NCBI RefSeq assembly: GCF_002953715.1
Contig: NZ_CP025012.1
Coordinates: 868,001 to 932,000 of the forward strand
DNA from: Rhizobium leguminosarum
GTDB lineage: Bacteria; Pseudomonadota; Alphaproteobacteria; Rhizobiales; Rhizobiaceae
Length of the DNA stretch: 64,000 nucleotides
Direction of reading: 5' to 3'
The notes under the pieces are model-generated. The model did not search any database, had not been told where the DNA came from, and saw only the letters and a program-made list of their open reading frames with translations. The stretch's first letter is position 1. Each line of letters begins with the position of its first letter. Of the stretch, positions 1-64,000 are shown in pieces. A program made the translations under genes and the position numbers.

Positions 1-1
1 T

Positions 2-754
2 CCCCTCAGTATCATCTTCCGCCTGACACGCAGTGGATGGGAGATCGGCAACCGCATCGGCTCGCTATCCTTCCTCGGCGTCGCAATTGTCGTCGCGGTG
101 GCCGTCGCGGCGTTCTGGCACGGCACGTCGCGTGGCTGGCTGCGCGCAACGGCGCTTGCCGCCGCCGCAACGACGGTGCTGGTTGCTGGCGTCATCAGCT
201 CCGAGGGACCACGTATCCTGGTTCCGGCCGGCTATGAAGTGTCGGCCGACTCCTCGTCGATAGAACCGATGGGGATCAGCGCCGCAAGGTGGACCAGGGA
301 ATGGCTGGGCGGCGACCAGCATTTCGCAACCGACCGGATCAATCGCCTGCTCCTGTCTACCTACGGCCGGCAAAAGGTCTCGACCACGCTTGAGAGTGGG
401 CAGGATACAGGCATGGCCATCACCGCAGCCGATCTCGGCCCGATGGAACGCAAGCTGCTGATCGACTCGGGCGTCGGTTTCGTCATGGTCGACCTGCGCA
501 TGACCACCGGCCTGCCCGGCGTCGGCGTCTATTTCGACGGCGGCGCGCAGGACCGAAACCACATGGTCCCCCTCCAGTCGTCGTCGCTGCTCAAGTTCAA
601 CTCCGAGCCCGATGTCGACCGCACCTTCGACAACGGCTTCATGGTCATTTTCGACGTCGGGCGGCTCGGGAAAACACGGCAGCCCGCCGTCCCTGGCAAG
701 CGGACCGGAGAGCCGGTGCAATCCTTGGGACGAACAGACGGAGATTTGCGATGA
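2..754 (+). CDS. Membrane protein, C-terminal part (cut by window start)
   Basis: The frame is open to the first base, so only the C-terminal ~250 residues are present. The visible part begins with a short basic stretch, then a strongly hydrophobic segment (about nt 62-118) and a second one (about nt 140-190), followed by ~180 soluble residues, presumably extracytoplasmic. The stop overlaps the next start (ATGA at 751-754), so it is translationally coupled to the polysaccharide genes downstream. I cannot assign a family from this part. Its place at the head of a glycosyltransferase/flippase cluster suggests a role in surface polysaccharide assembly, which is inference. The missing 5' part should hold further membrane segments. 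Confidence 0.7.
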   Translation, partial: PLSIIFRLTRSGWEIGNRIGSLSFLGVAIVVAVAVAAFWHGTSRGWLRATALAAAATTVLVAGVISSEGPRILVPAGYEVSADSSSIEPMGISAARWTREWLGGDQHFATDRINRLLLSTYGRQKVSTTLESGQDTGMAITAADLGPMERKLLIDSGVGFVMVDLRMTTGLPGVGVYFDGGAQDRNHMVPLQSSSLLKFNSEPDVDRTFDNGFMVIFDVGRLGKTRQPAVPGKRTGEPVQSLGRTDGDLR

Positions 755-1638
755 TCGATAGCCGTATCGACGCTTTCATGTGCGTCCATTCGCGGGACAT
801 CGAATATTTACTCGAAGCGTCCCTTCGCTCCTACCAGCGGCATTTCCCCGACAAGGGAAACCTGACCATGGTCACCGACAACCCGACTGCTTTAAGAGCC
901 TTCCTCGACGCTAAGGGTCTCGTGCCTGGCGCTGCCGTCACCGGCGACAACGACTGGCTTTCGGCCAGCGAACTGGAGCTTCCCGGCTGGTTTCGGCAGC
1001 AGATCATCAAGCTGCGCGCCTTCGAATTCTGCCGGGCCGAGCATTTCTGTAATCTCGGTGCGGATACACTGCTGCTGCGGCCCATCGCGACGACCGATCT
1101 GATCGACCGGCGCGAACCGGTTCTCTATTATTCCAGCCACAGACTTCCCGATCTGCACTACCGTTTCGAGAAGCGACGGTTGCGCAATGTCGCAAAGATC
1201 CTCGGCGTCGAGCCGACCCGCTCTTTTCGCTACGTCGATTTCATCAACGATTTCTTCTGCTTCAAGCGCGAATGGCTCATCGCGCTGAATGACTACATCG
1301 CGTCGAAATACGGCTCAAACCCCTACGTCGAGCTGCTCAAGGGTCTCAGCGCCTCAAAAGACCAGACACGGTTCGGAGAATGGACACTCTATTCCGTCTT
1401 TCTGCTCGATGTGATGCACCGGTCGCCGACGATGCGCGATGCGCGCGGGGCCTATCTGACGCAGATCCATAGCCGTCTCGGCCTCACTCTGAGCCGGCTG
1501 GACAGCAAGATCGTTCATCTCGTCCAGAAATCCTTCGACCCGAACGTGATCCGGCAGAAGCTCATGAAAGTGAACCCGGGCGCCGCTCAGATCATCGGCG
1601 CGACGGCATGGGCGGATGCAGGAGCTCGCCCCCGATGA
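751..1638 (+). CDS. DUF6492-like putative glycosyltransferase
   Basis: A 295-residue soluble protein without signal peptide. It opens with a beta-strand typical of GT-A-like folds, and the segment GADTLLLRP (Asp105) resembles the D-x-D type sugar-nucleotide region seen in DUF6492 proteins. A conserved-looking W-x-x-Q-Q-I-x-K-L stretch precedes it. The start overlaps the previous stop by four bases and its own stop overlaps the next start, so it sits inside a tightly coupled operon with a GT2 enzyme and a flippase. Transfer of a sugar during exopolysaccharide synthesis is inferred from fold and context. The donor and acceptor cannot be read from sequence. Confidence 0.7.
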   Translation: MIDSRIDAFMCVHSRDIEYLLEASLRSYQRHFPDKGNLTMVTDNPTALRAFLDAKGLVPGAAVTGDNDWLSASELELPGWFRQQIIKLRAFEFCRAEHFCNLGADTLLLRPIATTDLIDRREPVLYYSSHRLPDLHYRFEKRRLRNVAKILGVEPTRSFRYVDFINDFFCFKREWLIALNDYIASKYGSNPYVELLKGLSASKDQTRFGEWTLYSVFLLDVMHRSPTMRDARGAYLTQIHSRLGLTLSRLDSKIVHLVQKSFDPNVIRQKLMKVNPGAAQIIGATAWADAGARPR

Positions 1639-2462
1639 TGGCCCGCCGTGTCTTTCTGGGAGTCATTCCGCTGTGGGTTCTTGCCGCCGCGTTGGCCGTA
1701 ACGTGGCTGCCCGAAACCTTTTCGACCTGGGAGAAGGCGGTCCGTCTGGCGCTCTGCGCGCCGCTGATACTGTATCTCCCGGGCCGCATGCTGGTGGACA
1801 CCCTGCGCATAGAGGGCGATATGGTCACCAGGGGGACGCTCTCGGTGTTCCTGAGCTTCGCGGCCTGCATTTTTTTGGGGCTTCTGCTGCATGTCGTCGG
1901 GCATCTCGATGCGCGAGGCTGGGTCTACGCGCTGGGTCTGACGACTATCGCCGTTCGGTGGCTGAATGTCGTTTTGCAGCTCGCAAGGCCGGTTCCAGCC
2001 ATTCCGTGGGCTTGGCCCGGCCGCCGTTTTGGGGCCTTCGCAGCTTCCATGATCTTGGCGACGAGTTCCGTCCTCGTGGCGCGCCCGGTCGCGCTTGAAC
2101 GCAAGCCGTTTCATTTCACCGAGCTTTGGATGGTGCCCAAATGGAACTGGACGAACAATGTGGTAACGGTCGGCGTGCGTAATTCGGAAGACGCCAAGAC
2201 GCTTTACAGTCTTGACCTTGTTCTGGGCGGCACGCTGATTGGAAAGATGCCGACCTTCGAACTGGCGCCTTCCTCCAGCCAAACCTTCGAATTCTCCGTA
2301 CCGACAAAAACGCGCCCCCCCGCACGGCTGGAAGCCTGGCTCTACAAGGACGGCGACAGGGGAATGATCTACCGCAAGGTCTGGATGACCATCGACACGC
2401 TCCAGTCCCCGGCACCGACCGGATTAACCCTTCAGTCCGCTCCGGAGACGAAAAATGGATAA
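1635..2462 (+). CDS. Membrane protein of polysaccharide cluster (DUF1616-like)
   Basis: Start chosen at 1635 because the ATG overlaps the upstream stop (ATGA) like the neighbouring junction. 275 residues. About four hydrophobic segments fill the first ~140 residues (including WVLAAALAVTW, LILYLPGRML, FAACIFLGLLLHVVG). A C-terminal soluble domain of ~120 residues follows, with an alternating pattern (VTVGVRNSEDAKTLYSL...) suggesting an extracytoplasmic beta-sandwich. The layout recalls DUF1616-type membrane proteins, but that is only a resemblance. The gene ends 8 bases inside the GT2 gene. Likely accessory to polymer assembly or export. Confidence 0.7.
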   Translation: MMARRVFLGVIPLWVLAAALAVTWLPETFSTWEKAVRLALCAPLILYLPGRMLVDTLRIEGDMVTRGTLSVFLSFAACIFLGLLLHVVGHLDARGWVYALGLTTIAVRWLNVVLQLARPVPAIPWAWPGRRFGAFAASMILATSSVLVARPVALERKPFHFTELWMVPKWNWTNNVVTVGVRNSEDAKTLYSLDLVLGGTLIGKMPTFELAPSSSQTFEFSVPTKTRPPARLEAWLYKDGDRGMIYRKVWMTIDTLQSPAPTGLTLQSAPETKNG

Positions 2463-3456
2463 TTTCCAGCACCCCGTGCCCGGCAAGCTCACGACGGCAA
2501 TCGTCATCTGCTGCTATTCCGACAAGCGCTGGGACATTCTCAACAAAGCAATCGAGGCGGCAGCGCGCCAGGTCCCGGCCGCGGACGAGATCGTCGTCAT
2601 CGTCGATCACAATCCGGCACTCGCGCTGCGTCTGCGCGCCAAGCACTTCGAAACCCCGGTCAGGATCGTCGAGAATATTCATCCGCCCGGCCTCTCCGGT
2701 GCCCGCAACACCGGGATTTCTGTCAGCCGCGGCGAGGTCATCCTGTTTCTCGACGACGACGCCGTGTCGGATCAAGATTTGCTGGCGACCTTGGTGCGGC
2801 AACTGGAGGATCCCTCGGTGCTGGGCGCCGTGTCCGCTATCCGCCCGTTGTGGGAAACAGACCGTCCGTCCTGGTTTCCCGACGAATTCCTGTGGACCCT
2901 CGGCTGCACCTATCGCGGCCTTCATCCGGGGCCGGTGCGCAACCTCATCGGCGCGTCCATGTGCATCCGCCGCGACGTCTTCGATCACACGGGCGGCTTC
3001 GATTCCGGCTTGGGCCGAACGGCCAAGGCCTTGCCGCTCGGATGCGAGGAAACCGAACTCTGCATCCGTGCAACCAAGGCCTTGCCGCATGGCCGTTTCG
3101 TCTTCGAGCCATCGAGCGGCAGCGATCACGCCATACCCGCCGATCGCGCGACGTGGAAATATTTCCTGCATCGATGCTGGGCCGAAGGGCTTTCAAAGGC
3201 CAGCCTATCGTTGATCACAGGCTCCGGCGAGGCGCTGGCGTCGGAAAAGACCTATATGACGAGGACGTTGCCCCAAGGGGTTATGCGGGGATTCGCTGAT
3301 GTGTTGCTTGGCCAGCCGAGCGGCCTTCTTCGCGCCGTCGCGCTGGGCGCCGGCCTGGCGGCCACTGCGGCCGGCTTCGCTCTCGGCCGGACCCGCGCTG
3401 CCCTTACGCGACCGTTCACCTCCGTTCCTGCTCGCGCTCTCGAACCGGTGGAATAG
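2455..3456 (+). CDS. Glycosyltransferase family 2
   Basis: 333 residues with a GT-A fold. It has an N-terminal strand TAIVICCYSD, the nucleotide-binding region DEIVVIVDHN, a conserved GLSGARNTGI loop, and a metal-binding FLDDDA motif (Asp100-102). Acceptor-side residues include the GxDxGLGR-like and EETELCIR segments, usual for GT2 enzymes. A hydrophobic stretch near the C-terminus (ALGAGLAATAAGFALG) may anchor it to the inner membrane. It overlaps the previous gene by 8 bases and is followed two bases later by the flippase gene. It probably adds one sugar to a lipid-linked repeat unit. The sugar is unknown. Confidence 0.9.
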   Translation: MDNFQHPVPGKLTTAIVICCYSDKRWDILNKAIEAAARQVPAADEIVVIVDHNPALALRLRAKHFETPVRIVENIHPPGLSGARNTGISVSRGEVILFLDDDAVSDQDLLATLVRQLEDPSVLGAVSAIRPLWETDRPSWFPDEFLWTLGCTYRGLHPGPVRNLIGASMCIRRDVFDHTGGFDSGLGRTAKALPLGCEETELCIRATKALPHGRFVFEPSSGSDHAIPADRATWKYFLHRCWAEGLSKASLSLITGSGEALASEKTYMTRTLPQGVMRGFADVLLGQPSGLLRAVALGAGLAATAAGFALGRTRAALTRPFTSVPARALEPVE

Positions 3457-3458
3457 GC

Positions 3459-4838
3459 ATGATGACCCTCAGCGCCGCCAGGACTAAGGTCCGCAGCCTC
3501 CTGATGAATCAGGCGGTTTTGCTCCTCAATGCAGGCATGCTGGGGCTTGGAACGTTGATGACGGCCATTCTCGGCTTCGTCTACTGGTGGTTCGCGGCGC
3601 GCTCCTTCTCGGCCGAAGCTGTTGGGCTCGCCGCGGCCGCCATATCGTTGATGAATCTCCTCGCGAATCTCGGTGAAGTCGGTCTCGGGCCCTTCCTGAT
3701 GGGCGAGATAGGCCGTCAGAAAAGAGCGGGCCCCTTTCTGACGGGCGCCCTCCTGGCCTCGTTCAGCGCCTCCATCGTCGTGGGGCTGATCTATCTTGTT
3801 ATCGCAGCCTGTACATCGACGCAGCTTGGCTCCATCGTCGGTTCCTCCGCGACCGATCTCTTCTTCGTCGCTGGTTGCGCTCTGACGGCCGTGACCCTCG
3901 TGCTCGACCAAGCCCTGGTTGGCCTTCTGCGCAGCGGCCTTCAACTGGCCCGGAATGTCGTCTTCGCCGCCAGCAAGCTTCTTCTACTGATCGCTCTCGG
4001 CCTGACACTTGGCCGGGCGACCAGCGGACTGGCGATCTTCGCCACGTGGTTTAGCGGGCAGCTTGTCTCGCTGGTCGTCGTGGCCGGGCTTCTTGTTTAT
4101 GTCGGCAGGCGCGTTTTCCACCGGCCGGAGATCCGCGCCTTCCGCCCGGTGCTCGGACAGGTTTTCGGCCATCATACGCTCAGCATGGCTGTTCAGGCGC
4201 CGGCGCTGCTGCTGCCCTTCGTCGTCACCGTGATGCTGTCCGCTGAGATCAACGCCGCCTTCTATGCCGCCTGGACGGTGCTGAACGTCGCGCTTCTAGT
4301 CCCTGCGTCACTCGCCTCGGTGTTGTTTGCCATCGCTATGCGGGAGCCGGAGCTATTTCCTGCGCGCTTGCGCCTGTCGCTCGGCTTGTCGATGCTGGTC
4401 TGCGCGGCGACCGCCTTGGCGTTCCTCTTCCTGTCGCGCTTCATGCTCTGGATATTCAATCCCGCCTATGCCGTGATTGCAGGAAATGGGCTCCAGTTTC
4501 TGGGCGTTGCCGCTTTCGGAATGGCGTTGAAGTATCATTATCTGGCGGTTCAACGTGTCCGACGGCGCCTGGGTTTTGCTACGCTCGTTCTGACCGGCGG
4601 TGCGGTGCTGGAGATCGCGGCCGCCGTCGGTGGTGCGCAATTCGGGATCGCCGGCACAGCCAACTTCTGGGTCATTGCTGTTTCGCTGGAAGGCCTGCTT
4701 CTGTGCCCGGCATTGTATTGGGCCACACGGCACACTGCGACGCAGTCCACCATCGCGCCATCAGCGGCTGCCGGTGCCTCGACATACGGCAATTCCCTCG
4801 ACGAGACAGACCAAATCGGAATTGCGTCACGGGCTTGA
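3459..4838 (+). CDS. Wzx-like polysaccharide flippase (MOP superfamily)
   Basis: 459 residues, hydrophobic throughout, with about twelve membrane segments. The first is VLLLNAGMLGLGTLMTAILG, followed by YWWFAARSFSAEAVGLAAAA, the usual N-terminal pattern of Wzx/oligosaccharide flippases (MOP superfamily). Two adjacent ATGs (3459, 3462) are possible starts, two bases after the GT2 stop. It presumably moves an undecaprenyl-linked repeat unit across the inner membrane. No Wzy polymerase is recognisable in the visible part, so polymerisation may be encoded upstream of the window. The C-terminal tail after residue ~435 is polar and probably cytoplasmic. Confidence 0.85.
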   Translation: MMTLSAARTKVRSLLMNQAVLLLNAGMLGLGTLMTAILGFVYWWFAARSFSAEAVGLAAAAISLMNLLANLGEVGLGPFLMGEIGRQKRAGPFLTGALLASFSASIVVGLIYLVIAACTSTQLGSIVGSSATDLFFVAGCALTAVTLVLDQALVGLLRSGLQLARNVVFAASKLLLLIALGLTLGRATSGLAIFATWFSGQLVSLVVVAGLLVYVGRRVFHRPEIRAFRPVLGQVFGHHTLSMAVQAPALLLPFVVTVMLSAEINAAFYAAWTVLNVALLVPASLASVLFAIAMREPELFPARLRLSLGLSMLVCAATALAFLFLSRFMLWIFNPAYAVIAGNGLQFLGVAAFGMALKYHYLAVQRVRRRLGFATLVLTGGAVLEIAAAVGGAQFGIAGTANFWVIAVSLEGLLLCPALYWATRHTATQSTIAPSAAAGASTYGNSLDETDQIGIASRA

Positions 4839-4854
4839 AAGGGAGTTTCTTCGC

Positions 4855-6036
4855 ATGAGACGTATTCACCATTTCCGGAGTTTCGCTATCGGCGCTGTGG
4901 CGCTGGCGCTTTTTTGGTCTGCTCAAGTCGGATCTGCGGACGCGCAGTCATCTGCGCAGCAATCTTTCGTCACGACGAAAGAGGGGGGCTTCCTGCTAGA
5001 CGGCAAGCCATTTCGCGTGGCCGGCGTAAACAACCATTATCTGACATTTGGCTCGTCAGGCGAAGTCACCCGCGTGTTGGACGATGCCACGGCAATGGGT
5101 GCCAATGTGGTGCGCACCTTCCTGCAACCGGTTATAGGGTCGCTGGACGGCCAGGTGCCAACGATCTGGAATTCAAAAAGCACAGCCGATTCCAGCAATC
5201 TGGGGACCAAGGGCATCTATATGATGAGTTGGGATCCGATAACCAACAAGATGGTTCCCAACGACGGACCTGACGGCCTGCAAAAGGTCGATTACCTCAT
5301 CGCGGAAGCGGCGAAGCGCAAGCTCAAGCTGATCCTCGCATTCGTCGATTTCTGGGCCTACACGGGCGGTGCCCAGCAGATGAACGCCTGGTATGGGAGT
5401 TCGGACAAATACACTTTTTTTGCCGCTGATCCGCGAACCCGACGCGATTACAAGGCATGGGTTCGGCATGTTCTGTCGCGCGTCAACACGATTACCGGTG
5501 TGCGCTATTCCGATGACCCCACCATATTTGCCTGGGATCTGGCCAACGAACCTGACATCCATCCCAAACCGCTCCTTCATGAGTGGGTGTCGGAAATGTC
5601 AGCCTATGTCAAATCCCTGGCACCGAAACAGCTGGTAACGACGGGCCATGGGAACATGGATCAGAAGCTGGCGGATATGAACATTCCGAGCGTCGATTTC
5701 GGCACGTGGCATGGCTACCCATCCTACGTCAAAATGAGCCATTCCGATTTCGATGCCCGCATTCGCGAATACTGCGCGATCGGACGAAATATCGGAAAAC
5801 CGGTGATCCTGGAGGAGTTTGGAATTCCGCGGTCCGATGCCGATCAGGCAAACGCCTATGGAACGTGGCTGAACACGATCGCCACCTCGGATTGCGGAGG
5901 CTGGGTGGTCTGGCGGCTCACCAGCACCCAGGACTCGGGCCTCTATCCCCAGGACGACTACGACAAATTCGACATCCATAACGATGGAAGCCCTGCCTGG
6001 CAGGCTCTGCGCGACGCCGCCCTCAAGCTTCAATAA
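4855..6036 (+). CDS. Secreted GH5 glycoside hydrolase (mannanase-like)
   Basis: Start chosen at 4855: an AAAGGGAG ribosome binding site precedes it, and the protein then begins with a clear signal peptide (basic start, AIGAVALALFW core, likely cut after VGSADA). 393 residues. A cellulase-type (beta/alpha)8 barrel follows, with the acid/base Glu232 in LANEPD and the nucleophile Glu321 in LEEFG, both as in GH5. GWVVWRLT near the C-terminus is the usual final barrel strand. The N-terminal FRVAGVNNHYL region resembles endo-1,4-beta-mannosidases. Being last in a polysaccharide operon, it may trim or modify the polymer made by the preceding genes. Polymer identity is unknown. Confidence 0.9.
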   Translation: MRRIHHFRSFAIGAVALALFWSAQVGSADAQSSAQQSFVTTKEGGFLLDGKPFRVAGVNNHYLTFGSSGEVTRVLDDATAMGANVVRTFLQPVIGSLDGQVPTIWNSKSTADSSNLGTKGIYMMSWDPITNKMVPNDGPDGLQKVDYLIAEAAKRKLKLILAFVDFWAYTGGAQQMNAWYGSSDKYTFFAADPRTRRDYKAWVRHVLSRVNTITGVRYSDDPTIFAWDLANEPDIHPKPLLHEWVSEMSAYVKSLAPKQLVTTGHGNMDQKLADMNIPSVDFGTWHGYPSYVKMSHSDFDARIREYCAIGRNIGKPVILEEFGIPRSDADQANAYGTWLNTIATSDCGGWVVWRLTSTQDSGLYPQDDYDKFDIHNDGSPAWQALRDAALKLQ

Positions 6037-6070
6037 TCAGGGCCACCGGAGCCATTCCGCCGTTCAGCAT

Positions 6071-6177
6071 TAAAGCATGTCGCGCAAAACTGTGCCGCGG
6101 TTTTGCGACAACGGCATGCGTAAAAACAAAGAGCTAAAGCGCGAGGAGCGAATCTGAAAGATCGCGACGCGCTTTAG
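6071..6177. repeat. RIME-type palindromic element
   Basis: Core GCAAAACTGTGCCGCGGTTT matches the repeat family found at eight other places in the window. The right part is a stem with arms CTAAAGCGCG (6134-6143) and CGCGCTTTAG (6168-6177). It lies just after the GH5 stop and could act as the transcript end of the polysaccharide operon. Confidence 0.75.
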
Positions 6178-6591
6178 TCGTCTTGAGCGATGGATCGGTT
6201 ATGGCACCGGGTGTTGCCGTTCGATTTGATGGCTGCCAACAACATGTGGCATATCGCTTGAAGGCGGAAACCGATTTCAAGACGAAAACACGCGTGACAC
6301 GACGATCGGAAGCGCTCCCGCGAACCGGGATGGTCGCGCGAACGAACAAGCGATAGCGATCTCAACACGCCAGAATATTGACCTAAATGCTTCCATATTT
6401 TCTTGCGATCTAAAACTGGGTCTCTAGTTTCGCCAAATATTCGCGGTATATCCAGGATATCGGGGACAAACTGGAGATTTTCGAAGGTCAGCAGTTGGTA
6501 ATATGAATAATGCGGACGGCTCGCTCCCAGAAGCGGTATCGTATATTGACTCATCATCGGGCTATCCCGATTCGAAAGAGGGATTCCGGCA
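6178..6591. other. Gene-poor region, probable promoter of 6592 gene
   Basis: Lower GC than the surroundings. No convincing gene on either strand. A minus-strand frame of 127 codons (6174-6557) has no ribosome binding site and runs into the repeat, so it is not called. The last 30 bases carry the AAAGAGGGA ribosome binding site for the gene at 6592. Confidence 0.5.
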
Positions 6592-7092
6592 GTGAACTCT
6601 TCACGTTTTCTCCAATCAATCGTTGAAGCCGAATCCCATGATACACGCTTGAATTTCGCCCGCGCCGCGATTTTTCAGCTTTATAGTGCTTGCCTGCCAA
6701 CCGGTTCTGCGCCGGCTCAGTTTTCCGTCGAACTCACTCTATCTGAAGAAGCGGTGACTCTTGTCGTGCGGCCGTTCGTCAATAAGGTCGAAGCACTTGG
6801 CGGGCTTGTTAAATCCCTGTTTTCGACAAACGCGGAGACCGTACTGCGAGCCCTGCCATGCAGGGTGGAGGATAAGGTTGGATCCGGCATTGGATTGATA
6901 CTTTTCGTGGACGATGAGCCGATGATTACCATCGGATCTCTCGCAGATGATAGCGGACTGTTTCTTCGCCAGATCGAGCCGGCATCCAGGAATACGTCCG
7001 GGGTTGCCACAATCGGTGCGGTGGTAGGCCAACGACTTGCCAGTGTGGTTCCTATTCCGACTGGATCTCTCGATCTTCGTAAGCCGAAATAA
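6592..7092 (+). CDS. Hypothetical protein, 166 aa
   Basis: GTG start, preceded by AAAGAGGGA at a good distance; no in-frame ATG fits better, because a stop lies 45 bases upstream. The protein is soluble without signal peptide or membrane segment. Residues 45-115 alternate hydrophobic and polar residues as in a mixed alpha/beta domain. I do not recognise a family. Base use is less GC-biased than the neighbours. It stands alone between the polysaccharide operon and an oppositely oriented quinone reductase, so context gives no role. It could be an acquired gene, but that is only a suggestion from composition. Confidence 0.5.
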   Translation: MNSSRFLQSIVEAESHDTRLNFARAAIFQLYSACLPTGSAPAQFSVELTLSEEAVTLVVRPFVNKVEALGGLVKSLFSTNAETVLRALPCRVEDKVGSGIGLILFVDDEPMITIGSLADDSGLFLRQIEPASRNTSGVATIGAVVGQRLASVVPIPTGSLDLRKPK

Positions 7093-7279
7093 CTGTAGCT
7101 TGGCAGTGAATCGAGGTCTGCCTCGCGTTGTGTGGTGACCAAGTCGGCTGAGCTGCAACATGCGTGCCCTGAGCGGGTGCGGTTCAGCTCTAAGCCTCGC
7201 CTTCATCCAGGCCGCAATGATTAAACTCATGACGAGAAGGCCGGCCCGCTACCCGCTGTCTTGAACGGACTCTGGCCAA

Positions 7280-8251
7280 TCAAGGGATCAGCAGGATACT
7301 ACCCGCCGAGCGTCCGGATTCCATCTCTTCATGCGCCTTGGCAACATCGGCCAAGCGATATTCGGCACCGATCTGCGAAACGATCCCTGTTTCCATCGCC
7401 CCGACTGCGGCGAGAGCCGCCTCGCGATATTGTCCGACGTCAGCGCACCAGGCCATGATGCTCGGATGGCAGAGCGCCTTGCCCGGGCGAAGTTCCTCGA
7501 CAGGCACCGGTGGAATAGCACCGGCGGCCTGACCGATGGTGACAGCCATGCCGAATGGGCGGACAGAACGTATGGTTTTGAGAAGTGTATCGCCGCCGAT
7601 CCCGTCATAGGCGACGTCGACGCCAAGTCCGTTCGTCAGCCGTTTCACGTCCGCGATGATATCGGCGCTTCGTCCGACAATAAGGTGATCGGCCCCATAA
7701 GATGCGGCGAGTGCGGCCTTTTCGGAAGAGCCGACCGTCCCGATCACGGTGGCATCGAGCGACCTGGCCCAACGAACGAGGATGCTCCCCAGCCCGCCCG
7801 CGGCCGCATGGATCAGAACCTGAGTGCCTGCGCGCACATCATAGGTCTTTTTCAACAGCATGTAGGCGGTCATGCCCTTGAGCAGCGAACTCGCTGCCGT
7901 TCTTGCTGAAACGGCATCCGGAAGTTTGATCGCCCGTTCAGCGGCAATATTCCTCGTGGAGCGATAGGCGCCAACCGGAGGCCCGGCATAGGCAACGCGG
8001 TCACCTTTTTGGAACATGGAGACGCCAGGACCGACATCGTCGACGATGCCCGCCGCCTCGGCACCGATCACCGCGGGGTAGGAAGGCATGGGGTAGACGC
8101 CCTTTCGGTGATAGACGTCGAGAAAGTTGGTGCCGATCGCCTGATGACGGATTGTTATCTCGCCATCACCGGGAGGTTCACAACCGCGATGCTCGACGTG
8201 GAACTTGGTGATGTCACCAGGGGCGTTCAGCCATATGATTTGGTCAGTCAT
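7280..8251 (-). CDS. Zinc-less quinone oxidoreductase (zeta-crystallin family)
   Basis: Start chosen at 8251 (MTDQIIWLNA), the usual length for the family at 323 residues. It is a medium-chain dehydrogenase/reductase: an N-terminal GroES-like domain contains the H-x-A-I-G-T-N-F-L-D-V-Y signature of NADPH:quinone reductases, and a Rossmann domain has AAAGGLGS at 149-156. No zinc ligands are seen, as expected. It would reduce quinones using NADPH in the cytosol. It is divergent from the LysR gene at 8321, separated by ~70 bases, so that regulator very likely controls it. Confidence 0.9.
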   Translation of the reverse strand: MTDQIIWLNAPGDITKFHVEHRGCEPPGDGEITIRHQAIGTNFLDVYHRKGVYPMPSYPAVIGAEAAGIVDDVGPGVSMFQKGDRVAYAGPPVGAYRSTRNIAAERAIKLPDAVSARTAASSLLKGMTAYMLLKKTYDVRAGTQVLIHAAAGGLGSILVRWARSLDATVIGTVGSSEKAALAASYGADHLIVGRSADIIADVKRLTNGLGVDVAYDGIGGDTLLKTIRSVRPFGMAVTIGQAAGAIPPVPVEELRPGKALCHPSIMAWCADVGQYREAALAAVGAMETGIVSQIGAEYRLADVAKAHEEMESGRSAGSILLIP

Positions 8252-8320
8252 CTCTCGTGCTCCTACATGGGCACAAATTAACCGATGGCATGATGTGTGA
8301 AAATTCCCTATTGCTTCACA

Positions 8321-9187
8321 ATGATTGGGAGAGAATTCACAAAGATCGACTGGGACGACCTTCGGCATTTCCTGGCGCTCGCGCAGTCGGGAACGTTGCT
8401 CGGTGCCGCAAAGCAGCTCGGCGTCGAACACGCCACGATCAGTCGGCGCATTTCGTCGCTTGAAGCCAGTTTGGGGCGTAAACTCATAGACCGCCGCGGA
8501 CGGCGCATCATGTTGACCTTGGACGGAGAGCAGGTTGCCAAGCACGCAGCTCTTGTCGCGGCGCAAACTGCGGCAATCGAGCAGCTTGGTCGCAGCAGCG
8601 CAACGGAATTGCGTGGCCATGTGAGGATCAGCGCGCCTCCCGCTCTCTCAAGTGTGCTCCTGGCAAAGCCGATCGCGGCCGTCAGGCGAGACCATCCCGG
8701 TGTTCAGATCACGCTCGTCGGAGAAAAGCGCCTCGCGTCCCTGAACAGACGAGAGGCGGATATCGCCGTGCGAATGTCGCGTCCAGAGGACGGGGATTAC
8801 GCCATCGTAAAACTCGGTGAGACAAGCTTCCATCTCTACGCATCAAAGACCTATCTCGAAACGGTTCCACCGTCGGACTGGACCTTCATCGGTTACGACG
8901 AAACCATGAACGCCTCGCCGCAACAACTGCGGCTGATGGAACTGGCCGCCGGCCGGCCGATCGCTGTGAGGTCGTCCGTTCTGGAGTTTCAGGCCGCAAC
9001 TGCAAGCCTTGGCGCAGGTGTCGTCATGCTGCCCGATTTCGCCGTCCTGGAGTCCGCTGGTCTCCAGCGCATTGAGACCGAACGGCCTTTGACAAGAGAG
9101 GTCTGGCTGGTTGTCCATTCGGATATCAAGGACGTCCCCTCCGTCCGCGTCGTCGTCGATGCGCTGAAGAGCGCTGTCGGCAAGTAG
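8321..9187 (+). CDS. LysR-family transcriptional regulator
   Basis: An N-terminal winged helix (WDDLRHFLALAQSGTLLGAA, then QLGVEHATISRRISSLE) is typical of LysR proteins. An effector domain of the periplasmic-binding type follows (SAPPALSSVLLAKPI..., DIAVRMSRPED). Start taken at the ATG at 8321; a GTG at 8297 adds eight residues and cannot be excluded, as neither has a clear ribosome binding site. It is divergently transcribed from the quinone reductase gene, the classic arrangement for a LysR regulator and its target. The effector is unknown, possibly a quinone or redox-active compound. Confidence 0.9.
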   Translation: MIGREFTKIDWDDLRHFLALAQSGTLLGAAKQLGVEHATISRRISSLEASLGRKLIDRRGRRIMLTLDGEQVAKHAALVAAQTAAIEQLGRSSATELRGHVRISAPPALSSVLLAKPIAAVRRDHPGVQITLVGEKRLASLNRREADIAVRMSRPEDGDYAIVKLGETSFHLYASKTYLETVPPSDWTFIGYDETMNASPQQLRLMELAAGRPIAVRSSVLEFQAATASLGAGVVMLPDFAVLESAGLQRIETERPLTREVWLVVHSDIKDVPSVRVVVDALKSAVGK

Positions 9188-9406
9188 TGCGTTCAGGTTG
9201 GGAGCATGTGGGCGAAAAGGAGAATGAGCTTCTTTTCGAACGATCACTCTGAGTTTTGCGCGACTATCTGCCGAGACGGCTCGATCCGGAGGCAACGGTG
9301 TTGTCAGCGATCGATGGTCTGCGCGAAAGGGTCGTCTAGCAGGCAACGAAAGAGCTTCCGCTGCCGATGATCCAAAGTCCGCTTCAGGCCGAAAGCCCGC
9401 GTCGAT

Positions 9407-9820
9407 TCATTCCACTTGGCGGATTGGATGGCTTTGAAAGTGCTCTACCGTTTCGTCAAGCTGCACCCACTTATGTTTCGATTGTTCGAAGACTGACATG
9501 GCAGGTGGCGCGAAGGCCGGGTCGGCAAGGGAACCGACCGCCACCCCGATCCAGGACGGCGCAGTGTCGGCCTTCCAATAGACGGTCGAGCCGCATGTTG
9601 GGCAAAAATGCATTCGGACCTTGCGACCGCTCTCGGCAGTGCGAATGAATTCTGTAGACGTTCCAGATATTTCGACGCAGCCAATCGAGTAGAAAGCATT
9701 TGCGCTGAACGGCGCACCCGTTCTGCGCTGGCAAGCCAGACAGTGACACAGCGCAGTCATTTGTGGCGGCTCGCTGAGCATCAGTCTCAGAGCGCCGCAG
9801 GCGCATTGGGCATTGGTCAT
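9407..9820 (-). CDS. GFA-family zinc protein
   Basis: 137 residues, ribosome binding site AGGAG seven bases before the ATG. Zinc-ligand cysteines lie at 6, 8, 25, 27, 30, 73 and 76 (C-x-C, C-x-C-x-x-C, C-x-x-C), the pattern of the glutathione-dependent formaldehyde-activating (Gfa/CENP-V) fold. Many members of this family have no proven link to formaldehyde, so a specific reaction is not claimed. It stands alone. The 219 bases between it and the LysR stop hold no gene I can support. Confidence 0.85.
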   Translation of the reverse strand: MTNAQCACGALRLMLSEPPQMTALCHCLACQRRTGAPFSANAFYSIGCVEISGTSTEFIRTAESGRKVRMHFCPTCGSTVYWKADTAPSWIGVAVGSLADPAFAPPAMSVFEQSKHKWVQLDETVEHFQSHPIRQVE

Positions 9821-10029
9821 GGAAACTCCTCCCGCTTGTACGGTGAAATTGCGTTGAATTGGGGGGGGGAAGCGCAGGCCCGAACCGCAAATGGTTAGGG
9901 TGGGCGATGCGAAGGGGCTGAGACCTGATACAATTCAGGCTCACAGAAGCTCAAATGTAGATCGCGGAATGCCGAAGTCTAGAGGAAAGGCCATCTGGCC
10001 GCGTCAGGCCGGAAGCGGATGCGGCGCCC

Positions 10030-10151
10030 TCATTGCACGGTCTCAGGTTCTGATCGGTTCTTTGCGGCAAGCTGGATTTCAAATTCCACTGGTGATCTAT
10101 AGCCAATGGCGGAGTGCAGTCGCTCGCGAGCAAGCGGTAAACAGTGAATCG
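10030..10151 (-). mobile_element. IS3-family transposase remnant (C-terminal end)
   Basis: On the minus strand an open stretch reads RERLHSAIGYRSPVEFE and ends shortly after with SEPETVQ and a stop at 10030. This is the conserved C-terminus of IS3-family OrfB (DDE) transposases. Upstream of it the frame has no transposase sequence, so the element is truncated. The 400-base gap 9821-10225 holds only this remnant and a G-run at about 9861. Confidence 0.8.
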
Positions 10152-10225
10152 ATGAGCATCTCGAACGATGCTTCAATCCACTGAGCACCACCCGGGCGGG
10201 GGGGCGTCGAGCGAGTTTTTCGTTG

Positions 10226-10867
10226 TTAATGTACGACTTGGGAAGCTACCGACATCAATTCCTCGGAATTCGGTGCCTTGAATGTCTGGAGCCCAGCCTC
10301 CAGAACCTCAGTGAAGCTCCAGCGTACGATGCCCTCCCGGTCGATTAGGAACTGACCAACAAGCTGCCCGTGGTCGGCAGTGATCATCTGCTGATCTGCT
10401 TCGGTAATCTGATATCCTTCCTTCTCGTTGAGAAACTCGTCCATTGCCATCACGCCCATGGGCTCGGGCAACTCGCCCGGAAGATCGATCCGTATCGCCA
10501 TGACCGTGTCGATCCCGACCTCGCGTAAGCCGAAGGCTTGGTGCGAAGCCCGTACCGGGTCGGAAGCAGCAAGAAGATCGGGTATCGGATGGTAACGGAA
10601 ATAGAGCCGCGCGCGTTCGACCGGGGTGTTCACCACCGCCAGGGATTGGACGCCTTTCTCACGCAGCATCGGGTTGAGATATGCCATGGCCGCGACATGG
10701 CGCCGGCAGAACGGACAATGCAGGCCTCGAAACAAACCGATCAACAATGGGCTGCGGCCGCGAAAATCATCAAGTGCGATCTTCCCCTCGCGAGAGATCG
10801 CATCAAACACAAGGTTCGGGACCCGGTCGCCCGGTTGTAGTGGATGGTCGACATAGCGCGTGGACAT
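10226..10867 (-). CDS. Peroxiredoxin-like redoxin (AhpC/TSA superfamily)
   Basis: Start at 10867, where GAGGAGG lies six bases before the ATG; a TTG six bases further upstream is too close to it. 213 residues with thioredoxin fold: PGDRVPNLVFDAIS at the N-terminus, then FRGLHCPFCRRHV with Cys51 and Cys54. The C-x-x-C pair in place of the usual single peroxidatic cysteine places it in an atypical redoxin group. A role as thiol peroxidase or disulfide reductase in the cytosol is likely. It is flanked on both sides by IS3-family remnants sharing repeats, so it may have been carried in as cargo. Confidence 0.85.
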   Translation of the reverse strand: MSTRYVDHPLQPGDRVPNLVFDAISREGKIALDDFRGRSPLLIGLFRGLHCPFCRRHVAAMAYLNPMLREKGVQSLAVVNTPVERARLYFRYHPIPDLLAASDPVRASHQAFGLREVGIDTVMAIRIDLPGELPEPMGVMAMDEFLNEKEGYQITEADQQMITADHGQLVGQFLIDREGIVRWSFTEVLEAGLQTFKAPNSEELMSVASQVVH

Positions 10868-11003
10868 GGACAACCTCCTCGCTCGGGGATCAGTCGAGAA
10901 AAGGCAGTGCTTCGAGGTCGAGATTGAGCGTTGCAGGGCCTGACCTCTCGTCTTACCGCACCGCCAGGATCCGATCTAAGAATGGCCCCACATTGGCCCG
11001 CGG

Positions 11004-11256
11004 GCAAGCGGTAAACAGCGAATCGTGAATGGAAAAAGCCCGTTTTCTGCAAACTCTGATTTTTTTAGCGGCCGTAGAGGCCGACACGGAAAATTGCGCT
11101 GGGGGACCAGCCAATTTTGCGTTCAAGCGGTGTGGGGCCGCGTAGCGGAGGTTAAGCCCGGATTTTCGACTTTTTCAACACTATCGGCGGGAAGGAAGCG
11201 GACACGAAGCCCCTATCGCAAAGTCTCAGGTTCTGATCGGTTCTTTGCCGCTCGAC
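11004..11256 (-). mobile_element. Second IS3-family remnant with shared repeats
   Basis: Minus-strand residues AAKNRSEPETLR end at a stop at 11213, almost identical to the tail of the remnant at 10030. A 26-base segment (11223-11248) is identical to 10040-10065, and a 22-base segment (11004-11025) matches 10130-10151 with one difference. The two shared blocks occur in opposite order in the two places, which points to rearrangement. The gap 10868-11347 otherwise shows no gene. Confidence 0.7.
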
Positions 11257-11295
11257 AGGGAATAGCCCTGCAGCCAGCGGCTTGGGCTGCGGTGA

Positions 11296-11344
11296 GGGGC
11301 CAGTCTTGCTGGCCCCTTATCCCTTATCCCTTATCGCTTATCCC
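11296..11344. terminator. Hairpin plus 7-bp tandem repeats after cysN
   Basis: Perfect stem GGGGCCAG / CTGGCCCC (11296-11303, 11309-11316) with a 5-base loop, just beyond the cysN stop. Four 7-base units CTTATCC(G) occupy 11316-11344. There is no T-run, so a Rho-independent terminator is only possible, not clear. Confidence 0.4.
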
Positions 11345-11347
11345 TTG

Positions 11348-12844
11348 TCAGATATCGCTTGCAGCGCTCGACCAGAGGTCGGCCGCTTCGGCGGCCGTCA
11401 TGCGCCGCACCTCGGCCTCGTGACTGCGGCTGGCGAAGAGTTCGCTCGCCATGATCTGCTCGGCAAGGTCAGCCGGAAGCGAGAGGATGACGCGGGCTTC
11501 GCCATTGTGCAGGCCGCCGAGTTCGGTGCGCTTGCCGGTCACCATGCCGCCGGCGACCGTGTTGTTGGTCTCCGGATCGATCAGGATGAAGGAGCCGGAC
11601 AGCCGGTTCTGCTCATAGGGGTCGAAGATCGCCGCTTCGTCGAAGATGAGCCGGACTTTGCCGATGGCATTCATGTAGAGCCGTTGGGCGGCGTTCCAGG
11701 TGCCGGTCTTCAGTTCCAGCTGGCTGAGCGGCTGCACCTGCACGCGCTGGCGGCGGCTGCCGCTCTTCAGCCAGTAGCGTTTGCCGGGCTCGATACCCTC
11801 AGGCTGCAGCGCCACGATCTGCGCGTCGAAGGCAAGGCCGACCTGCGGTTGGGCGTCGATTGAGACGATCATATCGCCGCGCGCCACATCGACCTGGCGG
11901 TCGAGCACCAGCGTGATCGCGTCGCCGGCAACGGCCGCGTTGCGGACGAGATCGAAGGTGACGATCTTGGAGACATTGGCGACCATGCCCGACGGCAGGA
12001 TCATGACGCTGTCGCCGGGCTTGACCGAACCGCCGGCAACCGTGCCCTGATAGCCGCGGAAGCTTTCGCCGGGACGCGAGACGCGCTGGACCGAAAGGCG
12101 GAAGCCGACCGTCTGCGACGAGCGCACGGTGGCAAGCTCGAGCGTCTCCACCAGCGACGGGCCGTTGTACCAGGGCATGGCGGCCTGGCCGGAATAGACG
12201 ACGTTTTCGCCCTTCAGCGCCGACATCGGAATGGCGGTGATCTGCTTGACGCCGAGCGACAGGGCAAATTCCCGGAAATCATGGCTGATCTTGTCGAAGC
12301 CGGCGCGGTCGTAGCCCGTCAGGTCGATCTTGTTGACGGCAAGCACGAATTGCTTGATCCCGAGCAGCGAGGCGATCGTTGCGTGACGGCGCGTCTGCTC
12401 GAGAATGCCGAAGCGCGCATCGACCAGCAGGATGGCGAGATCGGCGGTCGAGGCGCCGGTCGCCATGTTGCGGGTATATTGCTCATGGCCGGGCGTGTCG
12501 GCGACGATGAAGGAGCGCTTGTCGGTCGAGAAATAGCGATAGGCGACATCGATGGTGATGCCCTGTTCGCGCTCGGCCTGCAGGCCGTCGAGCAGCAGCG
12601 CGAAGTCAGGCAGTCCGAGATCGTTCTGCTTGCCGGTGGAATCGCGCTGCAGGGTGGCGGCCTGGTCTTCCTTGACCGCCTTGGTGTCCCAGAGCAGGCG
12701 GCCGATCAAGGTCGACTTGCCGTCATCGACGCTGCCGCAGGTGATGAGGCGCAGCGGCCTGGTATCGCGCAGGGCCTTGAGCGGCTCGGCGGCGGGCAGG
12801 CTGACGACGGTGGCGGCCGAGACGGCGGTTTGGGCTGCGGTCAT
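11348..12844 (-). CDS. cysN: Sulfate adenylyltransferase subunit 1 (GTPase)
   Basis: 498 residues. The start at 12844 lies one base after the cysD stop, so the two are coupled. It is a translation-factor-type GTPase: P-loop GSVDDGKS (37-44), DTPGH (116-120), NKID (171-174), followed by two beta-barrel domains. With CysD it makes APS from sulfate and ATP, driven by GTP hydrolysis. It ends after the second barrel. There is no C-terminal APS-kinase domain as in NodQ/CysNC, which agrees with the APS-type reductase encoded upstream: the pathway here skips PAPS. Confidence 0.97.
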   Translation of the reverse strand: MTAAQTAVSAATVVSLPAAEPLKALRDTRPLRLITCGSVDDGKSTLIGRLLWDTKAVKEDQAATLQRDSTGKQNDLGLPDFALLLDGLQAEREQGITIDVAYRYFSTDKRSFIVADTPGHEQYTRNMATGASTADLAILLVDARFGILEQTRRHATIASLLGIKQFVLAVNKIDLTGYDRAGFDKISHDFREFALSLGVKQITAIPMSALKGENVVYSGQAAMPWYNGPSLVETLELATVRSSQTVGFRLSVQRVSRPGESFRGYQGTVAGGSVKPGDSVMILPSGMVANVSKIVTFDLVRNAAVAGDAITLVLDRQVDVARGDMIVSIDAQPQVGLAFDAQIVALQPEGIEPGKRYWLKSGSRRQRVQVQPLSQLELKTGTWNAAQRLYMNAIGKVRLIFDEAAIFDPYEQNRLSGSFILIDPETNNTVAGGMVTGKRTELGGLHNGEARVILSLPADLAEQIMASELFASRSHEAEVRRMTAAEAADLWSSAASDI

Positions 12845-12845
12845 C

Positions 12846-13799
12846 TCAGAAATATCCTTCACGCTTCTTCTTTTCCATGGAGCCGGACTGGTCGCGATCG
12901 ATGGCGCGGCCCTGGCGTTCGGACACCGTTGCAATTTCGAGTTCGGCAATCACCTCTTCGAGGGTGGTGGCCTGTGAGCGGATGGCGCCGGTCAGCGGGA
13001 AGTCGCCGAGGGTGCGGAAGCGGATCATGCCTTCCTGGCGGACTTCGCCGGGCAGCAGTTCCAGGCGCGGATCCTCGGCCAGGGTCATCATGCCGTCACG
13101 CTCCACGAAGGGCCGCTTCTTGGCGTAATAGAGCGGCACCAACGGAATGTCTTCGGCCTGGATGTAGCGCCAGATATCGACCTCCGTCCAGTTCGACAGC
13201 GGGAAGGCGCGCACGCTCTCGCCCTTGCGGATCATGCCGTTATAGATGTTCCAGAGTTCCGGCCGCTGGTTGCGCGGATCCCAGCGATGGTCGGGCGTGC
13301 GGAAGGAATAGATGCGCTCCTTGGCGCGGCTGGCTTCCTCGTCGCGCCGCGCACCGCCGAAAGCGGCATCGAACTGGCCGGCATCGAGCGCTTGACGCAG
13401 GCCTTCGGTCTTCATGATGTCGGTGAAGGCGGCCGATCCATGCGTAAACGGCGTGATGTTTTCGGCTTTGCCGCGCGGATTGATGTGCTCGATCAGATCG
13501 AGATCATACTTCTTCGCGGTCTCGTCGCGGAAGGCGATCATCTCGGAAAACTTCCAGCCGGTGTTCACATGCAGCAGCGGGAAGGGCACGCGGCCGGGAT
13601 AGAAGGCCTTGCGCGCCAGATGCAGCAGCACCGAGGAGTCCTTGCCGATCGAATAGAGCATGACCGGACGCTCGAATTCGGCCGCAACCTCGCGGAAGAT
13701 GTGGATGGATTCGTTTTCCAGCGCTTTCAGATGCGGGTCGAGCGGCGCCTTGGCGCTCTGCGGATTGCTGAGTTCCGTATCCGGACGGCTATCGGGCAT
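12846..13799 (-). CDS. cysD: Sulfate adenylyltransferase subunit 2
   Basis: 317 residues, the normal CysD length. The PP-loop ATP-pyrophosphatase motif SIGKDS sits at 50-55, and [17 protein letters not shown] and a typical basic C-terminal tail (EKKKREGYF) follow. It catalyses adenylation of sulfate to APS together with CysN. It is second in the minus-strand unit cysH-cysD-cysN, about 150 bases after cysH. That gap holds a short tandem array (13851-13906) that may affect message processing between cysH and cysDN. Confidence 0.97.
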
Positions 13800-13850
13800 G
13801 TTTTACTCCAGGCTATCGGTCGTTTACGGCTCGCCGCAAAACAATTCCTT

Positions 13851-13906
13851 GATGTTGACTTCCCCGGGAATGTTGGCTTTCCCAGGGAATGTTGACTTTC
13901 CCAAGG
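13851..13906. repeat. Three-unit tandem array between cysH and cysD
   Basis: Three imperfect units of 17-20 bases built on GAATGTTGACTTTCCCAGG, each carrying complementary ends (GGGAA / TTTCCC). An inverted partial copy (GATTGGGAAAGCC) follows at 13928-13940. Adjacent units can pair in RNA. Confidence 0.7.
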
Positions 13907-13950
13907 CTGCGGCGGTCGCCGCGCCCTGATTGGGAAAGCCGTGGGGTGAT

Positions 13951-14709
13951 TTACTGTGCGGCGATCGCTGCGGCCTCTTCGGCGACATGCAGGCCGCATT
14001 CGCGCGTTTCGTCCTGCTCCCACCACCAGCGGCCGGCGCGTTCCGGCTCACCGGGCTTGATCGCCCGGGTGCAGGGCTCGCAGCCGATCGAGGGATAGCC
14101 GCGAGCGTGCAGCGGGTTGACCGGCACGCTATTTGCGGAAACGAAAGCCTTGATCGCCTCGATGTCCCAATCGGCGAGCGGATTGACCTTCAGCAGGTGG
14201 CGTTCGGCGTCGTATTCGGCAAAGGGGGTTTCGGCCCGATTGTTCGATTGGCCGCGGCGCAGACCGGTGATCCAGATCGCAGCACCTTCGAGGGCACGGG
14301 CAAGCGGCTTCAGCTTGCGCACGCCGCAACAGGCATGGCGGGCTTCGACGCTCTCGTAGAAGCCGTTGAGGCCGTATTGCGCCGCATAGGCGTCGATATC
14401 GGCCTTCTCGGGTTCGTAACGATGAATGCGGAGGTCGTACTGGCTTTCGGTCTCTTCGATCAGTGCCAGTGTTTCCGCAAACAGCCGGCCGGTCTGCAGC
14501 GTGGCGATATCGATCGGCAGGCGGTGCGTGCCGATCTCGGCGGTGATCACCTGGTCCTCGATGCCGAGTGACGTCGTGAACACCACGCGGCCGCCAAGGC
14601 CGGAGACCAGCGACAGACGTCCGGCAAGATCAAGGCCCGCCAGTCTGTCGTTCAGCGCCTCGGCTTCCGCAATCGGCCCTTCTTCCGCAATCGTATTGAT
14701 AGCAGTCAT
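13951..14709 (-). CDS. cysH: Adenylyl-sulfate (APS) reductase
   Basis: 252 residues. The PAPS/APS reductase fold is seen with TTSLGIEDQ near residue 45. Cysteine pairs Cys127-Cys128 and Cys210-x-x-Cys213 are the four ligands of the [4Fe-4S] cluster that marks the APS-using type, and the catalytic cysteine is Cys238 in ECGLH. It reduces APS to sulfite with thioredoxin in the cytosol. It is the first gene of the minus-strand cysH-cysD-cysN unit and divergent from an Rrf2-type regulator. This is consistent with control of the whole unit from the 420-base region 14710-15129. Confidence 0.96.
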   Translation of the reverse strand: MTAINTIAEEGPIAEAEALNDRLAGLDLAGRLSLVSGLGGRVVFTTSLGIEDQVITAEIGTHRLPIDIATLQTGRLFAETLALIEETESQYDLRIHRYEPEKADIDAYAAQYGLNGFYESVEARHACCGVRKLKPLARALEGAAIWITGLRRGQSNNRAETPFAEYDAERHLLKVNPLADWDIEAIKAFVSANSVPVNPLHARGYPSIGCEPCTRAIKPGEPERAGRWWWEQDETRECGLHVAEEAAAIAAQ

Positions 14710-15129
14710 GAGAATCCTGTCCTTTGTTGACTGGAGTATCGCAGTTCAGGCAGGGATCGGACAGAAAAAGGGATTTCGAAAGCTGCGGCCGGAAGAGCAA
14801 ATATCTCTCCGAAGCTGCCGCGATGCAGAAAAGCAGCCGCCTGCGGACAAAAATCCACATCGGCAGCTCGAATGTCTATAGAAATAGTAGAGTTACACGC
14901 AGCCTGTCAATCCGAAATCTGAAGTGATGCCGAAAATGGTGCAGAAGGCGCGGTTTTGGCATAGATTAAGAGAGCTTGGCCGAGAGCAAAAAACAAGGCC
15001 AAAACGCTTGTCTCTCAAGGCTTTCTCCGGCGCGTTCAAATTCCGTTCATGCTGGTTGTGCCATAGAGGTGAAAGTACTTCCGTAGCAGTGCGGAGATTC
15101 GCACTGCCTGTGTGTGTCGATGGTCAAAA
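14710..15129. promoter_or_regulatory. Divergent control region cysH / Rrf2 gene
   Basis: No gene is called here. A perfect inverted repeat GCAGTGCG / CGCACTGC (15086-15093 and 15100-15107, 6-base spacer) lies 23 bases before the regulator start and could be its operator or an RNA hairpin. An AT-rich stretch at 14876-14895 is the best place for promoters. A cysteine-rich minus-strand frame runs from 14860 into cysH; see findings. Confidence 0.5.
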
Positions 15130-15576
15130 ATGATTACGCAAAAGGCGAAATATGCGCTGCGGGCGCTCACGGTCTTGGCTGATGCCGATGCCGACGAACC
15201 GGTGATGATTTCCGATATCGCGGCGCAGCAGAAGATCCCGAAGAAGTTCCTCGAACAGATCCTGCTCGACCTGAAACATCACGGCGTCGTCGCCAGCCGC
15301 CGCGGCAAGCAGGGCGGTTACCTCCTGTTGAAACCCGCCCACACCATTACCTTCGGCGAGATCCTGCGCATCATCGACGGCCCGATCGCCCCGCTGCCGT
15401 GCCTCTCGATCACCGCCTACCGCCGATGCGACGATTGCGACGGCGAACAGAACTGCCAGATCCGCCACGTCTTCGCCAAGGTGGCGGACGCCACCCGCAA
15501 GGTGCTGTTCTCGACGACCATCGCCGATGCCGTCGCGCCAACGCACACCGCCGAAGTCACCCGTCTGCTGGCCTGA
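15130..15576 (+). CDS. Rrf2-family transcriptional regulator
   Basis: 148 residues starting MITQKAKYALRAL, the standard Rrf2 opening; an in-frame ATG 18 bases upstream is less likely. The winged helix has the conserved SDIAAQQKIPKKFLEQIL and RGKQGGYLL wing. Cysteines at 91, 100, 103 and 109 lie where IscR, NsrR and RirA bind an Fe-S cluster, so cluster sensing is possible. It is divergent from cysH, so it probably controls sulfate assimilation, perhaps like CymR in other bacteria. The signal (Fe-S status or cysteine) is not decided by sequence. Confidence 0.9.
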   Translation: MITQKAKYALRALTVLADADADEPVMISDIAAQQKIPKKFLEQILLDLKHHGVVASRRGKQGGYLLLKPAHTITFGEILRIIDGPIAPLPCLSITAYRRCDDCDGEQNCQIRHVFAKVADATRKVLFSTTIADAVAPTHTAEVTRLLA

Positions 15577-15670
15577 GCATCAGGGTGAACTGACGCCCGC
15601 ATCTTTCTTCAAGATTTGGTGAAATCCCTTTTCTTCCAGCCTTGGTGCTCCACCTGCCTGCCCAAACGGC

Positions 15671-15767
15671 TACAGCGCCGCGCGTCTTTAGACGCGCAAA
15701 GGACGCTGTAACACTTTGAATTGCTGCATACTTCCTCAAATCGCCTCCGATTTGAGGAAGTATGCAG
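15671..15767. repeat. Two-hairpin palindromic element before DUF6152 gene
   Basis: First stem TACAGCG...CGCTGTA (15671-15710) encloses GCGTCT/AGACGC. The second is a perfect 20-bp stem (15724-15743 with 15748-15767, 4-base loop). The same element occurs at 50881-50978. Its end abuts the ribosome binding site of the gene at 15781. Confidence 0.85.
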
Positions 15768-15780
15768 TGGGGAGGATATC

Positions 15781-16269
15781 ATGTCTATAATTTCAGCACA
15801 GCGGCTAGAGCAATTCCAGCAAAAGTGCATAGCGGTTTTGCGTCCGGAATTGCGTGAAAACAAAGAGATAGGGCATTTCCGTGGTTCGAAGAAAAACGGA
15901 AATACTCTAGCGGCTGCGGCCATGCTTTCCGTGGTTTTTGCCACCGGCGCAATTGCCCATCACGGCTGGTCGTGGGCCGAGGCGGACCAGATCGAGCTTG
16001 CCGGCACCATCGAGAAGATCTCCATGGGCGGGCCGCATCCGACCCTCAATGTCGCGACCGCTAATGATGGCGTCTGGCTGGTCGAGCTCGGCAATCCGCG
16101 CCAGACGGAACGCTCCGGCTTCGTCGAAGGTGTGGCCAAGCCCGGCGACCAGGTGGTCGCCCTTGGAAACCGTTCGCAGGATCCAAAGGAGAAGCGGATG
16201 AAGGCGGTGCGCCTCACCATCGGCGAGAAGCGCTACGATATCTATCCCGACCGCATCAAGACGAACTGA
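15781..16269 (+). CDS. DUF6152 family exported protein with RIME insert
   Basis: Start at 15781, with GGGGAGG five bases before the ATG. The mature part begins at HHGWSWAEA and shows the DUF6152 pattern (LAGTIEKI, HPTLNV, WLVELGNP, KRMKAVRL, YDIYPDRI), a small periplasmic protein of ~105 residues. The signal peptide is odd. Residues 9-42 are encoded by a RIME element (15805-15906), giving a 34-residue insert between MSIISAQR and LAAAAMLSVVFATGAIA. Without it the sequence is an ordinary signal peptide. An internal ATG at 15922 might serve as a rescue start. It is paired with the membrane protein 19 bases downstream, a frequent DUF6152 partner. Confidence 0.8.
   Translation: MSIISAQRLEQFQQKCIAVLRPELRENKEIGHFRGSKKNGNTLAAAAMLSVVFATGAIAHHGWSWAEADQIELAGTIEKISMGGPHPTLNVATANDGVWLVELGNPRQTERSGFVEGVAKPGDQVVALGNRSQDPKEKRMKAVRLTIGEKRYDIYPDRIKTN
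15805..15910. repeat. RIME element inserted inside signal-peptide codons
   Basis: Begins CTAGAGCAATTCC and ends ACTCTAG; the flanking CTAG occurs at both ends (15805-15808, 15907-15910). Net insert is 102 bases, exactly 34 codons, with no in-frame stop. It contains the family core AGCGGTTTTGCGTCCGGAAT and a right-hand stem (GCATTTCCGT / ACGGAAATAC). Confidence 0.85.
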
Positions 16270-16288
16270 CCTCTGGGCGAACTGAGCT

Positions 16289-16762
16289 GTGATCGACATT
16301 CTCGAATGGCTGTCGGCAACGACACCTGCGGTCGCGCTCCGGCGCTCCGGAACACTTTACATGTTCGTCAACGCGGCCCATATCCTGGCGATCGGCCTTC
16401 TCATCGGCGCTATCCTGCCGCTTGATCTCAGGCTCGCCGGCTTCTTCCGCAAGCTGCCTATTGAAGTCGTTGCCCCGTTTCTCTCCCGCTCCGCCGGCGT
16501 CGGCCTTGCCGCGGCTATTCTAACCGGCTTCTGCCTCTTCAGCGTCCGGGCGGTCGAATATGCCGCCAATCCCGCCTTCCTCGCCAAGCTCGGGCTGATT
16601 GCCTTCGGATTACTCAACGTGCTGGTGGTGCATACCGGGCAGGGTTGGCGAACGGCAACCACCGTCGGCATTCTTCGCCCTGCCATAAGAGTTTCGGCGG
16701 CTCTGTCGGCGGCGACATGGATCGCCGCACTTGTGGCGGGACGCTGGATCGGATTTCTCTGA
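16289..16762 (+). CDS. DUF6644-like membrane protein
   Basis: 157 residues, GTG start 19 bases after the DUF6152 stop. About four hydrophobic segments: ILAIGLLIGAILPLDLRLAG, SAGVGLAAAILTGFCLF, FLAKLGLIAFGLLNVLVV and AALSAATWIAALVAG. The His in VNAAHILAIG lies in the first of these, as in related families thought to bind heme or metal; this is only an analogy. The frequent pairing with DUF6152 proteins suggests one inner-membrane/periplasm unit of unknown role. Confidence 0.75.
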   Translation: MIDILEWLSATTPAVALRRSGTLYMFVNAAHILAIGLLIGAILPLDLRLAGFFRKLPIEVVAPFLSRSAGVGLAAAILTGFCLFSVRAVEYAANPAFLAKLGLIAFGLLNVLVVHTGQGWRTATTVGILRPAIRVSAALSAATWIAALVAGRWIGFL

Positions 16763-16881
16763 TGTGATCGCTCCCGATTTTCTCAACCGCGGCGCATATG
16801 AATTGCGCCAGGTGGAGGGGAGTTGAATATAACACGATGATCCATCATATTGCATTGCAATTGCAACGCATGAGGAACGTC

Positions 16882-17163
16882 ATGAAAACGGCATCTCTCC
16901 CGTCCCTTCGCGTGGATCCTGAATTGCGCGCTGCCGCCGAAAGCGTTCTCAAAGAAGGCGAGAGCTTGTCGTCGCTGATAGAGGACTCTCTTCGCCGCCA
17001 GATCGATTATAGAAAGACCCAAGCGGAGTTCATCGCGCGGGGTCTGGCTGGCTTGGCGGACGCAGAGCGGACCGGTGTGTTTTACACAACGGACGACATT
17101 CAGGAGTTGATGCGCAAAAAGCTTGAAAAGGCGAAAGCCCGCAAAGCTGCACAGCAGAAATGA
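16882..17163 (+). CDS. Antitoxin of ParE-type pair
   Basis: 93 residues. The start at 16882 is set by GAGGA seven bases upstream; an ATG at 16870 is possible. The N-terminal strand LPSLRVDPELRAAAE and the following helix-turn-helix SLSSLIEDSLRRQI fit a ribbon-helix-helix DNA-binding antitoxin. The C-terminal tail (ELMRKKLEKAKARKAAQQK) is charged and probably disordered until it binds the toxin. The last four bases overlap the toxin start (ATGA), the usual coupling of such pairs. It probably represses its own promoter upstream. Confidence 0.8.
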   Translation: MKTASLPSLRVDPELRAAAESVLKEGESLSSLIEDSLRRQIDYRKTQAEFIARGLAGLADAERTGVFYTTDDIQELMRKKLEKAKARKAAQQK

Positions 17164-17459
17164 CCTTCGGGCTAAAGTATACTCAGACCTTCTATGAAGA
17201 TCTGGACCGGCTCGCCGATTTTCTGATCGAACGTGATCCGGATTTGGCGGAACGTGCCATCAACGCCATCCAAAAAGCTCTGATGATACTTCAGGATTTC
17301 CCGCTAATGGCCAGACGCGCCTCTGCGGATGATCCTTTGCTGCGCGAGCTCGTCGTACCATTCGGTTCTGCCGGATATGTCATTCTTTTCAAAGTGATGA
17401 GCGAAACGAGCGTCATTGTCCTCGCCGTCCGTCACCAGCGCGAAGAAGATTACCACTGA
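17160..17459 (+). CDS. RelE/ParE-family toxin
   Basis: 99 residues beginning MTFGLKYTQTFYEDLDRLADFL, then a two-helix hairpin and a beta-sheet (RELVVPFGSAGYVILFKV, SVIVLAVRHQREEDY). The final strand with the R-H-Q-R-E-E-D-Y end is the ParE pattern. Targets in this family are gyrase (ParE) or the ribosome (RelE); the sequence resembles ParE more. Its stop at 17457-17459 directly abuts the betA stop on the other strand, with no spare base. The pair therefore sits convergently against the betaine operon. Confidence 0.85.
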   Translation: MTFGLKYTQTFYEDLDRLADFLIERDPDLAERAINAIQKALMILQDFPLMARRASADDPLLRELVVPFGSAGYVILFKVMSETSVIVLAVRHQREEDYH

Positions 17460-19109
17460 CTATCTGTCGCTGACGGCCGCGCGCGGGTTGACCCAGGGTA
17501 CCTGGTTCGAGCGCGCCAGCGGCTGTTTGCCGAGGATATGGTCGGCCGCCTTCTCTCCGGTCATGATCGAGGGTCCGTTCAGATTGCCGTAGGTGACGTG
17601 CGGGAAGATCGAGCTGTCGGCGACACGCAGGCCATCGACGCCGATCACCCGCGTTTGCGGATCGACCACGGCCATCGGGTCGTCCTTGGCGCCCATGCGG
17701 CAGGTGCCGCAAGGGTGATAGGCACTTTCCAGATGCTCGCGCAGGAAGGCGTCGATCTCTTCGTCGCTTTGCACGCCTTCGCCCGGCTGGATCTCCGGCC
17801 CGCGATAGTCGTTGAAGGCGCTCTGCCCGAAGATCTCGCGGGTGAGGCGCACGCAGTGGCGGAACTTCTCCCAATCCTCGGCATGGCTCATATAGTTGAA
17901 GCGCAGCACCGGATCGGCCTTGGGGTCGGCGGAGCGTAAGCTCACGCTGCCGCGCGATTTCGACAGGTTGTAGCCGACATGAACCTGGAAACCGTGGCTT
18001 TTCGCCGCCGCCTTGCCGTCATAGCTGATTGCCACCGGCAGGAAATGATACTGGATGTCGGGTTGCTTCAGCCCCGGCGCGGAGCGCAGGAAGGCACAGG
18101 CCTCGAACTGGTTGGAGGCGCCGAGCCCGCCGCGCGAGAGCAGCCATTGTGCGCCGGCCACCCCCTGCCAGAACCACGGCAGCCAGGAATAGAGCGACAC
18201 CGGCTTGGTGCTCACCTGCTGAAAGTAGAATTCCATATGGTCCTGCAGATTGGCGCCGACGCCCGGCCTGTCGGCCTTCACTGCAATGCCCATGTCCTGC
18301 AGATGAGCGCCGGGACCGATGCCCGACAGCATCAAGAGCTTCGGCGAATTGAAGGAGGAGGCCGAGACGATCACCTCGCGGTTCGCCTTCACCACCTCTG
18401 TTCTGCCGTTGCGGTCGATCTCGACGCCTGTGGCACGTCCGTCCTCGATCACGATCTTCTGCGCAAAGCCGTAGACGATCCTGACATTGTCCCGCTTCAG
18501 CGCCGGTTTCAGATAGGCATTGGCAGCAGACCAGCGGCGGCCGCCGAAGATGGTCTGCTCCATCAGACCGAAGCCTTCCTGCTTGCTGCCGTTATAATCC
18601 TCCGTCGTCTCGAAGCCCGCCTGTTTGCCGGCGTCGACGAAGGCGCGGAAGAGCGGATTGGTGAAGCCGCCGCGCTGGACATGCAGCGGCCCATCGGTGC
18701 CGCGCCAGCCCTCTTCGCCGCCATGCGAATGTTCCATCCGCTTGAAATAGGGAAGCACGTCGGCATAGGCCCAGCCGCTGGCGCCGAGCTCCTCCCAGCG
18801 GTTGAAGTCCTCGGCATGGCCGCGCACATAGACCATGCCATTGATCGAGGAGGAGCCGCCGATCACCTTGCCGCGCGGCGCGGTGATGCGCCGGTTGTTG
18901 AGGTTTGCCTCGGGCTCGGACAGATAACCCCAGTTATATCTCTTCATGCTCATCGGCCAGGCAAGCGCTGCCGGCATCTGGATGAACGGCCCAAAATCGC
19001 TGCCGCCCGCCTCGATGACGATGACACTGTTCTTGCCGTCTTCCGACAGACGGTAGGCGAGGGCGGAGCCGGCGGAGCCCGAGCCGATGATGACGAAATC
19101 TGCTTGCAT
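17460..19109 (-). CDS. betA: Choline dehydrogenase
   Basis: 549 residues of the GMC oxidoreductase family. The FAD-binding motif [18 protein letters not shown] is at the N-terminus, GMC signature 1 follows ([20 protein letters not shown]), and the catalytic His465 lies in HPCGTCRMG. It oxidises choline to betaine aldehyde at the membrane and can oxidise the aldehyde further. It is third in the betI-betB-betA unit, separated from betB by ~250 bases that hold a palindromic repeat. No betC (choline sulfatase) is present, unlike in Sinorhizobium meliloti. Confidence 0.95.
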
Positions 19110-19165
19110 CTACTTGTTTCCCTCGAGCAGCCATCATCCGGCTGCTTCTTGTTTTTCCCAGAACC

Positions 19166-19335
19166 TGCCCCTCATCCGCCTGCCGGCACCTTCTCCCCGT
19201 AAACGGGGCGAAGGGACATGCCGCACCAGCTTCCCCCAACCTCGACGCTGCGTTTGGCACGTCCCCTCTCCCCGCGAGCGGGGGTCCGGAGGACGGGTCG
19301 AGACGAGTGGCTCGACCCCGTTAGGGTGAGGGGCA
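19166..19335. repeat. Intergenic palindromic repeat between betB and betA
   Basis: Imperfect dyad with GCCCCTCA ends and internal CTCCCCGTAAACGGGGCGA and CTCCCCGCGAGCGGGGG stems. Related copies lie at 33263-33402, 55262-55436 and 59649-59823. Being inside the bet operon it may lower expression of betA relative to betB. Confidence 0.8.
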
Positions 19336-19360
19336 AAGGCAAGGGCAGATGTGTTTCAAT

Positions 19361-20824
19361 TCAATAAGGCGCCACCACCGGCCCCATGCCGACATAGACC
19401 GTCTTCAGCTCGGAATAATGCTCCAGCGCGGCCAGCGAATTCTCGCGGCCGAAGCCGGATTGTTTCGAGCCGCCGAAGGGGATTTCCACTGGGCAGAGAT
19501 TATAGGTGTTGATCCACAGCGTGCCCGCCTCCAGCCGGTCGACGACGCGGTGGGCGCGGGTGAGGTCGGCGGTAAAGACGCCGCCGGAAAGGCCGAATTC
19601 GCTGGCATTGGCCCGCGTAATCACCTCGTCCTCGGCGTCGAAATCGAGCACTGACATGACCGGCCCGAAGATCTCCTCGCGGGCGATGCTCATGTCGTCG
19701 GTGACATCTGCAAACACCGTCGGCTGCACATAATAACCTTCGCCGGAGACGTTGTTCGGAATGCCGCCGCCGGCAATGAGTGTTGCGCCCTCGGCCTTGC
19801 CCTTCTCGATGTAGGAGATCACTTTCTCGCGCTGCGCCCAGGAGACCATCGGCCCCACCTGCGTCGCCTCGTCCATCGGATCGCCGATCAGCATCGCCTC
19901 GGTGCGGACCTTCAGCCGCTTCAGGAATTCGGCCTTAATAGCCTTCTGCACGAAGACGCGCGTGCCGTTCGAGCAGACTTGGCCGGTCGAATAGAAATTG
20001 CCGAGCATCGCGCCCCCGACCGCCGAATCGAGATCGGCATCGTCGAAAACAATCAGCGGCGACTTGCCGCCGAGCTCCATCGTCACGTGCTTGAGGTTGC
20101 CGGCGGCAGCCGCCGCCACCCTGCGCCCGGTCGGCACCGAGCCGGTCAGCGACACCTTGGCGACATCGGGATGGTTGACGAGCAGCGGCCCGGTGTCGCG
20201 GTCGCCCTGGATCACATTGAAGAGCCCCTTCGGCAGTCCCGCCTCGTGCAGGATCTCGGCGATCTTCAGCGCCCCGAGCGGCGTGTTCTCGGACGGTTTG
20301 AACACCATGGCATTGCCGCAGACAAGCGCCGGGGCAGCTTTCCAGCAGGCGATCTGCTGCGGATAGTTCCAGGCGCCGATGCCGACGCAGACGCCGAGCG
20401 GCACCCGCTTGGTATAGGCGAAATCCTGGCCGAGCGGGATCTGCGAACCGTTGAGACCGGCCGGCGCAATGCCGCCGAAGAATTCGAAGGCATCCGCACC
20501 CGAGGTCGGGTCAGCGACAACAGTCTCCTGGATCGGCTTGCCGGTATCGAGCGTCTCGAGTTCGGAGAGCGCCCGGTTTCTCTCGCGCATGATGTCGGCT
20601 GCCCGTTTCAGGATGCGCCCGCGCGCCATCGGGCTCATCGCCGCCCATTCCGGCTGGGCGCGTTTGGCCGCGGCGATCGCCCGTTCGACGATCGCGGGCG
20701 TTGCGGCATGCAGCCGGGCGATCACCTCGCCGGTCGCCGGATAGAGGCTCTCGATGACGGTGCCGTCGGTATCCTCGACATATTCGCCGTCGATGAAGTG
20801 CGAGGCTTTCGGCTGGGCTTTCAT
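19361..20824 (-). CDS. betB: Betaine aldehyde dehydrogenase
   Basis: 487 residues, standard BetB length. Aldehyde dehydrogenase fold with the NAD-binding segment [15 protein letters not shown], catalytic Glu250 in MELGGKSP and nucleophile Cys284 in [11 protein letters not shown]. The Asn at 153 (AWNYP) for oxyanion stabilisation is present. It converts betaine aldehyde to glycine betaine for osmoprotection or as a carbon and nitrogen source. The start overlaps the betI stop by four bases (20821-20824), so they are co-translated. betA follows after a repeat. Confidence 0.96.
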
Positions 20825-21465
20825 GTCATTTGTCCTTGGGTGGTTCGATGTGGTCGTCCCTTCTCGCTCCGGGGAGAGGGGGAGGCGGTGGCCAAAAGCG
20901 CATTCAGATAATCTTCCGTCAGCGCGATCGAAGCTTCAATGCCGATCGGCGCGGATTTCAGACTTTGCCTGATATAGAGCCCGTCGATCATCGCCGCAGC
21001 GCCTTCGGCGATGCGTTCTGCGGCGTCAGCTGGCAACAGCGCCTTGAGGTCGGCCAGCAGATTGGAGCGCAGCCGCCGCGCATAGATCACCAGGAAGCGC
21101 CGCGTCTCTTCCGAGCGCTGCGCTTCGGCGTAAAAGGCAAGCCAGGCGGCGATCGTCTCCGGCGCGAACTGGTCGGCGTGGAAGCTGACGCGGATGACGG
21201 CCGAAAGCCGCGCGCGCGGCGTACTGGCGGCCGCAAGCGCCGTCACCGTATCGTTGCGCAATTGTCTTAGAAGCGAGCGGATCGTCTCGATCAGCAATTG
21301 CTCCTTGCTGCCGAAATAATGATGAGCCAGGGCTGGCGACACGCCGGCCTGCCGGGCGATGTCGGACATGGTGACGGCAAGCGAGCCGTGATCGCCGATC
21401 ACCCGCAGCGCCGCATCGACAAGCGCCTTGCGGCGCACCGGCTCCATTCCGACCTTCGGCAACAA
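20821..21465 (-). CDS. betI: TetR-type choline-responsive repressor
   Basis: 214 residues beginning [21 protein letters not shown], the BetI opening. Helix-turn-helix [26 protein letters not shown] lies at about residues 38-63. The ligand domain contains [24 protein letters not shown], conserved in BetI. It is the first gene of the betIBA unit and should repress it until choline is present. A dyad 33 bases upstream of the start (21498-21517) fits its operator. Confidence 0.94.
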
Positions 21466-21497
21466 ACCACTCCTATGAAATCAGCGGCAGGTTATTT

Positions 21498-21517
21498 TTG
21501 ATTGACTGATCAATCAA
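21498..21517. promoter_or_regulatory. Probable BetI operator
   Basis: TTGATTGACTGATCAATCAA: two perfect 8-base arms with a 4-base centre, between betI and the divergent HdeD-like gene. It matches the TTGA-rich dyads known upstream of bet operons. Confidence 0.75.
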
Positions 21518-21602
21518 TAAAAATCTTTCTCGATTTGCTCGAACGCAGATCTTTCCCTGCCGAATTGCTGCAACATATTCTCAACCTGTCAGGAGGTGCA
21601 CC

Positions 21603-22151
21603 ATGGCCGATGTCTTCGAGGGGACGCCGACATCTTCGCTGCAGTCGAAATGGATCTGGTTTGCCGGTCTCGGCGTGCTGCTGCTCGTCTGCGGTTTGAT
21701 CGCGCTCGGCAATCTGATGCTCGCCACCGTCGTCTCGGTCTATTACGTCGGCATGCTGATGCTGGCCGGCGGCGTGATCTATCTCGTCCATGCCTTCCAG
21801 GTGCGCGGCTGGGATCATGTGCTGTTCTGGATACTGAGCGGCCTGCTCTATGTGCTTGCCGGCATCTGCGCCTTCATCAATCCGATCCTGACCTCGGCGG
21901 CGCTGACGCTGTTTCTCTCACTCGCACTCGTCGTCGCCGGTGTCTTCCGCACCTGGGTCGGCATGCGCATGAAGCCCACCAAGGGCTGGCGTTGGATCGT
22001 CGCAAGCGGCGTGATCACCGCCCTTGCCGGTTTCGTCATCGCGCTCGGCTGGCCGGTGAACAGTCTGTGGATCCTCGGCCTGTTCCTGGCCGCCGATCTC
22101 ATCGTCCAGGGCTCGACGATGATTGCCTTCGGCCTCGGCATCCGCAGTTGA
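21603..22151 (+). CDS. HdeD-like membrane protein (DUF308)
   Basis: 182 residues with six hydrophobic segments (WFAGLGVLLLVCGLIALG, VVSVYYVGMLMLAGGVIYLV and so on), the HdeD/DUF308 layout of repeated helix pairs. Ribosome binding site AGGAGG nine bases before the ATG. HdeD in Escherichia coli protects against acid at high cell density; here the role is not known. The gene is divergent from betI with the presumed BetI operator in between, so it may respond to choline or osmotic signals as well. Confidence 0.85.
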   Translation: MADVFEGTPTSSLQSKWIWFAGLGVLLLVCGLIALGNLMLATVVSVYYVGMLMLAGGVIYLVHAFQVRGWDHVLFWILSGLLYVLAGICAFINPILTSAALTLFLSLALVVAGVFRTWVGMRMKPTKGWRWIVASGVITALAGFVIALGWPVNSLWILGLFLAADLIVQGSTMIAFGLGIRS

Positions 22152-22166
22152 AACTGATGCCGCTGA

Positions 22167-22265
22167 CCGTTCTTTTTTGACAAGACCCGTTCTTTTTTGA
22201 CAAGACTAGGACAGGGGATTAGACTTAACGGGTTACAGACCGGTCTCGAGTAAGCGAACGGTCTG
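22167..22265 (+). promoter_or_regulatory. 20-bp tandem repeat, promoter and dyad
   Basis: A 20-base unit containing GTTCTTTTTTGACAAGAC is present twice (22167-22206). The second copy supplies TTGACA (22197-22202), which with TAGACT (22220-22225) at 17-base spacing forms a sigma-70-like promoter. A dyad CAGACCG / CGGTCTG (22236-22242, 22259-22265) lies just downstream, a possible operator for the ParD-like gene. Confidence 0.55.
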
Positions 22266-22369
22266 AGTGCGAATGCACCAAGGCACCGGCGAGATCGCCG
22301 AGAATGCTGAAAATGGTCATGCGTCCCCCAGAGGCAGGGTTCTGCCTGATCAGCAAAGGGAGGAAGTTC

Positions 22370-22609
22370 ATGCCGATGGTCACCGTTTCCATCTCTCCGC
22401 AACAGGCAGCGGGCATCCGCGCCGCCGTCGATAATGGCGGCTATGCCTCGAGCAGTGAGGTTGTCCGCGAGGCGCTGCGCCTCTGGGATACCACCCGCAA
22501 GCTCAATGAGTTCCGGGACGATATTCTTGACGACGACGCTCCATCCGGCGGCAGATGCGTCGCCGACATGTTCGCCGATCACGAGGCGGAGCGCCGTCGC
22601 TCCGCCTGA
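22370..22609 (+). CDS. Orphan ParD-like ribbon-helix-helix protein
   Basis: 79 residues. The start at 22370 is set by GGGAGG seven bases upstream. VTVSISPQQAAGIRAAVDNGGYASSSEVVREALRLW is a typical ParD/RHH domain with the conserved strand, helix and Y-x-S-x-S-E-V-V-R-x-A-L turn. The tail (ADMFADHEAERRRSA) would be the toxin-binding part. No ParE-type gene follows: the next 150 bases contain only a hairpin and then the EAL gene. It could therefore be an orphan antitoxin, an anti-addiction relic or a stand-alone repressor. Confidence 0.75.
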   Translation: MPMVTVSISPQQAAGIRAAVDNGGYASSSEVVREALRLWDTTRKLNEFRDDILDDDAPSGGRCVADMFADHEAERRRSA

Positions 22610-22647
22610 GCAAGTGTTTGATTGCATTGGAAAAGTTGAATAAACGC

Positions 22648-22676
22648 GAAACGCGTAGGATGCCTTTGCGCGTTTC
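22648..22676 (+). terminator. Hairpin after ParD-like gene
   Basis: Perfect 8-bp stem GAAACGCG / CGCGTTTC with 13-base loop, followed by ATAAAACTTT. The T-run is poor, so terminator function is moderate. Confidence 0.4.
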
Positions 22677-22768
22677 ATAAAACTTTCACACTGGCGAAAG
22701 AGTTCATTGATCCTTCTGCGGCATGTTCCGGACGAAAAAGAACAAGTCACAGTGGAGATCGGCCCACA

Positions 22769-24586
22769 ATGAAGACCAGCATATCCTTGGCTGCCACCGT
22801 CGCGCCGGATGTCCTGCGCCGCTACGCCAGCGATCAGATCGTCACCCTTGCCAAACTCGTCGTCGAGAATGCCTTCCAGCCGATCGTCGAGGCCGGCACC
22901 GGCACGGTTTTCGGCTACGAATCCCTGATGCGCGGCCAGGAACGCATCGGCTATGATACGCCCCTCGAAATCCTCGACGAGGCTCACCAGGCCGGCCAGC
23001 TGCTGCAGCTCGAACAGATGGTCGCCAGCCGCGCGCTTGCCAAATTCGCGACGCTATCGAATTTCTCCACCTCGACGCTGTTCCTCAATCTCGATGTCCG
23101 GCTGATCCCGCATGGCGAGCACCTGGTCGAGAGCCTGCTGCAGCATCTGCGCAAGGCTAATATTCCGCCGTCCTCCGTCTGTTTCGAATTCTCCGAGCGG
23201 TTCGACAATACCAGCGTGCCGGAATTTTCCGGCCTCGTTTCCAGGCTGCGCAAGGCCGGTTTCAAGCTGGCGATCGACGATTTCGGCGTCGGTCATGGCG
23301 AGATGAAGCTGCTCTGCGATTATGCCGTCGATTATCTCAAGATCGACCGCCATTTCGTCGCCGAGATCGACCGCAGCCCCCGCAAGCGCCATCTCTTGAA
23401 GAGCATCGTCAACATCGCCCATGTGCTCGGCACGCGCGTCATCGCCGAAGGCATCGAGACCGAGGCCGAATTCATCGCCTGCCGCGAATATGGCGTCGAC
23501 CTCGTTCAGGGCTGGTTTATCTCCCGTCCGACGACGCATATGTCTGAGCTGGCGCCGTCCTTCCCGCATCTGCAGGAGCTCGGCAAGAGCAAGCGGGGCA
23601 GCCAGTCACTCGACGAAATCCTCATCCGCAAGCAGATCGAGCTGCTGCCGACGGTCTATGAGAATGACGGCATCGACAGCGTCTTCGAACTCTTCCGCCG
23701 CAATCCACGCCAGGCTTTCTTTCCCGTCCTCAACGCCAATGACGAGCCACGCGGCATCATCCACGAGCATCACCTCAAGGAATATATCTACCAGCCCTTC
23801 GGCCGCGATCTCCTGAAGAACAAGATGTACGAGCGCAGCATCTCGCATTTCGTCGAGATGGCGCCGATCGTCGGCCTCGACAGCGACGCCGAGCATCTGA
23901 TGGCGATCTTCGCCAATATGGAAGGCAGCAACTGCCTGATCCTGACCGACAATATGCGTTATGCCGGGGTCGTCTCCGCCGCATCGCTGATCAAGGTCAT
24001 CAACGAGAAGCAGCTGAAGACCGCGCAGGACCAGAACCCGCTGACCGGCCTGCCGGGCAATCGCGCCATCCGCGATTTCATGCGTCAGTCCGGCCGTGAC
24101 GGCGATGAGCTCCGCCACTTCTGCTATTGCGACTTCGACAATTTCAAGCCGTTCAACGATGCCTATGGCTTCCATCTCGGCGACCACGCGATCTCGCTGT
24201 TTGCCGCGCTGATGCGCCGTTATTTCTTCGCCGAACGCCATTTCCTCGGCCATGTCGGCGGCGACGATTTCTTCATCGGCATCGTCGGCTGGACCAAGGA
24301 GGAACTGACGGAGATCCTCGACCGGCTGATCAGCGATTTCCACGACGACGTGCGGGATCTCTATTCCGACGAGCACCGCGCCGCCGGCCGCATCCTCGGT
24401 CACGACCGCACCGGCGCCGAAGCTTTGTTCCCGCTGATGCGCTGCTCGATCGGCGTCATCGAACTGCCGGAGGGCCTCGTCATCGACGATATCAACCGCG
24501 TCAGCGCCGAAATTGCCATCATCAAGTCGGCTGCCAAGGACAGCGAGGAAGGCCTGGTCTTCCACCTGCTGGGCGAGGCGAATTGA
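22769..24586 (+). CDS. EAL-CBS-GGDEF cyclic-di-GMP protein
   Basis: 605 residues, soluble. Order: EAL domain (about 25-270) with YESLMR (Glu51) in place of EAL, FEFSER, AIDDFGVGHGE, YLKIDR, AEGIETEAE and VQGWFISRP; then a CBS pair (about 290-425); then a GGDEF domain with GGDDF at 497-501. The EAL metal residues look present, so phosphodiesterase activity is plausible. The GGDDF variant may or may not make c-di-GMP, and CBS domains suggest nucleotide control. Stand-alone gene with ribosome binding site GGAG. One of two c-di-GMP enzymes in this window. Confidence 0.9.
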   Translation: MKTSISLAATVAPDVLRRYASDQIVTLAKLVVENAFQPIVEAGTGTVFGYESLMRGQERIGYDTPLEILDEAHQAGQLLQLEQMVASRALAKFATLSNFSTSTLFLNLDVRLIPHGEHLVESLLQHLRKANIPPSSVCFEFSERFDNTSVPEFSGLVSRLRKAGFKLAIDDFGVGHGEMKLLCDYAVDYLKIDRHFVAEIDRSPRKRHLLKSIVNIAHVLGTRVIAEGIETEAEFIACREYGVDLVQGWFISRPTTHMSELAPSFPHLQELGKSKRGSQSLDEILIRKQIELLPTVYENDGIDSVFELFRRNPRQAFFPVLNANDEPRGIIHEHHLKEYIYQPFGRDLLKNKMYERSISHFVEMAPIVGLDSDAEHLMAIFANMEGSNCLILTDNMRYAGVVSAASLIKVINEKQLKTAQDQNPLTGLPGNRAIRDFMRQSGRDGDELRHFCYCDFDNFKPFNDAYGFHLGDHAISLFAALMRRYFFAERHFLGHVGGDDFFIGIVGWTKEELTEILDRLISDFHDDVRDLYSDEHRAAGRILGHDRTGAEALFPLMRCSIGVIELPEGLVIDDINRVSAEIAIIKSAAKDSEEGLVFHLLGEAN

Positions 24587-24650
24587 CGCCTCTGCCACAT
24601 CAAGCCTTCCCAAGCCTGCGGGGCTGATTTATTTCCTGTGTCCAGCGAAT

Positions 24651-25747
<1,097 letters not shown>

Positions 25748-25750
<3 letters not shown>

Positions 25751-25917
25751 AGCAATTCCAGCAAAAGTGCGCAGCGGTTTTGTGTCCGGAATTGCGTGAG
25801 AACAAAGAGCAATTCCAGCAAAAGTGCGCAGCGGTTTTGCCAGGCAAAGCGCGAAGTGCTTTTGCCGGGAATTGCGCGAGAGCAAAGAGATAGGGCGCTC
25901 TTAGCGCGTCCTATCGG
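25748..25917. repeat. Two nested RIME copies and terminal stem
   Basis: Two cores (25750-25806 and 25807-25880) stand in tandem; the second carries an internal inverted partial copy (GGTTTTGCCAGGCAAAGCGC). The right end forms GATAGGGCGC / GCGCGTCCTATC (25889-25917), overlapping the MFS stop. It can serve as terminator for both convergent genes. Confidence 0.8.
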
Positions 25918-27340
25918 ACGCGCGGCGCGGTAGTGTCAGCGACACGCCGACGGCGAGAACACCGGGCAGCGCCATCAGCAGATAGAGCCAGTGCGCCGCC
26001 GAAAGCGCGCCTGATATGCCGCAGGGATGAACGAGGCCGGCGCCATTGGCGATGACGCCGGCAAAGGCAGCCCCGAACGCCGCGCCGAGCGAACTCATCG
26101 TCGGGATCGCGGCAGAAGCCTTGTCCTTCTCGTTGTCGGCGACGAGCCTCAAAACCATGGCGACGAGATGCGCCCAGCCGAGACCGATACCGAAGCCCAT
26201 CATGAACATGCCGATCGCCGCCGGCACGATGAGGAGCATATGCCCCTCGGGATTGTCCTTGGCGAGGAAGACGGCGAGGCAAGCGGTCGCCGCCGCCTCG
26301 ATGAGGGCGCCAATGACGATTGCCGCGTACGCCCGCCTGCCGGTCAGCGAGCCGCTGAGGAAGGCCGCAAACGTCCATCCGAGGGCAACCAGCGCCACCA
26401 GATAACCCGATGCGAGTGGAGCCACCCCATGCAGGGTCTGCAGGAAATAGGGAATGAAGACGTCGCTGACGAGAACGACGGTCATGGCGAGCATCGCCAG
26501 GTAGACCCGGGAAATCGGCTGGGAAAGGCTGACGGCGCCAGAGGGCAGCAGGCGGTTCGGGCTTCTGCCCTCGATGAAGATCATGCCGGCGACCGCGACG
26601 ACCGAAGAGGCGATCAGCGCGACCTTCGTGGCTGTCGTCTCGATCGCGCCGGCCGTGCTGACCATCAGGACGGCGGCAAGCAGCAGCCCGATCTGGGCAA
26701 TCGGCGTCTTTACCTGCTCGCGGTCGTCCTCGACCTCTGGCAACAGCCGCGGCGCCAGGAAGGCCATCAGCAGGCCGAGCGGCACGAGCACGATGAATGC
26801 GTAGCGCCAGGCGTGGCCGGATGAAAAGAAGCCGCCGAACGTCGGCCCGATGACGGTCGCCACCCCCCAGATCGCGGCATAGAGCGTCGAGGCCTTCGGC
26901 CATAGCGGCTCGGGATAGACGAAGCGGATGAAGGCATAGCCGAGGGCGGCAAGCGCCCCAGTTCCCAGACCCTGCACCGCGCGTCCGATCAACACCACCG
27001 GCATCGACGGTGCGGCTGCGGCAATCAGGCTGCCGACGCCGAAGACCAGTGCCGCGATCACGTAGACGGATCGAAGTCCGATGCCGCGCGGCCGCATGGC
27101 GACGAAGATCGAGCCGAGCACGGCAGCGGCGACAAACAGGCTGGTGACCCAGGAAAACAGCGCGAGGCCGCCGATATCGCGCACGATCGAAGGCGCGATC
27201 GTCGCCATGATGTAACTCTCCACCGCATAAAGCGTCACGCCACCGGCCAGCATCAATGTTGCCGGCAGGAGCTCCGGCAGGAAGAGGCGGAAGATGGAGT
27301 TGGCGCTGGGGATGGCTGCTGTCTGGTCGATATTCGACAT
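25901..27340 (-). CDS. MFS efflux transporter
   Basis: 479 residues with about 14 hydrophobic segments. Start at 27340 (MSNIDQTAAIPSA); the longer frame upstream lies in the operator region. A drug-exporter-like motif is seen after the first segments (SIVRDIGGLALFSWVTSLF), then FVAMRPRGIGLRSVYV and GRAVQGLGTGALAALGYAFI, close to the DHA2 drug:proton antiporter pattern. It is divergent from a regulator with a cysteine cluster, with a TTTTCCAA/TTGGAAAA dyad between, so expression is probably repressed until that regulator is inactivated. Substrate unknown. Confidence 0.85.
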   Translation of the reverse strand: MSNIDQTAAIPSANSIFRLFLPELLPATLMLAGGVTLYAVESYIMATIAPSIVRDIGGLALFSWVTSLFVAAAVLGSIFVAMRPRGIGLRSVYVIAALVFGVGSLIAAAAPSMPVVLIGRAVQGLGTGALAALGYAFIRFVYPEPLWPKASTLYAAIWGVATVIGPTFGGFFSSGHAWRYAFIVLVPLGLLMAFLAPRLLPEVEDDREQVKTPIAQIGLLLAAVLMVSTAGAIETTATKVALIASSVVAVAGMIFIEGRSPNRLLPSGAVSLSQPISRVYLAMLAMTVVLVSDVFIPYFLQTLHGVAPLASGYLVALVALGWTFAAFLSGSLTGRRAYAAIVIGALIEAAATACLAVFLAKDNPEGHMLLIVPAAIGMFMMGFGIGLGWAHLVAMVLRLVADNEKDKASAAIPTMSSLGAAFGAAFAGVIANGAGLVHPCGISGALSAAHWLYLLMALPGVLAVGVSLTLPRRASDRTR

Positions 27341-27375
27341 GGGAGGACCCCGAGATTTTTGCTGGCGAAGGATTA

Positions 27376-27399
27376 TTTTCCAAGTTATAAATTGGAAAA
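27376..27399. promoter_or_regulatory. Operator dyad between MFS pump and SufR-like gene
   Basis: Perfect arms TTTTCCAA (27376-27383) and TTGGAAAA (27392-27399) with an AT-only-but-one spacer. A third half site TTGGAAAA (27433-27440) overlaps the regulator start, so the regulator is probably self-controlled. Confidence 0.7.
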
Positions 27400-27441
27400 T
27401 TACACGCCGTTTCGAATTAAACAAGACTTGACTTGGAAAAT

Positions 27442-28065
27442 ATGCGCCAGTCCCCAGCCAACCGGATCCTGATTCTGATAAAAACCGACGGCCCGCAGCT
27501 CGCCGCAGCGATCGGCGATGCGCTAGGCATATCGGGCGAGGCTGCCCGCCAGCAACTGTCGAAGATGGCGGAGGAGGGGCTGGTGGAACCGGTCACTGTT
27601 GCCGCCGCGGGCCGTGGCCGGCCGCGCCAGCTCTGGCACCTCACAACGAGCGGCAACCGCCAATTTCCCGACGGCCATGCCGAGCTGACGGCAAACCTCC
27701 TCGGTACGCTCGTCGAACAGCTCGGCCCCGCAGCCCTCGATACCGTCATCTCCGCCCGTGAGGCCGAGACGCTGCAGCGCTATCGGCAGGAACTCGGCAA
27801 GGCGCATGACCTTGCCGCGCGCGTCGAAGGCCTTGCCGGCATCCGCACCCGCGAGGGCTATATGGCCGATCACTGGCAGGAGGCGGACGGCGCCTTCATG
27901 CTGGTCGAAAACCATTGCCCGATCTGCGCCGCCGCCACCGCCTGTGCCGGCTTCTGCCGCTCCGAACTCGAAACCTTCCGCGCCGTCCTTTGTGCTAAGG
28001 TCGAGCGCAGCGAACACATCCTCGCCGGCGCCCGCCGCTGCGCCTATCGCATCACGCCGCGTTGA
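27442..28065 (+). CDS. SufR-like winged-helix regulator with Cys cluster
   Basis: 207 residues from the ATG at 27442; a TTG at 27433 is an alternative. Winged helix at 8-75 (ILILIKTDGPQLAAAIGDAL, SGEAARQQLSKMAEEGLV, GRGRPRQLWHLT), as in the SufR/DeoR-type family. The C-terminal half contains ENHCPICAAATACAGFC with Cys159, 162, 168 and 172, and further cysteines at 184 and 200. SufR proteins bind an Fe-S cluster with cysteines in this area, so redox or iron sensing is likely. It faces the MFS pump and probably represses both. Confidence 0.85.
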   Translation: MRQSPANRILILIKTDGPQLAAAIGDALGISGEAARQQLSKMAEEGLVEPVTVAAAGRGRPRQLWHLTTSGNRQFPDGHAELTANLLGTLVEQLGPAALDTVISAREAETLQRYRQELGKAHDLAARVEGLAGIRTREGYMADHWQEADGAFMLVENHCPICAAATACAGFCRSELETFRAVLCAKVERSEHILAGARRCAYRITPR

Positions 28066-28093
28066 CGGATATCGCTCGCAAGCGGCTCGCACT

Positions 28094-29305
28094 TCACGCC
28101 GGTTGCCGCGCCTGCCGCCAGCTGCTTTCGAGATAGAGCAGCACTCCGATCGATGCGAGACCGGCGGCCGCGCCGACGAAGGCGGTGCCGGAATAATCGC
28201 TGATCGCGGTGCCGAAGGCGAAGAGCCCGGCGCTAATGCCGGTGCCGATGAAAGTGTTCAGCGAAATCAGCGAGGTTCCGAGCCCCGGTCGGTCGGCGAT
28301 CAGGTCCTGCAGATAGGTGATCGGCACGCTGAGGATCGCTGCCGCCCCGCAGGCATTGACGAGGAGCAGTGCATAGATGTGCCAGGGCGCGGAAGCAAAA
28401 CCAAGCAGCAGCAGATAGACGCAATAGATCAGCGCGCCGAAGGCGAGCACATGCACGGTCCGGAAGCGGCGCTGCGCAAAGCCCCACATCATCATGAACG
28501 GCATCTCGAGCAAGGCCGTCAATCCGGCGATGAAGCCGACATCGACCACGCTTCCGCCGGCCGCATGGGTGATGATCAGCGGCAGGAGCATGCTGTTCAG
28601 CCGCTGCAGCCCGAACAGCATCGCCATGACGATAACGCGTGAAAGCACATAGGGCATGAAGATCCGCTTCAGCGATGCCAAGAAGCCGGGCTGATCGGGG
28701 GACGGACCGGCAGTGCCGTTTCCGGGCGCGAAGAAGAAATACAGGCAGAAGCAGGTGCAGCTTGCCAATGCCGCGATCCCATAGGCCGGCGTCATCGACG
28801 GCGAACTGACGAGATAGAGGCCGATCAACCCCGGCGCCAGCGCCCATGAGCCGGAAAAGAGCGCCCGCACCGTTGCGGTGATCGCCGCCCCCTGGCCGCG
28901 GTCCATCTGGTTGGTCCTGGCGCGCAGGCTGGCAAACAGCAGCGAATAGGTGGAATTGCTCATCGGCACCAGCAACAGCGTCGAGAAGATGAAGACCACG
29001 GGGCTATGAAAGATCGCGATCGACCCGAAGCCGAGCATGCCGGCGACGCAAAGCCCCAGCACCAGCGGCCGGCGCTCTTTCAGCCTGTCCGACCAGATGC
29101 CGAGCGTCAGGCTTGTCGTGACGTTGACGATCGCCGAGAAGAACACCAGCGCCGAATAGGCGCCATTGCTCAAGCCGAGTTCGTTGATCCCGATGATCGA
29201 CTGGTAGGGCGCGGTCGAAGCATAGGTGAAGGCGAGCGCGACGAGGGTCACCGTCGGAATTCGGATCCTGTTGTCGCGAAGGATCAAGGAAAAGGTGGAT
29301 GGCAT
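28094..29305 (-). CDS. MFS transporter, sugar-efflux (SetA) type
   Basis: 403 residues, twelve hydrophobic segments in two halves. LGIWSDRLKERRPLVLGLC matches the loop 2-3 motif of MFS proteins, and the order and length resemble SetA-type sugar efflux transporters (PYQSIIGINELGLSNGAYS at the first helix pair). It would export sugars or sugar analogues by proton exchange. Convergent with the SufR-like gene, 28 bases apart. The N-terminus MPSTFSLILRDNRIRIPTV has no signal peptide other than the first helix. Confidence 0.8.
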   Translation of the reverse strand: MPSTFSLILRDNRIRIPTVTLVALAFTYASTAPYQSIIGINELGLSNGAYSALVFFSAIVNVTTSLTLGIWSDRLKERRPLVLGLCVAGMLGFGSIAIFHSPVVFIFSTLLLVPMSNSTYSLLFASLRARTNQMDRGQGAAITATVRALFSGSWALAPGLIGLYLVSSPSMTPAYGIAALASCTCFCLYFFFAPGNGTAGPSPDQPGFLASLKRIFMPYVLSRVIVMAMLFGLQRLNSMLLPLIITHAAGGSVVDVGFIAGLTALLEMPFMMMWGFAQRRFRTVHVLAFGALIYCVYLLLLGFASAPWHIYALLLVNACGAAAILSVPITYLQDLIADRPGLGTSLISLNTFIGTGISAGLFAFGTAISDYSGTAFVGAAAGLASIGVLLYLESSWRQARQPA

Positions 29306-29448
29306 GGGGCGGTTCCTGATGCACCACTCTTAGCTGCATCGGACTTATCAGAGAAACGATAGTTTTAGATTGCTTCGGTCAATTTATGTGATGAATGTTT
29401 GGACGATGTGATCGCGGTCCGAGCCCACGGCGAGGCTGAGCGCCTAGC

Positions 29449-29676
29449 TCAGAATTTCGCGACCAAACTTGAGAGCCAGAAGTCGATTTGCCCGAAGGGA
29501 AGCACATTTCCCAAAAATCCGACCAGAGCTGACGTGCTGACGATCAGCGCTAGCCCCAGAAGTGTTCCAAGGATTATTCCAACGCTCGCCTTTGCCGGCC
29601 GGCGTGCCAGCCAAGACGCAAGACCCAGGGAGACAATTGTGAAAAATGCCAACAATATGGACTCGGTCATAGGCAT
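29449..29676 (-). CDS. Small membrane protein, 75 aa
   Basis: Reads [21 protein letters not shown], a basic WLARRPAK turn, then [25 protein letters not shown] and a short amphipathic end. Two clear hydrophobic helices with a positively charged cytoplasmic turn argue that it is a real protein. The ribosome binding site is weak (AAGGAA is 16 bases away). No family recognised. A start at 29670 is equally possible. Confidence 0.45.
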
Positions 29677-29837
29677 GCCCGCTTGCAAAACAATTCCTTG
29701 GAATGTGAATCGGGCTGCACGATAGCGTCTCGATGCGTCCACATGGTGGAGGTTGGGGAGCGCGGCCGGCGGGAGGGCGCACTTCCGCTCCCATTCCATC
29801 TGAGGTTGCTGTACTGGCCACAAAGCTCACCCCACCC

Positions 29838-29927
29838 TCCGTCATCCTCGGGCTTGACCCGAGGATCTACGCCGGCCTTCCACCGGCAGCGGGCATGGGT
29901 CCTCGGCTCAAGGCCGAGGATGACGGA
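29838..29927. repeat. Dyad repeat TCCGTCATCCTCGG...
   Basis: Arms TCCGTCATCCTCGG (29838-29851) and CCGAGGATGACGGA (29914-29927) enclose a second stem (GGGCTTGACCC). It is a common type of intergenic dyad in alpha-proteobacteria; only one copy is in this window. Confidence 0.8.
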
Positions 29928-30069
29928 ATATGCGGTGACGTCCAGCCACCGATAGAGCCGGTGCACTATCAGCAGGCACCCGCGCAGCCGCAAAACGTCA
30001 ACCCCGTTGGCTTTCCCCGCGTGACGCGTTATGGACTGCGCAACCCCGCCAGCATCCGGACAAAAGCTC

Positions 30070-31077
30070 ATGACCAATCCCGTCACCGTCGAAGTTTCCC
30101 GCGGCCTGCTCGTCGAAAGTCGCCATCGCGGCGCGGTGGCTGTGGTCGATGGCGATGGCAAGCTTGTCTTCTCGCTGGGCAACATCGAGGCCGCGGTCTT
30201 TCCGCGCTCGTCCTGCAAGGCGATGCAGGCGCTGCCGCTGGTCGAGAGTGGTGCTGCCGATGCCTATGGCTTCGGTGACAAGGAATTGGCGCTGGCCTGC
30301 GCCTCGCATAATGGCGAGGACGAGCATGTCGCGCTAGCCCATTCCATGCTGTCGCGTGCCGGTCGCGATGCGCAAGCGCTGGAATGCGGCGCTCACTGGT
30401 CGATGAGCCAGAAGATCCTGATCCAGCAGGCTCGCACGCTCGATGCGCCGACTGCGCTGCACAACAATTGCTCGGGAAAACATGCCGGTTTCATCTGCGC
30501 TTGCTGCCATCAGGACCTCGATCCGAAGGGCTATGTCGGCTATCAGCACCCGCTGCAGGTCGAGATCCGCGCGGCGATAGAAAGCCTGACCGGCGCTGTG
30601 CTTGGCGCGGACAGCTGCGGCACCGACGGCTGCTCGATCCCGACCTATGCCGTGCCGCTGCGCAGCCTTGCCCACGGTTTTGCCAAAATGGCGACCGGCA
30701 CCGGCCTCGAACCCCTGCGCGCCAAGGCATCCCGCCGACTGATCGAGGCCTGCATGGCCGAGCCCTTCTATGTCGCCGGCTCCGGCCGCGCCTGCACGGC
30801 GCTGATGCAGATCGCCCCCGGCCGCATCTTCGTCAAGACCGGCGCCGAGGGCGTCTTCTGTGCCGCGATTCCGGAAAAGGGCATCGCCATCGCACTCAAA
30901 TGCGAGGATGGCACGACCCGCGCCGCGGAAGCCATGGTGGCGGCGACGCTCGCCCGTTTCTTCGAGACGGAAGACGAGGTGCATGCGGGCCTGATGGCCT
31001 ATGCCGCAACGCCGATGCGCAATTGGAACGGCATCCATGTCGGTGATGTCAGGGTCACTTCCGCCTTGGCCGGATGA
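30070..31077 (+). CDS. Asparaginase, rhizobial class-3 (ReAV-like)
   Basis: Start at 30070 (MTNPVTVEVSRG); 335 residues. The fold is of the serine-dependent type rather than the E. coli type: RSSCK holds the Ser47-x-x-Lys50 pair, CASHNGEDEHV follows, then NNCSGKHAGF and SCGTDGCSIP, the cysteine- and serine-rich segments that mark the Rhizobium etli ReAV family. It would hydrolyse asparagine to aspartate and ammonia in the cytosol. No asparagine transporter or regulator is adjacent. A dyad repeat lies 140 bases upstream. Confidence 0.9.
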   Translation: MTNPVTVEVSRGLLVESRHRGAVAVVDGDGKLVFSLGNIEAAVFPRSSCKAMQALPLVESGAADAYGFGDKELALACASHNGEDEHVALAHSMLSRAGRDAQALECGAHWSMSQKILIQQARTLDAPTALHNNCSGKHAGFICACCHQDLDPKGYVGYQHPLQVEIRAAIESLTGAVLGADSCGTDGCSIPTYAVPLRSLAHGFAKMATGTGLEPLRAKASRRLIEACMAEPFYVAGSGRACTALMQIAPGRIFVKTGAEGVFCAAIPEKGIAIALKCEDGTTRAAEAMVAATLARFFETEDEVHAGLMAYAATPMRNWNGIHVGDVRVTSALAG

Positions 31078-31205
31078 GTCGAGCTTTCGTACATAAGTTA
31101 TTAGAAAAATAAGAATTACCTAATATAAGGGGGTACGTCCTGCGATCGCGGATGCACCCTTTCGCGGCGACGTGAGCACAGTCCTGGAAGCCGTGAGGGC
31201 AGGGC

Positions 31206-31946
31206 ATGTTTGCAGGCCGCTATCTCTGGTGGATGCTGATGGGGATCGGCATCTTCATGTTCGCCGCGTTGAGCCTCGATTATATCACCTGGCTCACGAT
31301 CCAGCTGTCCGGCTGCGGCGATATGGCCGGGGCCTGCGAGCCGGCCCTCCGGCTGATATCGGGCGTGCTCAAACCCGCCTGCATCTGGACCGCGATCGGC
31401 GTGCTCTTCATGGCAACGCTGCTGCGTCTTCACGCTCTCTCGCTCATCTGGTTCTGGGGGCCGATCGTCGCCATCTGGTTCGTCGCTTCCACGCCGATCC
31501 TGCTCTTCCTGGCGGCGGATGCGGCGGCGCTGGCGCAACCCGCCACCCTGGCGGCGCTGCCCGTCGCCTTCCTGTTTCTGGCGGCTTTCGCAGCCTATCT
31601 CATGTTTGCCCTCGAGGATGGCGACAGGCTGCCGCTTGCAGCCTCGGCGCCGTTACGCCTCACACTCCGCCTGACGGCGGTCTACGGCGCGCTTTCTGGC
31701 GCAGCCTTCATGCCGGAACTGTCGCGGATCGCCGGGACCCTGCTCGACATGCCGGCACTTTCCGTCATCATCGCGCTGGCGCAGCCATATCTGCAGACGG
31801 TGCTCACCCTTGGAACCGGCAGCATGGCGCCGGCCTATGCCGTGCTGGCGGCCTTCATCGCGGCCCTTGCCGCAAGCCTCCTGCCACATGCTGCCGCACC
31901 GCAGCCCTCCCGCAGCGCCATCATGCTGCGGCGATCGCGCCGTTGA
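31206..31946 (+). CDS. Hypothetical multi-pass membrane protein
   Basis: 246 residues with about six hydrophobic segments: YLWWMLMGIGIFMFAALSL, ACIWTAIGVLFMATLL, LIWFWGPIVAIWFVAS, LPVAFLFLAAFAAYLMF and two further C-terminal ones. Two cysteines (SGCGDMAGACEPA) in the first loop could form a periplasmic disulfide. I do not recognise a family. Its last 26 bases overlap the 3' end of the DeoR gene on the other strand, so transcripts of the two genes are complementary at their ends. Confidence 0.65.
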   Translation: MFAGRYLWWMLMGIGIFMFAALSLDYITWLTIQLSGCGDMAGACEPALRLISGVLKPACIWTAIGVLFMATLLRLHALSLIWFWGPIVAIWFVASTPILLFLAADAAALAQPATLAALPVAFLFLAAFAAYLMFALEDGDRLPLAASAPLRLTLRLTAVYGALSGAAFMPELSRIAGTLLDMPALSVIIALAQPYLQTVLTLGTGSMAPAYAVLAAFIAALAASLLPHAAAPQPSRSAIMLRRSRR

Positions 31947-32676
31947 GATCGCGATAGGGTTTCAGCTGTTCGGCCGTCATCTCCATGGGCACGATCAGCC
32001 CCGCCACCTCGGAAATGCCAAGCACCGGGCAGGGCGAGACGAGGTCGAACTTCTCCTCGGTCAGCAGCACATGCGTTTCGGCAGAGCAGCGGGCGATGTG
32101 CCGCTTGATCGCCGCTTCCTCGAAATCGCCGGTGGAAAGCCCGTGCACCGGATGCGCCGCCGTCACCCCGAGGAAGAAGAGATCGGGGCGAAGCTGCGAG
32201 ATCGCCGCCATCGCCGCTGCCCCCGTCGCCACCATCGAATGTTTGTAGAGCCGTCCGCCGGCGAGGATCACCTCGGCTGTCGGGTGGTATTCGAGTTCGG
32301 CGGCAATCGTCGGGCTGTGGGTCGCAACCGTCAGCGGCATGTCGCGCGGCAAGTGCCTGGCGATCTCCGCCGTCGTCGTGCCGCCGTCGAGGAAGATCAT
32401 CTGACCGGGCTTCACCATCGCCGCCGCCGCCGCCCCCAGCCGTGCCTTGATCTGCGACGACACGCTGCGCCGGGCGGTAAAATCCGGCAGGTCAGGCGCC
32501 AGCGGCATCGCCCCGCCATGCACCCGCTTCAACAGCCCCTCCGCCGCCATTTCCCGGAGGTCACGCCGGATCGTGTCCTCCGAAAGCGCGAAATCCTCGG
32601 CGACGCGTTTGGCGATCACCTGGCCGTCACGGCGCAGGATGTCGAGAATGAGGGCCTTGCGTTGGGTTGTCAGCAT
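31921..32676 (-). CDS. DeoR/GlpR-type sugar-responsive repressor
   Basis: 251 residues. The N-terminal helix-turn-helix TQRKALILDILRRDGQVIAK...SEDTIRRDLREMAAEGLLKRVHGGA is diagnostic for the DeoR family, followed by the phosphosugar-binding domain with FLDGGTTTAEIARHL and FLGVTAAHPVHGLSTGDFEEAAIK. It would respond to a sugar phosphate. Repeated TGCACGAA sites in the divergent region (32685-32772) fit its operators and suggest it controls the DUF4406-like gene at 32820 and itself. Tail-to-tail overlap with the membrane protein gene. Confidence 0.92.
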   Translation of the reverse strand: MLTTQRKALILDILRRDGQVIAKRVAEDFALSEDTIRRDLREMAAEGLLKRVHGGAMPLAPDLPDFTARRSVSSQIKARLGAAAAAMVKPGQMIFLDGGTTTAEIARHLPRDMPLTVATHSPTIAAELEYHPTAEVILAGGRLYKHSMVATGAAAMAAISQLRPDLFFLGVTAAHPVHGLSTGDFEEAAIKRHIARCSAETHVLLTEEKFDLVSPCPVLGISEVAGLIVPMEMTAEQLKPYRDLNGAIAAA

Positions 32677-32684
32677 CGTCTCTC

Positions 32685-32772
32685 TGCACGAAATTAAACA
32701 TAATAGCCCGATATTGCACGAAGTGACTCGACATTCAAGAAATATCGTGCATTTTCACGAAATCCCGTGCAT
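32685..32772. promoter_or_regulatory. Cluster of DeoR-type operator half sites
   Basis: TGCACGAA occurs at 32685 and 32715; TCGTGCA at 32745, TTCACGAA at 32754 and GTGCA at 32768 are further direct or inverted copies. The region is AT-rich between two divergent genes and fits an autoregulated DeoR operator. Confidence 0.65.
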
Positions 32773-32819
32773 GAGGCCGGGAAAATGCTCACGCATAAAG
32801 CGGAGCGAAGGAGTGGATC

Positions 32820-33176
32820 ATGTTGATTTTGATTGCCGGGCCCTATCGGTCCGGAACCGGCGACGACCCGGAAAAGATGGCCGCCAACCTGAAGCGGCTG
32901 GAAGCGCCCTCGCACGCGCTGTTTCAGGCCGGCCATGTGCCGATGATCGGCGAATGGGTAGCCCTGCCGATCTGGCATGCCGCCGGCGGCCGGTCGGTCG
33001 GCGACGCGCTCTACGAAGAGATCTTCCACCCGGTCGCCGGCCGGCTGCTGCAGCTCTGCGAAGGCGTGCTGCGCCTGCCGGGCGATTCCAAGGGAGCGGA
33101 CAACGACGTCCGCATCGCCCGGGAACGCGGCATCCCGGTCTGGCACCGCCTGGAAGACGTGCCGGGCTGCGGCTGA
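32820..33176 (+). CDS. DUF4406-like (nucleoside deoxyribosyltransferase fold)
   Basis: 118 residues; GGAG nine bases before the ATG. It begins MLILIAGPYRSG, then NLKRLEAPSHALFQAGHVPMIGEW, a strand-loop-helix layout shared with DUF4406 and nucleoside 2-deoxyribosyltransferase-like proteins (AGP near the N-terminus, late D-N-D-V-R-I-A segment). The assignment is from pattern only. Divergent from the DeoR gene with several operator-like sites between, so probably its target. The 363 bases after it, to 33539, hold only a palindromic repeat. Confidence 0.7.
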   Translation: MLILIAGPYRSGTGDDPEKMAANLKRLEAPSHALFQAGHVPMIGEWVALPIWHAAGGRSVGDALYEEIFHPVAGRLLQLCEGVLRLPGDSKGADNDVRIARERGIPVWHRLEDVPGCG

Positions 33177-33262
33177 ATGTGCGTGTTTTCTCTCCGGAGG
33201 GAGAAGGGGCATCTATCGTATCCGGCTGCGTTGGCTGACAAGGCGAGTTGAAGTGCAAGATC

Positions 33263-33402
33263 TGCCCCTCACCCTAACCCTCTCCCCGTAAAAACGGGGC
33301 GAGGGGACGTGGCAAACGCAGCGTCGAGGTCGGGGAAAGCCGGTGCGGCATGTCCCTTCTCCCCGTAAGCGGGGAGAAGGTGGCGGCAGCCGGATGAGGG
33401 GC
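33263..33402. repeat. Intergenic palindromic repeat
   Basis: Ends TGCCCCTCACCC and GGATGAGGGGC; inner stems CTCCCCGTAAAAACGGGGCG and CTCCCCGTAAGCGGGGAG. Same family as 19166-19335. Confidence 0.8.
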
Positions 33403-33539
33403 GCGGCGCGGCACACCGATCATGCTCTCACACTCGCACGCACCCACCCTTGTCCCGATGGAGAAGCAAAACCCAATCCCACCAGTTCCAGCCCGCCCAC
33501 CGCTACGCTATAACCCTTGCCGAAAGGGAGTCGAGAACC

Positions 33540-34160
33540 ATGCTGACATTGTACTACGCGCCCGGAACCTGCGCGCTCGCAAGCCTTATTGCCCTGGAAG
33601 AATCCGGCCTGGCCTTCGAGGTCAAGAAGATCAGCCTCCGCGATGGCGAACAGCGTTCGCCGGACTATTTGAAGATCAACCCGAAGGGCCGGGTGCCGGC
33701 ACTGGTCACCGATTACGGCGTGCTGACGGAAACGCCGGCGATCTTGGCCTATATCGCCCAGAGCGCGCCGGCCGCCAAGCTGGCGCCGCTTGACGATCCT
33801 TTCGAATTTGCCAGGCTCCAGTCCTTCAACAGCTATATCTGCTCGACCGTGCATGTGAACCATGCCCATCGCCCGCGCGGCTCCCGCTGGGCCGACGAGC
33901 CGGCGGCAATCGAGGCGATGAAGGCCAAGGTGCCTGAGAATATGGCCGATTGTTTCACGCTGATCGAGCAGACGATGTTCGAAGGCCCATGGGTGATGGG
34001 TGAGACCTATTCGCTCGCCGATCCCTATCTCTTCGTCATGACCGACTGGCTGCCGTCGGACGGCGTCGATCCCGCCCGCTTCGAAAGGGCGAGCGATCAC
34101 CACGCCCGCATGCTGCAGCGCCCCGCCGTCCAGCGGGCGCTGGCCTATTACCGGGCCTGA
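33540..34160 (+). CDS. Glutathione S-transferase, beta class
   Basis: 206 residues from the ATG at 33540. The thioredoxin-like domain opens with LTLYYAPGTCALAS, where Cys11 corresponds to the beta-class cysteine, followed by NPKGRVPALVTDYGVLTETPAILAYIA with the conserved cis-Pro and the SNAIL/TRAIL-type Thr-Glu-Thr glutathione contact. An all-helical C-terminal domain with YSLADPYLFVMTDWL ends it. It conjugates or reduces substrates with glutathione in the cytosol. Its 3' end overlaps the MmcQ/YjbR gene on the opposite strand by 13 bases. Confidence 0.92.
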   Translation: MLTLYYAPGTCALASLIALEESGLAFEVKKISLRDGEQRSPDYLKINPKGRVPALVTDYGVLTETPAILAYIAQSAPAAKLAPLDDPFEFARLQSFNSYICSTVHVNHAHRPRGSRWADEPAAIEAMKAKVPENMADCFTLIEQTMFEGPWVMGETYSLADPYLFVMTDWLPSDGVDPARFERASDHHARMLQRPAVQRALAYYRA

Positions 34161-34510
34161 TCCTTAAATCCGGCGGCAAGCTTCTTCGGCGCCCGGAACA
34201 GCCAGGCGCCGATCAGCCGCAACCGCAATTCCTCGTCGCCGATCACGGCGGCGCGCACCGGCAGATGCGGCCAGCCGACATAATGATCGGTTTGAAAATA
34301 GACGTCGGGCGCCATCTCCAGTAGGTGATCCTTGTCGTCGATCGAAATCGAGATCACGATCGTCTCGGCGTTCTTCACCGCGACAAAACTCTTGCCGCCG
34401 ACCTTCAGCGCCGGATTGCCGTAGGAGGTGCTCTCCTCGACATCAGGCAGGCCGGCTTCCGCCGCCAGCCGTTTTAGGCGTTGGAAGATCGCATCGACGT
34501 CGTCCGCCAT
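34148..34510 (-). CDS. MmcQ/YjbR family protein
   Basis: 120 residues. PDVEESTSYGNPALKVGGKSFVAV followed by hydrophobic strands and YVGWPHLPV is the MmcQ/YjbR (CyaY-like) pattern. Members have a double-wing DNA-binding fold, but a biological role is not established. It is convergent with the GST gene and starts 38 bases from a small gene on the same strand. No signal peptide or cofactor motif is visible. Confidence 0.88.
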   Translation of the reverse strand: MADDVDAIFQRLKRLAAEAGLPDVEESTSYGNPALKVGGKSFVAVKNAETIVISISIDDKDHLLEMAPDVYFQTDHYVGWPHLPVRAAVIGDEELRLRLIGAWLFRAPKKLAAGFKDQAR

Positions 34511-34548
34511 TGCTCCGCCCTTTCGGTTGGGGCGAACCTACCATATCT

Positions 34549-34743
34549 TCACGCGCATTTCGCCAGCGGCGGTTTGGCCTCTGTGGGAAAGCCGGCCGGC
34601 ATCCCGAGCGGCAGATCGGCGATTTCGCGCATCGACATGCGCTCGACCTCGGGATGCCGGAGCGGATCATCCTTCCAGCTGGGGATAATTTCTGTGCTTT
34701 CCACGGGAAGGGCAGGTCTCAAGAAAAACTTCAGCAACGACAT
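34549..34743 (-). CDS. Small hypothetical protein, 64 aa
   Basis: Reads MSLLKFFLRPALPVESTEII, then SWKDDPLRHPEVERMSMREI and a proline-rich end. GAGG lies nine bases before the ATG. The composition (charged middle, no stop-derived oddities) and the 38-base spacing before the MmcQ/YjbR gene support a short co-transcribed gene. No family recognised and no motif beyond that. It could be a chance frame. Confidence 0.45.
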   Translation of the reverse strand: MSLLKFFLRPALPVESTEIIPSWKDDPLRHPEVERMSMREIADLPLGMPAGFPTEAKPPLAKCA

Positions 34744-34920
34744 GGCAGGCCTCGCTTTCTTCAGTGGCGGAGAAGGATGATCGCAAAGTGGCGTCCGCCT
34801 GCTGAGCTATCTTATCCGCCTCACGCACTGTGTTTGAATGGATTGCCTATGCTTGCAATGTCGGCCTCAACAGGCAGATTTTCAATTGAGATTAATGCGG
34901 CGGCGCTATAGAAAAACTAT

Positions 34921-35817
34921 ATGAAGAACTTGAATATGGTCCATCTCAACGGCCTGCGCGCGCTGGAGGCCGTCGGTCGTCTCGGCTCGCTCCAGGCCGC
35001 CGCCGACGAACTCGGCGTCTCGGTTGGCGCCGTCAGCCAGCAGGTCATCAAGGCCGAAGCCCAGCTTGGTCAGGTGATCTTCGAGCGCACCGCCAGGGGC
35101 ATGATCGCCACCGAAGCCGGCCGGCCGGTGCTCCTGGCGCTCGACGAGGGTTTTGCTCGTCTTTCGGCAGCGGTGTCGATCGCGAGCCGCAAGGACGATA
35201 CGATCCTGACGATCTCGGTGGCGCCGGTTTTCGCCGCCCGCTGGCTGGTCTACCGGCTCGATCGTTTCGCCGAGCGTCATCCCGACATCAAGCTGCGGCT
35301 GGACGCGACGACCAATCTCGTCAATCCGGCCCTTTGCGACGTCGATATCGGCATCCGCGTCGGCAGCGGCAAATGGCCGGATGTGAAGGCTGAACTGCTG
35401 TTGGCACAGGAGGTCTTTCCCGTCTGTTCCCCTGATATGGCCGCGACATTGAAAGAGCCCGCCGATATCCTCCAACTGCCTGCCATCATCGATGGCCATG
35501 CCATGTTCACCTGGGAGGTCTGGATGCGCGAGGTCGGACTATCAGGTGCCACGCTTTCGACCCGTCACGTCTTCAACGACGCTTCGCTCTGCCTCGATGC
35601 GGCGATCGCGGGCCAGGGCGTCATGCTCGCCTGGCAGACCCTTGCCGCCTTTGCGATTGCCGAAGGCCGGCTCGCCGCCCCTTTCGGCATACGCGCGCCG
35701 ACCGGTTTCGGCCATTACTTCGTCACCGCTGAAGGCCCGCGCGAGCCGAAGAAGGTGAAGGATTTCAAGGCCTGGATCCGTGAGGAAATGGCCGGCACGC
35801 TCACGCTCTTCAAGTAG
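34921..35817 (+). CDS. LysR-family regulator, GcvA type
   Basis: 298 residues. LNGLRALEAVGRLGSLQAAADELGVSVGAVSQQV is the GcvA-like winged helix, with FERTARGMIATEAGR as the wing. The effector domain begins at LTISVAPVFAARWLVYRLDRF. The next gene on the other strand is a glutathione transferase, convergent and four bases away, so its target may instead lie elsewhere. The effector is unknown. The ATG at 34921 comes right after an AT-rich stretch suited to a promoter. Confidence 0.9.
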   Translation: MKNLNMVHLNGLRALEAVGRLGSLQAAADELGVSVGAVSQQVIKAEAQLGQVIFERTARGMIATEAGRPVLLALDEGFARLSAAVSIASRKDDTILTISVAPVFAARWLVYRLDRFAERHPDIKLRLDATTNLVNPALCDVDIGIRVGSGKWPDVKAELLLAQEVFPVCSPDMAATLKEPADILQLPAIIDGHAMFTWEVWMREVGLSGATLSTRHVFNDASLCLDAAIAGQGVMLAWQTLAAFAIAEGRLAAPFGIRAPTGFGHYFVTAEGPREPKKVKDFKAWIREEMAGTLTLFK

Positions 35818-35820
35818 CCC

Positions 35821-36492
35821 TCAAACCTCGATCGGCTCCCTACCGCGGGTCGCCTGCATCGCCTTGTAAGCCGGGCGGGACTGGCAGCGCTCGATCCAGG
35901 CTTTGATATTCGGATGCGCATCGAACAGCGCCTCTTCGGTCTGGGCGTAGCGCAACACCTCGGCGATGTTGAGATCGGCGACGGTAAAGCGGTCACCAAC
36001 GACCCATTGCCGGCCGGCAAGGTGGCCTTCGAGGACCGCCAGTGGCCTGCGTAGCGAGCGGCAGGCAACCGCGATCGTCTGTTGGCCGCCTTCGCTGTTT
36101 TCGAGCCCGTTATCATAGGTGAGTACGATCTTCACCGTGTGCGGCTCGACCTCCGCAGCCGCCCAGACCGTCCACATCGTCAGCAATCCGTCTTCCTCGA
36201 CGGTTTGGCCGGAAAGCGGTCCGCCATGTTTACGGGCGAGGTAAAGATTGATCGCCAGTGACTCGTGCATGACGAGGTCGCCGTCCCGAATGCTGGGGAT
36301 CTGCGCCATCGGGTTGACGGCAATGAATTCCGGCGAATGCGTGTTGAGCGGCGCATCCTCAGATAGCGGATCTGCCAGCCGCCTTGCCTGCAGCACCGGC
36401 ACCGAGCGGAATTCGACCCCAAGCTCTTCCGCCATCCAATAGACGCGTGAGGCGCGCGACCGATAGACCCCGTAGATTGTCAGCATGTCCAT
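35821..36492 (-). CDS. Glutathione S-transferase
   Basis: Start at 36492 with GAGGGG four bases upstream. 223 residues. N-terminal domain [21 protein letters not shown] with a Ser/Arg-rich active-site loop instead of the Cys of the GST at 33540, then [27 protein letters not shown] with cis-Pro and the Glu-Ser glutathione contact. C-terminal helices include [20 protein letters not shown]. It belongs to a different GST subgroup from its neighbour, so this is not a recent duplication. Convergent with the LysR gene. Confidence 0.9.
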
Positions 36493-36584
36493 ATCCCCTC
36501 GATGTGTCCGAGAGACCGTAAATGCCGGATCGGCGTGGGAAAAGTCCTTGTGGCTGATGGGATGATGAAAGCTTTTGATGGCCT

Positions 36585-37970
36585 TCAGGAGACGCGGTTT
36601 CTCTCGACGGTCAGCTGTGGATAGGGCGAGCCGCCGCCCGCCATCTCGCCGGAGACCTTCTTCTCCCACTGGAAGCCGAGCACCGCCCCTTCGGCGGTCT
36701 CATGGAAGACGTTGTCGGTGATGACGGCAGTCCCGGCGCCATCGGCGACCGAAACCGCGCATCCCACCGGCGCCTTACGCACCACGTTGCCTGTCACAAC
36801 GACGTTGCGCAGATACGGACCCCAGCCGATCTGCAGACCCCAGCGCGGCGCTCCCTCGATCACATTGCCTGAAATCAGCGTGTCGGCCTCTGCCGCGATG
36901 CCGATGCCGAAACCGACCTCGTGCTGGTAGGGACCTTTCAGCGTCAGGTTGCGCACGACATTGCCGGTGACGCTTGCCAGCCTGCCGCCCTCGTCGAAAT
37001 TGGCGATCGAAATGCCGTTTGCCGCCCCGTCGATCATATTGGCGGAAACGACGGCGCCCTCGAAGGCGAATTCGACATAGATCGCCGTCTCGCCGGATCG
37101 CCGGCACTGGTTGCTGCTGATCTGGATGTCCGAGGCCGAATTGGCGCGGATCGCCGTAAACGCGCAATCGGAGATCTGGTTATTCACAACCATCACCCCG
37201 TCGGCACGGAAGATATTGATGCCGTTACCGTTTTCGCCGGTGCCGCCGTCATTGGCGCGGATGTTGGAGATGCGGTTGCCGGATACAACCGTGCCGTCCT
37301 CCGCCTTTTTCCAGCGGTGCACGAGGATGCCGCCATTGCCGCAATCCGAGACCGTGTTGCCGGTGACCGTAAGGTTAGCCGATTCCACCGCGTAAAGCCC
37401 GGATTGGGCGGCCCCCGATATGCGGCTGCGCTCGATCCGCCCGCCACAGCGCTCCAGCTGCAGGCCGTGCTTGCGGCTGCCGCCGATCTCGCAATTGTCG
37501 ATCAGCACCTCGTCGACGCCGGTAAATTGCAACAGCCCGCCGGCATAGTCGCCAAGCCTGCGGTCGCCGCCGTCGATGACGAGATTGGAAAGCTCGATCC
37601 GCCGCACGTTCTCGGCCGAAAACAGGTGGCCGTCGCCGGTATAGACGATCCGTGAGGCGCCGGGCACGCCTGATATGCGCGTATTGTCGGGCAAGGTGAG
37701 GTTGGAGACCCGGTAGGTACCGGGCGGCAGGAACACCGGCACGTTCTCGCGCGCCGCCTGTTTGATCATCTGCTCAAGGTTGCGGGTCTTGCTGTCGCCG
37801 CTTTCGGGAATGGCGCGATATTCCGCCGCGTCGATCGCTCCGCGCAGATCGGGCTGACCGGCTGCCGTCCGCGGCGAAGCGAGGGCGCGTGACGTCCCTC
37901 CTGCAATGGCCGAGGCAGCGAGGAATAAAAGCATGTCGCGGCGTGAAGGCATCCGGGGATCACTTGTCAT
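36585..37970 (-). CDS. Tat-exported parallel beta-helix protein (TIGR03808)
   Basis: 461 residues. The Tat signal [17 protein letters not shown] with Arg10-Arg11 is followed by [17 protein letters not shown], then about ten short repeats with the N-x-I/V pattern of right-handed beta-helices ([72 protein letters not shown]). This matches the TIGR03808 rhizobial family of unknown role. A polysaccharide-binding or lyase-like surface is likely for the fold, but no catalytic site is identified. An ATG at 37952 is an alternative start. It may be transcribed from the sigma-54-like site at 37982-37998. Confidence 0.88.
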
Positions 37971-37981
37971 AGCGCGCCCGT

Positions 37982-38031
37982 AGCACGAAACGTGCCAAGC
38001 CCGCATGTATTCTTTTGGCACAAGCTTGGCA
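37982..38031. promoter_or_regulatory. Two divergent sigma-54-like promoter sites
   Basis: Minus strand, 37998-37982: TTGGCACGTTTCGTGCT, with GG and GC ten bases apart and a perfect -24 box. Plus strand, 38015-38031: TTGGCACAAGCTTGGCA, again GG-N10-GC. The two -24 boxes form an inverted repeat (GTGCCAA / TTGGCAC), so a repressor operator is the alternative reading. Confidence 0.4.
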
Positions 38032-38206
38032 AAGGCGGGCAAAATTGCAGTTGTGGCCGAGCGCGACGGCAGGATATCGCCGCTTATATTGTCGTCTTGT
38101 TCACCCTTTCATTTAAGCAAGCCGAAGGAAATGAGGACTACTTTTAAGGGAATTTCTTTGATGACGGGTACGGGATACGGCCTTCGGCCGCAGGGGGAAT
38201 GGCGTC

Positions 38207-40504
38207 ATGCGCGAATTGGGTGCCAGGCGATGGGAATCAACCGATGCCCTGACGGCCGAAACGCGGCGTATCGTCGCCGCGACGGAGGCAATGATGGCAT
38301 CGACCGCCCACCACCTTTCCGAGGGCATCGAGAACCTGCGCCTCAAGGAAATCGTCCACGAGCTTCCGGATTTTCTCTACGTCAAGGATCGTGACAGCCG
38401 CTTCGTTTTTGCCAATGCCGTCACCGCCAGCAGCCTTGGCCTGGAGAGCGCTGCGCTGATCACCGGCAAGCGCGATTTCGACCTGTTCGATTTCGAGACG
38501 GCGCTCCACCATTTCGATATTGAGCAGCAGATCATGACGACGGGCGAAGCCCGCATCGACATGGAGGAATCCTACGTCTTTCCGGGCAGCAGAAGACCGA
38601 TATGCCGGCTGACCTCGAAGATACCGCTGCGCAACGATCGCGGCGAAATCGTCGGTCTGATCGGTGTTTCCCGTGATATCACCGAACGCAAGCGCCAGGA
38701 GGATCTGCATCGCGGCCAGGCGAGCCTGCTCGAAATGATTGCCCGCAACGAGCCGTTGCCGATGATCCTCGAGGCACTCGTGCTGATGATCGAGGCGCAA
38801 CTGACCGGGATCGACGGATCGGTGCTGCTGCTCGACAGCGAGGGCACCAGGCTCTATCACGGCGCCTCTCCCAATCTGCCGGGCGGCTACAGCCGCCTCA
38901 TCGATGGTGTCACGATCGGTCCCAAGGTCGGCTCCTGCGGCACCGCCGCCTGGCGCGGTCAGACCGTGATCGTCGAGGATGTGATGAGCGATCCGCTCTG
39001 GGAGGATTTTCGCGCCTTGATCGCCCCGTTCGGCTTCCGCTCCTGCTGGTCGACGCCGATTGCCACATCGCAGAACAATGTGCTCGGCACGTTCGCGCTC
39101 TATTCCAGGGAAGTCCGCCGTCCCACCGAGCACGAGATGACGCTGGTGGCGCTCGCCACCCATATCGCCGGCATCGCCATCGAGCGCAAGCGTGTCGACG
39201 ACCGCATTCATTTCATGGCCCATCATGACGATCTGACGGGCCTGCCCAACCGCGCCTTCCTGAAGGAACGGCTGGCGAGTATCCTCGACCAGGCCCGGCG
39301 CAACAACCGCAAGGTGACCGTCGCCTATATCGATCTCGACAATTTCAAGGACATCAATGACGGCCGCGGCCACGCCGCCGGCGACGAGGTGCTGAAGGAG
39401 ATCGCCGCCCGCATGGCCAATAGTGTCAGGGCGTCCGATATGGTGGTGCGTCTCGGCGGCGACGAATTCCTTGTGGTGCTCGTCCACCAGTCGAGCCACG
39501 ATGCCGGCATCACGCGCCGCCTTCGCGAGCTGCAGAAGGCGATCAACCGGCCGATCCGCGGCGCCGACGGCGAGATCACCGTCACTTCGAGCATCGGCGT
39601 TGCCGCCTTCCCCTTCGATGGCGCAACCTCGGAAGAGCTTCTCGCCAATGCCGACCGCGCCATGTACCGCGCCAAGGAACTCGGCCGCAACACATTGCAA
39701 CATCACGAGGGCGGCAGCACGCCGGTCGGAATGCCGCTCGGCGAGCATGAGGAATTGCATCAGGCGATCACTGGCGACCAGTTGTTCCTGCAATACCAGC
39801 CGCAGGTCGATGTCGCCACCGGCCGTATCACCGGGCTCGAGGCGCTGGTCCGCTGGAACCATCCGGCCAAGGGCAGGGTGCCGCCGGTCAATTTCATTCC
39901 GCTCGCCGAAGAGACCGGCCTGATCGTCCCCCTCGGTCTCTGGGTGCTGAACGAGGCCTGCCGCCAGGCGCGCAACTGGCAGGATATGGGTCTGACGCCG
40001 CTGACGATCGCCGTCAATGTCTCCGCCAAGCAGTTCGCCGACCCGGATTTCGCAACCCATGTCACCGAAGCGCTGGAGCGCCACCGCCTGCAGTCGCGTT
40101 GGCTGGAGCTGGAGGTCACCGAAAGCGTGGTGATGCACGATGCCGAACGCGCGCTCGCCATGATGGAAACGCTGCGGGCGTTGGGTGTTCGCCTGTCGAT
40201 CGACGATTTCGGCTCCGGCTATTCCAGCCTGGCGGCACTGAAGACCTTTCCCTTCGACCGCCTGAAGATGGACCGTTCGCTGGTCGAGGCCCTGCCGGGC
40301 GACAAGACCGCCGTCGCCATCGCCTCGGCTGTCATCTCGCTGGCGCAGACGCTGAAGCTTTCGGTTCTCGCCGAAGGTGTCGAAACCGACGCTCAGATGG
40401 ATTTCCTGCGCCAGGCGCGCTGCGAGCAGGCGCAAGGCTACCGCTTCTCGAAACCCGTCTCCCCGGAGGAGATCCCGGCATTGCTGCGGGCGCGAAGCCT
40501 CTAG
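38207..40504 (+). CDS. PAS-GAF-GGDEF-EAL cyclic-di-GMP enzyme
   Basis: 765 residues, no membrane segment. PAS domain at about 45-165 (LPDFLYVKDRDSRFVFAN ... IGVSRDITERKRQ), GAF at about 180-335 (GSCGTAAWRGQTVIVEDV), GGDEF with an intact GGDEF at 417-421 and EAL with Glu545 in LEALVRW, then NVSAKQF, ELEVTES, IDDFGSGYSS, KMDRS and LAEGVET. Both catalytic domains look active, so it may make and degrade c-di-GMP under control of two sensory domains. The TAG stop coincides with the CTAG end of a repeat element. A sigma-54-like site lies ~175 bases upstream. Confidence 0.95.
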   Translation: MRELGARRWESTDALTAETRRIVAATEAMMASTAHHLSEGIENLRLKEIVHELPDFLYVKDRDSRFVFANAVTASSLGLESAALITGKRDFDLFDFETALHHFDIEQQIMTTGEARIDMEESYVFPGSRRPICRLTSKIPLRNDRGEIVGLIGVSRDITERKRQEDLHRGQASLLEMIARNEPLPMILEALVLMIEAQLTGIDGSVLLLDSEGTRLYHGASPNLPGGYSRLIDGVTIGPKVGSCGTAAWRGQTVIVEDVMSDPLWEDFRALIAPFGFRSCWSTPIATSQNNVLGTFALYSREVRRPTEHEMTLVALATHIAGIAIERKRVDDRIHFMAHHDDLTGLPNRAFLKERLASILDQARRNNRKVTVAYIDLDNFKDINDGRGHAAGDEVLKEIAARMANSVRASDMVVRLGGDEFLVVLVHQSSHDAGITRRLRELQKAINRPIRGADGEITVTSSIGVAAFPFDGATSEELLANADRAMYRAKELGRNTLQHHEGGSTPVGMPLGEHEELHQAITGDQLFLQYQPQVDVATGRITGLEALVRWNHPAKGRVPPVNFIPLAEETGLIVPLGLWVLNEACRQARNWQDMGLTPLTIAVNVSAKQFADPDFATHVTEALERHRLQSRWLELEVTESVVMHDAERALAMMETLRALGVRLSIDDFGSGYSSLAALKTFPFDRLKMDRSLVEALPGDKTAVAIASAVISLAQTLKLSVLAEGVETDAQMDFLRQARCEQAQGYRFSKPVSPEEIPALLRARSL

Positions 40505-40605
40505 CGCATGTCGCCCAAAAGTGTGCAGCGGTTTTGGGAGAACGACATGCACAAAAGGAAACATTGAAAGACGCCGCATCGATCAGGTCGATGCGGCGTC
40601 TTTCA
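40502..40605. repeat. RIME variant and 18-bp perfect hairpin
   Basis: RIME-like part CTAGCGCATGTCGCCCAAAA with core GTGCAGCGGTTTTGGGA up to ~40550. Then a perfect 18-bp stem (40565-40582 with 40588-40605, loop TCAGG). It lies between convergent genes and is a likely bidirectional terminator. Confidence 0.75.
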
Positions 40606-40609
40606 AGCT

Positions 40610-41557
40610 CTATTTCGCAAGCTTGCCGATCGCCTCGATCTCGTTCGTCCATATGCCCGCTGCATAGTTTGGCGGCAGCCGCGCCAGTTGCGAGGGGTCG
40701 TCGATGCCGGTGGAAAAATCGTTGCCGCGATAGGGGCCGAGCACGAAGACCTCGGTCCCGGCATCGGCCATCCGGTTGAGAAAACGATCGGGCCAGCCCC
40801 AGAGCCACGGGGCGATATTGATCGGCACCAGCATCATCGCATGTCTGCATTCGTCCGGCAGCAGGCCGGTCCAGCCATAGCCGATATAGCCGAACAGGCA
40901 GCCCTTCAGGCTCTTGCGCGAGGCGGTCTTGATATCGGGTGCCATACGGCGCAGCACGTCGATCGGCTCGTCACCGCCATAGACGATGATCTCGGCCCGT
41001 CTTTCCTCAGAAAGTCCGTTGAGCACGGCGGCGAGCTTCTTGACGTTGATGAGGAAGCGCCGATCCGGAAAGGTCGACAGCACCTCGGCAAGGGTCGGCA
41101 TCATGCCGACGCCCCGGCCGCGAAAGGGAAAGGTCTTGCCGCCATCGGCGGTGTAGCCATAGCCGATGTCGAGCCTCTTCATGTCAGCCATCGAATGCTC
41201 GCGGGTGACGCCATGCCCGTCGGTGCGGCAGTCGAGCGTCCAGTCGTGAAAAACCGCAAACTGCCCGTCCGTCGTCGGATGTATGTCGATCTCGACGATA
41301 TCGGCGCCCGCCGCAAAACCTGCCTGCATCGACGGAATAGTGTTTTCGAGATAATCGTGTTTCGGCGGCAGCATGCGGCTCGCCGTGCAGGTGTCGTTCT
41401 TGAGATCGGTTTCGTCGAAGCGCTGGGCGATGCCGCGATGGGCGAGCAGCACCGGTTTTCCCGGCCGATGTTCGGCAAGCAGGCTGGTATTGTTGAGGTA
41501 GATGCTCGCCGCGGCGACGGCGATTGCCGCCGCGCAATAGAAAAACTTCCTGCCCAA
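40610..41557 (-). CDS. Glycerophosphodiester phosphodiesterase family protein
   Basis: TTG start at 41557 chosen because AGGAGG lies seven bases upstream; an ATG at 41578 lies before that site. 315 residues with an N-terminal anchor or signal (FFYCAAAIAVAAASIYL). The TIM-barrel motifs of GDPD enzymes are present: LLAHRGIAQRF, then NTIPSMQAGFAAGADIVEIDIHPTTDG with the metal-binding E-x-D, and FHDWTLDCRTDG. It would cleave glycerophosphodiesters outside the inner membrane. Late W-T-N-E-I-E conserved segment is also seen. Convergent with the PAS-GAF-GGDEF-EAL gene. Confidence 0.88.
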   Translation of the reverse strand: MGRKFFYCAAAIAVAAASIYLNNTSLLAEHRPGKPVLLAHRGIAQRFDETDLKNDTCTASRMLPPKHDYLENTIPSMQAGFAAGADIVEIDIHPTTDGQFAVFHDWTLDCRTDGHGVTREHSMADMKRLDIGYGYTADGGKTFPFRGRGVGMMPTLAEVLSTFPDRRFLINVKKLAAVLNGLSEERRAEIIVYGGDEPIDVLRRMAPDIKTASRKSLKGCLFGYIGYGWTGLLPDECRHAMMLVPINIAPWLWGWPDRFLNRMADAGTEVFVLGPYRGNDFSTGIDDPSQLARLPPNYAAGIWTNEIEAIGKLAK

Positions 41558-41632
41558 CGCCGATCCTCCTGGTTGCATTACAAGGGCTAGAAAGCGATTC
41601 TGGTTGTTCTTGGGCTGTTTTCCGGCTTTTCT

Positions 41633-42478
41633 ATGCCATCGGTCTATTCGCCGGACGGGAGCCTCATCGCTATGGAACCACAAGACGACGAGCTCATCCA
41701 TTTCGAAACGAATGGTGCAGCTCCGTTGCCGCCGGCAGCAGTCGAAGGGCATGTCGCGCGCGACGGTGCCCGCATCTGGTATGCGTCCTACGGCGCAGGT
41801 CCCCCCGTCATTCTGCTGCATGGCGGCCTTGGTCACAGCGGCAACTGGGGCTATCAGGTCCCGGCACTGTTGCGCCGCGGCCGCCGCGTCGTGCTGATCG
41901 ACAGCCGCGGCCATGGACGAAGCACCCGCGATGCCCGTCCCTATAGTTATGAGCTGATGGCCTTCGACGTGCTCGCCGTCATGGACGCACTGCATCTCGA
42001 CAAGGCGGCCGTCGTCGGCTGGAGCGACGGCGCCTGCATCGCCCTGATTCTTGCCATGGCGGCGCCCTCACGTGTCGAGGGGGTCTTCTTTTTCGCCTGC
42101 AACATGGATCCGAGCGGCACGCTGGAATTTGTTCCGAGCCCGGTCATCGACCGATGCTTCAGCCGGCACGCCAAGGACTATGCCGCATTGTCCACCACGC
42201 CGGATGATTTCGGCCCATTCGTCGAGGCGGTCAGCCTGATGATGCGAACGGAGCCGAATTATCAGGCCGCCGACTTGGGGCTGATCCGCGTGCCGGTCGC
42301 AATCGTCCTCGGCGAGCACGACGAATTCATCAAGCCCGACCATGCCGAATACCTTGCCCGCAGCATTCCGAACGCTGAGATGACCTATCTCACCGGCGTC
42401 AGCCATTTCGCGCCGCTGCAGCGGCCGGGTGAGTTTAATGTCGCTGTGGTCAACTTCCTCGACGGGATAGGGTCATGA
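41633..42478 (+). CDS. Alpha/beta-fold hydrolase
   Basis: 281 residues; ATGs at 41633 and 41672 are both possible, neither with a clear ribosome binding site. Standard fold: PPVILLHGGLGHSGNW oxyanion region, LIDSRGHGRS, nucleophile Ser131 in VGWSDGA, then LGEHDEFI (Asp) and VSHFAP (His). Substrate cannot be told. It is divergent from the GDPD gene and the stop is 90 bases before the exonuclease gene, so it may be the first gene of that unit. Confidence 0.88.
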   Translation: MPSVYSPDGSLIAMEPQDDELIHFETNGAAPLPPAAVEGHVARDGARIWYASYGAGPPVILLHGGLGHSGNWGYQVPALLRRGRRVVLIDSRGHGRSTRDARPYSYELMAFDVLAVMDALHLDKAAVVGWSDGACIALILAMAAPSRVEGVFFFACNMDPSGTLEFVPSPVIDRCFSRHAKDYAALSTTPDDFGPFVEAVSLMMRTEPNYQAADLGLIRVPVAIVLGEHDEFIKPDHAEYLARSIPNAEMTYLTGVSHFAPLQRPGEFNVAVVNFLDGIGS

Positions 42479-42565
42479 CATTGCAGTCGTTGAGCCGCAC
42501 TCCATTCCATAGTCCGTTCTTCCCGCCCTCTGGCCTCGCGTCCATTTCCCGCTATCTCTCGTTTC

Positions 42566-43576
42566 ATGAGACCTGATGCGCTGCTTTATCCTGCCCCGGA
42601 GGGGCTCTATTGCCCCGAGGGCGGCTTTTATGTCGATCCGGTGCGGCCGGTCGAGCAGGCGCTCGTCACCCATGGCCATTCGGATCATGCTCGTCCGGGC
42701 CATGTGAACGTGCTTGCCACCCGCCAGACGCTCGAAATCATGCGCCTGCGTTACGGCGACGGTTTCTGCGCCAACGAGCAGGCCGCAGCCTTCGGCGAGG
42801 AACTGCTGGTCAACGGCGTCAAGGTGAGCTTTCATCCGGCCGGCCATGTGCTCGGCTCCGCTCAGATCGCCATCGAAAAGAACGGCACCCGCATCGTCGT
42901 CTCCGGCGACTACAAGCGCCGACCGGACCCGACCTGCGCCGCCTATGTGCCGGTTGCCTGCGATGTCTTCATCACCGAGGCGACCTTCGGCCTGCCGGTC
43001 TTCCATCATCCCGATCCGATGGAGGAGATAGCCAAGCTGCTGGCGTCGCTCAGGCAATTTCCCGAGCGCACCCATCTCGTCGGCGCCTATGCGCTCGGCA
43101 AGGCCCAGCGCGTCATCCGGCTGCTGCGCGATGCCGGTTATGCCGAACCGATCTATATCCACGGCGCCATGGAAAAACTCTGCGACTATTATATCGAGCA
43201 GGGCATCGATCTCGGCGAGCTGCTGCCGGCGACGATCGAAAGCCGCGACAAGTCCGCCTTCAAGGGTGCGGTCGTCATCGGTCCGTCATCGGCCTTCGCC
43301 GACCGCTGGGCCCGGCGCTTCAACGAGCCGCTGCCGGCCTTCGCCTCCGGCTGGATGATGGTGCGCCAGCGCGCCAAACAGCTCGGCGTCGAACTGCCGC
43401 TCGTCATCTCCGATCATTGCGACTGGCCGGAACTGACCGAAACCATCCGGGAACTGCACCCGGCCGAGGTCTGGGTGACGCATGGCCGCGAGGAGGCCTT
43501 GGTGCGCTGGTGCCAATTGCAGGGCATCATGGCGAAACCGCTGCATCTGGTGGGTTATGAGGATGAGGGGGATTGA
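42566..43576 (+). CDS. Ligase-associated DNA exonuclease (metallo-beta-lactamase)
   Basis: 336 residues. THGHSDHARPGH is the metal motif (36-41), SFHPAGHVLGSAQI, VVSGDYKR and ISDHCDWPEL are the further metal and beta-CASP motifs of the ligase-associated exonuclease family (similar to Artemis/Pso2). It would process DNA ends. In many proteobacteria it is encoded directly before an ATP-dependent ligase, as here, forming a two-gene repair module for crosslink damage. Separated from the ligase by a 230-base region with a 33-bp inverted repeat. Confidence 0.92.
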   Translation: MRPDALLYPAPEGLYCPEGGFYVDPVRPVEQALVTHGHSDHARPGHVNVLATRQTLEIMRLRYGDGFCANEQAAAFGEELLVNGVKVSFHPAGHVLGSAQIAIEKNGTRIVVSGDYKRRPDPTCAAYVPVACDVFITEATFGLPVFHHPDPMEEIAKLLASLRQFPERTHLVGAYALGKAQRVIRLLRDAGYAEPIYIHGAMEKLCDYYIEQGIDLGELLPATIESRDKSAFKGAVVIGPSSAFADRWARRFNEPLPAFASGWMMVRQRAKQLGVELPLVISDHCDWPELTETIRELHPAEVWVTHGREEALVRWCQLQGIMAKPLHLVGYEDEGD

Positions 43577-43598
43577 GGATGGAGTTTGTCGCTGAAAA

Positions 43599-43752
43599 CC
43601 CCTCCCCAACCCCTCCCCACAAGGGGGAGGGGCTAAGCCGTTGCACCGCCTCGCAAACCAACAAGCCGGCCACATGCTCTGCGCTGGACGATGAATGCGG
43701 CGAGGGCCGCGCATTAAGTCCCTCCCCCTTGTGGGGAGGGGTTGGGGAGGGG
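43599..43752. repeat. 33-bp perfect inverted repeat between exonuclease and ligase
   Basis: Left arm 43599-43631 and right arm 43720-43752 are perfectly complementary over 33 bases, C-rich then G-rich, enclosing 88 bases. Each arm also carries CCCCTCCCC repeats. It is likely to form a large RNA stem between the two coding regions. Confidence 0.9.
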
Positions 43753-43805
43753 TCTTTTTCATATGCCATTGGGGAGGGGCCTTTCTCCCGAGTCGGGAGG
43801 CGCCT

Positions 43806-45431
43806 ATGAAAGCCTTCGCCGACCTCCTCGACCGCCTGGTGCTCACACCCAGCCGCAACGGCAAGCTGAAGCTGCTGACCGACTATTTCCGCGACACGCC
43901 CGACCCTGACCGCGGCTACGGCCTAGCCGCCATCGCCGGCACGCTGGAGGTGCGCAACGTCAAGCCCGCCATGCTGCGCGAGCTGGTGCTGGAGCGCATG
44001 GACGAGGTGCTGTTCCGCTATTCCTACGATTATGTCGGCGATCTCGCCGAGACCATCTCGCTCGTCTGGGACAATGAGAGGGATATCGACCGTTCGGCGC
44101 TTGCCCAGCCGCGTCTCGGCGAGGTCGTCAGCGGCATGAATGCGCTCGGCCGTACAGAGGTGCGCAGCTTCGTCCGTGACCTGCTCGATCGGCTGGATTC
44201 GTCCGGCCGTTTCGCCTTCATCAAGCTGGCCACCGGCGCCATGCGCATTGGCGTTTCCGCCCGCCTTGCCAAGCAGGCGCTCGCCGATCTCGGCAACAGG
44301 GACGTCACCGAGATCGAAACCCTCTGGCACGGCCTGCAGCCGCCCTATGAAACATTGTTCGAATGGCTGGCGAATGGCGGTGAAAAACCGGTGCTGGCGA
44401 CACCGGCGATCTTCCACTCCGTCATGCTCGCCAATGCGGTGGAGGAGGGCGATCTTACCGACCTTGATCCGGCCGACTACGCCGCCGAATGGAAATGGGA
44501 CGGCATCCGCGTCCAGCTCTCCCGCTCCGGCGACAGGCGCAAGATCTATTCCCGCTCCGGCGACGACATATCAGGCGCCTTTCCCGATATTCTCGACGCG
44601 ATCAGTTTTTCCGGCGTCGTCGACGGCGAATTGCTGGTCGGCGGCACCGCCCGCTCCAACAGCCCGACCCGAACCTTCTCCGACCTGCAGCAGCGCCTGA
44701 ACCGCAAGACGGTGACGGCGAAGATGCTCGGCGACTATCCCGCCTTCATCCGCACCTATGACCTGCTCTTCGATGATGATGAGGATGCTCGCGGCCGCAC
44801 CTATGTCGATCGCCGCGACCGGCTGACCGAGATCATCGACCGCGCCCCCCATGACCGTTTCGACCTCTCGCCGCTCGTGCCGTTCTCCTCGTGGGAAGAG
44901 CTCGACGCCCTGCGCGCCGCGCCGCCCGATCCGGTCATCGAAGGCGTGATGATCAAGCGCCGCGACAGCGTTTACCAGGCCGGCCGCATGAAGGGCCCCT
45001 GGTTCAAGTGGAAGCGCAACCCCTATAATGTCGATGCGGTGCTGATGTATGCCCAGCGCGGCCACGGCAAGCGCTCGAGCTACTATTCCGATTTCACCTT
45101 CGGCGTCTGGGCCGATGACGAGGACGGCGAACAGCTGGTGCCCGTCGGCAAGGCCTATTTCGGCTTCACCGATGCCGAGCTCGAGGTGCTCGACAAATTC
45201 GTGCGCAACAATACCACCGAGCGTTTCGGACCGGTGCGGGCGGTGCGCGCCGACAAGGATTTCGGCTTCGTCGTCGAAGTGGCCTTCGAGGGCATCAACC
45301 GCTCGACCCGGCACAAATCGGGGGTTGCCATGCGTTTCCCTCGCATCGCCCGCCTTCGCCCCGACAAGCCCTCCTACGAGGCCGACCGGCTGCGCACGCT
45401 GATCGCCCTGATCGACGCCAAGCCGGGGTGA
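43806..45431 (+). CDS. ATP-dependent DNA ligase (cisplatin-damage-response type)
   Basis: 541 residues from the ATG at 43806. An N-terminal helical domain (1-200) is typical of this group. The adenylation motif EWKWDGIRVQ contains nucleophile Lys230; VDGELLVGG, FIRTYDLLF, EGVMIKRRD and GPWFKWKR are motifs III-V. A C-terminal OB-fold domain (VDAVLMYAQRGHGKRSSYYSDFTFGVW) follows. It seals nicks with ATP and is encoded with the exonuclease at 42566. It is distinct from the NAD-dependent housekeeping ligase and from LigD, as no primase or nuclease domain is present. Confidence 0.94.
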   Translation: MKAFADLLDRLVLTPSRNGKLKLLTDYFRDTPDPDRGYGLAAIAGTLEVRNVKPAMLRELVLERMDEVLFRYSYDYVGDLAETISLVWDNERDIDRSALAQPRLGEVVSGMNALGRTEVRSFVRDLLDRLDSSGRFAFIKLATGAMRIGVSARLAKQALADLGNRDVTEIETLWHGLQPPYETLFEWLANGGEKPVLATPAIFHSVMLANAVEEGDLTDLDPADYAAEWKWDGIRVQLSRSGDRRKIYSRSGDDISGAFPDILDAISFSGVVDGELLVGGTARSNSPTRTFSDLQQRLNRKTVTAKMLGDYPAFIRTYDLLFDDDEDARGRTYVDRRDRLTEIIDRAPHDRFDLSPLVPFSSWEELDALRAAPPDPVIEGVMIKRRDSVYQAGRMKGPWFKWKRNPYNVDAVLMYAQRGHGKRSSYYSDFTFGVWADDEDGEQLVPVGKAYFGFTDAELEVLDKFVRNNTTERFGPVRAVRADKDFGFVVEVAFEGINRSTRHKSGVAMRFPRIARLRPDKPSYEADRLRTLIALIDAKPG

Positions 45432-45512
45432 TGCCCTGCGCAACAATGACGCAGGGCAATATTTTCAACAGCATGTGTATTGGCGGCAACGATCTTCCGG
45501 TGCAGATTTTCC

Positions 45513-45562
45513 AGAGCATGATGCCGAAAAGTGTAAACGGTTTTCGGACGACATCATGCTCT
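45513..45562. repeat. Palindromic element AGAGCATGATG
   Basis: Arms AGAGCATGATG (45513-45523) and CATCATGCTCT (45552-45562) flank GCCGAAAAGTGT...CGGTTTTCGGAC. The same unit occurs at 51871-51921. It is a relative of RIME in layout and lies after the ligase stop. Confidence 0.85.
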
Positions 45563-45607
45563 AACTGTTTAATTTGGAATGGCCGGGGAAATGATGGGTG
45601 CCGCGTT

Positions 45608-46528
45608 ATGAGCTCGCATGAACGAAATTCCTTTTTCCGCCAACGCCGTGCCGTGCTGGCGGGTCTTGCCGGCGCATTTGTCCTGCCGCGCATGGCGGCC
45701 GCGTTCGATGTCCCGGACGAGCCGCGCCTTGCCAAGCACGACTATGCCAAGGTCCGCCACCAATTCCGCACCAAACTGTTACAGAAGGGCCCGGCGCCCG
45801 ACAAATACGAACCGCTGAATGCGCCTGCCGATGCCGACAAGATCTTCTACCGCTCCGGCTACGGCGAGCTGGAACTGGCGGCCTGGGTCTCCAAATACAA
45901 GCGCGAGCGCGCCACCAAGCCGGCCGTGCTCTTCCTGCACGGCGGCAATGCGATGGGCATCGGCCACTGGCAGCTGATGAAGCCCTATATGGATGCCGGT
46001 TATGTCGTGATGATGCCGTCGCTGCGCGGCGAAAACGGCCAGATGGGCAATTTCTCCGGTTTTTACGACGAGGTCGACGACGTGCTCGCCGCCACCGAGC
46101 GCCTGGCGCATCTGCCGGGTGTCGATCCCGAACGGCTGTTCATCGCCGGCCACAGCATCGGCGGCACGCTGACCATGCTGACGGCGATGACCACCCGCAA
46201 ATTCCGCGCCGCCGCGCCGATTTCGGGCAACCCCGATGCCTTCCGCTTCTTCAACCGCTACCCGCAGGATATCCGTTTCGACGACAGCAATGCGCATGAA
46301 TTCGAGGTGCGTTCGGCCCTGTGTTACGCCCACAGCTTCAAATGTCCGGTCCGCGTCGTTCACGGCACGGAGGAGCCGCATTTTAACGACCGCGCCGATC
46401 TGCTTGCCCGCCGCGCTCGCGGCGCCGGTGTTCAGATCGAGACGGAAACCGTCGCCGGCAACCACACCTCGGCGCTGCCGACCGAGATCGAACAGAGCAT
46501 CCGCTTTTTCCACGGGGTGGCGGCCTGA
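45608..46528 (+). CDS. Exported alpha/beta hydrolase (dienelactone/POP-like)
   Basis: 306 residues from the ATG at 45608. N-terminal RQRRAVLAGLAGAFVLPRMAAA looks like a signal peptide with twin arginines. Hydrolase motifs: AVLFLHGGNAMGIGHW, SLRGENGQMG, nucleophile Ser183 in IAGHSIGG, RVVHGTEEPHF (acid) and AGNHTSALP (His). The closest type is the S9/prolyl-oligopeptidase-like family of small esterases. Substrate unknown. It follows the ligase after a palindromic element but probably has its own promoter. Confidence 0.85.
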   Translation: MSSHERNSFFRQRRAVLAGLAGAFVLPRMAAAFDVPDEPRLAKHDYAKVRHQFRTKLLQKGPAPDKYEPLNAPADADKIFYRSGYGELELAAWVSKYKRERATKPAVLFLHGGNAMGIGHWQLMKPYMDAGYVVMMPSLRGENGQMGNFSGFYDEVDDVLAATERLAHLPGVDPERLFIAGHSIGGTLTMLTAMTTRKFRAAAPISGNPDAFRFFNRYPQDIRFDDSNAHEFEVRSALCYAHSFKCPVRVVHGTEEPHFNDRADLLARRARGAGVQIETETVAGNHTSALPTEIEQSIRFFHGVAA

Positions 46529-46576
46529 GTTTTGCGGCCGCTTCAAATAAAGGGCGATCGGCCCTATATTGCTGGA

Positions 46577-46801
46577 ATGACCACGAATGCAGAGAGCATG
46601 ATTGTGCCGAACGACTTCCCCGAGCTGAAATCGCTCGTCTGGAATCGCGACCCCGCGCGCGCCATGCCTGCCTGCGAGGCCTTCGCGCTTTATGAACGAA
46701 ACTGGCGTTTCGTCGATACTGGTAGGCTGACTGAGCGGGAGGTACAACTGATCCGCGATCTGGCTGCCACTTATGGCAACGGAGTCCTGCTCGTTTCCTG
46801 A
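46577..46801 (+). CDS. Small protein paired with AbiEii-like gene
   Basis: 74 residues from the ATG at 46577. Reads FPELKSLVWNRDPARAMPACEAFALYERNWRFVDTGRLTE, then EVQLIRDLAATYGNGVLLVS. No signal peptide. Its position directly before an AbiEii/AbiGii-type nucleotidyltransferase gene suggests a partner or antitoxin, but it lacks the winged helix of the known AbiEi antitoxins, so this would be a different kind. Evidence is context only. A RIME element now separates the two genes. Confidence 0.65.
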   Translation: MTTNAESMIVPNDFPELKSLVWNRDPARAMPACEAFALYERNWRFVDTGRLTEREVQLIRDLAATYGNGVLLVS

Positions 46802-46826
46802 TTTTCCGTTTCTTTATCCGTTGTTT

Positions 46827-46931
46827 TGAGTGCAATTCCCGCAAAGTGCTGAGCGGTTTTGCGTTCGGAATTGCGTAAAAACAAAAGATTAGAGCGGTTC
46901 TGCGCTTCCGTGAAACGTTGAACCGCTCTAG
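46827..46931. repeat. RIME element inside candidate toxin-antitoxin unit
   Basis: Core GCAATTCCCGCAAAGTGCTG and GCGGTTTTGCGTTCGGAAT; right stem TAGAGCGGTTC / GAACCGCTCTA (46890-46900, 46920-46930). It lies 25 bases before the toxin-like start and 25 after the small gene. Confidence 0.85.
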
Positions 46932-46956
46932 GCTTGGCGGAAATCGGGTAGCCATC

Positions 46957-47655
46957 ATGGAATTCAAACGTCCGGAACATCGTACCATCGCTGCAGCCCT
47001 TCGGCTGATGGAGGCCGATTTTCTTCTGGCCAACAAGTGTTGGTTTGGGGGCGGAACCGCCATTGTCATGCATCTCGACGAATACCGGCTGTCGCTTGAT
47101 GTCGATTTTCTCTGTGCGGATGGCGAGGGATATCGCGTCTTGCGTATGACGGCCGTCGAAACCGGAGTAGGGGCCTTTTTCGAAAGGCCGGTCGCCGCGC
47201 TCAGGGACTTCAGGACAGACCAATATGGCATCCGCACGGCCCTTACCCTCGAAGGGCAGCCGATTCGCTTTGAAATCGTGCGTGAGGCCCGGATTGCTCT
47301 TGAAGGTACTCTCGATCCACGGCTGAGCGTTCCCATGCTTTCGTTGCCTGATATGTTCGCCGAAAAACTGCTCGCCAATGCTGACCGCTGCCAGGACAAG
47401 GCCGTTGCTTATCGTGATGCTATCGATCTCGGTATGCTTCTCACTCGCTACGTGGAAATTCCAGCCGTCGCCGTTCTCAAGGCGACGGAAGCTTATGGGC
47501 AGGACATTGAGCGCAAGATCGTTTGGGTCCTCGCCAGACTTGAGGACGAGACCGAATTGAGAGATGCCGCAAGCGTTCTGCAGATGGACGGCGACCTTGC
47601 AGTGCGGGCGATCGCCGCGCTTCGCGGCGAAGCTCGGCGGCTCTGGTCGTCTTAG
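46957..47655 (+). CDS. AbiEii/AbiGii-type nucleotidyltransferase (candidate toxin)
   Basis: 232 residues. WFGGGTAIVMHL and RLSLDVDFLC (Ser46, Asp48, Asp50) form the G-G-T-A ... S-x-D-x-D pattern of nucleotidyltransferase toxins of the AbiEii/MenT kind; MLSLPDMFAEKLLANADR and YRDAIDLGMLL fit the following helical part. Such toxins transfer nucleotides to tRNA or proteins, and are held by a partner protein. Here only the 74-residue protein at 46577 lies beside it. Start at 46957, weak ribosome binding site close to the repeat stem, so expression may be low or controlled by that stem. Confidence 0.85.
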   Translation: MEFKRPEHRTIAAALRLMEADFLLANKCWFGGGTAIVMHLDEYRLSLDVDFLCADGEGYRVLRMTAVETGVGAFFERPVAALRDFRTDQYGIRTALTLEGQPIRFEIVREARIALEGTLDPRLSVPMLSLPDMFAEKLLANADRCQDKAVAYRDAIDLGMLLTRYVEIPAVAVLKATEAYGQDIERKIVWVLARLEDETELRDAASVLQMDGDLAVRAIAALRGEARRLWSS

Positions 47656-47754
47656 CGCCTGCCTTTCCCACCCCAACGCCAGCCTCGCGCCAGCCGCGGA
47701 TGCCATCGTTCCGGCAGATATTGCTGTCTGCCGATCGTTGATAAGGGTGGTTCC

Positions 47755-48561
47755 ATGAATTTTCTGCGCCGGGTCTTCCCGATTGCCGGGCTCGTGATTG
47801 CGGTTGCGTCGCTGAGCGGCTGCAACATTCTCATCCCCGATGTCGCCGCCGATTCGCCCGCCCGCTTCGTCCAGGAGACCTCGCCGGTCTTCTATCAGCC
47901 GCCCGGCGTCGATCCGCGCCGGGTGCGGCCGATCCCCGATCAGCCGGTGCCGCAGACGCGCGAACTCTACAAGACCCAGTTCCACCAGACCTATGGCCTG
48001 CCGGTCACCAATCCGGTGCATATGGCGATGTATGGTGAGCTTCGCGACGAAGATTTCACCCTGCCGGCGATCCCGGTCAGCCGCGTGCAGCCGCAGTTCC
48101 TGCGTCAGGAAGTCGACTATCAGACGACCGAGCGTCCCGGCACCGTGGTCATCGATACCAAGGCGCGTTTTCTCTATTTCGTCGAGGGCAACGGCAAGGC
48201 GATGCGCTACGGCGTCGGCCTCGGCCGCGACGGTTACGCCTGGTCCGGCCGCGGTGTCATTCAGTGGAAGCAGAAATGGCCGCGTTGGACGCCGTCGGTC
48301 GAAATGGTCTCGCGCCAGCCTGAGGTTCGCCCGTTTGGGGCGGAGAATGGCGGCATGAATCCGGGGCTGATGAACCCGCTCGGCGCGCGCGCTATGTATA
48401 TCTTCAAGGACGGGCAGGATACGCTCTACCGCGTCCACGGCACGCCCGACTGGCAGTCGATCGGCAAGGCCACCTCGTCGGGCTGTGTGCGCATGCTGAA
48501 CCAGGACGTCATCGATCTCTACGACCGCGTTCCTGCCAAGGCCGAGATCGTTGTGATGTAG
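47755..48561 (+). CDS. L,D-transpeptidase lipoprotein (YkuD)
   Basis: 268 residues. A lipobox ASLSGC with Cys23 makes it a lipoprotein. Catalytic domain of the YkuD type: TVVIDTKARFLYFVEGNG, then VHGTPDWQSIGKATSSGCVRM with His228 and Cys244. It would link peptidoglycan stem peptides (3-3 bonds) or anchor outer-membrane proteins, in the periplasm. A paralogue follows 140 bases later on the same strand, about 55-60 percent alike by eye in the catalytic part. RBS region GGTGGTTCC is weak. Confidence 0.95.
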   Translation: MNFLRRVFPIAGLVIAVASLSGCNILIPDVAADSPARFVQETSPVFYQPPGVDPRRVRPIPDQPVPQTRELYKTQFHQTYGLPVTNPVHMAMYGELRDEDFTLPAIPVSRVQPQFLRQEVDYQTTERPGTVVIDTKARFLYFVEGNGKAMRYGVGLGRDGYAWSGRGVIQWKQKWPRWTPSVEMVSRQPEVRPFGAENGGMNPGLMNPLGARAMYIFKDGQDTLYRVHGTPDWQSIGKATSSGCVRMLNQDVIDLYDRVPAKAEIVVM

Positions 48562-48700
48562 CGCTGCAACAGCGGGGCCCATTCGTCCGCTCCGGGCCGG
48601 ACACGTCTGCGTGAAGCTATGGTTTATTTGGCGCAAGCCGATAGATCTTCTTATGTCGTTATCCCAAGATTCCCGCATCAAAGGAAATCAGTCCCGCGTC

Positions 48701-49435
48701 ATGAGCTTCGATAGACACCTTTCCCGCCGCAGCTTTCTTTCCTTTTCGGCATTGACCGCAGCCTCCGCGCTTACCGGCTGCGCCTCCTCAGCCAACACGG
48801 TGACATCAGGCGATACAACGATCATCTACCGTTCGCCCATGCGCCTGTTCCAATCGATGGGAACGTCGAGCGTGCCGAGTGGGGCCGAGCTTGCCGTCAT
48901 GTATGGCCCCGTCGAAGACGGCGGCTTCCTCATTCCCGCCGTTCCCTACGAACAGATCGATCCGCGCTATTATCGCCAGCGCGTCGTCGATCCCACCGGC
49001 CAGCCCCCCGGCACCATCGTCGTCGATACGCCGTCGCGCTTCCTCTATCTCGTCCAGGGCGACGGCATGGCGATGCGTTACGGCGTCGGCATCGGCCGCG
49101 AGGGTTTCGCCTGGCAGGGGTCGGGTGTCATCCAGTGGCGTCAGAAATGGCCGCGCTGGAAGCCGCCGAACGAGATGGTCGCCCGCCAGCCCGAACTCGT
49201 CAAATATTCGATCGAGAACGGCGGCATGGAGCCGGGTCTGAAAAACCCGCTCGGCGCCCGCGCGCTCTACATCTTCTCGAATGGTGAGGACACGCTTTAT
49301 CGCCTGCACGGCAATCCCGACTGGCGCTCGATCGGCAAGGCCGTCTCATCGGGCTGCGTGCGGCTGCTGAACCAGGATATCATCGATCTCTACGATCGCG
49401 TTCCGACCAAGGCGCCGATCGTCGTCTGGCAGTAA
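48701..49435 (+). CDS. L,D-transpeptidase lipoprotein, second copy
   Basis: 244 residues from the ATG at 48701; an ATG at 48653 is possible. The N-terminus combines a twin-arginine-like SRRSFLSFSALTAASALTGC with a lipobox (Cys27), so it may be a Tat-exported lipoprotein, unlike its paralogue. Catalytic part: TIVVDTPSRFLYLVQGDG and LHGNPDWRSIGKAVSSGCVR with His203 and Cys219. Both copies carry the I-Q-W-(K/R)-Q-K-W-P-R-W segment, so they arose by duplication. Different signal types suggest different export routes. Confidence 0.93.
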   Translation: MSFDRHLSRRSFLSFSALTAASALTGCASSANTVTSGDTTIIYRSPMRLFQSMGTSSVPSGAELAVMYGPVEDGGFLIPAVPYEQIDPRYYRQRVVDPTGQPPGTIVVDTPSRFLYLVQGDGMAMRYGVGIGREGFAWQGSGVIQWRQKWPRWKPPNEMVARQPELVKYSIENGGMEPGLKNPLGARALYIFSNGEDTLYRLHGNPDWRSIGKAVSSGCVRLLNQDIIDLYDRVPTKAPIVVWQ

Positions 49436-49444
49436 TTTTCACCC

Positions 49445-49566
49445 AGGCGGCCGCGATCCGGCCGCCTCGGATCGGTCCCTTTCCCCAGGCAAGCACCTGC
49501 TTTGCCCCCGGGCAAACAGTTGCTTTGCCCCGGGCAAACCGGTGCTTTGCCCCTGGAAAAGGGCCT
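49445..49566. repeat. Hairpin and three-unit TTTGCCC array after second ldt gene
   Basis: A stem AGGCGGCC / GGCCGCCT (49445-49452, 49460-49467) may end the transpeptidase transcript. Then three ~22-base units of GCTTTGCCCCGGGCAAACCG (49499-49566), each a near-palindrome. The remaining sequence up to 49762 is AT-richer and serves as the long leader and promoter of cspA. Confidence 0.7.
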
Positions 49567-49762
49567 CATTTTGCGCCCGCAAGAGAATTATTTTCCGAAA
49601 TACCATTGCTTAATTCGGTAAATATCCTACATGGTGCGTATCGAATTGCTTGCGACCTTTGTCCACGCGCTTGAGCGCACCGTCAGATATCCTCTCAACA
49701 TCGATACGGCTTGTCGGATATCTCTCCGCAGGCGAACACAAACGGTTGAAAAGGAGATCGTT

Positions 49763-49972
49763 ATGAATTCAGGCGTCGTCAAGTGGTTCAATGGCACCAA
49801 GGGTTTTGGCTTCATTCAGCCCGATGATGGTTCTACGGACGTTTTTGTCCATATTTCAGCGGTTGAACGCGCCGGCATGCGCGAACTCGTTGAAGGTCAG
49901 AAGATCCGCTACGATCTCGTCCGTGACAAGAAGTCCGGCAAGAATTCGGCTGATAATCTTCAGGCCGCATGA
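49763..49972 (+). CDS. cspA: Cold shock protein
   Basis: 69 residues, start at 49763 with AAGGAGA nine bases upstream. [21 protein letters not shown] and [13 protein letters not shown] contain the RNP1 (KGFGFI) and RNP2 (VFVHI) RNA-binding motifs of the CspA fold. It binds single-stranded RNA and DNA as a chaperone. The 200-base leader upstream is typical of cold-shock-controlled messages. The symbol follows the family, and other csp genes are expected in the genome. Confidence 0.95.
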
Positions 49973-49987
49973 TTTGTCATTCGCCTC

Positions 49988-50106
49988 TGCTGACCATGAA
50001 TATGGCAGCGGGCTGGCCATGTGCTGGCAGCAAGCTGACCACGGATGTACTGGCAGCGAGCTGACCGCGGGTGGCAGTGAGCTGACCATACGGGCAGCGG
50101 GCTGAG
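49988..50106. repeat. Five-unit tandem array after cspA
   Basis: Units of 19-26 bases on the theme GGCAGCGAGCTGACC, each with the small dyad CAGC-RR-GCTG. Units begin at about 50004, 50026, 50052, 50072 and 50093. They lie in the likely 3' untranslated part of the cspA message before the terminator at 50117. Confidence 0.8.
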
Positions 50107-50116
50107 TGACTGGAAG

Positions 50117-50142
50117 AGGTCGGGTCCGAGCCCGGCCTTTTT
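50117..50142 (+). terminator. Rho-independent terminator
   Basis: Stem AGGTCGGG / CCCGGCCT (50117-50124, 50131-50138) with loop TCCGAG, followed by TTTTT. Probable end of the cspA transcript. Confidence 0.8.
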
Positions 50143-50179
50143 GCTTTGATCGCAGCCGAAGAGTCGAAGGGACGCTGAA

Positions 50180-50464
50180 ATGGGCAGACCAAACTATAAA
50201 GTCGGCGACATGATCGTGCTGAAGTCCGGCCTCACCCGCACGGCGAAAGCCGACAAGCGGTGCCGGATCTCCAGCATCCTGCCCAACGACCATGGGCATG
50301 TGCAATATCGCGTCCAGTTCGACGCAGAGAACTTCGAACGCCGCATCACTGAGGCCGACATCGATACCGGGGAATCGCCATCCAGGGTTTCCCCCCAAGC
50401 GGCGGCCAAGTCCGACGGCGCCGAACCCTGGCTGAAGTTTTCGAGCATCAAAATCGGGAAGTAG
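50180..50464 (+). CDS. Hypothetical small protein, 94 aa
   Basis: Ribosome binding site GAAGGGA ten bases before the [23 protein letters not shown] followed by [30 protein letters not shown] suggests a small beta-barrel (SH3- or KOW-like, by pattern only). Basic overall, so nucleic acid binding is possible. It lies between cspA and rpsU, all on the same strand. No family confidently named. Confidence 0.7.
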
Positions 50465-50523
50465 TCCCGCGTTTTTTATTATGGACAGTGCGGCCTCGCC
50501 GCCGCGACAGGAAGGATATCGTT

Positions 50524-50760
50524 TTGCAGGTACTCGTCAGGGATAACAATGTCGATCAGGCGCTCCGCGTGCTCAAGAAAAAGATGCAGCGGGAAGGCCT
50601 GTTCCGGGAAATGAAGGCGCGCAGCGCCTTTGAAAAGCCGTCCGAGAAGCGCGCCCGCGAAAAGGCCGAGGCCATTCGCCGCCAGCGCAAGCTTGCCCGC
50701 AAGAAGCTGCAGCGCGAAGGTCTGCTGCCGGCACCGAAGAAAGTTCTTCGCACCCGCTGA
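50524..50760 (+). CDS. rpsU: 30S ribosomal protein S21, TTG start
   Basis: 78 residues. [20 protein letters not shown] and RREGLF-like segments with [20 protein letters not shown] are diagnostic for S21 of rhizobia. There is no in-frame ATG at the right place; the start is TTG at 50524, preceded by AGGAAGG at the proper distance (AGGAAGGATATCGTT). The C-terminal tail is highly basic. S21 sits near the anti-Shine-Dalgarno end of 16S RNA. Translation from TTG may hold its output down. Followed directly by a tandem array. Confidence 0.93.
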
Positions 50761-50765
50761 TCCCA

Positions 50766-50880
50766 AACGTGGAATCACGGTCCGGCTGTGGCATCACGGC
50801 TCAAACGTGGAATCACGGTCCAGCTGTGGAATCATGGTTTCAGCCGTGAGATCACGGCTTTCAGCCGCGGAGTCATGGCT
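50766..50880. repeat. Six-unit tandem array after rpsU
   Basis: Six imperfect ~19-base units of GTGGAATCACGGTCCAGCT, starting within ten bases of the rpsU stop. The later units drift (GTGAGATCACGGCTTTCAGC, GCGGAGTCATGGCTTGCAGC). Third such array within 1.4 kb. Confidence 0.8.
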
Positions 50881-50978
50881 TGCAGCGCCGCGCGTCTTTT
50901 CAGACGCGCAAAGGATGCTGTAACACTTTGAATTTTTGCATAATTCCTTGAGCCGATTCCGATTTAAGGAATTATGCA
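50881..50978. repeat. Two-hairpin element, second copy
   Basis: Matches 15671-15767: first stem around GCGTCTTTTCAGACGC with outer GCAGCG...TGCTGT, then TGCATAATTCCT...AGGAATTATGCA. Lies 31 bases before the gene at 51010. Confidence 0.85.
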
Positions 50979-51009
50979 GTAGCGCCGCCATCACCTGGGA
51001 AAGGGGCAC

Positions 51010-51234
51010 ATGACCGCCACCAAGGGAGAATTCTTCAATCCCGCCAAGCTCTCGTCTCGCGACAAGGCGGAAGCGACCGATCACACGGCGCGCGCCATCA
51101 TCGCCGCCGAGGCATCGGCCCGTGACAAGAAGACGGAGAAGCTGAAGGCGCTGCGTTTGCAGCAGGAGGCCGATGCTGAACCGAAGGCGGCGCCTGTCAA
51201 GAAGCGCCGGTCGGCGGCTAAACCGCAGCCCTGA
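51010..51234 (+). CDS. Small basic hypothetical protein, 74 aa
   Basis: MTATKGEFFNPAKLSSRDKA, then long charged Ala/Lys/Glu-rich helix (EASARDKKTEKLKALRLQQE) and a basic end. AAAGGGG lies six bases before the ATG. Low complexity and high charge suggest a coiled or disordered nucleic-acid-associated protein. No family recognised. It may be transcribed with rpsU, but two repeat arrays lie between. Confidence 0.6.
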   Translation: MTATKGEFFNPAKLSSRDKAEATDHTARAIIAAEASARDKKTEKLKALRLQQEADAEPKAAPVKKRRSAAKPQP

Positions 51235-51275
51235 TCTCTCGGCGCGCACACTGAGGGGCTACCGGGTGGATGCGT

Positions 51276-51764
51276 TCAGCCACCGTCCGTGCCGGCCCGC
51301 CCGAGGTTGCCCCGCAGCCGATGCAGCATGTCGCGCATCTCGGCCATTTCCTTGAGCGTGCAGCCTGCGGCTTGTCCGATCGCCGTCATGATCGTATCGA
51401 TCTCCCCCTTCATGGCCTCACCTCTAGGGGTGAGCGACACGATCACCTGCCGTTCGTCGCGCAGGTCGCGGATGCGCTTGATCAGCCCGCTCTGTTCCAG
51501 CCGTTTCAACAGCGGCGACAGCGTGCCGGAATCGAGATCCAGTTGCTCGCCGATCGTCTTGACCGGCAACTCGCCGCGTTCCCACAGCACCAGCATCACC
51601 AGATATTGCGGATAGGTCAGGCCGACCTTGTCGAGGATCGGCTTGTAGGCGCGGGTGAAAGCATGCGCCGTCGCATAGACCGCGAAGCACAGCTGTTTTT
51701 CCAGCCGCTTCTCCTCTTGCGGTATCTCCATCGTCTTCGTCGTGTGCGCTTTCATATCCATCAT
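51276..51764 (-). CDS. ohrR: MarR-family organic-peroxide sensor
   Basis: 162 residues from the first of two adjacent ATGs. EKQLCFAVYATAHAFTRAYKPIL holds the reactive cysteine (Cys26) at the position of OhrR, followed by LTYPQYLVMLVLWERGELPVKTIGEQLDLDSGTLSPLLKRLE and the wing RDERQVIVSLT. It represses ohr and itself until organic peroxides oxidise the cysteine. Divergent from ohr with a consensus OhrR site in between. The longer upstream frame is repeat-derived and not part of the protein. Confidence 0.92.
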   Translation of the reverse strand: MMDMKAHTTKTMEIPQEEKRLEKQLCFAVYATAHAFTRAYKPILDKVGLTYPQYLVMLVLWERGELPVKTIGEQLDLDSGTLSPLLKRLEQSGLIKRIRDLRDERQVIVSLTPRGEAMKGEIDTIMTAIGQAAGCTLKEMAEMRDMLHRLRGNLGRAGTDGG

Positions 51765-51768
51765 CCCC

Positions 51769-51984
51769 AGAGCATTTCCGTTTTTCTTCGAGTAACGAAA
51801 ATGCTCTATCCCTTTGTTTTCACGCAATTCCGGGCGCAAAACCGCTGCGCACTTTTGCTGGAATTGCTCTGGAGCATGATGCCGAAAAGTGTCGGCGGTT
51901 TTCGGCCGACATCATGCTCTAACTCTTTAATTTAGAACAGGATTCAGATTTTAGGCCGGCCCGGCTGAAATCATCCTGTTCTAA
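51769..51984. repeat. Composite of three palindromic elements in ohrR-ohr region
   Basis: A RIME copy in reverse orientation (51769-51870), an AGAGCATGATG-type element (51871-51921, as at 45513) and a third dyad TTAGAACAGG...CCTGTTCTAA (51932-51984) stand end to end. Together they lengthen the divergent region by over 200 bases but leave the operator at 52039 intact. Confidence 0.85.
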
Positions 51985-52038
51985 GGCCCGATTGTCCTCC
52001 TTTCGAATTCGAAATGCAATTTGCAAAATTCACTTGCG

Positions 52039-52052
52039 TACAATTTAATTGT
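52039..52052. promoter_or_regulatory. OhrR operator
   Basis: TACAATTTAATTGT matches the OhrR box TACAATT-AATTGTA almost exactly. It lies 50 bases before ohr. Confidence 0.85.
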
Positions 52053-52102
52053 TCGATACTAAAAATCCAACCCGATCGAAGGGCCAACCAAAGGAGATCG
52101 TC

Positions 52103-52525
52103 ATGCCTATTCTCTATACGACCAAAGCCTCTGCCACCGGCGGCCGCGCAGGCCGCGCCGTTTCTGAAAACGGCGTTCTGGACGTGACGCTGACCGTCCC
52201 CAAGGAACTCGGCGGCGACGGCGCGACCGGCACCAATCCCGAACAGCTCTTCGCTGCCGGCTACTCCGCCTGCTTCCTCGGTGCATTGAAATTTGTCGCG
52301 GGCCAGCAGAAGGTCAAGATTCCGGAAGATACGACGGTCTCCGCCAAGGTCGGCATCGGCCCGCGTGAAGATGGCGGCGGCTTCGGCATCGAAGTGGCGC
52401 TGACGGTTGACATTCCGGGTCTCGACCGCGAAACGGCTGAAAAGCTCGCAGCCGCAGCCCATATCGTCTGCCCCTACAGCCACGCCATGCGCACCTCGAC
52501 CGAGGTTCCGGTCACGGTCGCCTGA
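52103..52525 (+). CDS. ohr: Organic hydroperoxide resistance protein
   Basis: 140 residues, AAGGAGA ten bases before the ATG. Cys57 (GYSACFLGAL) and Cys123 (HIVCPYSHA) are the redox pair of Ohr peroxidases. The protein reduces fatty-acid and other organic peroxides with lipoylated partners. It is divergent from ohrR with the operator between, the standard arrangement in rhizobia. Confidence 0.97.
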   Translation: MPILYTTKASATGGRAGRAVSENGVLDVTLTVPKELGGDGATGTNPEQLFAAGYSACFLGALKFVAGQQKVKIPEDTTVSAKVGIGPREDGGGFGIEVALTVDIPGLDRETAEKLAAAAHIVCPYSHAMRTSTEVPVTVA

Positions 52526-52617
52526 TCGATTTTAAAAAGTTGGTAGCCGTATCGGCTGCCGCCATCTGCCGTCCGGGTAGGGTACTATCCGGCCGGCTTC
52601 GGCGTCTCTGCCATCAT

Positions 52618-53064
52618 TCATGACAGCGCCTGCAGATCCTGCCGCAGCCTTGCGACGCTGCCATCCGGCAGCTTTCCGTCGATCATCGCATGCGTGCTTT
52701 CCCAGATCGGCAGCGCTCTCGCCAATACCGCCTTGCCCTCAGTGGTGAGGCTCAGCAGCCGGCCGCGCCTGTCCCTCGGGTTCTCCATCACTTTCACCCA
52801 GCCCTTGCGCTGCAGCGGCTTCAGCGCCGCCGTCAGCGTCGTCTGGTCCATGGCGAGCAGGGCGGCGACCGGCCCCATTGGCGGTGGCTCCGGCCGGTTC
52901 AGCGACATCATCAGTGAAAACTGCCCATTGGTCAGCCCGGCCGGCCTCAGCGCGTCGTCGAACAGCCGGGCAAGCGCGCGCGCTGCCCGCTGCACATGCA
53001 GGCAGAGGCAGGTGTCGCGCACCATCAGCGTCGTGGAAAAGGGAATCTCGATCGAATTTGACAT
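52618..53064 (-). CDS. MarR-family transcriptional regulator
   Basis: 148 residues. RAARALARLFDDALRPAGLTNGQFSLMMSLNR and PPMGPVAALLAMDQTTLTAALKPLQRKGWV form the MarR winged helix, with NPRDRRGRLLSLT as the wing. The segment MVRDTCLCLHVQRA near the N-terminus contains two cysteines that could sense oxidants. It is divergent from the DUF899 gene group with a 12-base dyad between, so it probably represses that group. Confidence 0.9.
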   Translation of the reverse strand: MSNSIEIPFSTTLMVRDTCLCLHVQRAARALARLFDDALRPAGLTNGQFSLMMSLNRPEPPPMGPVAALLAMDQTTLTAALKPLQRKGWVKVMENPRDRRGRLLSLTTEGKAVLARALPIWESTHAMIDGKLPDGSVARLRQDLQALS

Positions 53065-53075
53065 GCTCCATTTCT

Positions 53076-53087
53076 ATTGATATCAAT
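53076..53087. promoter_or_regulatory. MarR-type operator dyad
   Basis: ATTGATATCAAT, a perfect 12-base palindrome in the 88-base divergent region between the MarR gene and the DUF899 gene. Such TTGATATCAA sites are usual for MarR regulators. Confidence 0.6.
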
Positions 53088-53152
53088 GTATTTAGTCAAG
53101 GAGAAGGAGATGAGCCGGCTTCACCGGCAAGCGCCGGAGGAGGGCGCACTCC

Positions 53153-53881
53153 ATGCAGAATGACGTTGTTTCCCGCGAAGAGTGTCTCGAGGCCCGCCGT
53201 GCCCTGCTGGCAAAGGAGAAGGAGGCGACGCGGCTGCGCGACAGCGTCAACGCCGCCCGTCTGGCGCTGCCCTGGGTAAAGGTCGACAAGGATTATCTCT
53301 TCGAATCGCCCGAGGGCAGGAAGTCGCTCGCCGATCTCTTCGACGGCCGCAGCCAGCTTCTGATCTATCATTTCATGCTCGGCCCGGATTGGGATGCCGG
53401 CTGCACCGGCTGCTCCTTCCTGTCGGATCATGTGGATGGCGCCCTGCCGCATCTGAACCATCACGACGTCACCTGGGTCGCCGTTTCGCGCGCGCCGCTT
53501 GACAAGATCGCCGCCTATAAACAGCGCATGGGCTGGAAATTTCCCTGGGTCTCCTCCTTCGGCAGCGATTTTAATTTCGATTATCACGTTTCTTTCAGTC
53601 CGGAGGATCTTGCCAAAGACAAGGTCTTCTACAATTTCACGCCTATGCAGCCGGCTGATGCCAATGACGAACTGCCGGGCCTCAGCGCTTTCTACCGCAA
53701 CGACAAGGGCGAGATCTTCCATACCTATTCGAGTTATGCCCGCGGGCCGGAAGAACTGATCGGCACCCTGATGATCCTCGACCGCGCGCCGAAGGGCCGT
53801 AACGAGGACAGCACGATGAATTTCGTGCGCCGCCACGACGAATACCAGGAGGCCCCGAAGGCGCCATCCTGCTGTCACTGA
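53153..53881 (+). CDS. DUF899 thioredoxin-like protein
   Basis: 242 residues. REECLEARRALLAKEKEATRLRD, LPWVKVDKDYLFE, LLIYHFMLGPDWDAGCTGCSFLSDHVDGALPHL and FYNFTPMQ are the DUF899 signature, with the C-x-x-C (CTGC) in a thioredoxin-like fold. The exact reaction is unknown. First of three genes on the plus strand (DUF899, DUF1579, VOC) that look co-expressed under the MarR regulator at 52618. The C-terminal S-C-C-H is a possible metal contact. Confidence 0.9.
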   Translation: MQNDVVSREECLEARRALLAKEKEATRLRDSVNAARLALPWVKVDKDYLFESPEGRKSLADLFDGRSQLLIYHFMLGPDWDAGCTGCSFLSDHVDGALPHLNHHDVTWVAVSRAPLDKIAAYKQRMGWKFPWVSSFGSDFNFDYHVSFSPEDLAKDKVFYNFTPMQPADANDELPGLSAFYRNDKGEIFHTYSSYARGPEELIGTLMILDRAPKGRNEDSTMNFVRRHDEYQEAPKAPSCCH

Positions 53882-53911
53882 CATAGGGCACCATCACTCA
53901 AGGGAGAAGAG

Positions 53912-54379
53912 ATGATGAAGACCGCTGAAGTGCTGAAGGAACATTCCTTCCTGGAAAGATTGATCGGCGACTGGACCGTCACCGCACCCGACATGAGTGG
54001 CGGCGAGCCCTGGACCGAGACCGTCCGCTCGCTGCACGGCATCTGGTTCGTCGCCGAAGGGACCGGCCGCATGCCTGATGGTAAGGAGGCCACCAGCATC
54101 CTGACGCTCGGCTACAACGCCGCAAAGGGCAAGTATGTCGGCAGCTGGATCGGCAGCATGATGGACTATATGTGGGTCTATGAGGGCGAGCTCGACGCGT
54201 CAGGCAATGTGCTGGACCTTTATACGACAGGGCCTGCCTTCGACGGCGAGGGCCTTGCCGATTACCGCGAGCAGATCATCTTCGTCGATGCCGATCACCG
54301 CACCTTCGTCTCCAGCGCCAAGCAGCCGGATGGCTCCTGGAAGCAGTTCATGGAAGCGCATTACACCCGCAGGATCTGA
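53912..54379 (+). CDS. DUF1579 family protein
   Basis: 155 residues, GGGAGAAGAG before the ATG. HSFLERLIGDWTVTAPDMSGGEPW, the W-x-x-x-E-x-T-G pattern and YVGSWIGSMMDYMWVYEG match DUF1579, a small lipocalin-like beta-barrel. Ligand unknown. It lies 30 bases after the DUF899 gene and 75 before the VOC gene in the same direction. Confidence 0.85.
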   Translation: MMKTAEVLKEHSFLERLIGDWTVTAPDMSGGEPWTETVRSLHGIWFVAEGTGRMPDGKEATSILTLGYNAAKGKYVGSWIGSMMDYMWVYEGELDASGNVLDLYTTGPAFDGEGLADYREQIIFVDADHRTFVSSAKQPDGSWKQFMEAHYTRRI

Positions 54380-54454
54380 CAATCACGGCGCTCACCCTCG
54401 AAAGAGAGGCCTTGCAAAGAGGCCTCCGAAGAGGAGCGTCGAAAAAGGGAGAGC

Positions 54455-55237
54455 ATGATGTCTGAGACGCATGGAAAGTTCATCTGGTGCGAGTTGATGA
54501 CCCCCGACACATCGGCTGCGGCGAAATTCTATAGCTCCGTCGTCGGCTGGACCACCTCCGAAATGAAAATGGAGGGCATGCCCACCTATACGATCTTCGA
54601 GGCGAACGGCATCGGCGTCGCCGGCCTGATGGAATTTCCGGCCGAACTCGAAGGCAAGGGCATTCCGCCGAACTGGACGGGTTATGTCGATGTCGATGAC
54701 GTCGACCAGTCGGCCAAGGATTTCGCCGCCAATGGTGGTTCGGTCCGCCGTCCGCCGGAAGACATATCGACCATCGGCCGCTTCGCCGTCGTCGCCGATC
54801 CGCATGGCGCGGTGCTCTGCATCATGACGCCGGCGCCGATGGAGAAGCCCATGCCGGAACTGGCCTTCGACGCACCCGGCAATATTGGCTGGCGCGAACT
54901 CTATGCCGGCAATGGCGAACAGGCGCTGGCCTTTTATTCCAAGCTGTTCGGCTGGACGAAGGACAGTGAATTCGACATGGGCCCGATGGGCGTCTACTAT
55001 CTTTTCGCCCATAATGGCAGGCAGACCGGCGGCATGATGACCAAGCCGGAAAACATGCCGATGACTTTCTGGTGCTATTATTTCATCGTGCCGACCCTCG
55101 ACGCCGCGATCGAACGTGTCACCTCAGGCGGCGGCAAGGTGGTCCACGGCCCGATGGAAGTCCCCGGCGGCAGCTGGATCATCCAGGCCACCGACCCGCA
55201 AGGCGCCTTCTTCTGCCTGGTCGCACCGAAGCGGTAG
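54455..55237 (+). CDS. Two-domain VOC (glyoxalase-like) protein
   Basis: 260 residues with two vicinal-oxygen-chelate repeats: FIWCELMTPDTSAAAKFYSSVVGW ... FAVVADPHGAVLCIM, and NIGWRELYAGNGEQALAFYSKLFGW ... WIIQATDPQGAFFCLVAP. GGGAGAG precedes the ATG. Such tandem VOC proteins resemble CFP-30B/hydroxylase-type family members whose substrates are mostly unknown. Last of the MarR-controlled group. A palindromic repeat follows. Confidence 0.88.
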   Translation: MMSETHGKFIWCELMTPDTSAAAKFYSSVVGWTTSEMKMEGMPTYTIFEANGIGVAGLMEFPAELEGKGIPPNWTGYVDVDDVDQSAKDFAANGGSVRRPPEDISTIGRFAVVADPHGAVLCIMTPAPMEKPMPELAFDAPGNIGWRELYAGNGEQALAFYSKLFGWTKDSEFDMGPMGVYYLFAHNGRQTGGMMTKPENMPMTFWCYYFIVPTLDAAIERVTSGGGKVVHGPMEVPGGSWIIQATDPQGAFFCLVAPKR

Positions 55238-55261
55238 GTTTTGACGCGGCAAAGTGCGGCC

Positions 55262-55436
55262 GGCCCCTCATCCGGCTGCCGGCGCCAACCGGGGTCGAGC
55301 CACGGGTCTCGACCCGTCCTTCGGACCCCCGCTCGCGGGGCGAAGGGGATATGCCGCAACCTCTCCGTTCCCCACCCACCTCTCGCAGGGCACGTCCCCT
55401 CTCCCCGCGAGCGGGGAGAGGGTTAGGGTGAGGGGC
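55262..55436. repeat. Intergenic palindromic repeat
   Basis: Ends GCCCCTCATCC and GGGTGAGGGGC; internal GACCCGTCCTTCGGACCCCC and CTCCCCGCGAGCGGGGAGAG stems. Same family as 19166-19335. Followed by a 13-base duplication ACGCCAGATCCCC (55444-55469). Confidence 0.8.
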
Positions 55437-55478
55437 AGCGCCCCACGCCAGATCCCCACGCCAGATCCCCACCATCCA

Positions 55479-56999
55479 TCACCCTCCAACCGAAGCAAAG
55501 AACCCTTCCGGGCTTTCCACCTCCACCAGCCGCTTCTTCTCGATCAGCCAGAACCGGTTTCCCACCGCCCGCACGAAACTGCGGTCATGCGAGACCAGCA
55601 GGCAGCTCGCCTCGTGCGCCATCAACTCGCTCTCCAGCGCCTCCTGTCCCTCGATGTCGAGATGGTTGGTCGGCTCGTCGAGGAGGTAGAAGTTCGGCTC
55701 CGTCAATCTCAGCACCAGCATGCCGAGCCGCGCTTTCTGGCCGCCGGACAGCTGGCCGATCGGTTTTGCCTGCATGTCGATCGTCATGCCGGCGCCCGCC
55801 AGCAAGGCGCGGGCCCGCTGGTCGCCGACATCGAAGCGGCGGATGATCGTGCCGATCGGCGTGTCGGTGTCGGCAAGATCGGCAAGCGCCTGGTCGCCAT
55901 AGCCGAGCACGAGCGACGGCGTCGCCTTGATGCTGTCGCGCACCGTCTCCGGTCTTTCGATCGCCTGTTTCAACATCGACACCAGCCGTGACTTGCCGGC
56001 GCCGTTGAGGCCGAGGAGCACAATGCGGTCGCCCTGGCAGATGAACTGCCGGCCGGTCTTGAACAGCAGCGTTCCATCCGGCGTCGTCACCGCCGCATCC
56101 TCCACCGTCACCAGCACCTTGGCATGGGTACCGCGGTTGGCAAGCCGGATGGCGCCGGCCGAGCGCTCCAGATGCGCCGGTTTTGCCGCATCCTCCAGCT
56201 TATCCGCCCGCTGCTTGAGCTGCTTCGTCTTGACGACGAGCAGGTCGCTGCCGGAGTTGATGCCGATATTGTTGAGCTTCGCAGCCTGCTTGCGCAATTG
56301 CTCCGCCACCTTCATGTCGCGCTCGTAGCGCCGGGCTTCGGAAGCGTCGGCCTCATCGAGGGCGGCGCGTGCCCTGGTATAGGGCAGGGCGAAGACCGGC
56401 GATTGCTCCGGCCGCAGAAACAGCGTCCGGTTGGTCGTCGCATCGAGGAAGGCGCGGTCGTGGCTGGACAGGATAACCGGCACGTCGCGCGGCAGCGCGT
56501 TCAGCCAGCCCTCCAGCTGCGCGATCTTTTCGAGGTCGAGATGGTTGGTCGGCTCGTCGAGCAGAAGCACATCGGGCTCGCTGACCCAGGTGCGGGCAAG
56601 CATGGCAAGCCGCTGCCATCCGCCGCTCAACTGCTTCAGCGGCCGGCCGCGCATGACCTCCGGCACGTCGAGCGATTCCAGCACCACGTCGACGCGCCAG
56701 CTTTCGCTTTCGGCCTGATCGGCCGGCAGCGCCTGCAGCACCGCATCGTAGAACGGCGTGTCGAAAAGGGCAGGTGGCACATTCTGCGCGACATGGCCGA
56801 CGGTCAGTCCGCGCGCCTTGGTGATCTCGCCCTCGCTCGGCTCCAGCGCGCCGGTGATGCAGGCAAGCAGCGTCGATTTCCCCCGCCCGTTGGCGGCGAC
56901 GAGGCCGATGCGATCACCGGCATTGACGACGAGATTGAGCTTGGAAAACAAAGGATTGCCCAGCGTCACGCCGAGATTGCGGATATTGATGAGTGTCAT
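55479..56999 (-). CDS. ABC-F ATPase, candidate ribosome-protection protein
   Basis: 506 residues from the ATG at 56999. Two ABC domains without membrane segments: Walker A AANGRGKS (about 35-42), signature LSGGWQRL, Walker B LLLDEPTNHLDLEK; then a ~80-residue linker rich in Arg and Lys, second Walker A LNGAGKS, LSGGQKARL, YLLDEPTNHLDIEG. ABC-F proteins act on the ribosome, and several remove antibiotics from it. A 23-codon leader with +X+ motif and exclusive RNA stems precedes it, which suggests drug-induced expression. The ribosome binding site AGAGAACG is weak, as expected for a gated gene. Confidence 0.93.
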   Translation of the reverse strand: MTLINIRNLGVTLGNPLFSKLNLVVNAGDRIGLVAANGRGKSTLLACITGALEPSEGEITKARGLTVGHVAQNVPPALFDTPFYDAVLQALPADQAESESWRVDVVLESLDVPEVMRGRPLKQLSGGWQRLAMLARTWVSEPDVLLLDEPTNHLDLEKIAQLEGWLNALPRDVPVILSSHDRAFLDATTNRTLFLRPEQSPVFALPYTRARAALDEADASEARRYERDMKVAEQLRKQAAKLNNIGINSGSDLLVVKTKQLKQRADKLEDAAKPAHLERSAGAIRLANRGTHAKVLVTVEDAAVTTPDGTLLFKTGRQFICQGDRIVLLGLNGAGKSRLVSMLKQAIERPETVRDSIKATPSLVLGYGDQALADLADTDTPIGTIIRRFDVGDQRARALLAGAGMTIDMQAKPIGQLSGGQKARLGMLVLRLTEPNFYLLDEPTNHLDIEGQEALESELMAHEASCLLVSHDRSFVRAVGNRFWLIEKKRLVEVESPEGFFASVGG

Positions 57000-57008
57000 G
57001 ATCGTTCT

Positions 57009-57194
57009 CTGGTCTTGACCGGGTGGTCGGCACGATCCGGGGCGTTCAGCCATCACGGGATTGCGCGGTTCGAGCCCGGGAAATGAGAGGAATGCGCGCT
57101 GTCAGCTGCGGCGTCGCATTGGCCACGAAGGGCAGACCAGGAAGAGATGTCGAGAAACGGTCTCTGGTCAGCCCTGCAAACGCATTTGCAGGGC
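57009..57194 (-). promoter_or_regulatory. Attenuator-like RNA switch before ABC-F gene
   Basis: Four segments of the minus-strand RNA. 1 (57194-57185) GCCCUGCAAA pairs perfectly with 2 (57180-57171) UUUGCAGGGC. The extended 2 (57175-57164) AGGGCUGACCAG pairs with 3 (57140-57129) CUGGUCUGCCCU with one mismatch in 12. The CUGGUCU of 3 pairs with AGACCAG (from 57014) beside the ABC-F ribosome binding site (segment 4). Pairings 1:2 with 3:4 and 2:3 exclude each other, as in ermC. Confidence 0.65.
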
Positions 57195-57239
57195 GTTGAC
57201 GGGACCACGCTGGCGATTAAACCGAAAATAATATTGCAT
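57168..57239 (-). CDS. Leader peptide, 23 aa, before ABC-F gene
   Basis: Begins MQYYFRFNRQRGPVNALQM and ends RLQG. The ATG is preceded by AAGGAGG with an 8-base gap, the strongest ribosome binding site in the neighbourhood. Arg9-Gln10-Arg11 is a +X+ motif at the distance from the N-terminus at which macrolides stall ribosomes on ErmDL-type leaders. The last eight codons overlap a perfect 10-bp hairpin. It lies 168 bases before the ABC-F gene on the same strand. Function is inferred from this arrangement. Confidence 0.7.
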   Translation of the reverse strand: MQYYFRFNRQRGPVNALQMRLQG

Positions 57240-57379
57240 TGCGTGATCCTCCTTTCTCAAAAGCTTGCGCGATCCAAATAACATTGCCCGCAAAAAGAGG
57301 CAAGGGAGCCGGACGTGCGCCGATTTCCAGCCACAAACCGTGCATAGAGGATTCGGGGCCGACCGGGAGAACAAGACGC

Positions 57380-57877
57380 ATGCTCATTGCCCATTTGCCG
57401 GCAGGCTACATTCTGGCGAGCGCCGCGCGGCAGCGATCCGCTGCGCCCCGCATCATGACTGCGGCATTGGTCGGTAGCGTGCTTCCGGATTTCGACATGG
57501 TCTATTTTTTTCTGACCGGCGGCAAGGTCCATCATCACGACTATGTCTCCCACTGGCCGCTGTTCTGGCTTGCTCTCGCCGTCGTGGCTCTGCCGGCCGT
57601 CGGACGGCCGGCGCCGCGCTGGTTTCCCGCGGCCGCCGTCTTTTTCGCGGCCGTCATGCTCCACATGATCATGGATACGGTCGCAGCGCCGATGCTCTGG
57701 CTGGCACCATTTGATTGGTCCAAATTGGAGCTGACGACGGTGCCGGCGACCTACAGCAACTGGGTGGTCAGTTTCCTGCTGCACTGGACCTTCGGTCTGG
57801 AACTCCTGATCTGCGCGACGGCGTTGATCGTTGCCGTTCGCCGCAACCGTCGCGTTCAAAGCGCAGAACGAGCGTGA
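57380..57877 (+). CDS. YdjM-like membrane-bound metal-dependent hydrolase
   Basis: 165 residues from the ATG at 57380. MLIAHLPAGYIL, GSVLPDFDMVYFFL, HHHDYVSHWPLFWL and MLHMIMDTVAAPMLWL contain the His and Asp residues of the YdjM/DUF457 family, with four hydrophobic segments. The function of such proteins is not firmly known. Divergent from the ABC-F leader, so the 57240-57379 region holds both promoters. Convergent with the second ABC-F gene, 7 bases apart. Confidence 0.8.
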   Translation: MLIAHLPAGYILASAARQRSAAPRIMTAALVGSVLPDFDMVYFFLTGGKVHHHDYVSHWPLFWLALAVVALPAVGRPAPRWFPAAAVFFAAVMLHMIMDTVAAPMLWLAPFDWSKLELTTVPATYSNWVVSFLLHWTFGLELLICATALIVAVRRNRRVQSAERA

Positions 57878-57884
57878 CGCGGAA

Positions 57885-59480
57885 TTATCCGGCCGAGTCG
57901 CCAGCAGCCAGCTCCAGCCGCCGCGTTATGCCGATACTCCTAAGGAAGGTCTCGTCGTGGCTGACGACGATGAGCGCGCCGTCGTAAGCGCGCAGTCCGG
58001 CCTCGACCGCGGCGATCGAGTCGATGTCGAGATGGTTGGTCGGCTCGTCGAGGATCAACAGCGGCGGCGGTGCCGAGCCGAGCACGCAGGCAAGGCCCGC
58101 CCGCAGCAATTGCCCGCCGCTCAGCGTCGATACGGTCTGCAGCGCAGCATCGGCCCTGAACATGAAGCGGGCAAGGGCCGCCCGGCAGGTATTTTCATCG
58201 GAAAGCGGATTGATCCGGCGGAAATTGTCGCGGATCGAGGCCGACGGATCGAGCAGGCTGACCTTCTGATCGAGCATCGAGAAGGCAGTCATGACGCTGA
58301 CCGTGCCGACCCAGGGTTTCAACTCGCCGGTGACGAGCGCCAGCAAGGTGGTCTTGCCCGAGCCGTTGCGGCCGGTGACGGCGATGCGCTCCGGTCCCGC
58401 CACATCGAAGGAGAGATCGCGGATGACGGGATCACCCGGCTGGTAGCCTGATGTCACGCCATCCATCCTCAGCACGATCTTGCTGGCGGGCAGCGCGGTC
58501 GGCGACAAGGTTACCGACAAGGGCTGGAGGATCTCGATCTTCTCGCGCGCTGCCCTTGCCTCTTCCAGGGCCTGGGCGCGCCGGCGTTCAGCGAGACGGG
58601 CATTGTCGCCACCCGTCGTTTCGCTCCGCTCCTTCATGCCGCCGAGCATGATGCGCGGTATGCCGCCCTTGGCGGCCATCTTCCGCCCGGTGCTGTCCCT
58701 CTGCGCCTGACGCTCCACCGTCGCCTGCGCCTTTCTCGCAACCTCGGCCATGCGTTTTTCGGCTTCAGTGAGATCATGCTGTGCCGTCGCGAGCTCGAGC
58801 GCCTTGCGTTCGCGATAATGGCTCCAGTTGCCGCCGTAGCGCGTGGCAGCGAGCGAGGTCAGTTCGACGATCGCGTCGACACTTTCGAGCAGTTCCCGGT
58901 CATGGCTGACGATGATGGCGCCGGCCCGCCAACCTGACATCAGCGCCATCACCGCCTCGCGGCCTTCGCGATCGAGATTGTTGGTCGGTTCGTCGAGCAG
59001 CAGGAAATCCGGTTCGGTAAAGATCAGCGCCGCCAGCCCGGCCCGTGTGCGCTGCCCGCCGGAGAGTGCCGCAAGCGGCGTCTCCGGTGACGCGTCGAGC
59101 CCGGTCCGAGTGAGCGCTGCGGCAATGCGCGCCTCCAGCATCCAGTCCGCCGATGCAAGCTCGTCGGCCGTTGCCCCGCCGGCTTCGGCGCGGCGAAGAA
59201 TAGCGAGCGCATCGGTCACGCCGAAGAGACCGGCAATCGTTTCGTCAGATGCTATCTGAACGCTCTGCCGCAGCACGCCGAGGCTGCCGCTGACGGATAC
59301 GGTGCCCGAATGAGGATGGAGCTCACCTGAGGCAAGCTTCAGCAGCGTCGTCTTGCCGACGCCGTTGCGCCCGACGAGACCGGTCCGTTCCGCCCCGAAG
59401 CTCAGGTCGAGATTGGAAAAAAGCGGCCGCCCGTCAGGCGCGGACCACGAAACTTGGGAGAGGGTGATGGATGCAGGCAT
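57885..59480 (-). CDS. ABC-F ATPase, second
   Basis: 531 residues from the ATG at 59480 (MPASITLSQVSWSAPDG). Two ABC domains: GLVGRNGVGKTTLLKL, LSGGQRTRAGLAAL, LLLDEPTNNLDREG; a long basic and Glu-rich linker (ERKALELATAQHDLTEAEKR...KMAAKGGIPRIMLGGMKER), then VTGRNGSGKTTLLALV, LSGGQLLRAGLACV and LLILDEPTNHLDIDS. It is not a close copy of the other ABC-F gene. The linker length points to a ribosome-bound factor. A 38-codon frame overlaps its start; see findings. Confidence 0.93.
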   Translation of the reverse strand: MPASITLSQVSWSAPDGRPLFSNLDLSFGAERTGLVGRNGVGKTTLLKLASGELHPHSGTVSVSGSLGVLRQSVQIASDETIAGLFGVTDALAILRRAEAGGATADELASADWMLEARIAAALTRTGLDASPETPLAALSGGQRTRAGLAALIFTEPDFLLLDEPTNNLDREGREAVMALMSGWRAGAIIVSHDRELLESVDAIVELTSLAATRYGGNWSHYRERKALELATAQHDLTEAEKRMAEVARKAQATVERQAQRDSTGRKMAAKGGIPRIMLGGMKERSETTGGDNARLAERRRAQALEEARAAREKIEILQPLSVTLSPTALPASKIVLRMDGVTSGYQPGDPVIRDLSFDVAGPERIAVTGRNGSGKTTLLALVTGELKPWVGTVSVMTAFSMLDQKVSLLDPSASIRDNFRRINPLSDENTCRAALARFMFRADAALQTVSTLSGGQLLRAGLACVLGSAPPPLLILDEPTNHLDIDSIAAVEAGLRAYDGALIVVSHDETFLRSIGITRRLELAAGDSAG

Positions 59481-59648
59481 GGATATGGATTTCCCGGTTG
59501 GCAAGGCGAACTGGCGTTGCGATCGGGTTGAAATCCATTGCGGCACACATCCTGTTGAATTGGTCGATGGCAGATAATTTAGGGAATAAAGGCTGAAGGT
59601 TCAAGAAGGAGAACGATCTTGCATTCTTCGGGGAAGGCCGTGGGAAGT

Positions 59649-59823
59649 TGCCCCTCACCCTAACCGTCTCCCCGTAAACGGGGCGAGGGGACGTGCCCTA
59701 CGAGAGGTGAGCGAGGAAAGGAGAGGTTGCGGCTATTCCCCCTTCGCCCCGCGAGCGGGGGTCCGAAGGACGGGTCGAGACACGTGGCTCGACCCCGGTC
59801 GGTGCCGGCAGGCGGATGAGGGG
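59649..59823. repeat. Intergenic palindromic repeat
   Basis: Ends TGCCCCTCACCC and GGCGGATGAGGGGC; internal CTCCCCGTAAACGGGGCGAG stem and GACCCCGGTC-like inner part. Same family as 19166-19335. With the upstream stretch 59481-59648 it fills the gap before the HerA-like gene; no other gene is supported there. Confidence 0.8.
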
Positions 59824-59842
59824 CTTACGGCAGTCCGCAGGC

Positions 59843-61408
59843 TTACCGCTTCAAGCTCCCCAATATCCCACGCACCAGCGCCCGGCCGACTTGGGTCGCA
59901 ACCGTGCGCGCCACGCTTTTCATCGCCGCTTCCACCACCGTTTCGCGCTGATAGCCGGAAGTCCGGCCGCGCGATTGGCCGCGGCCCTGATTGTCGTCGT
60001 CATTGCCGCCGCCGAAGCCCGGCAGGTTCCAGCCGGAGGTCGTGTTGCCCTGTTGCTGGGGTGCTTCTTCCTGGGCCCGCTTGGCGGCCTCGGCATCGGC
60101 CGCCTTCTTCGCCCGTGCGGCCAGCAGTTCGAAGGCGGATTCGCGGTCGATATCCTCGTCATAGATGCCGAGAACCGGGCTCCTATCCATGATCTGCCGG
60201 CGCTCGTCATCCGTCACCGGGCCGACGCGGCCGGATGGCGGGCGGATCAGCGTGCGCTCGACGATCGAAGGTGCGCCCTTGGCCTCCAGCGTTGAGACCA
60301 ATGCCTCGCCGGTGCCGAGATTGGTGATGACCGTGGCGCAATCGAAGGCCGGATTCGCACGGAATGTATCGGCCGCCGTCCTCACCGCCTTCTGTTCGCG
60401 CGGCGAATAGGCGCGAAGCGCATGCTGTGCCCGGTTGCCGAGCTGGGCGAGCACCGTTTCCGGCACGTCGAGCGGGTTCTGCGTCACGAAATAAACACCG
60501 ACACCCTTGGAACGAATCAACCGCACCACCTGCTCGACGCGTTCGGTCAGCACCTTCGGTGCGTCGTTGAAGAGCAGGTGCGCCTCGTCAAAGAAGAAGA
60601 CGAGCTTCGGCTTGTCGGGGTCGCCCACCTCGGGCAATTCCTCGAAGAGCTCGGAGAGCAGCCAGAGCAGGAAAGTGGCGTAAAGCCGCGGGTTCATCAT
60701 CAGCTTGTCGGCGGCAAGCACCGAGATCTGGCCGTAGCCGTTGTTGCTGGTGCGCATGATGTCGGAAATCTTCAACGCCGGTTCGCCGAAGAAGTGCTCC
60801 GCACCCTGCTGTTCGAGAACGAGCAGCGCCCGCTGGATCGAGCCGACCGAGGCCTTGGAGATCAGGCCGTACTGGTTGGAAAGTTGGCTGGCGTTCTCGC
60901 CCATATAGTTGAGCAGCGAGCTGAAATCCTTGAGGTCGAGCAGCGGCAGCCCGCCCTGGTCGGCGATCTTGAAGGCAATGTTGATGACGCCTTCCTGCGG
61001 TTCGGAGGCATCCATCAGGCGGGCGAGCAGCAGCGGTCCCATCTCGGCGATGGTGGTGCGCACCCGGTGGCCCTTCTCGCCGAACAGATCCCAGAAGATC
61101 ACCGGAAACTGGTCGAATTCGTAGTCGGTGAAGCCGATCTGTTCGGCGCGCTTCGTCAGGAAATCCTTAGGCTCGCCCTTGGCGGCGATGCCGGAAAGGT
61201 CGCCCTTGATATCGGCCGCAAACACCGGAACGCCGGCCCGGGAGAAGCCTTCGGCCAGCACCTGCAGCGTTACCGTTTTGCCGGTGCCGGTAGCGCCGGT
61301 GACGAGGCCGTGGCGATTGCCGAATTTCAGGTCGAGATATTCCGGCTTGTTGATACTGTCATCGGGATTGCGGCTCGCGCCGATGAAAATCTTGCCTTCC
61401 TCGATCAT
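59843..61408 (-). CDS. HerA-like ATPase (DUF853)
   Basis: 521 residues; the start at 61408 has GGGAG nine bases upstream. IFIGASRNPDDS, Walker A GATGTGKT (38-45), AADIKGDLSGIA, the Walker B KLVFFFDEAHLLF and YFVTQNPLDVPETVLAQLGNRAQHALRAYSP are typical for the HerA/DUF853 family of FtsK-like ATPases. After residue ~420 comes a low-complexity Gly/Gln/Asn/Arg-rich stretch (SGWNLPGFGGGNDDDNQ) and a basic end. No NurA nuclease is adjacent, so the usual HerA-NurA end-resection pair is not formed here. Role unknown. Confidence 0.9.
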   Translation of the reverse strand: MIEEGKIFIGASRNPDDSINKPEYLDLKFGNRHGLVTGATGTGKTVTLQVLAEGFSRAGVPVFAADIKGDLSGIAAKGEPKDFLTKRAEQIGFTDYEFDQFPVIFWDLFGEKGHRVRTTIAEMGPLLLARLMDASEPQEGVINIAFKIADQGGLPLLDLKDFSSLLNYMGENASQLSNQYGLISKASVGSIQRALLVLEQQGAEHFFGEPALKISDIMRTSNNGYGQISVLAADKLMMNPRLYATFLLWLLSELFEELPEVGDPDKPKLVFFFDEAHLLFNDAPKVLTERVEQVVRLIRSKGVGVYFVTQNPLDVPETVLAQLGNRAQHALRAYSPREQKAVRTAADTFRANPAFDCATVITNLGTGEALVSTLEAKGAPSIVERTLIRPPSGRVGPVTDDERRQIMDRSPVLGIYDEDIDRESAFELLAARAKKAADAEAAKRAQEEAPQQQGNTTSGWNLPGFGGGNDDDNQGRGQSRGRTSGYQRETVVEAAMKSVARTVATQVGRALVRGILGSLKR

Positions 61409-61596
61409 CCGGAATGCTCCCTTGGGGCTCTGCCGCCATTTATGAGAAGGCTTGCTTCCACAGCCTTCATCGAACCATCGTTTCCCTGTTATAAGCAGGC
61501 AAGCGCATGCGGACAACTGTTTGCATTAAAAGCAAAACCGGACAAAGTGCCGCCCGGGAAGGGCCGGCTTGAGTTGCTGTGGAATTTCGATTAACG

Positions 61597-61612
61597 TTGA
61601 CGTTAACGTCAA
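61597..61612. promoter_or_regulatory. Perfect 16-base palindrome before DUF2267 gene
   Basis: TTGACGTTAACGTCAA, 17 bases before the start codon and directly before the ribosome binding site AGGAGG. It resembles operators of alpha-proteobacterial MerR- or LacI-type regulators. Confidence 0.6.
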
Positions 61613-61629
61613 AAAACAGGAGGCTGACG

Positions 61630-62022
61630 ATGAATGAAATAGTGACCCAGATCGCCGATCGCGTGGGTATTGCGCCTGATTTGGCCGAAAAGGCGCTCGG
61701 CATGATGCTTGGCTTCCTGCAGCGCGAAGCCGCCGATGGCCCGGTTGCCAAGATGATCGAAGCGATCCCCGGCGGCGCCGATCTCGTCGCCCAGTTCAAT
61801 GGCGCAGGTGCCGGCGGCGGCGGTCTGCTCGGCGGGCTGATGAGCTCGCTCGGCGGCGGCGGCATCATGGGGCTTGGCCAGCAACTGATGGGCGAAGGCC
61901 TCGGCATGGGCGAGATCACCTCGCTTGCCAAGGAAACCATCGCCATCGCCAAGCAATATGCCGGCGAGGAAGTCGTCGACGAGGTCGTCGCTTCCGTCCC
62001 GGGCCTCAGCCAGTTCGTCTGA
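61630..62022 (+). CDS. DUF2267-like protein
   Basis: 130 residues; AGGAGG six bases before the ATG. NEIVTQIADRVGIAPDLAEKALGMMLGFLQ is a DUF2267-like helical bundle, then a Gly-rich central stretch (GAGAGGGGLLGGLMSSLGGGG) and a C-terminal helix pair ending VPGLSQFV. No signal peptide. The family is often stress-linked but has no proven activity. A perfect palindrome sits just before it, so it is probably tightly regulated. Confidence 0.75.
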   Translation: MNEIVTQIADRVGIAPDLAEKALGMMLGFLQREAADGPVAKMIEAIPGGADLVAQFNGAGAGGGGLLGGLMSSLGGGGIMGLGQQLMGEGLGMGEITSLAKETIAIAKQYAGEEVVDEVVASVPGLSQFV

Positions 62023-62136
62023 GACGAGAGAATCAGGAGCTCCGCCTCAGTGCGGGGCTCATTGTTCTTGCGCCGGAAGCACTGGCTGAAGACCAAGCGC
62101 TGTCCCCTGGCTGCCCATTGGATGGAAGGAGAGCAG

Positions 62137-62592
62137 ATGGCCATCTGGCGTCCGTCGCAGCAGATCAGGGTGAAGGTGATCGGCCTCGCCTGGCGCAATG
62201 ACCGGCTGCTCGCCGCCGAAGTGGAGGATGACAGCGGTCGCATCAAGGGCGTTCGCCCGCTTGGTGGCGCCATTGAATTCGGCGAGAGCCGCGAAGAGGC
62301 CCTGCACCGCGAATTCCAGGAGGAGCTCGAAACGGCGATCCGCATCGTCGGTCCCTGGCATCTGCTTGAAAACATCTACGAGCATCACGGCGCGACCGGT
62401 CACGAATACATCTTCGCCGCTGATATCGAACTGGCCGATGCATCGCTCTATGAGCGCGATGAAATCCACTATTCCGAACTCGACGAGACGGCGGCGACGG
62501 CGCGCTGGTTCGGCCGCGACAGGCTGCGCGACGCCGGCATCGATCTCTATCCGACAGGTCTCGACAGACTGCTGTCGCGCTGGCGCGATTGA
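62137..62592 (+). CDS. NUDIX hydrolase
   Basis: Start at 62137 with AAGGAGAG five bases upstream. 151 residues. The Nudix box G-x5-E-x7-R-E-x-x-E-E lies at 44-63 (GAIEFGESREEALHREFQEE). The remainder has the usual alpha-beta-alpha pattern (YIFAADIELADASLYERDEIH). It hydrolyses a nucleoside diphosphate linked to some group, unidentified. 114 bases after the DUF2267 gene. Confidence 0.93.
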   Translation: MAIWRPSQQIRVKVIGLAWRNDRLLAAEVEDDSGRIKGVRPLGGAIEFGESREEALHREFQEELETAIRIVGPWHLLENIYEHHGATGHEYIFAADIELADASLYERDEIHYSELDETAATARWFGRDRLRDAGIDLYPTGLDRLLSRWRD

Positions 62593-62690
62593 GCCAGAAA
62601 GCGCGCACTTTGAGGCGGCTTAGGCCGATCGCCAAACTTTGATCGTCTGCGGCCTGATCCATGGGAACAATGAGCTGGCATCGCCTGTTG

Positions 62691-62752
62691 CTAGAGCAAT
62701 TCCAGCAAAACTGTGCAGCGGTTTTGCGTCCGGAATTGCGTGAAACAAAAAC
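62691..62752. repeat. Partial RIME element
   Basis: CTAGAGCAATTCCAGCAAAA and core CAGCGGTTTTGCGTCCGGAA, without the right-hand stem. It lies 29 bases before the gene at 62781 and keeps the reading frame open upstream of it, so an annotation pipeline may wrongly extend that gene. Confidence 0.8.
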
Positions 62753-62780
62753 GATCGCTGAAACCAGAAGGAATAGCATC

Positions 62781-63104
62781 ATGCGCAGGTTTATTGCAGC
62801 AACGTCGATCGCTCTCCTCAGCCTCTCCGCCCCGGTTCTTGCCCAGTCGAATATGGGCATGGATGCCAGCGGCCGGATCGACGGCACGCCGCCGCTCGGC
62901 ACCGCGCCGGGAGCCGAAACGCAAAGCGGGCTGATAATCCCGCTCGACTCGATCGAAACCGGCAGCATCGACAATGGACCAGTAAGCGGTCCGGTCGACT
63001 GGGCGCGCTGCCCGCCGCGCAAGGCGCGCGGAGCGCTTGCCACCGAAGGCGGCAAGAGCGGCGCCTCCGTCAGCCCCGCATGCCGTGATAACGGAAACCA
63101 GTAA
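62781..63104 (+). CDS. Exported small hypothetical protein, 107 aa
   Basis: The start at 62781 has AAGGA nine bases upstream and gives a good signal peptide (MRRFIAATSIALLSLSAPVLA, cut before QSN). The mature part is ~85 residues, Gly/Pro/Ser-rich, with two cysteines (ARCPPRKA, SPACRDN) that could form a disulfide. No family recognised. Codons upstream of the ATG belong to a RIME element. It is convergent with zwf. Confidence 0.75.
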   Translation: MRRFIAATSIALLSLSAPVLAQSNMGMDASGRIDGTPPLGTAPGAETQSGLIIPLDSIETGSIDNGPVSGPVDWARCPPRKARGALATEGGKSGASVSPACRDNGNQ

Positions 63105-63119
63105 CACCAGGGGAGGGCG

Positions 63120-64000
63120 CTATTTGCCGTCCTTCTTGTCGTGATGCAGGATGACGCCGAGTTCATGCCATCGACGCCCGTCGCGCTCGATGAGTAGATC
63201 GGCTGAGGCCGGTCCCATGCTGCCCGGCGCGTAAGCGTCAGGCTCGCTCTCATCCCTAGCCCAGATATCGAGGAAGGGCTGCACCGCCGCCCATCCGGCC
63301 TCGATGCCGTCGGCGCGCTGGAACAGCGTCTGGTCGCCGATGAAGAGATCGTAGAGCAGCGATTCATAGCCGGTCGTCTTGGCGATATCGAATTTGTCGG
63401 CATAGCGGAAATCGAGAGAGACCGGCACGGTATCGACGGAAAGCCCCGGCGACTTGATCGAGATTTCCATGCTCATGCCCTCGTCCGGCTGTACCTGGAT
63501 CACCAGCCGGTTCGGTGGCAGGCGGCGCTTGACGTCGGTCTCGCGAAACTGCGCGAACGGCACCGGCTGGAAGGTGATAACGATTTCGGTGTCGCGCGCC
63601 GTCAGCGCCTTGCCCGTCCTGAGATAGAAGGGCACGCCGGCCCAGCGCCAGGTATCGGCATAGAGCTTCAGTGCCACGAAGGTCTCGGTCCTGCTGTCGG
63701 GCGAGACGTCCTTGGTGTCGCGATAGGCTGGAAGCTCAGCACCATTGAGCGGGCCTGCGCCATAGGCGCCGCGCACGCCATGCGTTTTGGCCTCTTCCGG
63801 CGTATAGACGCGCAGCGCCTTCAGCACCTTGCTCTTCTCGTTGCGGATTGCCTCGGCATCGAAACTGTTCGGCGGCTCCATGGCGATCATCGCCAGCAGC
63901 TGGAAAAGATGGTTCGGCACCATGTCGCGCAGCGCACCGGTTGCATCGTAGAATTTGCCGCGGCTGCCGACATCGACGATCTCGGCGGCGGTGATCTGCA
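63120..64000 (-). CDS. zwf: Glucose-6-phosphate 1-dehydrogenase, C-terminal part
   Basis: The frame runs off the window edge; about 293 residues at the C-terminus are present. ITAAEIVDVGSRGKFYDATG and ALRDMVPNHLFQLLAMIAME match the conserved central part of G6PDH, followed by RWAGVPFYLRTGKAL and RLVIQVQPDEGMSMEI, and the end YAPGSMGPASADLLIERDG. The N-terminal NADP-binding domain and catalytic lysine lie outside. It opens the Entner-Doudoroff and pentose phosphate routes. Confidence 0.97.
   Translation of the reverse strand, partial: QITAAEIVDVGSRGKFYDATGALRDMVPNHLFQLLAMIAMEPPNSFDAEAIRNEKSKVLKALRVYTPEEAKTHGVRGAYGAGPLNGAELPAYRDTKDVSPDSRTETFVALKLYADTWRWAGVPFYLRTGKALTARDTEIVITFQPVPFAQFRETDVKRRLPPNRLVIQVQPDEGMSMEISIKSPGLSVDTVPVSLDFRYADKFDIAKTTGYESLLYDLFIGDQTLFQRADGIEAGWAAVQPFLDIWARDESEPDAYAPGSMGPASADLLIERDGRRWHELGVILHHDKKDGK

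Follow-up and report, generated by a model that had tools for sequence, protein, structure and literature searches.

A candidate stall-sensing leader with ermC-like architecture upstream of an ABC-F gene in Rhizobium leguminosarum and other Alphaproteobacteria

The analyzed window, a stretch of 64,000 nucleotides from Rhizobium leguminosarum (contig NZ_CP025012.1), carries on its minus strand a gene for an ABC-F ATPase of 506 amino acids (55479..56999, ATG at 56999), recognized by its domains, predicted fold and homology and presumed to be the regulated gene. Its start sits 240 nt downstream of the start of a short leader ORF on the same strand (57168..57239), which consists of 23 codons (MQYYFRFNRQRGPVNALQMRLQG, then stop) and is kept upstream of the ABC-F gene in relatives. 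The leader is preceded by an extended Shine-Dalgarno (SD) sequence, AGAAAGGAGG (57248..57257, minus strand), in which AAGGAGG (57254-57248) leaves a gap of 8 nt to the leader ATG. Duplex energies, computed with what we take to be the anti-SD sequence, were -16.0 kcal/mol for the leader vs. -3.5 for the ABC-F start in the window, with mean values of -13.9 and -3.7, respectively, over 117 representative loci (described below), and an SD of at least 4 nt for a start codon was found in 115 of these. As in ermC-type systems, a short ORF with its own strong ribosome site lies upstream of the regulated gene. The initial annotation of this DNA had described the 23-codon minus-strand frame, its AAGGAGG 8 nt before the ATG, and an Arg-Gln-Arg motif at codons 9-11 (57207..57215, minus strand), all of which are present as claimed.

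The deduced ABC-F protein comprises two ABC domains; its linker is helical (helices 207-249 and 252-272; mean pLDDT 90.7), and an alignment of 43 homologues showed no variation at the linker-tip residues Asn248, Ser251, Asp252, Lys257 and Gln260. ABC domains in tandem and a long linker of helices agree with the organization of antibiotic-resistance (ARE) ABC-F proteins, a feature that is also common to housekeeping ABC-Fs. The best sequence match in the PDB was 8buu (VmlR2), and a fold search (VIA-align) returned Z scores of 34.4 for VgaL, 34.1 for VmlR2, 33.4 for VgaA-LC, 32.6 for PoxtA and 32.2 for EttA. The closest sequence and fold matches include resistance ABC-Fs, yet EttA scored only 2.2 Z units lower, so that the fold alone cannot decide between a resistance and a housekeeping role. 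The NCBIfam model NF000355 (ribosomal protection-like ABC-F) gave 287.9 bits, below its cut-off of 380. The gene was detected in 15 of 387 genomes of the class and 57 of 297 of the family (both at E <= 1e-120), and in the genus of the window it was near-universal (36 of 37 genomes), not patchy; variable presence within genera has been given as a hint of a resistance ABC-F (PMC6723617). Leader and gene were also located on plasmids with different neighbourhoods, for example on pSymA of Sinorhizobium meliloti M162, a plasmid that was typed as conjugative, and on p2 of Pararhizobium qamdonense (locus L283, from 4017, and locus L284, from 4020, respectively); both loci carry the leader ORF, which is not among the gene-table rows listed. 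The product is a probable ribosome-protecting protein. A second ABC-F-like gene of 553 amino acids (57885-59546, minus strand; NF000355 at 343.8 bits, below the cut-off) lies just upstream of the leader stretch, with an oppositely oriented ORF between them.

Four RNA segments, all on the minus strand, were delimited from within the leader ORF up to the ABC-F start. Segment 1 (57185..57194, codons 16-19) and segment 2 (57171..57180) are the 5' and 3' arms of a hairpin with a perfect 10-bp stem and a loop of 4 nt. Segment 2 with its extension (AGGGCTGACCAG, 57164..57175) can pair with segment 3 (CTGGTCTGCCCT, 57129..57140) over 11 of 12 bases, the exception being a U-U, and segment 3 has an alternative 7-base partner in AGACCAG, located shortly before the ABC-F start (segment 4, 57009..57015, read from 57015 to 57009). 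The minimum free energy (MFE) fold from segment 1 onward combined 1:2 with 3:4, with seven of the seven segment-4 bases placed on segment 3. The folding energy of the whole leader was moderately low (z = -1.95; 9 of 200 shuffles folded equally well). The pattern of hairpin plus stop occurred once in the window and in none of 100 shuffles; this, together with the conservation of segments 3 and 4 and the retention of the hairpin in distant loci, led to the rejection of a chance hairpin. The three pairings proposed by the initial annotation (the perfect 1:2 hairpin, 2:3 over 11 of 12 bases and 3:4 over 7 bases) were all found where it had placed them, and the leader ORF, its SD, the 1:2 hairpin and the 2:3 and 3:4 pairings were confirmed to exceed chance.

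The leader region matched 36 of the 37 genomes of the window's genus, as the initial annotation had expected of a genuine leader, and 76 of 394 genomes of the family, in 26 of 109 genera. A further match to this region, the 37th, came from another family and was without an adjoining ABC-F gene. Scanning a species-level genome collection with a DNA pattern made of hairpin and stop only yielded at least 118 loci; among the 118 listed, 117 preceded an ABC-F orthologue of the same orientation by 59-226 nt, and the last one is located where its stored locus ends. The genera among the matches listed include Rhizobium, Mesorhizobium, Sinorhizobium/Ensifer, Agrobacterium, Bradyrhizobium, Bosea, Roseomonas, Sulfitobacter, Yoonia and Nisaea. 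Loci were also fetched through the ABC-F protein alone, as a step to reduce ascertainment; the leader was present in 10 of 13 such loci from the class sample (two of these ten with Gly-Ser or Gln-Pro in place of Gly-Pro) and in 37 of 38 further loci from the family and the order. The system had been presented as that of a rhizobium, and rhizobia do carry it, but this description is too narrow, as other alphaproteobacterial families carry it as well.

Loci L001-L105 were chosen by a match to the leader DNA and L106-L223 by the hairpin pattern, so that their hairpin bases are partly fixed by selection; L232-L282 were those fetched via the ABC-F protein alone, of which eight (L245-L252) are from family genomes missed by the leader-region search. 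L104 was dropped, being without an ABC-F gene, and an order-search match whose contig starts inside the gene (G918) was left out. Seventeen of the 273 loci with a located ABC-F gene failed a strict leader search: L233, L234, L244 and L277, with no leader; L086, L140, L141 and L221, of Agrobacterium type without Gly-Pro; L238 (Gly-Ser), L243 (Gln-Pro) and L016 (a broken pair); L150 (no ATG, GTG or TTG in range) and L202 (frame closed upstream); L097 (misplaced gene start); and L122, L166 and L171 (locus ends). The ABC-F homologues in the four loci without a recognisable leader offer a natural comparison for constitutive expression. The 117 representatives, 67 close and 50 distant, were picked at a 6-mer similarity below 0.30 and all pass the strict search.

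Residue conservation was evaluated in 193 distinct loci aligned on the leader stop. Of these, 101 had been scored for core-peptide similarity, a criterion in favour of Gly-Pro, whereas the other 92 came from the hairpin pattern by itself. The most constant part of the peptide was the Gly-Pro pair (codons 12 and 13 in the window; 57201..57206, minus strand), located two codons before the hairpin: Pro was kept in 188 of 192 loci, with CCC, CCG, CCT and CCA all in use, and Gly in 186 of 191, mainly as GGC or GGT. In the loci found by the hairpin pattern only, Gly was present in 86 of 90 and Pro in 88 of 91. Arg occupied the position three before Gly in 163 of 191 loci. Among 153 nearest-neighbour pairs, substitutions were mostly synonymous at the codons three before Gly (23 synonymous : 3 nonsynonymous) and one before Gly (20 : 5); Gly-Pro was required in this test, and its Gly and Pro rows are therefore no evidence for these residues. 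The two residues past Pro were variable, and the peptide was conserved up to Pro. Moreover, the ORF stop falls inside the hairpin in 14 of 256 loci, with the hairpin retained, and in L237 the peptide is wholly different after Gly-Pro-Val while the hairpin persists; conservation after Pro therefore belongs to the RNA. Such a pattern, with selection as far as the stall but not past it, is what an arrest peptide would show. Gly stood at codons 9-13 in the 117 representatives, with the start picked by SD, and leaders were mostly 21-24 codons long (lengths from 101 of 105 loci; L010, L088, L097 and L104 excluded). Four Agrobacterium-type loci (L086, L140, L141 and L221) kept the hairpin and had Gly-Pro replaced (RQIRH, RQLCH), representing a changed or decayed sensor, and L238 and L243 have Gly-Ser and Gln-Pro, respectively, in its place.

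The distribution of residues bears on two further explanations of the leader. Under amino-acid starvation, slow Arg or Pro codons would serve as the sensor of an attenuator, as the Arg-rich leader might suggest; however, Pro is retained whichever of its four codons encodes it, there is only a single Pro, and the target is an ABC-F gene, not a biosynthetic one, which makes this explanation very improbable. The initial annotation had placed a macrolide-induced stall at Arg9-Gln10-Arg11 according to the +X+ rule, +X+ (Arg/Lys-X-Arg/Lys) being a known macrolide arrest motif of ErmDL and MefAL (PMC10314930). The window does contain the motif, yet it preceded Gly-Pro in only 64 of the 117 representatives (167 of 256 loci), and Arg-Gln-Arg was replaced elsewhere among the representatives by RQF, RTH, LQH, HTF and others. 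The motif that marks +X+ leaders such as ErmDL and MefAL was thus not conserved over the 117 representatives as a set, and the +X+ site was rejected as a universal stall.

The consequences of a stall were explored with a folding model in which the first x nt of the hairpin were hidden, as by a ribosome, and the RNA was refolded; initiating ribosomes and kinetics are ignored in this model. If a distance of 16 nt between P-site codon and toeprint is assumed (PMC9226507), a ribosome in the window with Gly12 in the P site would hide 4 nt, with Pro13 7 nt, with Gln10 none, and at the stop codon the whole hairpin. A ribosome that has codon 10 in the P site would extend to about nt 43, short of segment 1 (nt 46-55), and the P site must have advanced at least to codon 12 for segment 1 to be reached. 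The predicted probability of 3:4 pairing in the window was 0.97, 0.50 and 0.00 at x = 0, 2 and 4, and again 0.97 at 24, so that 3:4 was lost only with 2-4 nt of segment 1 hidden. In this model the switch is thrown by a stall at Gly-Pro but not by one at Arg-Gln-Arg; given this failure and the presence of the +X+ motif in little more than half of the representatives, the stall site was moved to Gly-Pro. The stall site of the initial annotation is probably wrong, and a +X+ stall in the window is, all told, quite improbable.

Hiding part of segment 1 raised the predicted unpaired fraction of segment 4 in the window from 0.12 to 0.41, and that of the stretch from -15 to +5 from 0.39 to 0.45-0.58. 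With 4 nt hidden, five of the seven segment-4 bases re-paired elsewhere in the MFE fold, and the unpaired fraction of the start codon fell from 0.47 to 0.16-0.43; it is not predicted to open. For the 67 close representatives the mean unpaired fraction of segment 4 was 0.167 at x = 0, 0.211 at 2, 0.300 at 4, 0.31-0.33 at 5-16 and 0.168 at 24. At x = 7 it rose by more than 0.1 in 34 of these 67 and dropped below -0.1 in none, as compared with 15 up and 17 down among 134 spacer-shuffled controls (p = 6e-11). In the 50 distant representatives the mean increased from 0.324 to 0.404 at x = 5, with a rise above 0.1 in 16 of 50, and drops below -0.1 occurred in 1, 2 and 4 of 50 at 5, 7 and 10 nt hidden. 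The switch from 3:4 to 2:3 is clear in the folding model, and the predicted opening of the ABC-F start is only partial. The earlier proposal that a stall frees segment 2 and opens the ABC-F start agrees with the model in its first part, the predicted change of pairing; for its second part the model predicts a release of segment 4 in part, without an opening of the start codon itself in the window.

The stems were further evaluated by comparison among loci. The usual hairpin arms were GCCCTGCA/TGCAGGGC, and distant loci had GCCCCACG/CGTGGGGC, GCCCCGCG/CGCGGGGC and GCCCTGTA/TACAGGGC; over 13 distinct stems the pairs between segments 1 and 2 were kept via two-sided substitutions at pairs 5, 6, 7 and 8, with a non-standard pair at pair 8 in three of the 13. 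At least 10 of 11 consensus bases of segment 3 were present in 170 of the 193 distinct loci (0.4% of mononucleotide shuffles), and at least 9 of 10 of segment 4 in 138 of 193 (a score of 8 is attained by 0.6% of shuffles, and 9 or more by none of those listed). Covariation of 2:3 and 3:4 was sought in the well-conserved set and gave no excess signal, segments 3 and 4 being too strongly conserved, and distant homologues were taken instead. Compensatory changes, which the initial annotation would have taken as support in all three stems, were found for 1:2 in distant loci, but not for 2:3 and 3:4 within the conserved set. When own and swapped partners were compared in the 50 distant representatives, the own pair was better both for 3:4 (p = 0.00025) and for 2:3 (p = 0.0024), and no difference was seen in the 67 close ones (p = 0.25 and 0.63, respectively). 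The best 3:4 helix overlapped the 2:3 partner in 80 of the 117 representatives vs. 39.9 expected (close: 55 of 67 vs. 21.7; distant: 25 of 50 vs. 18.5). Against dinucleotide-shuffled tails the 3:4 helix showed a modest excess (mean z 1.17; 26% of the 117 at <=5%). An RNAduplex test gave mean z values of -1.2 for 2:3 and -2.3 for 3:4, with none of 40 shuffles as good in 13 of 193 loci for 2:3, which is weak, and in 69 of 179 for 3:4, which is better. We think that the weakness for 2:3 comes from long gapped duplexes that inflate the shuffles, and an ungapped helix search replaced this test. Judged from sequence and folding, the stems appear to be mutually exclusive, with one of them predicted to mask the target ribosome site, as in ermC-type systems.

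Terminator-like sites between leader and gene were at chance level, in 7 of the 117 representatives vs. 3-8 in five shuffles, and none was found between leader and gene in the window, where the only two detected lie upstream of the leader (57284-57304). As in ermC-type systems, no intrinsic terminator separates leader and gene. Intrinsic transcription attenuation was rejected as the main mechanism, and with terminators at chance, translational attenuation is the simplest reading of the mode of control. Control at the level of transcription, by attenuation or by Rho, either in place of translational attenuation or in addition to it, seems improbable on the same grounds, even if the partial opening predicted for the start codon in the window leaves room for it and the ABC-F genes vmlR and msrD are known to be subject to transcription attenuation (PMC9226507, PMC10314930).

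The reading favored here is that of a stall-sensing translational attenuator controlling the ABC-F gene, to which a probability of about 0.58 is assigned. In unstressed cells the leader would be translated to its stop and the 1:2 hairpin would re-form; segment 3 would pair with segment 4, as in the predicted fold, and the weak ABC-F ribosome site would presumably stay masked. A ribosome stalled with Gly12 or Pro13 in the P site would cover the first 4-7 nt of segment 1, and segment 2, once freed, would pair with segment 3, releasing segment 4 and allowing the ABC-F protein to be made. The most likely cause of the stall would be an antibiotic that targets the ribosome and acts, in concert with a short nascent chain terminated by Gly-Pro, near the exit tunnel or the peptidyl transferase centre, and the ABC-F protein may then clear the ribosomes and thereby shut its own switch off. 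The protective protein would be produced only when needed, on a ribosome stall that probably signals an antibiotic. Confidence in this reading was lowered because the start codon of the window is not predicted to open and because the element is near-universal in the genus. Its parts differ in strength: a leader and RNA architecture operated by stalling is highly probable, and an antibiotic as the signal is somewhat better than an even bet. A drug is favored as the trigger because of the kind of gene and of precedent.

The main rival is a self-arrest relieved by the ABC-F protein: the leader would stall intrinsically at Gly-Pro, like SecM, the ABC-F protein (or EF-P) would resolve the arrest, and the switch would measure ABC-F activity, not a drug. 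Gly-Pro is indeed near-invariant, the element occurs in nearly every genome of the window's genus, and MsrD represses its own leader-controlled expression (PMC10314930). However, Arg stands mostly three and one before Gly, and not two before as in SecM (5 of 117 representatives); a Gly at codon 9-13 leaves a chain too short for the SecM N-terminal module; and the gene is rare over the class, unlike a housekeeping factor. Self-arrest is accordingly considered unlikely.

Within the reading of an antibiotic-sensing attenuator, a more specific and tentative proposal, which we hold to be doubtful, is that of an old alphaproteobacterial family in which a tunnel-bound natural product and a basic chain of 9-13 residues together block formation of the Gly-Pro bond, with the ABC-F protein protecting the ribosome and resetting the switch. 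To our knowledge, such a Gly-Pro arrest mechanism has no counterpart in any resistance leader. In rhizobia, a tunnel-binding antibiotic of rhizobial origin could act as the natural inducer; one example is phazolicin, the site of which overlaps the macrolide site (PMC6783444). If the attenuator reading is right, ermC-style attenuation of a ribosome-protection gene would be widespread among Gram-negatives of soil and plants, and its arrest core would differ from those of the resistance leaders known to us. It would provide a direct readout of the antibiotics encountered by these bacteria, a likely function for an as yet unassigned group of ABC-F proteins, and a new candidate arrest sequence for structural work.

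The initial annotation had noted that it knew of no such system as described, and this holds for the sources searched: Rfam returned no match at gathering score (the sole weak match, to a miRNA, had E 0.89, lay on the other strand and was far below that score), so that a known Rfam element was rejected, and no paper describing this leader was found in the titles and abstracts of the open-licence literature. The passages of two Sinorhizobium meliloti papers that came up (PMC12218461, PMC10117765) name no ABC-F leader.

Several known systems share parts of the architecture. Basic residues followed by Gly-Pro recall SecM and RAPP-type arrest peptides (PMC10951299, PMC12992588), and by analogy an arrest with Gly in the P site and Pro in the A site is a natural guess for the present leader. 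The chain is very short in comparison, no RAGP occurred among the 117 representatives, and the Arg that stands two positions ahead of the P-site residue in a RAGP or RAPP-like core was present in only 5 of them. In ermC, stems 1:2 and 3:4 alternate with 2:3, and the leader core is IFVI. The present system resembles ermC and its leader ErmCL in the strong-SD leader ORF, in the exclusive 1:2 and 3:4 vs. 2:3 stems, and in the 3:4 stem predicted to mask the start region of the target; it differs in that the target is an ABC-F gene and not a methyltransferase gene, the core is Gly-Pro, segments 1 and 2 lie inside the leader ORF, and the hosts are Alphaproteobacteria. The ermC system is also shown in a figure of PMC10219788. 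Stall-dependent upstream ORFs before ABC-F genes are established in Gram-positives (vmlR, PMC9226507; msrD, PMC10314930). The vmlR leader of Bacillus subtilis likewise places an ABC-F gene under an upstream-ORF stall and has an SD-sequestering hairpin, but it combines a three-codon upstream ORF with an intrinsic terminator (PMC9226507), unlike the present leaders of mostly 21-24 codons without terminator excess. MsrDL also is a drug-sensing leader peptide of an ABC-F gene, with negative feedback shown for msrD; however, its peptide is MYLIFM, it stalls at the stop codon and it acts by transcription attenuation (PMC10314930). Set beside these systems, the leaders described here make up a widespread family, apparently undescribed to date, of putative ermC-like attenuators that precede an ABC-F gene in Gram-negative bacteria.
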